From assembly GCA_027489105.1 (NCBI GenBank), contig JAIYAJ010000360.1:1-37205 (forward strand): a stretch of DNA of 37,205 nucleotides. The letters run 5' to 3'. Of this stretch, positions 1 through 37,205 are shown piece after piece (position 1 is the first letter of the stretch; each line of letters starts with the position of its first letter). Below the pieces are notes generated by a model. That model worked only from the letters and a program-made list of their open reading frames with translations, was not told the origin of the DNA and made no database searches. A program made the position numbers and the translations under genes. Source of the stretch: Zymomonas sp. GTDB lineage: Bacteria; Pseudomonadota; Alphaproteobacteria; Sphingomonadales; Sphingomonadaceae.

Positions 1-25
1 CGCCGTCACCCTCGCCGCCCGCTGA
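1..25 (+). CDS. 3' end of an unidentified upstream gene (partial)
   Basis: Reading from base 2, the first bases encode AVTLAAR followed by TGA at 23-25. The stop lies 12 bp before the start of the DUF4198 gene, which fits the end of a gene in the same operon. In related bacteria DUF4198 and ApbE genes often sit beside DUF2271 or PepSY-type genes, so one of these is possible, but seven residues cannot identify it. Confidence 0.35.
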
Positions 26-37
26 AAAGGACCGACC

Positions 38-916
38 ATGCGTAACACGACCCGCTTCCTGACCGCAGCCCTTCTGGTCGCGCTGCCGTCACTCGCTTCG
101 GCGCACCGGCAATGGATGGTCCCGAACGCGACCGTCTTTTCGGGGACGAACAATTGGGTAACGGTAGATGCTGCTGCATCGAACGACCTGTTCTTCGCCG
201 ATCATCAGCCCATGCGCCTTGAGGGCGTCAAGGCCTGGGCGCCCGATGGCTCCGAGGCGAAGATCGAGAATGCGGCGACGGGCCGCTATCGCTCGGTATT
301 CGACGTCAAGCTCGACAAGCCCGGCACGTGGAAGATCGGCACCTACACCAACAGCGTGACCGGCAGCTTCAAGGTCGATGGCGAGGAAGTCCGCGTGGGC
401 GGCCGTCCGCGCGGCCCCGCCGGTATGGGGGCGCCGGGAATGCCGGCAGCACCGGGTGCAGCGCCGCAGCGGCCTCCGGTCCAGTCGGTCGACGACATCC
501 CGGCCAATGCGACCGACGTCAAGCTGACGCAGATGATCGCCCGCAACGAGATCTACGTCACCGCCAATCAGCCGAGCGACGCCATCCTCAAGCCCAGCGG
601 GGCTGGCATCGAGTTTCAGCCGATCACCCATCCCGACGAACTGGTCGTCGGCGAGCCGGCGAGCTTCCGCTTCCTGATCGACGGAAAGCCGGCCGCCGGC
701 CTCAAGCTCAGCGTGGTTCCGGGCGGCAAGCGTTATCGCAACGACGATGGCGCGCGCGAGATTGTCACCGGCGCAGACGGGATCGCGAAGGTCGACTGGC
801 CCGAGCCGGGCATGTACTGGATCAACGCAACGGCGACCGACGACAAGCCCACCGCCCCCCGCGCGACGAGCCGCCGCTTGTCCTACACCACCACCGTCGA
901 GGTGCTGCTGCCCTGA
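38..916 (+). CDS. Periplasmic DUF4198 domain protein
   Basis: A 292-residue exported protein. Residues 1-22 form a signal peptide (positive start, hydrophobic core, Ala-Ser-Ala before the cut), so the mature protein would begin with His23. Two beta-rich halves are joined by a Pro/Gly/Ala-rich linker at about residues 122-148. The pattern AHRQWMVP near the N-terminus and the overall layout match the DUF4198 family, whose members are linked to nickel/cobalt or other metal uptake. The metal link is family knowledge and is not shown here. The start has AAAGGA seven bases upstream. The stop is immediately followed by the ApbE reading frame, which points to one operon. In sphingomonads this pairing recurs with PepSY/DUF2271 genes, suggesting a periplasmic flavin or metal redox role. 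The precise substrate is unknown. Confidence 0.8.
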   Translation: MRNTTRFLTAALLVALPSLASAHRQWMVPNATVFSGTNNWVTVDAAASNDLFFADHQPMRLEGVKAWAPDGSEAKIENAATGRYRSVFDVKLDKPGTWKIGTYTNSVTGSFKVDGEEVRVGGRPRGPAGMGAPGMPAAPGAAPQRPPVQSVDDIPANATDVKLTQMIARNEIYVTANQPSDAILKPSGAGIEFQPITHPDELVVGEPASFRFLIDGKPAAGLKLSVVPGGKRYRNDDGAREIVTGADGIAKVDWPEPGMYWINATATDDKPTAPRATSRRLSYTTTVEVLLP

Positions 917-993
917 GCCTGCGCATCGCCCTGCCCGCCCGGATCGACAGCGACGCCCTGCGAAACGTCGATCCGGGGCAGCCAGTCGCCCTC

Positions 994-1863
994 TTGTCGG
1001 GTAAGACGATGGGAACGGCCTGGTCAGTTCGCTATGTCGCGCCGGGCGGACTGTCCTCGTCCAGGGCTGGCGCAGCGATCGAGGAGACGCTGGAGCGGAT
1101 CATCGCCGAGATGAGCCAGTGGCGTTCGGACTCGCTGATCACCGCGTTCAACCGCGCGGCGCAAGGGACCGAGCTTCGGCTGCCTGCCGACTTTCGCACC
1201 GTGCTGGACGTGGCCCTCGACGTCGCCCGGCGCAGCGATGGGGCGTTCGATCCCACCATGGGCCGGCTGGTCGACCTCGCCGGCTTCGGACCCGCGGAAC
1301 CCGCAGACGAGCCGACGAGCTTTACCGACGCCCTCCGCTGCACTGGTTGGAAACGCCTGCCCTATGCCGGCGGACGGATCGTGCAACCGGGCGGACTGGC
1401 GCTCGACTTTTCTGGCGTTGCCAAGGGCCATGCGGTCGATGCCGTCGCCGACCGGCTGGCGCAGGAGGGTGTGACGCATATGCTGGTCGAGATCGGCGGC
1501 GAACTGGTCGGCTGCGGAGTCCGCCCGGACGGACAGCCCTGGTGGGTCGATCTCGAAGCGCCCCCCGGCCTGCCGGTGCCGCCGCTGCGGATCGCGCTGC
1601 ACGGCATGGCGGTAGCAACGTCGGGCAATTATCGCCGGGGCAACCACATGCTCGATCCGACGACCGGATCGCCGATCGTCAATGGCGTGCGCTCGGTTTC
1701 GGTCCTGCACGACAAAGCCGCCTATGCCGACGCCTGGGCCACCGCGCTGACCGTGCTGGGTCCCGACGCCGGCCTGCGCCTGGCCGAGCGCGAGGGGCTG
1801 GCCGCGCGGATCGTCGCAGACACGGAGTTGCTGAGCCCTGCACTGCGCGAAATGCTCGAATAA
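994..1863 (+). CDS. apbE: FAD:protein FMN transferase (ApbE family)
   Basis: ApbE proteins use FAD to attach FMN covalently to a Thr/Ser of target proteins in the periplasm or inner membrane. Family motifs are clear: TMGTAWSVRY at the start of the domain, LDFSGVAKGHAVD in the middle, SGNYRRG followed by HMLDPTTGSPI, and the metal-site pattern D-A-W-A-T near the C-terminus. The start is unclear. The open frame runs without a stop from inside the upstream gene, and homology seems to begin before the first in-frame ATG (1009). I chose TTG 994. A CTG at 913 or 919, overlapping or just after the DUF4198 stop, would also fit. No obvious lipoprotein or signal peptide is present from these starts. 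The target flavoprotein is not in the window. Confidence 0.85.
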   Translation: MSGKTMGTAWSVRYVAPGGLSSSRAGAAIEETLERIIAEMSQWRSDSLITAFNRAAQGTELRLPADFRTVLDVALDVARRSDGAFDPTMGRLVDLAGFGPAEPADEPTSFTDALRCTGWKRLPYAGGRIVQPGGLALDFSGVAKGHAVDAVADRLAQEGVTHMLVEIGGELVGCGVRPDGQPWWVDLEAPPGLPVPPLRIALHGMAVATSGNYRRGNHMLDPTTGSPIVNGVRSVSVLHDKAAYADAWATALTVLGPDAGLRLAEREGLAARIVADTELLSPALREMLE

Positions 1864-1934
1864 CGTCCGGGGCCCCTTGCCCCTCGCCCTCATCGGGGCC
1901 ATAGGGCCGGAAAATCTCCAACCAAGAGGCCGCG

Positions 1935-2165
1935 ATGAAGACCCGCGTCTATGTCACTCTCAAGGGTGGCGTTCTCGATCCCCAGGGCAAGGCGATCCAC
2001 AATGCGCTCGGCTCGCTCGGCTTTTCCGGCGTCAACGATGTGCGCGCGGGCAAGCTGATCGAACTCGACCATGACGACGGCGTCAGCGATGCCGATCTCG
2101 AGGCGATGTGCCGCAAGCTGCTCGCCAATACGGTGATCGAGAATTTCCGCATCGAGCGGGCCTGA
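1935..2165 (+). CDS. purS: Phosphoribosylformylglycinamidine synthase subunit PurS
   Basis: A 76-residue protein of typical PurS length. PurS is the small structural subunit of the three-part FGAM synthase (PurL-PurQ-PurS), the fourth step of de novo purine synthesis, and helps pass ammonia from PurQ to PurL. Conserved signs are the N-terminal [17 protein letters not shown] strand-turn, the LGxxGVNDVRxGK segment and the [12 protein letters not shown]-terminus. AGAGG lies five bases before the ATG. purQ follows 17 bp downstream, as in most alphaproteobacteria. PurL is not in this window. Confidence 0.96.
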
Positions 2166-2182
2166 GCGCGGGAGCCGACATC

Positions 2183-2848
2183 ATGAAGAGCGCGGTCATC
2201 GTCTTTCCGGGGTCCAATTGCGATCGTGACCTCGCCGTCGCCATTCGGAACGTCACCGGCCGCGCGCCGGACATGCTGTGGCACCGTGAGACCGAACTGC
2301 CCGACGGCATCGGCCTGATCGCGGTCCCCGGCGGCTTTTCCTATGGCGACTATCTGCGATCCGGCGCGATGGCGGCCCGTTCGCCGATCATGCGCGCGAT
2401 CGTCGAGGCGGCCGGACGCGGGGTGCCGGTGATCGGCATCTGCAACGGCTTCCAGATCCTGACCGAAGCCGGCCTGCTGCCGGGTGCGCTGATGCGCAAC
2501 CAGGGACTCGACTTCGTCTGTCGCGACGTGGCGCTGACCGTCGAGAACAGCCAGTCCGCCTTCACCGCGCGCTATGCGCAGGGTGAAACGGTCCGCTTCC
2601 CGGTCGCGCATCATGATGGCAATTTCAACGCCGACGCCGAGACGCTCGATCGCCTCGAGGGCGAAGGCCGCGTCGCCTTCCGCTATGCCGAGCCGGTCAA
2701 CGGCTCGGCGCGCAACATCGCGGGGATACTCAACGATGGCGGCAACGTGCTGGGCATGATGCCGCATCCGGAACGCGTGATCGAAGCCGCGCACGGCAAT
2801 GACGATGGCCGCCGCCTGTTCGAGGGGCTGCTGGAGACGGTTGCGTGA
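2183..2848 (+). CDS. purQ: Phosphoribosylformylglycinamidine synthase subunit PurQ (glutaminase)
   Basis: A 221-residue class I glutamine amidotransferase that makes ammonia from glutamine for FGAM synthase. The nucleophile is Cys87 in GICNGFQIL. The substrate loop [15 protein letters not shown] is present, and the C-terminal MMPHPERV carries the catalytic His and Glu. The open frame extends upstream to 2108, but ATG 2183 gives the standard N-terminus ([14 protein letters not shown]), so that start is used. The gene is 17 bp after purS. Its stop overlaps the GTG of the GFA-family gene, so the downstream small genes are probably co-transcribed. Confidence 0.96.
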
Positions 2849-3258
2849 CGCATGGAGCGGGCTGCCTCTGCGGAGCGGTCCGGTTCACGATCGCAGCCGA
2901 TCCGCTCGGCGCGCGCACCTGCTGGTGCCGCCTGTGCCAGTATCTCGGCGCCGGCACCGCCACCGCCAATGTCGTCTTCCCCCGCGACAAGGTCAGCTGG
3001 ACCGGCGAAATCCGCTATCATGAGACAGTCGCGGACAGCGGCAATCATATGCGGCGGGGTTTCTGCCCGGAATGCGGGACACCGCTCACCAGCGAGGCTC
3101 TCGAACGCCCGCACCTTATCTTCCTGCGGATCGGCGCGCTCGACGACCCCGATCTGATCGGTCCCGAGATGACGCTGTGGACCTCGCAGGCCCCCGACTG
3201 GGCCTGCATCTCCGACAGCCTCCCCCGCTTCGACGAACAAGCGCCACCGGTCGCATGA
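2845..3258 (+). CDS. GFA/CENP-V family zinc-binding protein
   Basis: A 137-residue protein of the family named after glutathione-dependent formaldehyde-activating enzyme; the real function of most bacterial members is unknown. It has the zinc cysteine sets: GCLCGAVRF at the N-terminus, CWCRLC at about residues 26-31, and FCPECGTPL at about 73-81. The GTG start overlaps the purQ stop (GTGA). Its own stop overlaps the ATG of the next gene. There is no evidence of a purine role despite the operon. Confidence 0.85.
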
Positions 3259-3587
3259 CGGCCGCTACGCTGCCCGCCTATCTGGCGGCTGCGATCTGCG
3301 AAATCGCCGGCTGCTTCGGCTTCTGGGCGTGGCTCCGCCTCGGCAAGCCCGTCCATTGGGCGCTGGGCGGCACGGCACTCCTCGTCCTGTTCGCGCTGTT
3401 CCTCACCCGCATCGAAAGCGAAACCGCCGGGCGGGCCTTCGCCGCTTATGGTGGCGTCTATATCTGCGCCTCGCTCGGCTGGATGTGGGCGGTCGAGGGG
3501 GCCCGGCCCGACCGGTGGGATATGCTCGGCGCCCTGCTCTGTATCGCCGGGGCGGCGGTCATCCTGCTGGGGCCGCGAACCGCCTGA
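3255..3587 (+). CDS. YnfA/UPF0060 family small membrane protein
   Basis: A 110-residue integral membrane protein with four hydrophobic segments (about 5-25, 34-52, 64-82, 88-106). It has the UPF0060 pattern: [14 protein letters not shown] near the N-terminus and [15 protein letters not shown] in the third helix. The family resembles small multidrug resistance (SMR) exporters; substrate and transport activity are mostly unproven. ATG 3255 overlaps the upstream stop (ATGA). The stop codon directly abuts the stop of the opposing gene, forming TGATCA. Confidence 0.88.
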
Positions 3588-4349
3588 TCAGACCTGCGTC
3601 CGGAACGGCGTGAAATCGGTATGCGCGTCGAACAGGTCGACGCCCTCGCGCGTCTTGAGGAAGTTGACGACGACATAGGTCAGCGGGGTCAGCAGCACCT
3701 CCCAGCTGACCTTCAGCACCCATTGCGTCACCAGCACCTTCAGCACCAGCGACGGGGTCCAGCCCATCGCACCCCAGAAGGCGAGCGGATAGAAGATCAG
3801 GCTGTCGACGCCCTGCCCCGCGATGGTCGAGCCGATCGTCCGCATCCACAGATGCTTGCCCCCGGTCGCGAGCTTCATCTTGGCGAGGACATAGCTGTTG
3901 ACGAACTCCCCCGCCCAGAAGGCGGTTATCGACGCGAAGACGATCCGGGGCACCTGCCCGAAGACCTGCTCATAAGCCGCCTGCCCGGTCCAGTCGGCGG
4001 CCGGCGGAAGTGCCACCACAACCCAGCTCATGAAGGCCATGAACAGCAGCGCCACCGTGCCCGCCCAGATGCAGCGACGTGCGCGGGCATAGCCATAGAC
4101 CTCGGTCAGCACGTCACCCAGGACATAGCCGATCGGAAAGAAGAGAATGCCTGCGCCGAACGGCCAGGCACCGAGCCCCGGCAGATCGACCGTCGCCACC
4201 TTGCCCGCGCCGAGTACGTTGGACAGCAAAAGGATGGTGACGAACGCCGCCATCACGAAATCGAAATAGCGGAAGTGCCGCCCCTTATAGGCTTCGGCAT
4301 CCTGGACGGCGGGCTGGACGGCGGGCGCGGCGGCAAGGCTTTCGTTCAT
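3588..4349 (-). CDS. yhhQ: Queuosine precursor transporter, VUT/YhhQ family
   Basis: A 253-residue inner-membrane protein with about six or seven hydrophobic segments, starting near residue 30. YhhQ-family (vitamin uptake transporter, VUT) proteins import 7-deazaguanine precursors of the tRNA nucleoside queuosine (preQ0/preQ1). Family hallmarks are the segment FFPIGYVLGDVLTEVYGY, the GQGVDSLIF stretch, and the C-terminal KVSWEVLLTPLTYVV. The N-terminal 25 residues are Ala/Pro-rich and look like a cytosolic tail. The gene ends head-on against the ynfA-type gene with no spacer. The leader between it and the tRNA gene is about 58 bp and shows no preQ1 riboswitch that I can recognise. Confidence 0.9.
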   Translation of the reverse strand: MNESLAAAPAVQPAVQDAEAYKGRHFRYFDFVMAAFVTILLLSNVLGAGKVATVDLPGLGAWPFGAGILFFPIGYVLGDVLTEVYGYARARRCIWAGTVALLFMAFMSWVVVALPPAADWTGQAAYEQVFGQVPRIVFASITAFWAGEFVNSYVLAKMKLATGGKHLWMRTIGSTIAGQGVDSLIFYPLAFWGAMGWTPSLVLKVLVTQWVLKVSWEVLLTPLTYVVVNFLKTREGVDLFDAHTDFTPFRTQV

Positions 4350-4407
4350 GACCCCACACTAACCACGTTCCATCTGCGCGCAATCCACGCTATCGGCATC
4401 GCTGCGC

Positions 4408-4484
4408 GCGCCCGTAGCTCAGTTGGATAGAGCACGAGCCTTCTAAGCTTGGGGTCACAGGTTCGAATCCTGTCGGGCGCGCCA
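4408..4484 (+). tRNA. tRNA-Arg (anticodon TCT)
   Basis: A full cloverleaf can be drawn. The acceptor stem pairs GCGCCCG with CGGGCGC, and the discriminator G plus encoded CCA ends at 4484. The D arm is GCTC...GAGC. The anticodon stem pairs CGAGC with GCTTG around loop CTTCTAA, giving anticodon TCT at 4442-4444. The variable loop is GGGTC, and the T arm is ACAGG-TTCGAAT-CCTGT. It reads AGA codons, which are rare in such GC-rich genomes. A transport islet of different composition begins right after it, but no copy of the tRNA 3' end is visible at the far side. Confidence 0.97.
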
Positions 4485-4713
4485 GATGCCGCCATTTTAT
4501 GCCGCTAGATGCCCTAGAGCCGCACTCACTTCGACGATCGAAGAGGCGGCAAATATCTGGCTGCAGATGCGACGGCGGACTGCGGAGCATCCTTTGGCTC
4601 CCAAGCGGCGACGCTACGCACTTTGATCATCATCGACAAATCCGCGCGATGGCGACCGTTGCCGGCATTTGGGCGGAGCGATTCAAATTGCATAGCGCCG
4701 ATATCGGGTTAAT

Positions 4714-4730
4714 TATGTGACGATGTATCA
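4714..4730. promoter_or_regulatory. Operator-like site upstream of the ABC permease operon
   Basis: The sequence TATGTGACGATGTATCA ends 15 bp before the first permease start. It matches TATGTGACAACATATCA at 10460-10476, between the divergent TonB receptor genes, at 14 of 17 positions. A weak promoter could be TTGCAT (4688-4693) and AATTAT (4711-4716) with 17 bp between, in which case the site would overlap the -10 region and transcription start. A Fur-family or other metal-responsive repressor is a guess from the neighbours only. Confidence 0.45.
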
Positions 4731-4745
4731 TTTCTCGGCGGACTT

Positions 4746-6146
4746 ATGTGGGCTTCTTTGCGACTGGAAACACGGCTGATCTCTCGTGACCGTGGCGCGA
4801 TCGTCACGACCCTGACCCTCGCCGTCCTTCTGGTGACAGCCTTTCTAGCCGGACTTCGCGCGGACCAGTCGGAGACTTCCGCGCTCAAGTCCGCAGCGCA
4901 GCAGGTGCAAGCCGAATGGAACGCCCAGCCACCCGTCAATCCGCACATGGCCGCGCATTACGGCATTCTCGTCTATCGTCCCCGCGCGCCGCTCCAGGCG
5001 ATTGACGCAGGGGCGCTACCCTATCAGGGCTCTGTGACCTTCCTCGAAGCCCACAAGCGCAACGCGCCTATGCTTTCACCGGCATCGGTACGCAACGCCG
5101 ACAGTCGCTATGGCGGCACGCGCTTTTCGCCGCTGCTCCAGATCGCGGGCGGGTTCCTGGTGCTGGTGCTCGGGTTCCTGATCGGCTCCCGCGAGGCTCG
5201 CCACGGCATGACGCTGCTGCTGCGCGGGGCCGGTGTACGTGGCACCGCATTTGTTGGGGCCAAGGCACTGGCGACGCTGGGTCTTGTGGTGCTGGCAGCG
5301 GCACCGTCAATCGTCTTTGCCGCGCTGACCATCGGTGGCGGTGATCCAGGCGCGCGGTTCGCAGCGCTTGCCAGCGCGTCACTCATCCACCTGATGATCT
5401 TGGCCAGCGCCGGCGTTGCCGCAGGATTATGGTTGGGTGCCGCCCGCTTCGGGCTGGCGGCGATCACCTTTGTCTGGGCGATGAGCGTGATGATCCTCCC
5501 CCGCATCGCCGACACCGTTGCCGAACGCGTCGCGCCGCTCACCGAGCGGGCGCTGACCGCGCAGATCCAGGCAGACTTCGCGCTAGGCCCCGACGGCCAT
5601 GGCGAAAATGATGCCAATGCTCTGTTCGAGAAACGCGTCCTCGTCCAATATGGCGTGACCCGGAAGGAGGACTTGCCGGTCAATCTGGACGCGCTGCTGA
5701 TGCAGGCAGACGAGGATTATCGCGGATCGGTCTACGACCGCCGGCTGGCCGAGGCGGACGCGGTGCGCCAGCGGCAGGACGCGATCCGCAGCTTGGCATG
5801 GGCGTTCGGCCCTACACCCGCCATGCTCGATCTGTCGGAGCGGATCGCGGGCGCCGATGCCAGCACGCAGCGCCGGTTCGATGTGACCGCGGAGGCATTC
5901 CGGCGCGATCTGATCGGTCGGCTCAATCGCCACATGGCGGAGAATTCAAGGACAGGCGATTGGGAGTGGACGCCCGCAGACCGCTATTTTGCAAGCTTCA
6001 CTGCTTTCAACCCCACCACGCCACGTCTGCGTAACGATCTGCCCGGACTGATGCCAGCTGCTGCAACACTGAGCCTATGGGCTGCAGTGGCCGGACTGGC
6101 GCTGCTGTTCGCGGCGCGTCGTTTCGACCGGAGCGCGCAGTCATGA
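4746..6146 (+). CDS. ABC-2 type transporter permease, DUF3526 family (first of two)
   Basis: A 466-residue inner-membrane protein. Hydrophobic segments lie at about residues 18-37, 130-147, 172-195, 206-231, 234-253 and 440-460. Large hydrophilic regions sit between the first and second and between the fifth and last, the layout of DUF3526/ABC-2 permeases. Such proteins form the membrane part of ABC exporters; the substrate is unknown. The ATG follows a GGCGG ribosome site. Its stop overlaps the next permease gene (ATGA), so the two probably pair as a heterodimer. No ATPase is encoded on this strand. The nearest is the convergent gene at 7599-8315. The operator-like site at 4714-4730 suggests shared regulation with the TonB receptor genes. 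Confidence 0.8.
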   Translation: MWASLRLETRLISRDRGAIVTTLTLAVLLVTAFLAGLRADQSETSALKSAAQQVQAEWNAQPPVNPHMAAHYGILVYRPRAPLQAIDAGALPYQGSVTFLEAHKRNAPMLSPASVRNADSRYGGTRFSPLLQIAGGFLVLVLGFLIGSREARHGMTLLLRGAGVRGTAFVGAKALATLGLVVLAAAPSIVFAALTIGGGDPGARFAALASASLIHLMILASAGVAAGLWLGAARFGLAAITFVWAMSVMILPRIADTVAERVAPLTERALTAQIQADFALGPDGHGENDANALFEKRVLVQYGVTRKEDLPVNLDALLMQADEDYRGSVYDRRLAEADAVRQRQDAIRSLAWAFGPTPAMLDLSERIAGADASTQRRFDVTAEAFRRDLIGRLNRHMAENSRTGDWEWTPADRYFASFTAFNPTTPRLRNDLPGLMPAAATLSLWAAVAGLALLFAARRFDRSAQS

Positions 6147-7594
6147 TCGGAGCGCTGGTTAGGCTTGACGCACGGTTGATGTGTCGATCGACGGCGGCAT
6201 GCATATTGACGCTGCTGTTGGCGGTGACCGCTGGCCTGGCACTGGCAAGCGGTCTGGAATGGCGTGACCGCTATGTCAGTGCAGCCGATGCCGCGCGTGA
6301 ACAGGTAGCAAAGGACGCAACCCTATTGCGCGACGTCTATACCGGCATCGAACGGGGCACCGTCATACCCACGGACGACAGCACTTATGACGGCGTCGGC
6401 AAATATGTTCCCGATCCCCGCGACCCCTATGTCGCGGGCTATTATCATACGTTGCTGGCCGAGTTGGAAGCCGGGCCGCTTCTGGGGCTGGCCACGGGAA
6501 GCTCCGAACTGCGCGCGACCCACCACAAGCTGAAGACAGTGCCGCTCTACGCCTTGTTGAGGATCGGGGAGCCGGCCGAGCGCGTCAATCCGGGCGCACT
6601 TGCCGCCGGCCGGTTCGACCTGTTGGCCTTCATCATGTTCCTTTGTCCGCTGGCGCTCGCCGTGCTGCTGTTCGATGCGACAGCGCGCGAGCGCGAGGGC
6701 GGGATAAGCCCTTTACTCGCAGGGCTCGGTGCGAGCCAGCGCGAGTTGCTGCTGGCACGCGCGGTCACACGCGGCGGCCTCGTGATCGGTATCGCCGTGA
6801 TCGGGTCGCTGATCGGCATTGCGCTGGCTGGCGCATTTGGCAGCGCCGCCGGCTTCTGGTGGATCTTGGGCACGATTGCCTATCTCCTGTTCTGGACAGC
6901 ATTGTTGCTGCTGGTCGCGTCGACGGGACTGAGCGTTGTGGGCTCGGCTGCAGTGGCGGTCGCACTCTGGGTCGCGCTGCTGCTGGTGTTGCCCGGCCTG
7001 ACCGAACGGGCACTGCGTCCCGATGGCCTGCTGGAACCCCGGGCACTCGCCGATGCCGATGTGCGCCGCGTTCTGCGGGTAGAAGGCGGCCCCGATGCGA
7101 TCGCGGCGACGATAGCCCGGGTTGCGCGCGAATATTGGGGTGTCGACTTTGCGACAGCGCCCATATGCGCCCAGCGCGATGGCGTGATCGATGAATATGT
7201 CCGCCGCCGACTGGCCGACGAACGCTATGCTGCCGCGATGCGGCAAGGCGCAGCGCGCGAAGCGTTGTTCGACCAGCGGCTCGACCGCTGGGGCTGGCTC
7301 GCACCGGGGCTCGCCTTTCGCCGGGCGATGGAACAGGTCGCGGGCAGCGACCCCGCCCGGCAGCGGACGTTCGAACTGGCGGTGATCGACTATCACGCGG
7401 CCCGGCGCAATCAGGTCACATCCGCCATCTTGGAATGCAAGCGGTTAGACCGCGCGGCATTCGAGGCTGTTCGCGCTTTCCATTTCGATGAACCGACGGA
7501 ACAGATCGCGCTGTTCACCGGGATCATCGCCGTAATCGGCTTTGCGGCGCTGTTTGCAGCCGCAGCGCTGCGGCCGCGTTCACTGCTGCGCTGA
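6143..7594 (+). CDS. ABC-2 type transporter permease, DUF3526 family (second of two)
   Basis: A 483-residue inner-membrane protein related in layout to the preceding permease. It has an N-terminal anchor (about residues 15-37), a roughly 130-residue extracytoplasmic part, a cluster of helices at about 175-300, a second large soluble region, and a final helix near the C-terminus (about 455-475). Both halves carry the DUF3526-type pattern, including the DATAREREGGISPLLAGLG stretch after the second helix. The ATG overlaps the upstream stop, so translation is coupled. The gene ends 4 bp from the stop of the convergent ABC ATPase gene. Function as half of an exporter is inferred from family and context; the cargo is unknown. 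Confidence 0.8.
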   Translation: MIGALVRLDARLMCRSTAACILTLLLAVTAGLALASGLEWRDRYVSAADAAREQVAKDATLLRDVYTGIERGTVIPTDDSTYDGVGKYVPDPRDPYVAGYYHTLLAELEAGPLLGLATGSSELRATHHKLKTVPLYALLRIGEPAERVNPGALAAGRFDLLAFIMFLCPLALAVLLFDATAREREGGISPLLAGLGASQRELLLARAVTRGGLVIGIAVIGSLIGIALAGAFGSAAGFWWILGTIAYLLFWTALLLLVASTGLSVVGSAAVAVALWVALLLVLPGLTERALRPDGLLEPRALADADVRRVLRVEGGPDAIAATIARVAREYWGVDFATAPICAQRDGVIDEYVRRRLADERYAAAMRQGAAREALFDQRLDRWGWLAPGLAFRRAMEQVAGSDPARQRTFELAVIDYHAARRNQVTSAILECKRLDRAAFEAVRAFHFDEPTEQIALFTGIIAVIGFAALFAAAALRPRSLLR

Positions 7595-7598
7595 GGGT

Positions 7599-8315
7599 TC
7601 AGCCGGCGGCTTCCAGAAAAAAGCGCCGCTCGATCTCCTCCGCCGACAGGTTGGCGGGATCGAGCGTCAGCGCGATCTTTCCCCGGCTCATCACCAGCAC
7701 TTCGCTGGCTACTTCGCGGGCGCGCCAGATATCGTGTGTGGCCATCAGCACGCCTACGCCCGCCGCCGCCGTCCGCCTGAGCGCCTCGTTGAATTCGGCC
7801 GCCGCGTGCGGATCAAGGCCGCTGGTTGGCTCGTCGAGCAGCAGCAGCGACGACTGGCGGCTGAGCGCAAGCGCCAGGCCGACCTTTTGCCGCCTCCCCT
7901 TCGAATAGGTCACCGCGCGCCGGCCGAACGCTTCGGAGGGAAGGCCCGCAGCAGCCAGAGCGGCATCGAGATTATCGGCGGAAAGTCGCATTCCGGAGCC
8001 GATTTCCAGCAGATGCGCGAGATTTTCCCTCCCACTCAACTCCTCATAAAGGGCGACGTTTTCAGGCAGATAGGTCGTCACACACCGAGCCTGATCGGGC
8101 GCGGATACAAGGTCCGTCCCGCCAACCCGGATCGTCCCGCTGTCAGGGGTGATGAACCCCGCGCACAGCTTCATCGTCGTGCTCTTCCCCGCGCCGTTCG
8201 GACCGAGCAGCGCGACGATCGACCCGGCCGGTACGCTGAAGGACAGGCCATCTACCACCGTCCGGTTCCCATAATTCTTGGTGACGGCGTCGAGGGTCAG
8301 GGCTGACTGTGTCAT
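7599..8315 (-). CDS. ABC transporter ATP-binding protein
   Basis: A 238-residue single-domain ABC ATPase. Walker A is GPNGAGKST at residues 38-46. The signature region reads YSKGRRQKVGLA in place of the standard LSGGQ, as is common in ATPases serving ABC-2 exporters. Walker B is LLLLDEPTSGLDP, and the switch His lies in MATHD. Its ATG overlaps the stop of the TonB receptor gene (ATGA), so it is made together with that receptor. It most likely energises the two DUF3526 permeases encoded on the opposite strand and ending 4 bp away, since they have no other ATPase nearby and this one has no other permease. Confidence 0.9.
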   Translation of the reverse strand: MTQSALTLDAVTKNYGNRTVVDGLSFSVPAGSIVALLGPNGAGKSTTMKLCAGFITPDSGTIRVGGTDLVSAPDQARCVTTYLPENVALYEELSGRENLAHLLEIGSGMRLSADNLDAALAAAGLPSEAFGRRAVTYSKGRRQKVGLALALSRQSSLLLLDEPTSGLDPHAAAEFNEALRRTAAAGVGVLMATHDIWRAREVASEVLVMSRGKIALTLDPANLSAEEIERRFFLEAAG

Positions 8316-10426
8316 GACGAGGCTCCGAACCGACGGCTGAGCGTGAACAGGAACTGGCGGGGCGCCAGCGGATAGAGTGCGAACAAGTTGGTGACATAGC
8401 TGTTGCTATTGGTCACGTTGTTGACGTTCAGCCCCAGCCGCCAGCAGTCGGCAAGTTCATAGGCGACGCCAAGGTCAAGCCTCGCATTGGGTGGAATGAA
8501 GATGGTGGAAGGCAGGCTAGCCTGTATGCGGCTAGCATAGGTCAGGCCGGCGTTCGCGCTCAGCCCTTTCAATACGCCATCGTCGACGCTGTAGCGGACG
8601 AAGGCGGATGCACTGTGTTCCGGCGCGGCAGGCAATTGTTGGCCGAAGTTGGCGTCGGTCTTCTCCGCGACCCGTGTCCGGTTCCAGGCGTAGGTCAGAA
8701 TCATATCGAGGTGGGGCAGCACCCGCCCGGTCAGGTCGAACTCTGCTCCGCGGCTGGTCTGCTCGCCCACCGCGATCGACTGGGCGAAATTACCGACATC
8801 AGGGATGACGACATTCGATCGCCGTATATCGAAATAGGCGAGTGTCGCCAAAGCCCGGCCACCGAACAGTTTCTGGCGAACGCCGGCTTCATATTGGCGA
8901 ACCTGGTCGGGCGGAAACACTTCGCCATCACTGTCGAGCGCGAAGCTGGGCGAGAAGCTCTTGGCCCAGTTGGCGAACAGGATGCTATCGTCAGCGATCG
9001 ACCAGGTCACGCCCAAGCGGGGCGACGGCTGGCTGTCGCTGATCCGGTCGCCGGAACCGTTGAAGATGCTTTCGTTTGTCTGCCAGTCATAGCGCAGCCC
9101 CGCCAGCACCGCGAGACGCGGTGTGATCTGGCTGAACACTTGGCCATAGACGGCATCACCCTGATAGGTGAAAAATCCCGAAAATTGCGGCTCCAGCGGC
9201 ACAATTCCGGCGGGTGGGTTCACGGGATCTAGGACGTCCAGCGGTGGCAGCGCCCGACCCGATATGGCGTAGTCGTATCGGTTCTGGAACCGCTCATAAC
9301 CGGCTAGAAAGACGGTCTCCACGCCAAGGCCCTTGACCGTGTAGATAAGGTCGCTCTGGATCGTATGCCGCTCAATCTGTTGCGGCCCCTGAAAGGTGAA
9401 CCTGTCGAAGGTCCGCCCGTCAGGCTGAACCGCCAGCCCGAGCCGCGACGAGCCGATCCGGATATCGTAGTTCGAATAATTGCCCGCCACACGAAGCGTT
9501 AGAGCGTCGGTCAGCCGGAAATTGCCTTCGCCGGCCAGCGTGTAGTTGGTTTCTCGCGTCTGGCTTCGATCCGGCGCGTGAAAGGTCTGGCTAAGGTCCA
9601 GATCGAAGGTCGTCAGCCCAGCAGGCAGGGAGCCGTCGAGCAGTGGCAGCCCCTCGAAGAACGTGTAGCGGCGATTGATATAGCTGCCGTCAAGCCGGAT
9701 CGACACGCGGTCGTTCGGCTCAAATGCGACCGATGGGGACACGACGAACTTCCGGGAATCGACATTTTCTTGAAAGCTACCGCTGCTTTCCGCCGCGCCG
9801 GTCAGCCGGTATTTGAGCGTGCCGCCTGGCGCCAGCGGGCCACCGACATCGCCTTCTATCCGGTAGAAGCTGTCAGAGCCACCATAGGCTCTGACCTCTG
9901 CCGCGAACCGGTCGCGAGGACGCTTGGTAATGATGTTGACATTACCCGCGAACGCGCCGGTGCCGCCATAGAGGCTACCGATCGGGCCCTTGAGGATCTC
10001 GATGCGTTCAATGTTACTCAAATCACCGGGATTGTCGCTCACGCGCACGCCGTTCTGCAGGGTCTCGTAATTGGCGAAGAAGCCGCGAATGACATAGCCG
10101 ACGCTGGTACCGAACCCCGGGAGCGTCTGCACGCCTGAGACATATTTGGTGACATCCTGCGGCAGGGTCGCGGCCGTTGCGTCGATCAACTCCTGCGGCA
10201 GGATCCGGATAGTGTTGGGCAGCTTTTCGACATCGACCGGAAAGCGACTCCCGGTCGAGGATTGCTTGGCGAGCAGCCCCTCGGTTTCAGTGAACGCGTC
10301 GCCGACGACGATGATTTCCTGGTCTTGGGTGGCGCCTGGCGCAGAATCGACAAATTGAGCGACCACAGGCGTCGCGCCAGAAGTTGCAACAATGCCCACA
10401 GTGGCGAGCAAAATGGCGCGTGTCAT
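8312..10426 (-). CDS. TonB-dependent siderophore-type receptor
   Basis: A 704-residue outer-membrane receptor. It has a signal peptide (residues 1-24, ending PVVAQ), a TonB-box-like EIIVVGD shortly after, and a full plug domain with LPNTIRILPQELI and the RIEILKGPIGSLYGG motif. A roughly 550-residue barrel of alternating strands follows, ending near FLFTLSRRF. The plug style is that of siderophore receptors (FhuA/FecA type), so iron-chelate import is likely; the actual ligand is unknown. The open frame continues upstream to 10477. ATG 10426 is chosen because it starts the signal peptide and has GGGGGA seven bases before it. It shares a transcript with the ABC ATPase and a 70-bp control region with the divergent receptor gene. 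Confidence 0.9.
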   Translation of the reverse strand: MTRAILLATVGIVATSGATPVVAQFVDSAPGATQDQEIIVVGDAFTETEGLLAKQSSTGSRFPVDVEKLPNTIRILPQELIDATAATLPQDVTKYVSGVQTLPGFGTSVGYVIRGFFANYETLQNGVRVSDNPGDLSNIERIEILKGPIGSLYGGTGAFAGNVNIITKRPRDRFAAEVRAYGGSDSFYRIEGDVGGPLAPGGTLKYRLTGAAESSGSFQENVDSRKFVVSPSVAFEPNDRVSIRLDGSYINRRYTFFEGLPLLDGSLPAGLTTFDLDLSQTFHAPDRSQTRETNYTLAGEGNFRLTDALTLRVAGNYSNYDIRIGSSRLGLAVQPDGRTFDRFTFQGPQQIERHTIQSDLIYTVKGLGVETVFLAGYERFQNRYDYAISGRALPPLDVLDPVNPPAGIVPLEPQFSGFFTYQGDAVYGQVFSQITPRLAVLAGLRYDWQTNESIFNGSGDRISDSQPSPRLGVTWSIADDSILFANWAKSFSPSFALDSDGEVFPPDQVRQYEAGVRQKLFGGRALATLAYFDIRRSNVVIPDVGNFAQSIAVGEQTSRGAEFDLTGRVLPHLDMILTYAWNRTRVAEKTDANFGQQLPAAPEHSASAFVRYSVDDGVLKGLSANAGLTYASRIQASLPSTIFIPPNARLDLGVAYELADCWRLGLNVNNVTNSNSYVTNLFALYPLAPRQFLFTLSRRFGASS

Positions 10427-10459
10427 CGTTATCCCCCTATGCAGTATAAACGTGTATGG

Positions 10460-10485
10460 TATGTGACAACATATCACTGTGACAA
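10460..10485. promoter_or_regulatory. Operator-like repeats between the divergent TonB receptor genes
   Basis: The 70-bp gap between the two receptor genes holds TATGTGACAACATATCA (10460-10476), which resembles the site at 4714. TGTGACAA occurs twice in direct orientation, at 10462-10469 and 10478-10485, a 16-bp period. An imperfect inverted repeat ATGGTATGT-gaca-ACATATCAC spans 10456-10477. On the minus strand TTGTCA followed 15 bp later by TATACT could form the promoter of the minus-strand receptor. Binding here could control both receptors. The regulator is not identified. Confidence 0.5.
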
Positions 10486-10496
10486 GGGGAAGAGAG

Positions 10497-12467
10497 TTGC
10501 GGCTTAGCTATTTGATCGCAGCTATCGCCTCGCCCGTTCCCGTGATGGCCCAATCGCTGCCACGCAATGAGCAGCCTGCGCCATCCGGTCAACAGACGCC
10601 GCCCCCTGTGCTGCGCGCCAATGAGAACGCCGTGACGCAAGCCGAGGACGCTTTCGGAGTCAGCATTGGACGGGAAGAACTCGGTCTTTACAGTAGCAGC
10701 GACATTAGAGGTTTCTCGCCGATAGACGCTGGCAACGCCCGGATCGACGGCATCTACTTCGACCAGTTTCTCCGCCCGATTACCCGCATCCGGCAATCTA
10801 CGACGATCAGAGTCGGCTTGGCGTCACAGGGGTTCGTCTTTCCCGCGCCGACTGGCGTGGTCGATTATGCGCTCCGCAAGCCAGGCAATGAAGCGGGCGC
10901 GTCGGTGCTCGTCGATGCAGATCATTGGGGCAGCGTTTCCGCCGAAGTCGATGCCGTGGTGCCGCTTACACGCGACAAACTCAGTCTGGGATTCGGGGCG
11001 TTCATCGCACAGACCGAGTTCTACAATGCGACCAATGCCTATTCCGACAACCAGGGAATCGTGTTGCGCTGGACGCCAACCCCGGACATAGCGCTAACAC
11101 CGTTCTGGTCGCGTTCATATGTGCGCGACGACGATGCTGGGCAGATCTATGTGCCCGGCGGTGACTATCTGCCACCGCGCATTCCACGCCGCCGCTTCAA
11201 CGGGCCGGACTGGGCGGCCTACACCGGGACTGGCGGACTCTATGGAGGAACAGCGAATTTTCGTGTCGGCCCGCAGACTACCATCGTAGCCGGGCTCTTC
11301 CATTCCTATTTTTCCGACGATCGCAGCGCCGTCAATCTGGCGCTCGACCTTCAGCCCGACGGACGGTTCAATCATCTTGTACTCATCGATCCGCCCTCTC
11401 GCTTCGCCTCGGACAGCGGCGAGGTGCGGATAGCGCAAGGCATCGTTGATGGCGACCGACTACATGGGATCTACGCCACGATCCGCTACCGCAATCGCTT
11501 CCAGCGCTACGACGGGTCGGCCAGCGTCGATCTCGGTCCGCGCGACTTGCGAGAGCGCGTCTTCATTCCCGAACCGCCCCTGACATTCCGCCGGCAATCG
11601 CGCGACCGGATCGAACAATGGACCGGCGGCCTTGCGTATGACCTGCGCTGGCGAGGCCTCGGTGAGCTTTCAATCGGCGTGCAGAAGACGGATTACCGCA
11701 AGCAGGTCGATCGATCGGACACCGGCAGCCGCTTGACGCAGTCCAACCCCTGGCTGTTCTATGCGACCGCCGCGGGGCAAATCAGCGAGACGCTGGTCAT
11801 CTATGGCAGCTTTTCACAGGGGCTGGAGGAAAGCGGGCTCGCGCCCTCCAACGCCGTGAACCGGGGTGAACCCGTGCCCGCGATCCGCACACGACAGTTC
11901 GACGGGGGCATCCGCTGGATGCTTACTCCGGGGCTGAAGCTGATTGCAGGCGGGTTCGATCTTGAGAAGCCCTATTTCAACATCGACGCGAACAATCGCT
12001 TCACTGCACTGGGTACCATCCGCAACCAAGGCGTTGAGCTGTCGTTGAACGGCGCGTTGACGCCCCGGCTCGATCTGGTTGCGGGAGGCGTGTTCCTACG
12101 CCCGCGCGTCACTGGCGCGGCGGTCGATCAAGGGATCGTGGGCGATCGCCCGGTCGGCTTTGCCGCCCGCAACCTGACCATCAATCTGGACTGGCGGCCA
12201 ACCGCGAATCCCGGTGTATCGTTCGATATCCGCGTAACCCACCGGAGCCGCGTGACTGCGACGACGAACAATGCGGTCTCTATTCCTTCACAGACACTGG
12301 TCGATCTGGGAGGGCGCATCCCAGTAAACCTCGGTTCTGCTAAGGGATCCCTGCGTCTATCGGTCTCGAATATCTTCGACGTTGAGGGATTCGATCTGCG
12401 CGGTGCTGGCGCCTATGACATGATTGCCGGACGTCTCGCACAATTGCGGTTCACGATCGACATTTAG
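10497..12467 (+). CDS. TonB-dependent receptor with shortened plug
   Basis: A 656-residue outer-membrane protein. TTG 10497 gives a clean signal peptide (RLSYLIAAIASPVPVMAQ) and has AGGGGA six bases upstream. The GTG at 10479 has no ribosome site, so TTG is preferred. The plug is unusual: after a Pro-rich stretch it goes straight to AEDAFGVSIG...ELGLYSSSDIRGFSP, lacking the long N-terminal plug part and a clear TonB box. A strand-rich barrel follows, ending LAQLRFTIDI with the aromatic/hydrophobic end typical of outer-membrane proteins. Receptors with this AEDAFG/SSDIRGFSP pattern occur in sphingomonads and other proteobacteria. Its ligand is unknown. It is divergent from the siderophore-type receptor and shares its control region. 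Confidence 0.82.
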   Translation: MRLSYLIAAIASPVPVMAQSLPRNEQPAPSGQQTPPPVLRANENAVTQAEDAFGVSIGREELGLYSSSDIRGFSPIDAGNARIDGIYFDQFLRPITRIRQSTTIRVGLASQGFVFPAPTGVVDYALRKPGNEAGASVLVDADHWGSVSAEVDAVVPLTRDKLSLGFGAFIAQTEFYNATNAYSDNQGIVLRWTPTPDIALTPFWSRSYVRDDDAGQIYVPGGDYLPPRIPRRRFNGPDWAAYTGTGGLYGGTANFRVGPQTTIVAGLFHSYFSDDRSAVNLALDLQPDGRFNHLVLIDPPSRFASDSGEVRIAQGIVDGDRLHGIYATIRYRNRFQRYDGSASVDLGPRDLRERVFIPEPPLTFRRQSRDRIEQWTGGLAYDLRWRGLGELSIGVQKTDYRKQVDRSDTGSRLTQSNPWLFYATAAGQISETLVIYGSFSQGLEESGLAPSNAVNRGEPVPAIRTRQFDGGIRWMLTPGLKLIAGGFDLEKPYFNIDANNRFTALGTIRNQGVELSLNGALTPRLDLVAGGVFLRPRVTGAAVDQGIVGDRPVGFAARNLTINLDWRPTANPGVSFDIRVTHRSRVTATTNNAVSIPSQTLVDLGGRIPVNLGSAKGSLRLSVSNIFDVEGFDLRGAGAYDMIAGRLAQLRFTIDI

Positions 12468-12572
12468 AAGAAGCAGCCGGCTATGTGCTTTCCGAAGCGC
12501 GCACGGTGGAACATATTTTACTATGTTTGCCCTAAGCGGCGCGATCATTGATCAGATGACAACATCGCAAAG

Positions 12573-13550
12573 TCAGGCGTGCGGGCGCGATGCCACCATC
12601 GGTCGGGCGGCGGCGCCCTGGGTCATCATGTCGGCGAGCGAGCGGCCCGAGAGCCAGGCGAATTCGACGCGGGGGCCGAGCAGCCAGTCGCCGCAGGCAC
12701 CGAGCTGAAGCCGGGCATTCCAGAGCGAACCTTGATCGGCGCCACGCGTCATCGCAAAGCGCCAGCGGTGGGCGGCGATGCTCAATATCTCCGGCGCGGC
12801 GGTCTTGGCTTCGGCGACCAGCGCGTCGAGCAGCACACCGGCCACGATCGGGGCTTCCATTTCCACATTGCGCGCGGACCAGTTGCCGCCTGCCTGCACC
12901 ACCCAGCTTTCCGGGCCATCACGGCCGGGCTTGGCGCTGTTGCGGGCGGCCCAGGAGATCAGGCCGCGGTTGCGCAGATGGTCCCCGTCGATCGACAGCC
13001 GGTCCCCGAAGGCGATCATGGCGGTCCAGCAGGGCTGCGACCGCGCCATCATCGCGTGGGTCGCCATGGCGATGTCGTGCAGGCCCACCAGCGCCGCCGC
13101 CTGTTCGGCCGGCACCGCAATGATGGCGGCATCGAAGGGCCCGAACTTCTCCGGGCCGACCTTGACCCACCAGCCGTCCCGACCGTGCATCAGGCCGTCG
13201 ACATGGTGGAGGTGACGGACATCGAGATGCTCGGCCAGATGCTTGAGCGGGGCGTTCATCGTCGGAACGCCGACCCAGGCGTCCGCGCCGGCCTCGGCCC
13301 AGGGCTCGGCCAGTCCGGCCTTCTGCCAATGCCGGACCTCATCCAGGAAAGCGGCTTCCCGGACGGTGAAATATTGCGCCCCATGGTCGAAGCTCGCGGC
13401 GCCCTGCGACGTGTTGACGCGTCGGCTGGACATGCGTCCGCCCGTCCCCCTGCCCTTGTCGAACAGGACGACCTCGCTTCCGCGTTCCTGCAGTTTTTTG
13501 GCACAAGCAAGGCCGGCGATGCCGGCTCCGACGATAGCAACCCGTTTCAT
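12573..13550 (-). CDS. Renalase-like FAD/NAD(P)-dependent oxidoreductase
   Basis: A 325-residue flavoprotein. The N-terminal FAD-binding fold is shown by VAIVGAGIAG at residues 5-14, the acidic strand end FDKGRGTGGRMSSRR, and the FDHGAQYFT motif typical of the bacterial renalase-like group. The C-terminus has an FAD-contacting GACGDWLL segment. Bacterial renalases oxidise misformed dihydronicotinamides; other members are amine oxidase-like, so the substrate here is open. The open frame reaches 13730, but ATG 13550 starts the Rossmann fold and overlaps the folE stop by one base (TGATG). The gene is therefore translationally coupled to folE. Confidence 0.82.
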   Translation of the reverse strand: MKRVAIVGAGIAGLACAKKLQERGSEVVLFDKGRGTGGRMSSRRVNTSQGAASFDHGAQYFTVREAAFLDEVRHWQKAGLAEPWAEAGADAWVGVPTMNAPLKHLAEHLDVRHLHHVDGLMHGRDGWWVKVGPEKFGPFDAAIIAVPAEQAAALVGLHDIAMATHAMMARSQPCWTAMIAFGDRLSIDGDHLRNRGLISWAARNSAKPGRDGPESWVVQAGGNWSARNVEMEAPIVAGVLLDALVAEAKTAAPEILSIAAHRWRFAMTRGADQGSLWNARLQLGACGDWLLGPRVEFAWLSGRSLADMMTQGAAARPMVASRPHA

Positions 13551-14161
13551 CAATATCCCATGAGCGACAGCAATTCCTTGCGGCTGCTCTTGTCTTCCAG
13601 AAAACAGCCGAGCAGACGGCTCGTGACCATACCGACGCCCGGTGTCCGGACGCCGCGTCCGGTCATGCAGCCATGCTGCGCTTCGATGACGACTGCGACG
13701 CCATGCGGGTTGAGATTCTCCCATATGCACTGGGCGACTTCCGCCGTCAGTCGCTCCTGGATCTGGAGGCGCCGCGCGAAGCCATGCAGCACACGGGCGA
13801 GCTTCGATATGCCGACGACCCGATTACGGGGCAGATAGGCGATAGAAGCCTTGCCGGTGATCGGAGCCATGTGATGCTCGCAATGGGACTGGAACGGTAT
13901 GTCCTTGAGCAGGACGATCTCGTCATAGCCGGCCACCTCCTCGAAGGTGCGCGTCAAATGGAGCGCAGGATCCTCACGATAGCCTTCGCAATATTCCCGC
14001 CAGGCGCGCCCGACGCGGGCGGGCGTATCGCGCAGGCCTTCGCGGTCGGCGTCCTCGCCGGCCCATTCGATCAAGGTGCGGATTGCGTCCTGAACATGGG
14101 TCGGGACGATCACCTTGCCATCTTCATCCTTTTCCCCAAGCCCGGGCGAGAAGTAGTTCAT
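13550..14161 (-). CDS. folE: GTP cyclohydrolase I
   Basis: A 203-residue enzyme that converts GTP to dihydroneopterin triphosphate, the first step of folate/pterin synthesis. The zinc ligands and catalytic region are visible: FQSHCEHHMAPITGKASIAY with Cys and His, KLARVLHGFARRLQIQERLT in the middle, and EAQHGCMTGRGV with the second Cys near the C-terminus. Length matches the family. ATG 14161 is used; the longer frame upstream has no homology. The FAD oxidoreductase gene is coupled at its 3' end. The LOV-HTH gene is divergent from it, so their promoters share the 142-bp gap. Confidence 0.95.
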   Translation of the reverse strand: MNYFSPGLGEKDEDGKVIVPTHVQDAIRTLIEWAGEDADREGLRDTPARVGRAWREYCEGYREDPALHLTRTFEEVAGYDEIVLLKDIPFQSHCEHHMAPITGKASIAYLPRNRVVGISKLARVLHGFARRLQIQERLTAEVAQCIWENLNPHGVAVVIEAQHGCMTGRGVRTPGVGMVTSRLLGCFLEDKSSRKELLSLMGY

Positions 14162-14303
14162 CGGACAGCCCTTTCGTGAGCATCGGGAGAAAAACGGTAA
14201 TGCCGGTGCAGCTTTGTCTTGCCGACAGGGGGGCCGATGCAGCAACATGTCCAAAGGGCCATGGGGATTATCCGGCGGCGAAATCACTGCTACGGAAGGC
14301 GCG

Positions 14304-14891
14304 ATGTCTGTTTCTGATATGATAGCTGGGAGCGCGGTCGCCGCGGTCATTAGCAACCCCCGCCTGCCCGACAATCCCATTGTCGAATGCAACGACGCCT
14401 TCGTGGCTCTCACCGGCTATTCCCGTGACGAGATCATCGGGCGCAACTGCCGCTTCCTGCGCGGGGCGAACACCGAACCCTGGCTGACGCAGGCGCTGCG
14501 CAGCGGCGTCCATAATCAGCGGCCGGTGATGGTCGAGATATTGAACTACAAGAAGGACGGTACGCCGTTCCGCAATGCGGTTCTGGTCGCGCCGATCTTC
14601 GGAGCCGATGGCGAGATCGAGTATTTTCTGGGCTCGCAGGTCGAGATCGAGGATCCCGCGCTGGGCAGTTCGCCCCGCCGCGAAAATGCGCATGACAAGA
14701 TCGCCGGCCTCTCGGACCGGCAGCGCGAAGTGTTGGTCGCCATGGCCGCCGGCAAGCTCAACAAGCAGATCGCCTATGATCTCGGGCTGACCGAACGCAC
14801 GATCAAGATGCACCGTGCAGCGATGCTGCGCGCGCTTGGCGTGCGGACCGGCGCGGAGGCGATCCGGATCGCGATCGAGGCGGGCTACTGA
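14304..14891 (+). CDS. LOV-HTH blue-light transcription factor (EL222-like)
   Basis: A 195-residue protein closely resembling EL222 of Erythrobacter litoralis. The LOV domain (about residues 5-125) carries GRNCRFLRG, with Cys49 as the expected flavin-adduct residue, and the stretch NYKKDGTPFRNAVLVAP that is nearly the same as in EL222. A LuxR-type helix-turn-helix occupies residues 135-195 (LSDRQREVLVAMAAGKLNKQIA...TERTIKMHR). In EL222 blue light forms a Cys-FMN bond, frees the HTH and allows dimeric DNA binding; that is family knowledge. ATG 14304 has GGAAGG just upstream; ATG 14247 is an alternative with a poor ribosome site. The gene lies 67 bp before cofE on the same strand and divergent from folE, which suggests it regulates one or both. 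Confidence 0.92.
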   Translation: MSVSDMIAGSAVAAVISNPRLPDNPIVECNDAFVALTGYSRDEIIGRNCRFLRGANTEPWLTQALRSGVHNQRPVMVEILNYKKDGTPFRNAVLVAPIFGADGEIEYFLGSQVEIEDPALGSSPRRENAHDKIAGLSDRQREVLVAMAAGKLNKQIAYDLGLTERTIKMHRAAMLRALGVRTGAEAIRIAIEAGY

Positions 14892-14912
14892 AGCGAACCG
14901 AGCGAGCGGCGC

Positions 14913-14940
14913 GGTCCGTGTTGGGCGTTCGGTCCGGTCC
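14913..14940 (+). promoter_or_regulatory. Cluster of GGTCC half-sites before cofE
   Basis: The 67-bp gap between the LOV-HTH gene and cofE contains GGTCC three times, at 14913-14917, 14931-14935 and 14936-14940. As I recall it, the EL222 binding consensus is two RGNCY half-sites separated by two A/T bases, and GGTCC fits RGNCY. Here the spacing is not the consensus one, so this is only a candidate autoregulatory or cofE-control site. Confidence 0.25.
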
Positions 14941-14958
14941 ACCGGCTGTCACATCCCG

Positions 14959-15726
14959 ATGACCCGCCAAGCCACCGTCACACTTTGCGCGCTCGACAGG
15001 GTGCCGATGATCTCGCCGGGCTGCGATCTGGCAACAGTTACCGTCGACGCGCTGCACGCGACCGGTGAACGGCTCTGCGATGGCGATATCATCGTGCTCG
15101 CACAGAAGATCGTCTCGAAGGCCGAGGATCGGCTCGTTGCGCTCGACAGCATTGCCCCCTCCCCTGAAGCGATCGAGCTTGCGGCCGAATGCGACAAGGA
15201 TCCGCGCCTCGTCGAGCTGATCCTGTCGGAAAGCCAGGAGGTCATGCGGGTGCGCAAAGGCGCGCTGATCGTCCGGCACCGTCTCGGCATCGTGCTGGCC
15301 AATGCCGGCATCGACCAGTCCAACATCGACCAGCAAAGAGAGGCCGCCCTGCTGCTGCCGGTCGATCCCGATGCGAGCGCGGCAAGAATCCGGGAGGGGT
15401 TGAAGGCGGCGACGGGCGTCGCCCCGGCGGTCCTGATCGTCGACAGCCTCGGCCGCGCCTGGCGCACCGGCACGACCGGGACGGCGATCGGCCTCGCGGG
15501 CATGCCCGGCCTGCTCGACCTGCGCGGCCGGCCCGATCTTCACGGCCGGCCGCTCGCGAGCAGCGAACTGGGGCTGGCGGACGAAGTTGCGGCTGCAGCG
15601 TCGCTGGTCATGGGCCAGGCGGATGAGGGTCGCCCGATCGTTCTTGTCCGGGGCGTCGAACTGGCACAGCGCGACGGCAGTGCCGCCGAGTTGATCCGTC
15701 CCCGCCATCTGGACCTGTTTCCATGA
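14959..15726 (+). CDS. cofE: Coenzyme F420:L-glutamate ligase
   Basis: A 255-residue cytosolic enzyme that adds glutamates through gamma-links to F420-0 using GTP, the tail-building step of coenzyme F420. Signature stretches are [16 protein letters not shown] near residue 40, the [16 protein letters not shown] segment near residue 110, and [18 protein letters not shown] near residue 160. Length matches stand-alone archaeal CofE and the N-terminal part of actinobacterial FbiB; the extra FbiB nitroreductase-like domain is absent. ATG 14959 is used because the frame upstream (to 14815) lies in the LOV-HTH gene. The stop overlaps cofD (ATGA). Confidence 0.93.
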
Positions 15727-16649
15727 TCGTCGCGCTCGCTGGCGGCGTCGGCGGGGCACGGATGGCCCATGGTCTCGCCGCCTGTCTGCCGCCGGACGAC
15801 CTGCTGGTGGTCGTCAATGTCGGCGATGACTTCGAGCATCTGGGTCTGCCGATCTGCCCCGATCTCGACACCGTCTGCTACACGCTCGCAGGACGGAACG
15901 ACCGTGAACGCGGCTGGGGCCTCGCCGGTGAGAGCTGGAGCTTCATGGCCGCGATCCGCGATCTCGGCGGCGAAGACTGGTTCAATCTCGGTGACCGCGA
16001 TCTCGCGACGCACATCATACGCCGAACGCTTCTTGAGACGCAGAGCCTGTCGGACGTCACCCGCCATATCGCCGACCGGCTGGGCATCGCTCACCCCATC
16101 GTGCCGGCAACCGACGACCGCCTGCGGTCGATCGTCCACAGCGAAGAAGGCGTGCTCGCCTTTCAGGACTATTTCGTGCGCCGTCGCGCCGAGCCGGTGT
16201 TCACGTCGATCCGCTTCGAAGGCGCGGAAGCGGCACGGCCCTCACCCGCTTTTGATGCGGCGCTCGACGATCCCGCTCTCGAGGCGGTCATCCTCTGCCC
16301 GTCCAACCCGATCCTCAGCATCGCACCCATATTGGCGATCGGCGACGTCCGGGACCGGCTGCGACGTTCGCCCGCGCCGGTGGTTGCCGTGTCGCCCTTC
16401 ATCGACGGCGACGCGATCAAAGGGCCGGCCGCCAAGATATTCAAGGAGCTGCATATTCCTTGTAATCCACAGGGTCTGATCTCCTGCCTCGGCGACGTGG
16501 TCGACGCACTCGTCATCGACGGCGCGGACGCGGCAGCTTCCTGCCCGGACCTTCCTGTCCTCGTGACCGATACGCTGATGCGCGATGATGCAGGCCAGCA
16601 GCGACTTGCTCGCGAGGTGCTGGCGTTTGCCCGTTCGCTGAAACGATGA
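15723..16649 (+). CDS. cofD: 2-phospho-L-lactate (or analogue) transferase of F420 synthesis
   Basis: A 308-residue CofD/FbiA family protein. It transfers the activated phospholactate-type unit to the deazaflavin Fo, giving F420-0 or dehydro-F420-0. Conserved parts are [12 protein letters not shown] at residues 7-18, [19 protein letters not shown] at about 32-50, [13 protein letters not shown] at about 88-100, and [13 protein letters not shown] at about 192-204. A C-terminal [10 protein letters not shown] follows. It is coupled to cofE and cofC by ATGA overlaps on both sides. Which C3 acid (2-phospholactate, phosphoenolpyruvate or 3-phosphoglycerate) is used cannot be read from this sequence by eye. 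The Fo synthase genes (cofG/cofH or fbiC) are not in the window. Confidence 0.94.
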
Positions 16650-17233
16650 GGACGATGTGCGTCCTCGCGGCGCGACCGCCCGAGGAGGGCAAGAGCAGAC
16701 TTGCCGATTCCCTGACAGCCCCCAAGAGATACCGATTGAATATCAATATGTTCAGTCATGTTCTCAATGTGGCGTGCAAGACCTTCGAGACAAGGAACTT
16801 GTTGCTGGTGACACGCTCGCCCGATCTGGCTTCGGCAGCGCGCGCCGCGGGTGTGGATGCGATCGAGGAGGGCGGGACCGATCTGAACACGGCCTTCGCG
16901 CAAGCGCGCGCTCTCGCTACGCAACGCGGCGCAGAGCGTCTGGTCACGCTGAGCTGTGATCTGCCCTATCTCGACGTCGCCGACCTGGAGGCGCTTCTGG
17001 CTGCCCCAGGCGAAGTCGTGATCGCGCCCGACCGCCATGGCACCGGCACCAATGCGCTGGCACTATGCCCGCCCGACGCGATCGAATTCGCTTATGGACC
17101 GGATAGTTATCGTCGCCATTTCGAGGCGGCGATGAGACAGAGCCGGACAGTGAACGTGATCGACCGTCCGGGGCTCGCGAAGGATGTCGACCTGCCCGCC
17201 GAGCTTAGGGAACTGCTCGACGGGCAAGGGTGA
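16646..17233 (+). CDS. cofC: CofC-type guanylyltransferase of F420 synthesis
   Basis: A 195-residue nucleotidyltransferase that uses GTP to activate phospholactate, phosphoenolpyruvate or 3-phosphoglycerate for CofD. It has the family pattern GKSRLADSL near residue 15, the acidic CDLPYLDVADLEAL metal region at about residues 109-122, and APDRHGTGTNALAL at about 131-144. The N-terminus reads CVLAARPPEEGKSR, where many homologues have a Lys-containing IPVKPL-type start, so substrate choice may differ. The ATG overlaps the cofD stop. The stop abuts the pepA stop, forming TGATCA. Confidence 0.88.
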   Translation: MRTMCVLAARPPEEGKSRLADSLTAPKRYRLNINMFSHVLNVACKTFETRNLLLVTRSPDLASAARAAGVDAIEEGGTDLNTAFAQARALATQRGAERLVTLSCDLPYLDVADLEALLAAPGEVVIAPDRHGTGTNALALCPPDAIEFAYGPDSYRRHFEAAMRQSRTVNVIDRPGLAKDVDLPAELRELLDGQG

Positions 17234-18703
17234 TCAATTCTCGAAATTATCGGCGATGAAGCGATCGAGCAGACGAACACCATAGCCGGTCGCGCCCTTA
17301 TCCCAGGTCGTGCCCGGCTTCGACGCCCAGACCATCCCGGCGATGTCGAGATGGGCCCAGCGTACGCCGTCATCGACGAAACGCTTGAGGAATTGCGCAG
17401 CGGTGATCGAGCCGGCCTCGCGTGGTCCCACATTCTTCATGTCGGCGATCGGCGAGTCGATCAGCTTGTCATAGGCGTCACCGAGCGGCATCCGCCACAG
17501 CCGGTCGCCCGACGCCGTCGCGGCCGCCAGCAACTGATCGGCGAGCAGGTCGTCATTGGCGAACAGACCGCCATATTCATGGCCGAGCGCCACGATCATC
17601 GCACCCGTCAGGGTGGCGAGATCGACGATCGTCTTCGGACCATGGGTCTTCTGGACCCAGGTCAGCGCGTCGCACAGGACGAGGCGCCCCTCGGCGTCGG
17701 TGTTGATCACCTCCACCGTCTGGCCCGACATCGACGTCACCACGTCACCCGGCCGCTGGGCGAGCCCATCGGGCATATTCTCGACCAGTCCGCAAACGCC
17801 GATGACATTGGCCCTGGCCTTGCGCAGTGCCAGCGTCTTCATGACGCCCGCGACCGCGCCGGCGCCGCCCATGTCCCACTTCATGTCTTCCATGCCGGCA
17901 CCCGGCTTGAGCGAGATGCCACCGGAATCGAAGGTGACTCCCTTGCCGACGAAGGCGACCGGCGCCTTGCCGGCATCGCCGCCGTCCCAGCGCATGATCA
18001 GCATCTGCGGAGCGCGGGCCGAGCCTTGGGCCACGCCGAGCAGCGCACCCATGCCCAGCGCCGCCATAGCATCCCGATCGAGCACCTCGATCTTCACGCC
18101 CAGCGCTTCGAGCGGGCGGCAGCGTTCGACGAAGCTCTCGGGATAGATGATGTTGCCCGGCTCGGTCACCAGTTCGCGGGTGAAGGCGACGCCCTCGACC
18201 ACCGCCGAATTTGCCGTCCAGCGACCCTCGGCTTCGGCACCACCACCGACGATCACAATCTCTTCGAGCGAGGGGCGCTGTTTGGCGTCGAGCTTCGTCC
18301 GGTAGGTGTCGTACCGCCAGGCGCGCAGCGTGGCGCCCGTCGCCACGGCGGCGGCAGCCTCACCCGACTTCGCGCCGGCCGCTGCGGCCAGGTCGACGAC
18401 CAGCGTCTTTTCGCCCGATGTGAGCAGCTTGGCGACGAGTGCGGCGCCCGCCTTCTCATAGTCATTCTTCGACCCGAGGCCCACGAGCAGCAGCCGGCGC
18501 GCGGCCCCTTCGACCTCCGCGAAATATTCGACGACCGCTCCGGCTTCGCCATCGAAGCGCAAGGCTGCGGCCGCGGCCCGGCCCAGCGCCTGGGCTGCCT
18601 CAGGCAGAGAAGCGAGCGCCGATCCCTGCAAGGTGCCGGGCGCCACCACGATAGCCAGCATGTGGGCAGCATTCGGCCGGACGTCGGCGAAACTAATGCG
18701 CAT
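17234..18703 (-). CDS. pepA: Leucyl aminopeptidase (M17 family)
   Basis: A 489-residue cytosolic zinc or manganese peptidase that removes N-terminal residues during peptide turnover. The catalytic C-terminal half has GKGVTFDSGGISLKP with the Lys and Asp metal-site residues, MKWDMGGAGAV, and the family signature NTDAEGRLVL. The N-terminal domain is the weakly conserved M17 type. Length is normal for the family (E. coli PepA has 503). It lies divergent from lptD, with a 170-bp gap, and converges on cofC with no gap between stops. Nothing suggests a link with F420. Confidence 0.95.
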   Translation of the reverse strand: MRISFADVRPNAAHMLAIVVAPGTLQGSALASLPEAAQALGRAAAAALRFDGEAGAVVEYFAEVEGAARRLLLVGLGSKNDYEKAGAALVAKLLTSGEKTLVVDLAAAAGAKSGEAAAAVATGATLRAWRYDTYRTKLDAKQRPSLEEIVIVGGGAEAEGRWTANSAVVEGVAFTRELVTEPGNIIYPESFVERCRPLEALGVKIEVLDRDAMAALGMGALLGVAQGSARAPQMLIMRWDGGDAGKAPVAFVGKGVTFDSGGISLKPGAGMEDMKWDMGGAGAVAGVMKTLALRKARANVIGVCGLVENMPDGLAQRPGDVVTSMSGQTVEVINTDAEGRLVLCDALTWVQKTHGPKTIVDLATLTGAMIVALGHEYGGLFANDDLLADQLLAAATASGDRLWRMPLGDAYDKLIDSPIADMKNVGPREAGSITAAQFLKRFVDDGVRWAHLDIAGMVWASKPGTTWDKGATGYGVRLLDRFIADNFEN

Positions 18704-18873
18704 CGAAGCGGTTTCCTTCTGTCAATGTCACCTTCCATCTAGGGAACCGGCGGGCAGGCCGCAACGGCACCGGAGGATCGGTCCGCCGCGCAGGCCATTG
18801 CAGGCGGCGCGCTGGTGCGATAGGCGGCAGGGGCATCGTGCAGACTGCCGGGGAAACTTGCCGCCGGCCCGTC

Positions 18874-21126
18874 ATGTGGGGATTCGTGAAAAAGCCATAT
18901 CTGTTCCTCCTGGCGACCACTCTGCCCATGCTTGCCGCCGGCGGCGCCATCGCCGCGCAGCCCAATCTGGTGGAGCCAGCCCCCGCGCCGCTGCAGGGCG
19001 ATGCGCCGACTCCCACCGATGAGGAGGAGGTCACCTTCGCCGCCGACACGCTGGCTTATGACAGCAATGGCGAGGTCGTGACCGCGGCAGGAAATGTCCG
19101 CATGATGCGCCAGGGCGCCCGTCTGCGCGCCGACAGCGTCCAGTGGAACCAGAAGACCGGCGTGGTCCGTGCCGAAGGCAATGTCGCGATCGTCAACGCT
19201 TCGAACGACACCGTTTACGGGGATTCGGTCGAACTGACCGATACACTCAAGGATGGCGTGGTCGAGAATCTGCTGCTCGTGCTCAACGACGGCGGTCGTC
19301 TCGCCGCCGTGCATGGGGCTCGTCGCAACGAGGTCAGCACGCTCGACAAGGCGGTCTACACCCCCTGCGCGGTGGTCGACAGCAAGGGCTGTCCGAAGGA
19401 GCCGATCTGGAAGATCAGCGCAGTGCGCGTGGTCCATGATCCGAACAAGCACCGGATCACCTATGATGGCGCACGGATCAGCTTTCTCGGTGCGCCGATC
19501 CTGTGGCTGCCCGGTCTTTCGCATCCCGACGGCAGCGGTGGCGGCGGATCGGGCCTGCTCCTGCCCGACATTCAATATGGCCGGGTCAACGGGTTCGAGC
19601 TGGCCCTGCCCTATTATTTCCAGCTCGCTCCCAACCGCGACCTGACGATCACGCCGCGCGTCTATTCGAAGGTGCTGCCGGCAATCGAAGCACAATATCG
19701 CGCCCTGACGAGCAACGGCGCCTGGCAAGCGGCCGGCATGCTGACCTACAGTTCGCGTTCGTCGGCGACGACAGGCGTTCCGCTCGACAGCAATCGCGAT
19801 GTCCGCGGCTATATCGATGCGAACGGCCGTTTCCAGTTCGGCGACTACTGGACTGTGTCCGGATCGATCCGGGGAACGACAGACCGCACCTTCATGCGGC
19901 GCTACGACATCTCGCGCGACGATCGGCTGCGCAGCCAGATCCAGGCCGAGCGGATCGACGCCGACAGCTATTTGTCGATCAAGGGCTGGGCCGTCCAGAC
20001 GCTGCGGATCAACGACCCGCAGGGGCAGCAGCCGATCGCGCTGCCGGCGATCGACTATCGCTTGCGGATGACCGACCCGCTCATAGGCGGCGTGCTGCAG
20101 TTGCAGCTCAACAGCCTCGCCCTGATCCGGACCAGCGGACAGGACACCCAGCGCGCCTTCGCCGCAGCCGAATGGAATCTGCGCCGCTATACGCCGCTGG
20201 GCCAGGAAATCACCCTGACCGGCTATCTGCGCGGGGACATCTATCACACCGATCAGGTCGGTCAGACTGCGACGATCAGCTATCGCGGCGATCCCGGCTG
20301 GACGCCGCGCGGCATCGGTGCACTGGCGGTCGACGTCAAATGGCCGCTCATCGGCGAGTTCTTCGCGGGCACCCAGCGGATCACCCCGCGCGTGCAGATC
20401 GTCGCCAGTCCCAAGACCAAGAATATGAGCATTCCCAACGAGGATGCGCGCGCGATCGATCTGGAAGACTCCAACCTCTTCGCGCTCAACCGCTTCTCGG
20501 GCTATGATCGGTGGGAAGATGGCAGCCGCGTCACCTATGGCGCGGAATGGTCGGTCGACCTGCCCGGCATCTCGTTCAATACGGTGGTGGGGCAGAGCTA
20601 CCGCCTGACCAACAAACCCAGCCTGCTGCCGGTCGGAACCGGCCTGTCCGATCGGCTGTCCGACATCGTCGGGCGTACGACGCTCAAATATGGCCGTTTC
20701 CTCGAGCTGACCCACCGTTTCCGGCTGGACAAGGACAATTTCGCCGTCCGTCGCAACGAGATCGATGCGACGATCGGCACGCGCAAGACCTACGCCCTGA
20801 TCGGCTATCTCAAGCTGAATCGCGACATCGCCTCGACGATCGAGGATTTGCGCGACCGCGAGGAGGTCCGCCTCGGCGGACGCGTCCAGATTGCGCGCTA
20901 CTGGTCGGTGTTCGGATCGACGGTTATCGACCTCACCGGGCCGAAGGAAGATCCGACGACATTGTCCGACGGTTATCAGCCGATCCGGCACCGTCTCGGC
21001 ATCCTCTACGACGATGACTGCATCGAAGTCGGGGTCACCTGGCGCCGCGAATATGCCGCGATCGGCGACGCCCGGCGGGGGAACACTTATTTGTTGCGAC
21101 TGGCGCTCAAGAATTTGGGCCGCTAA
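18874..21126 (+). CDS. lptD: LPS-assembly protein LptD
   Basis: A 750-residue outer-membrane protein that, with LptE, inserts lipopolysaccharide into the outer leaflet. After a signal peptide (VKKPYLFLLATTLPMLAAGG region, cut near residue 30) comes a periplasmic OstA/LptA-like domain with the VTAAGNVRMMRQGARLRAD and VRAEGNVAIVN repeats, then a long barrel. Cysteines lie in TPCAVVDSKGCPKEP and in YDDDCIEVGVTWRREY near the C-terminus, the latter being a family hallmark. ATG 18874 is used; GTG 18838 and GTG 18886 are alternatives. It starts the lptD-surA-pdxA-rsmA operon known from many proteobacteria. Confidence 0.94.
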   Translation: MWGFVKKPYLFLLATTLPMLAAGGAIAAQPNLVEPAPAPLQGDAPTPTDEEEVTFAADTLAYDSNGEVVTAAGNVRMMRQGARLRADSVQWNQKTGVVRAEGNVAIVNASNDTVYGDSVELTDTLKDGVVENLLLVLNDGGRLAAVHGARRNEVSTLDKAVYTPCAVVDSKGCPKEPIWKISAVRVVHDPNKHRITYDGARISFLGAPILWLPGLSHPDGSGGGGSGLLLPDIQYGRVNGFELALPYYFQLAPNRDLTITPRVYSKVLPAIEAQYRALTSNGAWQAAGMLTYSSRSSATTGVPLDSNRDVRGYIDANGRFQFGDYWTVSGSIRGTTDRTFMRRYDISRDDRLRSQIQAERIDADSYLSIKGWAVQTLRINDPQGQQPIALPAIDYRLRMTDPLIGGVLQLQLNSLALIRTSGQDTQRAFAAAEWNLRRYTPLGQEITLTGYLRGDIYHTDQVGQTATISYRGDPGWTPRGIGALAVDVKWPLIGEFFAGTQRITPRVQIVASPKTKNMSIPNEDARAIDLEDSNLFALNRFSGYDRWEDGSRVTYGAEWSVDLPGISFNTVVGQSYRLTNKPSLLPVGTGLSDRLSDIVGRTTLKYGRFLELTHRFRLDKDNFAVRRNEIDATIGTRKTYALIGYLKLNRDIASTIEDLRDREEVRLGGRVQIARYWSVFGSTVIDLTGPKEDPTTLSDGYQPIRHRLGILYDDDCIEVGVTWRREYAAIGDARRGNTYLLRLALKNLGR

Positions 21127-21187
21127 GCGTGCATTCAGCGGATCGGTGAAATAAGCACCGCATTCGACACTCATCGAGGATTAGGTC

Positions 21188-22546
21188 TTGGTACGCGGAA
21201 AGAAGCTGGGTCGGAGTGGGAAGCTATTCTATGCGGTGACAGCCCTGGCGCTGTTGGCCCCGCCAGCGTCCGGCCAGATGGCAAGCGAACCCAATGAGGA
21301 TATCTCGGGCGCGCTCAACATTCCGAAGGACATCACCGTCTTCGGCAACCGCGATCCCAATGTCCGTACGGCCACGGCAATCGTCAACGGCACGATCGTC
21401 ACGCAGACCGATGTCGAACAGCGCCTTGCGCTCGTCGTTGCCGCCAATGGCGGGCGCATTCCGCAGGAGGAGCTCGAGCGCCTGCGGCTTCAGGTGCTGC
21501 GCAACCTGATCGACGAAACCCTCCAGATCCAGGAAGCGAAGGCGCAGAAGATCGAGGTCGCACCCGAAGAGGTGCAGCAGACCTACGACCGCGTCGCGTC
21601 CAATTTCCGCAAGACACCCAAGGACTTCGCAGCCTTCCTGCGTGAAAAGGGATCGTCGGAACTGTCGATCAAGCGGCAGATCGAGGGCGAGGCCGCCTGG
21701 CGCCGCGTGCTCAGCCGCCGGATCGAGCCTTTCGTCGCGGTCAGCGAGGAAGAGGTCAATGCGATCATCAATCGCCTGAAGGCCTCCAAGGGCGAAAACG
21801 AATATCATGTCGGCGAGATCTTCCTCTCCGCCACGCCCGAGACGATGGGCGAAGCTGGCGCCAATGCGCAGCGCATCATCGAGCAGATCCAGCGCGGCGC
21901 GTCCTTCGCCGCCTATGCGCGCCAATTTTCCGAAGCCTCGACCGCAGCGGTCGGTGGCGATCTCGGCTGGGTTCGTGCCGAACAGCTCCCTGAGCAGCTG
22001 TCCGGCGTCGTGACGCAGTTGCAGAACGGCCAGATCAGCCAGCCCATCGCCGTGCCCGGCGGCTATTCGATCCTGCTACTGATCGACAAGCGCCAGGTGC
22101 TGGGTGTCGACCCGCGCGATGCGCAGCTGCTGCTCAAGCAGCTGACGGTCACCTTCCCGCCGAACATCACCCAGGCACAGGCCACGCCGAAGCTGGAAGC
22201 CTTCGCCAAGGCCGTGAAGGACATCCAGGGCTGCGGCAAGGCCAATGAGGTCGCCCAGTCGGTGGGCGCCGACGTGGTCAACAACGACCAGATGACCATC
22301 CGCGACCTGCCGCCCCAGCTGCAGGATCTGATGCTCAATCTGCAGGTCGGACAGGCAACCCCACCCTTCGGCTCGCTCAAGGACGGCGTCCGGGCACTGA
22401 TCCTCTGTGGCCGCGACGACCCCGCGCCGACCTCGGGTCCGTCCTTCGAGCAGATTCAGTCGCAGATCGAGCAGGACCGGGTCAACCGGCGGGCCCAGCG
22501 CTATCTTCGCGACCTGCGGCGCGATGCGGTGATCGAGTATCGCTGA
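21188..22546 (+). CDS. surA: Periplasmic chaperone / peptidyl-prolyl isomerase SurA
   Basis: A 452-residue exported protein that helps unfolded barrel proteins such as LptD cross the periplasm. It has a signal segment (about 12-30, LFYAVTALALLAPPASG) and a SurA N-terminal helical domain (about 60-190). A parvulin-type PPIase domain follows at about 206-302 (YHVGEIFLSA...FSEASTAAVGGDLGWV). A second, weaker segment extends to the C-terminus. The start is TTG 21188, with AGGATTAGG just before; no ATG or GTG fits the signal peptide. It lies 61 bp after lptD and 4 bp before pdxA. Confidence 0.92.
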   Translation: MVRGKKLGRSGKLFYAVTALALLAPPASGQMASEPNEDISGALNIPKDITVFGNRDPNVRTATAIVNGTIVTQTDVEQRLALVVAANGGRIPQEELERLRLQVLRNLIDETLQIQEAKAQKIEVAPEEVQQTYDRVASNFRKTPKDFAAFLREKGSSELSIKRQIEGEAAWRRVLSRRIEPFVAVSEEEVNAIINRLKASKGENEYHVGEIFLSATPETMGEAGANAQRIIEQIQRGASFAAYARQFSEASTAAVGGDLGWVRAEQLPEQLSGVVTQLQNGQISQPIAVPGGYSILLLIDKRQVLGVDPRDAQLLLKQLTVTFPPNITQAQATPKLEAFAKAVKDIQGCGKANEVAQSVGADVVNNDQMTIRDLPPQLQDLMLNLQVGQATPPFGSLKDGVRALILCGRDDPAPTSGPSFEQIQSQIEQDRVNRRAQRYLRDLRRDAVIEYR

Positions 22547-22550
22547 CGCG

Positions 22551-23546
22551 ATGGACATAGCGCCCCTCGCCGTCGCCCTCGGAGATCCGGCGGGCATTGG
22601 TCCCGAGATCGTGGCCAAAGCCTGGGACGCGCGGCATGAGCATGATCTGGCGCCCTTTTTTGCAGTCGGCGACCAGCGCTCGATCGAGGCCGTATGGTCC
22701 GGCCCTATCCGCCTGATCTCCAGCCCGGACGAGGCCATGGGCTGTTTTTCGTCGGCGCTGCCGCTGATCCAGATTCATGACACGGCCGATATCGTGCCCG
22801 GCCAGCCCGACCTGGCCGGAGCGCGCTGTGCTTTGGACTCGCTCGAGCTCGCCGCTGGCCTGGCCCGCTCGCCGATCGTGGGCGGGCTGGTGACGGCACC
22901 GGTCGCCAAGGCGCAGCTCTATGCGATCGGCTTCACCCATCCCGGCCAGACCGAGTTCGTCGCCGAACGCTGCGGTGTGTCCGCCGCCAACACGGTGATG
23001 CTGCTCGCCGGTCCGACGCTGCGGGCCGTACCCATCACCACCCATGTCCCGCTGCGCGAGGTGGTCAATCTGGTGACGGTCGATCTGATCGTCGCCAAGG
23101 CCCGGGCAACCGAGCGCGGGCTCATCCGCAACTTCGGAATCGAGCGGCCCCGCCTCGCCATTGCCGGCTTCAATCCCCATGCAGGCGAAAGCGGTTCGAT
23201 CGGTCGCGAAGAGATCGAGCTGATCCTGCCGGCGATCGAAATATTGCGCGCTGAAGGTGTCGACGTGACCGGGCCGCTGGCTGCCGACACGATGTTCCAC
23301 GCACGCGCCCGGGCGCAATATGACTGCGCGCTATGTCTCTATCATGACCAGGCACTGATTCCGCTCAAGACGCTGCACTTCGACGAGGGGGTGAACATGA
23401 CCCTCGGCCTGCCGATCGTCCGCACCGCCCCCGACCATGGTACGGCGTTCGGCATTGCCGGCACAAATCAGGCGCACCCCGGCGCGATGATCGCCGCGCT
23501 GAAGCTGGCGGCGGAAGCGGCCCGGAACCGCCTGCTCCACGCATGA
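22551..23546 (+). CDS. pdxA: 4-hydroxythreonine-4-phosphate dehydrogenase
   Basis: A 331-residue NAD-dependent enzyme of the DXP-dependent pyridoxal phosphate pathway. It has [10 protein letters not shown] at residues 11-20, metal-binding His165 in THVPLREV, the His of [10 protein letters not shown] (about 210) and the His of [10 protein letters not shown] (about 265). His130 lies in FTHPGQTEF. Length and motif order match E. coli PdxA. It stands between surA and rsmA, as in E. coli; its stop overlaps the rsmA ATG. PdxJ, its usual partner, is not in the window. Confidence 0.95.
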
Positions 23547-24382
23547 GCGGAAAATTGCAGGGCCTGCCGCCGCTGCGCGAGGTGATCGCGCGGCATGGGC
23601 TCAGCGCTAACAAGGCGCTCGGCCAGAATTTCCTGCTCGATGGCCAGCTGCTCGACCGGATCGCCCGCATACCCGGCGATCTCGACGGACAGATGGTCTA
23701 TGAGGTGGGCCCAGGCCCCGGCGGCCTGACGCGCGCCCTGCTCGGTGCAGGCGCATCGGTGGTGGCGGTGGAACGCGATGATCGCTGCCTGCCCGCGCTG
23801 GAGGAACTCAACGTCGCCTCGAGCGGACGGCTGCGGGTCATTTCCGCCGATGCGATGAAGATCGATGAGCGGGCCGAGGCGGGAGACGGCGCGCATATCG
23901 CCTCGAACCTGCCCTATAATGTGGGCACGGCACTGTTCGTGCGCTGGCTGTCGCTCGATGCCTGGCCGCCCTGGTGGCGGTCGCTAACCTTGATGTTCCA
24001 GAAGGAAGTGGCGGAACGCATCGTCGCTCGTCCCGGCAGCACAGCCTATGGACGGCTCGCGGTGCTGGCGCAGTGGCGCTCGACCCCGTCGATCGCGCTC
24101 AACGTCCACCGTTCGGCCTTCGTGCCCCCGCCCAAGGTGATGTCCGCCGTGATTCACGTCGTGCCGGCAGAACAGCCTGGCGGCGCGAGCATGAAGACGA
24201 TCGAAGGGCTGACCGCCGCAGCCTTCGGTCAGCGGCGCAAGATGCTGCGCCAGAGCCTCAAATCCGTCAGAGGCGCGGTCGAGCTGCTGCCGGCGGTCGG
24301 CATCGATCCCGAGCGGCGCGCAGAGACGCTGCTCGTGGACGAGTTCGTCGAACTCGCCCGCGCGCTCGACAGCGACAGGTAG
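23543..24382 (+). CDS. rsmA: 16S rRNA dimethyladenosine transferase RsmA (KsgA)
   Basis: A 279-residue SAM-dependent enzyme that dimethylates two adjacent adenines near the 3' end of 16S rRNA, a late step in small-subunit assembly. Visible are [15 protein letters not shown] near residue 29, the SAM loop [16 protein letters not shown], an acidic strand end ([10 protein letters not shown]), and the catalytic [13 protein letters not shown]. The C-terminal helical part ends in [14 protein letters not shown]. The ATG overlaps the pdxA stop. It converges on the TPR gene, with 24 bp between stops. Confidence 0.96.
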
Positions 24383-24406
24383 ATTGCCGAGGCGGATGGC
24401 CCGGCC

Positions 24407-24943
24407 TTACTTGTCTGCGACGGTGCTCGTCTCGGCCCCCTTGGGCGGAACCTTGTCGCTGGCAGGCGCAGTCGCCACGACAGCCGCAGGGGGCGGCCCC
24501 TTCGCGATCACGGCCGCGAGCTGAACCGCAGGCGCGCACTCCGTCTTGCACAGCGCACGCACGCGGGTGAGATTGGCGCGGGCCCGTTCGACGGCCCCCT
24601 TCTGCACCATTGCCTCGCCCTGCGCGGCCAGTGCGTTGACGTCATTGGGCTCCAGCGCCAGCGCCTCGAAATACATGCGGATCGCCTTGCCCGGCAGCTG
24701 CTGTGCCTGGGCGACCTTGCCAAGGGTGATGAAGGCGTTGCGATTGCGAGGATCGACCGCCAGCGCGCTTTCCAGCGCATCATTGGCCGCCTCATATTTG
24801 CCGGCGGCAAGCGCCGACTGCCCTTCGGAGAGAAGCGCCAGCGAACGCGGGTTGATCTGGTCGTCGGCCTTCTGTCCATTGACCCCGCTGGACACCGCCA
24901 GAAGCGTCAGCGACAGAACCAGGGCGACGGGCGAAACTCGCAT
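24407..24943 (-). CDS. Exported TPR-repeat protein
   Basis: A 178-residue protein with a signal peptide (residues 1-24, [20 protein letters not shown], cut near VNGQ) and about three tetratricopeptide repeats from residue 40 to 130. These include the patterns [34 protein letters not shown] and [19 protein letters not shown] Cys pair (CKTEC) follows, then an Ala/Pro-rich tail. TPRs mediate protein binding; a role in envelope complex assembly is possible but not shown. ATG 24943 has GGAG six bases before it and gives the cleanest signal peptide. The gene is 32 bp after rsmB and likely in its transcript. Confidence 0.75.
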
Positions 24944-24975
24944 CAACATCTCCAATAGCGCGGTTTTCCGAGCTT

Positions 24976-26145
24976 CTAACATGCGCGCCGCAACCGTGCG
25001 ACGAAAAAGCCGTCGGTCCGGTCATGGGCCGGGCTGAGCAGCCTGCCCGCCCCTTCTTCACGACCAGCGATGAACATCAGCTTATCGGCAGCGAAATCGG
25101 GGTGACGCGCGAGAAAGGCATCGACCTGGTCGCGCCCCTCCTCGGGCAAAAGCGAGCATACCGCATAGACGAGCGCGCCCCCCGGACGGACCAGGACAGC
25201 CGCCAGAGCGAATAGCCGCGCCTGCAACTCGACCAGTTGCGAGAGCCGCGCCGGCGTAAGCCGCCAGCGAGCCTCCGGATTGCGACGCCAGGTGCCGGTC
25301 CCCGAACAGGGCGCGTCGACCAGAGCGACGTCACAGCCGCTTTCGAGGTCAGCGAGCGCCGGAAGCTCCCGGCCGGGATCGAGCAGGCGCGTCTCGATCG
25401 CAAGCGCCCCCATCCGCTCGGCACGCGGTGCGAGGCGGGACAGACGCGCACGGTTGCTGTCGCTGGCGATCAGGCGCCCCTGCCCGCGCATGTCATCGGC
25501 CAGGGCAAGCGTCTTTCCTCCCGCACCCGCGCAGAGGTCGATCACCGTCATGCCCGGCTTTGCCTGAGCCGCCAGCGCGATCAGCTGGCTGCCCTCGTCC
25601 TGGATCTCGACCAGACCCTGCGCCCAGGCTTCGGTCGTTTCGATCGGGCTGCCTTCGGGGAGGCGCAGGCCTGCCGGCGAGTGGGGCGTCGGTACGGCTT
25701 CGAGCAGCTCCGCCATCGTCGCGCGATCGGTTCGCGACAGATTTACGCGCAGGTCGAGCTGCGCCCGCTCCAGCAGCGCCGCGTGCTCCTCAACCGCGAT
25801 GCGTTCGGTGAGCCAGTCCGGTAGTGCCGTGGCGGGGCTGGCCTGCTCGGCGGGCTCGATCGGCGCGGGTGCGTGGGTCCCGCCGTCGAACAGCGCTGCA
25901 ACCGCGTCGTCCTCGCGCGCCAGGCCGACAAGTGCGGCGCGCCCGCTGGCGGGGACGTTTCCCGCCCGACGGATGGCCCGATAGACGAGGTCACGGATCG
26001 CACGCCGATCCTTGGACCCGGCATAGCGCCGCGTCTTGAAGTAGCGCGCGATCAGCGTGTCGGCGGCAGCGCCTCCGGCCCTCGCCGCTCCGATGATCTC
26101 GTCGAGCAGGTCGATCGCCGCCTGCGCGCGCGCGCCGGGCGTCAT
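24976..26145 (-). CDS. rsmB: RsmB/NOP family 16S rRNA m5C methyltransferase
   Basis: A 389-residue protein with an N-terminal NusB-like helical domain (about 1-130) and a C-terminal SAM-dependent domain. Motif I is [16 protein letters not shown] (about residue 197-212), motif IV is [16 protein letters not shown] with the first catalytic cysteine, and motif VI is [12 protein letters not shown] with the nucleophilic cysteine. The family makes 5-methylcytosine in 16S rRNA (C967 in E. coli for RsmB); other family members target other sites, so the exact base is not certain. It starts 6 bp after the guaB stop, suggesting one transcript. Confidence 0.88.
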
Positions 26146-26151
26146 CGGGCC

Positions 26152-27738
<1,587 letters not shown>

Positions 27739-28878
27739 TCAGTCCTCGCCGGAAATCAGCACGCGGTTGCGGCCACCATTTTTGGCTGCGTAGAGCGCCT
27801 CGTCGGCGCGCCTGAGCATGTCGCCCTCGCCCTCGCCCGCCTGAAGCTGCGCGATGCCGGCCGAGAAGGTGACGGTGCCGAGCGGTTCGCCCGTCGTCTT
27901 CGATACGAGATGCCGGCCGGACAGCTCGTCGCGAATCTCGTCGATCCGCATCGCCGCACGACGCGCCATAATGCCATCGAACAAGACGAGGAACTCCTCG
28001 CCCCCGAAGCGACCGACAAACGCATCCTCTCCGGCCCCCTCGACAAGCGCATCTGCCACCATCTTCAGGATCCGGTCGCCGGTGTCGTGGCCGAAATTGT
28101 CGTTGATCTTCTTGAAATAGTCGATGTCGCAGAAGGCGACCGACAACGGAGTCCCCTCCTCGGCCGCCTGTGCCATCGCGCGAGCGAGGCGCGACTGGAA
28201 GGCCCGGCGGTTGGCGAGACCGGTCAGCGGATCGCTTTCGGCCACCGCCTGCGCCTCGGCGAGATCATCCTGCAGCGACGCCATCTGCGACCCCATTTCG
28301 GCGAGCCGACGCTCTGCATCCTGGGTCTTGCCGATCATCGTGCGGGTGAGATCGAGCATCAACTCCAACGCGCGGGTCGCGGGTTCGCCCCCGGCGTCGA
28401 GCGCAGCTGCGCCGCGATCCAGGGCATTGCCATAGGCATTGGCATCGGATCGCGACTGGCCGACCAGGCTGGCGGCAAGCAACATGCTCTGATGCGCCTG
28501 GTCGATCAGCTTTTCGAGCAACTCGGACGAAACCTTGCTGCTGACACTTTCGACGATCTGCTGCGCGACATCATGACGCAGGAAGCCATCCTGCGCGATC
28601 GCAGCGTCGACCGCAGCGACCACGGCCGGATCGTTGCCGCCGATATACTGATAGCCGAGATCATAATTGGTCGGCGTCGGATCGAGCCGGTGCGCCTTCA
28701 GGAAGATGCCGACGCGGGAGAAGAGATCATTGGCAGCGGCTTCGGCCAGCGGAGCCGGAACCGGCGCGGCGGCGGAAGTCGTCCGCCCCTGCGGCTCGGC
28801 ATCGGTCGCTCGTCCAAAGATCGAATCCAGGCTCCAGCCCTTGCGGGCGGGCGATGACGGGAGCTTTCCTTCGTACAT
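27739..28878 (-). CDS. GGDEF diguanylate cyclase
   Basis: A 379-residue cytosolic protein. The last 170 residues form a GGDEF domain with the active-site motif RFGGEEF, the DPLTGLANRRAF start and the CDIDYFKKINDNFGHDTGD metal/substrate region, so c-di-GMP synthesis from two GTP is expected. The RxxD product-inhibition site usually found just before the motif is missing (the corresponding stretch reads AGEDAFVG). The N-terminal 200 residues show no named domain by eye; they hold a helical region with coiled-coil-like heptads near 190-215. No transmembrane segment is present. It precedes guaB on the same strand but is separated by 129 bp. Confidence 0.9.
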   Translation of the reverse strand: MYEGKLPSSPARKGWSLDSIFGRATDAEPQGRTTSAAAPVPAPLAEAAANDLFSRVGIFLKAHRLDPTPTNYDLGYQYIGGNDPAVVAAVDAAIAQDGFLRHDVAQQIVESVSSKVSSELLEKLIDQAHQSMLLAASLVGQSRSDANAYGNALDRGAAALDAGGEPATRALELMLDLTRTMIGKTQDAERRLAEMGSQMASLQDDLAEAQAVAESDPLTGLANRRAFQSRLARAMAQAAEEGTPLSVAFCDIDYFKKINDNFGHDTGDRILKMVADALVEGAGEDAFVGRFGGEEFLVLFDGIMARRAAMRIDEIRDELSGRHLVSKTTGEPLGTVTFSAGIAQLQAGEGEGDMLRRADEALYAAKNGGRNRVLISGED

Positions 28879-28930
28879 GACACCTGCTCGGAAAATGACG
28901 CGTTAGGGATATTCGCCCCGCGCTTAATTT

Positions 28931-29383
28931 TCAGTGCTCCGAACATGGTAAATATTCTCTATCCGGCTCGATCCAGCCGCGGCGCGCCTCGACCGAAAAG
29001 AGACGTTCGCTGGTAAAGAAGCGCAGCGGCCAGTCGCGCGAACCTTCCGCGGCTTCAAGCAGGCCGTTGACCCGATCGAGCAGTGCGGGCCGGTCGCAGC
29101 GCGACAGCCAATGACGCACCCCGGCGACATAGCAGCGGGTTATCGTTTCATGATAACCCGCCATGTCCGAGTTCACCCCGCCCTTGGCCTCATTGAAACC
29201 ACCGATAATCCCGCGCAGGTCGCGATCCAGGTCGACATCCGGACGTTCGACGATCAGCCACAGACAGGCCGCCAGATGCGCCTCATGCGTCCAGGCCTCG
29301 ATCGGCAGCGACCGGTCGAGCAGCCCCTCGCCGATCCCGCGTATCTCCGACTCGTCCTGAAAAAAATGCACGGATTTGGACAC
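28931..29383 (-). CDS. Conserved protein of unknown function
   Basis: A 150-residue soluble protein. The key stretches are EIRGIGEGLLDRSLP, WTHEAHLAACLWL and GVNSDMAGYHETITR, with several His residues (WTHEAH, GYHETI) that could form a metal site; this is inference. I recognise it as a recurring hypothetical protein in alphaproteobacteria but know no function. The longer start ATG 29416 sits in the loop of the pckA terminator hairpin. GTG 29383 with a GGGGGG-rich ribosome site upstream is preferred. It lies between pckA and the GGDEF gene, all on the minus strand. Confidence 0.7.
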   Translation of the reverse strand: MSKSVHFFQDESEIRGIGEGLLDRSLPIEAWTHEAHLAACLWLIVERPDVDLDRDLRGIIGGFNEAKGGVNSDMAGYHETITRCYVAGVRHWLSRCDRPALLDRVNGLLEAAEGSRDWPLRFFTSERLFSVEARRGWIEPDREYLPCSEH

Positions 29384-29397
29384 GCCGCCCCCCAATG

Positions 29398-29430
29398 AAA
29401 AAGGGCGCCCCGACATGGTCGGGACGCCCT
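29398..29430 (-). terminator. Rho-independent terminator of pckA
   Basis: On the minus strand, after the pckA stop, a 13-bp stem (29418-29430 pairing with 29402-29414, with one G-U pair) encloses a 3-base loop and is followed by five T's (complement of 29398-29402). The stem is GC-rich. This should end the pckA transcript, so the unknown gene downstream probably has its own promoter or is reached by read-through. Confidence 0.85.
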
Positions 29431-29452
29431 CGATCCGATCTGATCGAGCCGA

Positions 29453-31051
<1,599 letters not shown>

Positions 31052-31306
31052 ATTTATCTCCTATACGGGTGTGGCCACCGTTTTTCCGGGTGCCGCTCCT
31101 AACGTGTAGGTACGTGAAGACTGGGGCGAATCCAGCCGGGCATCCTCCGTACCTTTCTATCTTTCGTCCCGCGCATAGTTTCAAAGGCAGGGATCGTAAA
31201 GGGTGCGCTGCACGGTTGAACCTGCTCGGGCACTGGGCTAGGCAGGCAGCCGCATTAAGGCCGTCCGTGCTGGCCGTCATCATCTCTCGGGAGGCCCCAC
31301 GGTCCC
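31052..31306. promoter_or_regulatory. pckA/chvI divergent control region
   Basis: A 255-bp gap that must hold promoters for both genes. It contains a 7-bp inverted repeat AGGTACG (31108-31114) and CGTACCT (31148-31154) with a nested CTGG/CCAG pair. A short palindrome-like stretch with ACGG at one end and CCGT at the other (31075-31091) sits just before the pckA ribosome site. Which are binding sites or RNA structures is not known. No small gene is convincing here. Confidence 0.4.
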
Positions 31307-32014
31307 ATGTCGGCCACGATCGCGCTAGTCGATGACGATCGCAACATCCTCACATCGGTTTCTATTGCCCTCCAGTCGGAAGGCTTCACCGTCAGGGTCT
31401 ACTCCGACGGGGAGACGGCGCTCAAGTCGCTGCTGGACAATCCACCCGATCTTGCCGTGCTCGACATCAAGATGCCGCGGATGGATGGCATGGAACTGCT
31501 CCGCAGGCTGCGCGAGAAGAGCAGCATCCCGACGATCTTCCTGACGTCCAAGGACGATGAGCTCGACGAAGCGCTGGGCCTCGCGATGGGCGCGGACGAC
31601 TATATCACCAAGCCCTTCTCGCAACGCCTGCTGATCGCCCGGATCCGCGCGATCCTGCGCCGGACCGAGGCGCGCAGCGAACAGGACGACGAGACGGAGA
31701 CGCCAGCGGCCGAGAAGATCTTGCGCGGCCGGCTTGAGATGGATCCGGCGCGGCACCGCGTGACGTGGCAGGGCAAGGACGTCACACTGACCGTAACCGA
31801 ATTTCTGATCCTCGAGGCGCTCGCCCAGCGCCCCGGCTTCGTCAAGTCGCGCGACCAGCTGATGGACACCGCCTATCAGGACGACGTCTATGTCGACGAC
31901 CGCACGATCGACAGCCACATCAAGAGGCTGCGGCGGAAGTTCCGGCAGGTCGATTCCGAGTTCAAGGCGATCGAGACGCTCTACGGCGTAGGCTACCGCT
32001 TTGCCGAGGAATAG
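31307..32014 (+). CDS. chvI: Response regulator ChvI
   Basis: A 235-residue OmpR-type regulator. The receiver domain has the acidic set DDD at residues 9-11, phospho-acceptor Asp53 in [10 protein letters not shown], the Thr in FLTSKDD and Lys in ITKPFS. The winged-helix output domain occupies about residues 140-233 and ends in [10 protein letters not shown]. ChvI and the sensor ChvG form an acid/envelope-stress system essential in many alphaproteobacteria, controlling envelope, exopolysaccharide and carbon metabolism genes. GGGAGG lies upstream. It is divergent from pckA and overlaps chvG by 14 bp. Confidence 0.94.
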
Positions 32015-33590
32015 CCGCGCGCTGGGCACACCCGAGGCCGCCGCCCGCACATCCCTCACCTCGCGTATCCTGGCGGTCAACATCTTCGCGCTCGCCATGC
32101 TGGCGGGGGGCTTCTTCTATCTCGACAGCTACCGGTCCCAGCTGATCGATGCCCGGTTGGAAGAGACCGAAACCCAGGTCCGCCTGATCGCGGAGGCTTT
32201 CGTCGTGACTCCGCCCGATGATCGCGGAAAGCTGCTGGCGAAATTCGGCCATGTCACCGAAACGCGGCTGAGGGTCTATCCCTATAGTTCGGGCGACGTT
32301 ACCCCGCCGACCACGGCGCCGTCTTTCGACAGCTGGAGCTATTCGCGCCCGACCTATGAGTTGCGCGATCCCGCGCAGGAGGAATGGCAGAAACGCGCCG
32401 CGCGCTTCCTCGACCGGACGATCGACGTCATCGTCGGCGCGGATCATCCGAAAAGGTTCAGTGAACCCGCAAACGACACACTCGAGGCGTGGCCGCTGGC
32501 CTGGCAGGCCGCGCAGGTGCACGGACTTGCGACCGATGTGCAGCGCGCTCCCGACCGGACCCCGATGATCCTGGCCGCGATCGATATCCGCGATGGTCGC
32601 GGCGGCGGCAATGTTCTCCTTTCAACCGAGAATCAGCGCGACATCACACGCATCGTCCGCGCCGAGCGGCTGCGGCTCGGCGTCGTCCTGCTGATCGTGG
32701 TGCTGGTATCGGTCAGCCTGTCGCTGTTTCTCGCCCGCACCATCGTCCGCCCTTTGCGCCGGCTTGCCCTCGCTGCGCATCGCGTGCGCCTCGGCCGGGC
32801 GCGCGAAGTGCAGGTTCCGCGCCTTCCCGAACGGCGCGACGAGATCGGCACGCTGGCCCGAGCCCTGTCCGACATGAGCCTGGCGATCCGGCAGCGGATC
32901 GACGCGACCGAAGCCTTCGCGGCGGATGTTGCACATGAGCTGAAAAATCCGTTGGCCTCCCTGCGGTCAGCGGTCGACAGCCTCGACCTCGTCAAAAATC
33001 CCGATCTTCAGCAGCAGCTTATAACCGTTATCCGAGACGATGTCGCAAGACTCGACCGCCTGATCACCGATATTTCGGAAGCGTCGCGGGTGGACGCCGA
33101 ACTTGCCCGCGCGCGGTTCGAATCGATCGACCTGGGGGTGATGATCGAGGGATTGCTGGCGACCCGCGAGAGTCGCGGGCGCAATGGCAGCGTCCGCGTG
33201 GCCTTCGCCCGTCCTCATCGCGGTACGGCGGTGGTGTTCGGCGACGGGTCGCGCCTGACGAGGGTGGTCGAGAATCTCGTCGAAAATGCCGTCTCTTTCT
33301 CGCCCGAAGGCGGGCTCGTCCAGGTGTCCGCGACCCGCGACGGCGATGATGTCGTGATCAAGGTGGAAGACGAGGGACCGGGCGTGCCGGCAGACGCGCG
33401 GGAGGCGATCTTCAATCGCTTTCACAGTGAGCGTCCTGATAGCGAGGCCTTTGGCCGACATAGCGGCCTGGGCCTCGCAATCGCCAAGGCGATCGTCGAA
33501 GGCCATAATGGCAGCATCCTCGCGATGGACCGGGACAATGCGCCGAAGGGTGCCAAGTTCGTCATAAGACTGCCTGCGCGGAGCCTGTGA
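32001..33590 (+). CDS. chvG: Sensor histidine kinase ChvG
   Basis: A 529-residue membrane kinase. A first transmembrane segment at about residues 20-42, a periplasmic sensing domain of about 180 residues, and a second segment at about 225-245 lead into a HAMP region. The phosphorylation motif [20 protein letters not shown] has His312. The ATPase domain has [10 protein letters not shown] (N box), DEGPGVP (G1) and the [16 protein letters not shown] box. The start is TTG 32001, within the end of chvI, since no ATG or GTG lies before the first membrane segment. This is a tentative choice. It pairs with ChvI, and hprK follows immediately. Confidence 0.92.
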
Positions 33591-34030
33591 TGGTGGCGGC
33601 CGGTAATCCGCTTCATGCCTCCTGTGTGGTGATCGGCGGGCGCGCCCTGTTGATCGCGGGTCGATCCGGGAGCGGAAAATCGGACCTCGCGATGCGCCTG
33701 ATAGATCGCGGCGCTGCACTGCTCTCGGACGACTATACCGAGCTAATTGCGAGAGCCGGGCGGCTGATAGCGCGTCCGCCCTCCACCATCGCGGGCAAGA
33801 TCGAACTGCGCGGGGTCGGTATCCTCGATATGCCCCATGTCGGCGAGGCCCCCGTTGCCTTGCTGCTCGACCTCGACCGATCGCCCGAGCGGCTTCCCGA
33901 GGAGCCCCTCGCATCCATCTCCCTCCAAGGCATATCGATTCCGGCGTTAGGCTTTGCTCCATTCGAGGCGTCTGCCCCGATCAAGGCGGAGCAGGCGTTG
34001 CTGCTTCATGGAGTGGGAGGATCGCAATGA
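33590..34030 (+). CDS. hprK: HPr kinase/phosphorylase (short alphaproteobacterial form)
   Basis: A 146-residue protein, less than half the length of Firmicute HprK because only the catalytic C-terminal domain is kept. Walker A is GRSGSGKS at residues 24-31, the catalytic acidic pair DD is at 47-48, and the signature GKIELRGVGILDM is at about 69-81. It phosphorylates or dephosphorylates the regulatory Ser of HPr, encoded downstream. ATG 33590 overlaps the chvG stop (TGATG); GTG 33587 is an alternative. It fits the alphaproteobacterial pattern in which HprK lies beside chvG and the PTS-Ntr genes. Confidence 0.93.
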   Translation: MVAAGNPLHASCVVIGGRALLIAGRSGSGKSDLAMRLIDRGAALLSDDYTELIARAGRLIARPPSTIAGKIELRGVGILDMPHVGEAPVALLLDLDRSPERLPEEPLASISLQGISIPALGFAPFEASAPIKAEQALLLHGVGGSQ

Positions 34031-34953
34031 GCCGGACATCGCTGCCCCGCCGGATATTGTTCGTCACCGGCATGTCAGGTGCGGGCAAGAAGACTGCGCT
34101 CAAGGCGCTCGAGGACATGGGCTGGGAGACCGTCGACAATCTCCCCTTGTCGCTGCTCGACCGCTTGATTGCCGTTTCGCCCGCCGAGGGGAGCATCGAC
34201 GAACGACGCCCGCTCGCGATCGGGATCGACAGCCGGACCCGCGATTTCGACAGCAACCGGCTCGTCCGCCGCGTGGTCGCGCTCAAGACCGAGGGACGCG
34301 ACGCCGGCATCCTCTTTCTCGACTGCTCGGGGGCGGAAATCGCCCGGCGCTATTCGGCGACGCGAAGCCGCCATCCGCTCGCCCAGGACCGGCCGATCGA
34401 GGACGGCATCGTCCATGAGCGGGAATTGCTAGCCCCTCTGCGCGCGGCCGCCGACGAACTGGTCGACACTTCGGAAGTCTCGACCAACGATCTCCAGGCC
34501 TCGTTGCGCCGCAGCCTGGGCGACGCGACCGGCGCCGGCACGACGCTGACGGTCATGTCCTTCGGCTTTTCGCGCGGGGTGCCGCGCGACGCCGATCTGC
34601 TGTTCGACATGCGTTTTCTGCGCAATCCGCACTGGGACCCGCAGCTGCGGCCGAAGACCGGGCTCGATCCGGATGTGGGCGCCTATATCGTGCAGGATCC
34701 GACCTATGCCGAGGCCAAGCAGCGAATCGAGGATCTGCTGCTGCTGCTCCTTCCGCGCTACGAGGCCGAGGGCAAAAGCTATGTGACGATCGCCATCGGA
34801 TGTACCGGTGGAAAGCACAGATCGGTGCATTTTGCGGAAACACTCGCAAGCCGGTTGCGCGAGGCAGGTTTTTCGCCCACGGTCCGCCATCGCGATCTGA
34901 CTCACCAGAAGTCCGACGTGCAGGAGAACGGGGTGCCAGGCTTAGGATCATGA
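34027..34953 (+). CDS. rapZ: RapZ/YvcJ family nucleotide-binding protein
   Basis: A 308-residue protein of the RapZ family, P-loop proteins that bind GTP or ATP. In E. coli RapZ handles small RNAs of amino-sugar synthesis; in other bacteria the role is less clear. Conserved parts are GWETVDNLPLSLLDRL, RSRHPL, FGFSRGVPRDADLLFDMRFLRNPHWDP, and the C-terminal IAIGCTGGKHRSVHF. The Walker A stretch reads GMSGAGKKT at residues 15-23. Lys22 replaces the usual Ser/Thr that holds the Mg ion. The ATG overlaps the hprK stop. Confidence 0.92.
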   Translation: MSRTSLPRRILFVTGMSGAGKKTALKALEDMGWETVDNLPLSLLDRLIAVSPAEGSIDERRPLAIGIDSRTRDFDSNRLVRRVVALKTEGRDAGILFLDCSGAEIARRYSATRSRHPLAQDRPIEDGIVHERELLAPLRAAADELVDTSEVSTNDLQASLRRSLGDATGAGTTLTVMSFGFSRGVPRDADLLFDMRFLRNPHWDPQLRPKTGLDPDVGAYIVQDPTYAEAKQRIEDLLLLLLPRYEAEGKSYVTIAIGCTGGKHRSVHFAETLASRLREAGFSPTVRHRDLTHQKSDVQENGVPGLGS

Positions 34954-34972
34954 CCAGCGGGTTTAATGTCAG

Positions 34973-35380
34973 ATGATCGGATTGGTGCTCGTTACCCATG
35001 GCCGCCTCGCGGCCGAGTTCGTGACGGCTATGGAGCATGTCGTTGGGCCGCAGACCGCTATCGAGGCGATCTGCATCGGACCGGATGACGACATGGAGGG
35101 TCGCCGGGCCGATATCGCCAAGGCGGTTAAGGCCGTCGACGACGGCTCCGGCGTGATATTGCTGACCGATCTTTTCGGTGGGACCCCGTCGAACCTGGCC
35201 ATCTCGCTGATGGAGCCCGGTAGGGTCGAGGTGATCGCCGGCATCAACCTGCCGATGCTGATCCGCCTCGAAGGCGCCCGCAAGATGATGAAGATCAAGG
35301 CAGCCGTCGGCGCCGCCCGCGACGCCGGGCGTAAATATATCTCGGTCGCATCCGAGGTTCTCGGGGAAGCCGCCGCATGA
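34973..35380 (+). CDS. PTS system EIIA component, mannose type
   Basis: A 135-residue cytosolic protein of the EIIA(Man) fold. The phosphorylated His9 lies in VTHGRLA, and LLTDLFGGTPSN is at about residues 63-74. In alphaproteobacteria this EIIA sits with HPr and HprK without a sugar EIIB/EIIC partner and acts as a regulatory phospho-relay output, not in sugar import; no permease is nearby here. It lies 19 bp after rapZ, and its stop overlaps the HPr gene. Confidence 0.92.
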   Translation: MIGLVLVTHGRLAAEFVTAMEHVVGPQTAIEAICIGPDDDMEGRRADIAKAVKAVDDGSGVILLTDLFGGTPSNLAISLMEPGRVEVIAGINLPMLIRLEGARKMMKIKAAVGAARDAGRKYISVASEVLGEAAA

Positions 35381-35649
35381 CGACCGTCAGCCGTGAGGTC
35401 CAGATCACCAACATCCGTGGGCTTCATGCCCGGGCCAGCGCGAAGTTCGTGACCCTCGCCAGCTCGCACAGCGCCGAGGTCGAAGTCGAGAAGGATGGCT
35501 CGAAGGTCGCCGGAACGTCGATCATGGGTCTGATGATGCTCGGTGCCGCCAAGGGCGACAGCATCATCATCTCGGCAAAGGGCGATGGCGCCGAAAAGGC
35601 GCTGGCTGCGCTCACCGAGCTGGTCGAGAATAAATTCGGCGAGGAATGA
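35377..35649 (+). CDS. ptsH: HPr family phosphocarrier protein
   Basis: A 90-residue phosphocarrier. His17 in RGLHARASAKF is the site phosphorylated by enzyme I. Ser48 in AGTSIMGLMML matches the regulatory serine targeted by HprK, present here together with its kinase. It passes phosphate from the PTS-Ntr enzyme I (ptsP, not in this window) to the EIIA encoded just upstream. The ATG overlaps the EIIA stop. Confidence 0.94.
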   Translation: MTTVSREVQITNIRGLHARASAKFVTLASSHSAEVEVEKDGSKVAGTSIMGLMMLGAAKGDSIIISAKGDGAEKALAALTELVENKFGEE

Positions 35650-35737
35650 CCCGGCGCCTGCCCGCCCCGTCGATGCCGCTGCCACTATCCATCGTTCGCC
35701 TGCGCGACCCGCGCGGGCCCCATCGGAGCATGGTCCC

Positions 35738-36541
35738 CTGCCCCGTCAGATAACCGCCTTCTCCAACACGCTGGTCAAGCGGGTCCGGTCGCTCCGCGAG
35801 AAGCGCCATCGGCGCGAGGAGGGCCTGTTTCTGGCCGAGGGCCTGCGCATCCTCACCGAAGCATCCGATGCCGGCCATCTCCCCGAATATATCTTCTTCG
35901 CGAAGGACGGGGCCGATCACCCGCTGACGCAGAGGCTGATCGCTGGGGTCGAGGCCGTCGGCGGCGAAGCCATCGAGACGAGCCGCGATATTCTGTCGAA
36001 GCTGTCGGGCAAGGACAATCCGCAGACCGTGCTCGGCGTCTTCCGTGAATGGGACACGTCGCTCACCGCGATCGACCGCGCACAGGCTAACATCTGGATC
36101 GTCGCCCAGTCGCTGCGCGATCCGGGCAATCTCGGGACGATCCTGCGCACCGGCGACGCCGTCGGGGCTGGCGGGCTGATCCTCGTCGACGACTGTGTCG
36201 ACCCCTTTTCGGTGGAAGCCGTGCGCGCCACCATGGGGGCCTTGTTCACGCAGCGGATCGTTACCGCGCGCTGGCCCGAATTCATCGCCTGGCTGCGCAG
36301 CGGCCCCGGCGAGCTGATCGGAACGAGCCTGCGCGCCGTGCACGATTATCAGGAGCCGCGTTACACTGCGCCGACCTTCATTCTCGTCGGCAACGAAGCG
36401 CAGGGGCTTCCGGCCGACTATGAGGACCAATGCGATCGGCTGGTGAAGATCCCGATGCTGGGCAAGGCCGACAGCCTCAATGCCGCCGTGGCGACGGCCG
36501 TGATGGCCTATGAGGTGCTCAACCAGCGCCGGAAGCGGTGA
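35738..36541 (+). CDS. TrmH/SpoU family RNA methyltransferase
   Basis: About 267 residues. An N-terminal substrate-binding part (KRHRREEGLFLAEGLRIL) is followed by a SPOUT domain with VAQSLRDPGNLGTILRTGDAVGA, VEAVRATMGALF, LVGNEAQGLP and KIPMLGKADSLNAAVATAV. It should 2'-O-methylate a ribose in rRNA or tRNA; the target cannot be told. The start is a puzzle. Homology begins about PRQITAFSN, yet no in-frame ATG, GTG or TTG lies between the HPr coding region and that point. CTG 35738, with GGAG nine bases before, is my choice. The earliest in-frame starts lie inside ptsH (GTG 35543, ATG 35585). One base difference would open an ATG at 35730. Confidence 0.8.
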   Translation: MPRQITAFSNTLVKRVRSLREKRHRREEGLFLAEGLRILTEASDAGHLPEYIFFAKDGADHPLTQRLIAGVEAVGGEAIETSRDILSKLSGKDNPQTVLGVFREWDTSLTAIDRAQANIWIVAQSLRDPGNLGTILRTGDAVGAGGLILVDDCVDPFSVEAVRATMGALFTQRIVTARWPEFIAWLRSGPGELIGTSLRAVHDYQEPRYTAPTFILVGNEAQGLPADYEDQCDRLVKIPMLGKADSLNAAVATAVMAYEVLNQRRKR

Positions 36542-37035
36542 ATCGGTTGGGACAGGATCGCCCCAATTATATCACCCCGGCCGGTTTTGCCGCGATGCGC
36601 GCCCGCTATGAACAGCTTTTCGGCGTCGATCGCCCGGCGCTCGTGGAGGTCATCAGCTGGGCGGCGGGCAATGGCGATCGATCGGAAAATGGCGACTATA
36701 TCTATGGTCGCAAGAAACTGCGCGAGATCGACCGCGAACTCGGCCATCTGTCGCGCCGCATGAAATCGGCCAAGGTGGTCGATCCGGCGCGCCAGGAGGA
36801 TCGCAGCCGGGTCTTCTTCGGCGCGACCGTGACGATCGTCGATGAGGATGACGAGGAGCGGACGCTGACCCTGGTGGGAACCGACGAGGCCGATGCCTCG
36901 CAGGGTCGGATCAACTGGTATTCGCCGCTCGCGATGGCGCTCAAAGGCGCTGCGGTGGGGGATGTGCGCCGCGTCAGCCTGCCCGGCGGGACGCGCGATT
37001 ATGAGATAGTGGCGATCGCCTACCCGGACGCCTGA
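36538..37035 (+). CDS. greB: Transcription elongation factor GreB-type
   Basis: A 165-residue GreA/GreB family protein. Gre factors enter the RNA polymerase channel and stimulate cleavage of backtracked transcripts. The N-terminal coiled coil has NGDRSENGDYIYGRKKLREIDREL, with the acidic tip residues, in the GreB-like form (YIYGRKK). The C-terminal domain has GRINWYSPLAMALKGAAVGDV. The GTG start overlaps the methyltransferase stop (GTGA). GreB is preferred over GreA from the tip sequence. Confidence 0.9.
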   Translation: MNRLGQDRPNYITPAGFAAMRARYEQLFGVDRPALVEVISWAAGNGDRSENGDYIYGRKKLREIDRELGHLSRRMKSAKVVDPARQEDRSRVFFGATVTIVDEDDEERTLTLVGTDEADASQGRINWYSPLAMALKGAAVGDVRRVSLPGGTRDYEIVAIAYPDA

Positions 37036-37055
37036 GTTTCATCCGAATGGAGGAA

Positions 37056-37084
37056 GCGGGGCCACCAAATGCCGGCAGCCCCGC
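37056..37084. terminator. Possible hairpin terminator between convergent genes
   Basis: GCGGGGC at 37056-37062 pairs perfectly with GCCCCGC at 37078-37084 around a 15-base loop. It lies just after greB and before the end of the minus-strand gene. There is no long T run on either side, so it is a weak candidate for a two-way terminator. Confidence 0.35.
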
Positions 37085-37092
37085 CCCGTTCA

Positions 37093-37205
37093 TCAATGCC
37101 GGACCTGGACCTCGCTGCCGTCGGGGCTCGTCGCGCCTTTCAGAGTGAGAGCAAGTTCGTCGGCCTCGGTCCAGTCGATCGCGGTCAGGCGACCGGCCAG
37201 CGCCA
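37093..37205 (-). CDS. 3' end of an unidentified gene (partial)
   Basis: On the minus strand the open frame ends ALAGRLTAIDWTEADELALT...GSEVQVRH with TGA at 37095-37093. Codon use is typical of the window, and the frame is open to the window edge. It converges on greB. The 37 visible residues do not identify a family. Confidence 0.5.
   Translation of the reverse strand, partial: ALAGRLTAIDWTEADELALTLKGATSPDGSEVQVRH

Follow-up and report, generated by a model that had tools for sequence, protein, structure and literature searches.

The window examined here, a whole stretch of 37,205 nucleotides of Zymomonas sp. DNA, carries a gene for an EL222-type LOV-HTH regulator that is divergent from folE and a renalase-like gene. 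The arrangement is conserved, an operator lies within it at a near-fixed position, and the F420 genes cofE, cofD and cofC follow on the other side of the regulator. We consider it probable that this is a light-switched divergon of the EL222 type, in which the LOV protein would activate its own gene together with folE and the renalase-like gene, and that cofEDC lie downstream through local genome history and not as a dedicated target. The features concerned are as follows.

12573..13550, minus strand: renalase-like FAD-dependent oxidoreductase, second leftward gene of the divergon, after folE (best solved relative bacterial renalase 4zcc, 156 bits)
13550..14161, minus strand: folE, LOV-linked GTP cyclohydrolase I paralogue (TIGR00063, 201.6 bits; cut-off 181.6)
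14244..14262, plus strand: predicted EL222-type operator, AACATGTCCAAAGGGCCAT (27.2 bits; this clade contributed no sites to the matrix)
14304..14891, plus strand: LOV-HTH blue-light transcription factor of the EL222 type (ATG at 14304, TGA at 14889-14891; Pfam PAS_9 and GerE; EL222 8a5r)
14892..14958, plus strand: LOV-cofE gap, 67 bp, free of operator, terminator-like and plus-strand promoter-like sites
14959..15726, plus strand: cofE, F420-0:L-glutamate ligase (ATG at 14959; NCBIfam TIGR01916, 255.6 bits; cut-off 180.65)
15723..16649, plus strand: cofD, 2-phospho-L-lactate transferase (NCBIfam TIGR01819, 270.6 bits; cut-off 257.45)
16646..17233, plus strand: cofC, guanylyltransferase (NCBIfam TIGR03552, 146.7 bits; cut-off 105)

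The LOV-HTH regulator and its divergent partners

Residue 49 of the LOV-HTH protein is a cysteine of the photoactive type within GRNCRFLRG, NCRFL being the motif that holds the photoactive cysteine of LOV domains. The protein matches Pfam PAS_9 at 63.8 bits (cut-off 27) and GerE at 59 bits (cut-off 23.5), and its best solved relative is EL222 (8a5r), aligned over residues 3-194 at 232.7 bits. The cysteine motif, the C-terminal LuxR-type HTH and similarity to EL222 across the full length all place it in the EL222 type, as does an operator near its gene that is of the same kind as the EL222 C120 site, though the natural peak B site misfits and the published consensus is matched with two mismatches. 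Pfam and the 8a5r alignment thus bear out the preliminary description, made from the sequence alone, of an EL222-like protein with Cys49 and a LuxR-type HTH, and the coordinates agree with its account of a LOV gene lying 67 bp before cofE on the same strand with the cof genes coupled by ATGA overlaps.

On the other side folE runs straight into the renalase-like gene, whose best solved relative is the bacterial renalase 4zcc. To see how general this arrangement is we used the best 80 of at least 563 confirmed LOV matches from a scan of GTDB genomes plus two further loci from the genus, so that all tallies of LOV loci describe close relatives. One locus (L070), whose match began after residue 1, was excluded from the operator tally, leaving 81, and of these 59 have folE as the closest divergent partner, 8 have a renalase-like gene and 14 have neither within 1.5 kb. 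Relatives of the renalase-like gene adjoin LOV in most of the best 80 loci. The cassette-bearing genomes G001, G006 and G013 contain two folE genes each, while G003 and G004 contain one each; in G001, G006 and G003 a folE lies two genes 5' of a photolyase. In a tree of folE, the five copies of the genus from that other locus form a clade of their own (100/100), separate from the LOV-linked copies.

The renalase side of the divergon is variable, because a block at 4758-12467, between a gene that we take to be yhhQ and the renalase-like gene, is missing at that place in the two relatives L001 (which has an MFS transporter gene there) and L102. The block contains two DUF3526 membrane proteins, an ABC ATPase and a TonB receptor. 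A reading of the two genes at 4758-7594 as PepSY proteins was rejected, Pfam assigning them to DUF3526, and the 662-residue ORF at 10479-12467 next to the TonB receptor, which has no Pfam match at E 0.001, may, judged by eye, be a divergent outer-membrane receptor.

A conserved operator at the divergon

The operator matrix was built from 42 distinct sites, picked by a seed motif from the same upstream regions that were then scored and with L001 and L102 excluded. The window operator scores 27.2 bits, the runner-up in 37 kb only 11.5, and ten shuffled windows, which preserve base composition only (as do all shuffled controls for the operator scans), reach at most 15.3. The conserved consensus upstream of LOV is AACATGACCAAAAGGGCA, and the top seed match falls 53-60 bp 5' of the LOV start in 61 of the 81 loci (from the best 80 of at least 563 matches plus two). 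When near-identical sites were excluded from the matrix for scoring each locus, an operator of at least 15 bits was found in the same sample at 51 of 59 folE loci, 4 of 8 renalase-like loci and 1 of 14 partnerless loci; since 13 of the 14 partnerless loci stay below 15 bits, the operator is not tied to the LOV gene everywhere. Control upstream regions reach this score in 17 of 343 cases, the best 12 of which are a single Sphingomonas site adjoining a photolyase-related gene. Between the window and L102 the last 76 bp 5' of LOV are identical, where cofE is just 76% identical.

The sequences of the EL222 sites and the published consensus, RGNCYWWRGNCY, were taken from passages of PMC10521638. 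The C120 operator fits our matrix at 16.6 bits, a score equalled by none of 2000 shuffles, while peak B misfits at -0.3 bits, with 1418 of 2000 shuffles as good; the two mismatches noted above are those of the window operator to RGNCYWWRGNCY.

Further copies point to a wider set of candidate targets. Beyond the filtered LOV operators, 33 sites of at least 17 bits lie in 1.40 Mb of loci (the best 80 of at least 563) against one in the shuffled loci, although six of the 33 are the LOV operator itself, having passed the filter because our home-made gene caller misplaces some starts, and several others lack a called gene in their vicinity. Eight Sphingomonas-type loci (L002-L008 and L011) share an operator copy (7774-7805 in those loci) flanked by a DPRP photolyase-related gene and a DUF3429 gene, a candidate addition to the LOV regulon as judged from sequence, and in L019 an extra site separates LOV from a co-directional photolyase-type gene. 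A search of whole genomes with up to two mismatches gave 4 sites in G001, 2 in G006, 2 in G013 and 0 in G003, against 1, 0, 1 and 0 for the reversed pattern. The sole perfect match in G001 and in G006 is the LOV/folE site. The other sites of these two genomes score 12.5-20.7 bits. Two lie within called genes, a third falls where a presumably serS-like gene starts and the fourth is not close to any called gene; none lies at cof, fbiC or a photolyase. The LOV operator of G013 was too divergent for this search and scores 23.0 bits with a matrix that included it. Matrix scans of the folE-photolyase groups, over 4.3 kb in G001 and 10 kb in G006, gave maxima of 7.2 and 10.5 bits.

The cof genes downstream of LOV

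The CofE, CofD and CofC proteins all exceed their curated NCBIfam cut-offs for F420 biosynthesis, the overlaps lie at 15723-15726 (cofE/cofD) and 16646-16649 (cofD/cofC), and the gene order is that of Rhizorhabdus-type relatives. Six relatives have the same cof-pepA-lptD cluster, in which the place 5' of cofE, held in the window by LOV-HTH, is taken by fbiC (G003, G013) or by the cytochrome bd oxidase genes cydAB (G004, G008, G009, G014; identified by Pfam for one of these four genomes). The window cofC is just 63-64% identical to those of its two close relatives, cofD being 75-86% and pepA 90-94% identical. The nonsynonymous divergence (dN) of cofC is 0.26 against both and that of cofE 0.070 against L001 and 0.158 against L102, with LOV itself at 0.007 and 0.009 respectively.

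The preliminary description had proposed that the LOV protein might control cof, and not only folE or itself. Comparison supports control of folE and of LOV itself, through the conserved divergon and its operator, and gives no support to control of cof. The matrix scan found no operator in the LOV-cofE gap, that is, immediately 5' of cofE, the top site there scoring 4.8 bits. The gap is poorly conserved, with 45 of 67 bases kept in L001 and 30 of 60 in L102. The linkage, whose conservation among sphingomonad genomes had been offered as a check, is confined to the window and two relatives: cof follows LOV only in L001 and L102 of the 82 loci (best 80 of at least 563 plus two), and in a search of 14 genomes of the genus, 13 with cofE, LOV adjoins cofE only in G001 and G006, the LOV of G013 (68% identity) lying on a contig other than that of cofE. 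In a draw of 397 genomes of the family, 56 have cofE, 111 have LOV and 9 have both, adjacent only in G001 and G006; LOV occurs in 9 of the 56 cofE genomes and in 102 of the 341 that lack cofE, so that the two genes are found together less often than expected (odds ratio 0.45, p 0.036, Fisher test ignoring kinship). In a draw of 385 genomes of the class, cofE scores above the cut-off in 57 and LOV is present in 5, G001 alone combining the two. Given the gap without an operator, linkage in three genomes and no positive co-occurrence, dedicated control of cof was abandoned as the leading reading.

The gene 3' of LOV is in any case varied. In the 80 loci with one called (from the best 80 of at least 563 plus two) it is convergent in 40, co-directional within 150 bp in 26 and co-directional farther away in 14. 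The 26 close genes include 9 DUF969, 4 of a DPRP photolyase-related cluster, 2 photolyases, 3 short-chain dehydrogenases and 2 cofE, families being assigned from a single representative per cluster. In nine loci (L009, L010, L013, L014, L015, L034, L068, L072 and L076) DUF969, followed by DUF979 and DUF2891, begins 4-12 bp 3' of LOV, and these four genes form a conserved arrangement that may be an operon.

How cof is transcribed bears on what light might do to it. It is quite conceivable, at a little under an even chance, that cofE has a constitutive promoter in the end of LOV or in the gap and is wholly blind to light. The gap is free to vary, and in the four genomes where cofE is divergent from the cytochrome bd oxidase genes it is presumably self-promoted; against this, no plus-strand sigma-70-like site was found in 14100-15100 by a scan that is weak for this group. 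A working LOV-cofE-cofD-cofC operon, in which the lit LOV protein would boost its own transcript into cof and blue light would induce F420 maturation in the clade, is a tentative alternative that we disfavour. LOV and cofE lie on the same strand at spacings of 67 bp in the window, 67 bp in L001 and 63 bp in L102, the gap has neither a terminator-like site nor an unusually stable fold (z of 0.37, -0.71 and 0.01 in the three genomes), and the LOV promoter is almost invariant beside the poorly conserved gap, which shows no conserved promoter belonging to cofE. The few linked genomes and the co-occurrence given above count against it, as do the relatives that retain cofEDC without LOV, and Rho-dependent termination or a promoter within LOV is possible. 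A historical form of the same idea, in which a light cassette captured cofEDC in the Rhizorhabdus subclade, so that a self-activated LOV promoter would yield a single LOV-cofE-cofD-cofC transcript and blue light would raise both F420 maturation and pterin synthesis, seems to us unlikely. That the LOV protein acts elsewhere in the genome and its neighbours are no longer regulated, HTH regulators often acting at a distance, is very improbable given the low dN of LOV, the unchanged adjoining operator and the sole perfect operator match at the LOV/folE site.

Most likely, then, cofEDC beside LOV is a lineage-specific adjacency at a place where a light-controlled folE/renalase/LOV divergon landed. 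Because 14100-15100 contains no terminator-like site, transcripts from the LOV promoter could still read through, and light may raise cof by this route. The rationale first offered for a light input, that Fo serves as a photolyase antenna, is weak because Fo is made by FbiC or CofGH and CofC, CofD and CofE act on it only afterwards. In both relatives (G001, G006) fbiC lies away from the cof locus, adjoining a gene whose G006 copy matches the Pfam domain of F420-dependent NADP oxidoreductases, and the 10 kb around it holds no operator by matrix scan (maxima 9.7 and 6.3 bits).

A probable light-switched divergon and its predicted regulon

The mechanism that we propose for the divergon takes its first steps from EL222. 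Blue light would form a bond between Cys49 of the LOV domain and the flavin and so lead to a dimer, and the lit dimer would bind the operator at 14244-14262, light dependence being expected by analogy. Bound LOV would activate its own gene rightward and folE with the renalase-like gene leftward, both directions being part of the model. The output of folE and the renalase-like gene may then supply pterin and flavoenzyme within the photo-response, while cofEDC, lacking an operator of their own, would come under light control solely through transcripts that start at the LOV promoter and run on into them.

EL222 of Erythrobacter litoralis (PDB 8a5r, 3p7n) has the same LOV and LuxR-type HTH architecture over residues 3-194, and its C120 site fits the conserved operator. 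The window differs in pointing, from sequence, to a likely genomic target, the folE/renalase-like divergon, and in the misfit of peak B. An output of the same type is already known under a different regulator, because light-response clusters of Pseudomonas mendocina contain folE, a photolyase, an FAD-dependent oxidoreductase and the cryptochrome-like gene cryB, according to passages of PMC9758184. The LitR/LOV regulon of P. mendocina and P. putida described there resembles the window in its folE and FAD-dependent oxidoreductase, the oxidoreductases being likened by description; those species use a LitR/CarH-type regulator with a short LOV protein, whereas the window has a single LOV-HTH protein. 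Our literature search, mostly outside subscription journals, found no paper that assigns a folE regulon to LOV-HTH proteins of sphingomonads, nor any on light control of coenzyme F420 synthesis, in keeping with the preliminary description's remark that it knew of no such control. The literature passages on EL222 DNA binding that we drew on give no native regulon.

EL222 is a heavily used optogenetic tool. Read-through from the LOV promoter, if real, would make the F420 link new biology, and the predicted native regulon of folE, renalase and photolyase-related genes is a better lead than the cof link. With a conserved operator beside folE, renalase-like genes and, elsewhere, photolyase-related genes, a native regulon of EL222-type proteins can be tested directly, and the arrangement has a parallel in the LitR light regulon of Pseudomonas.
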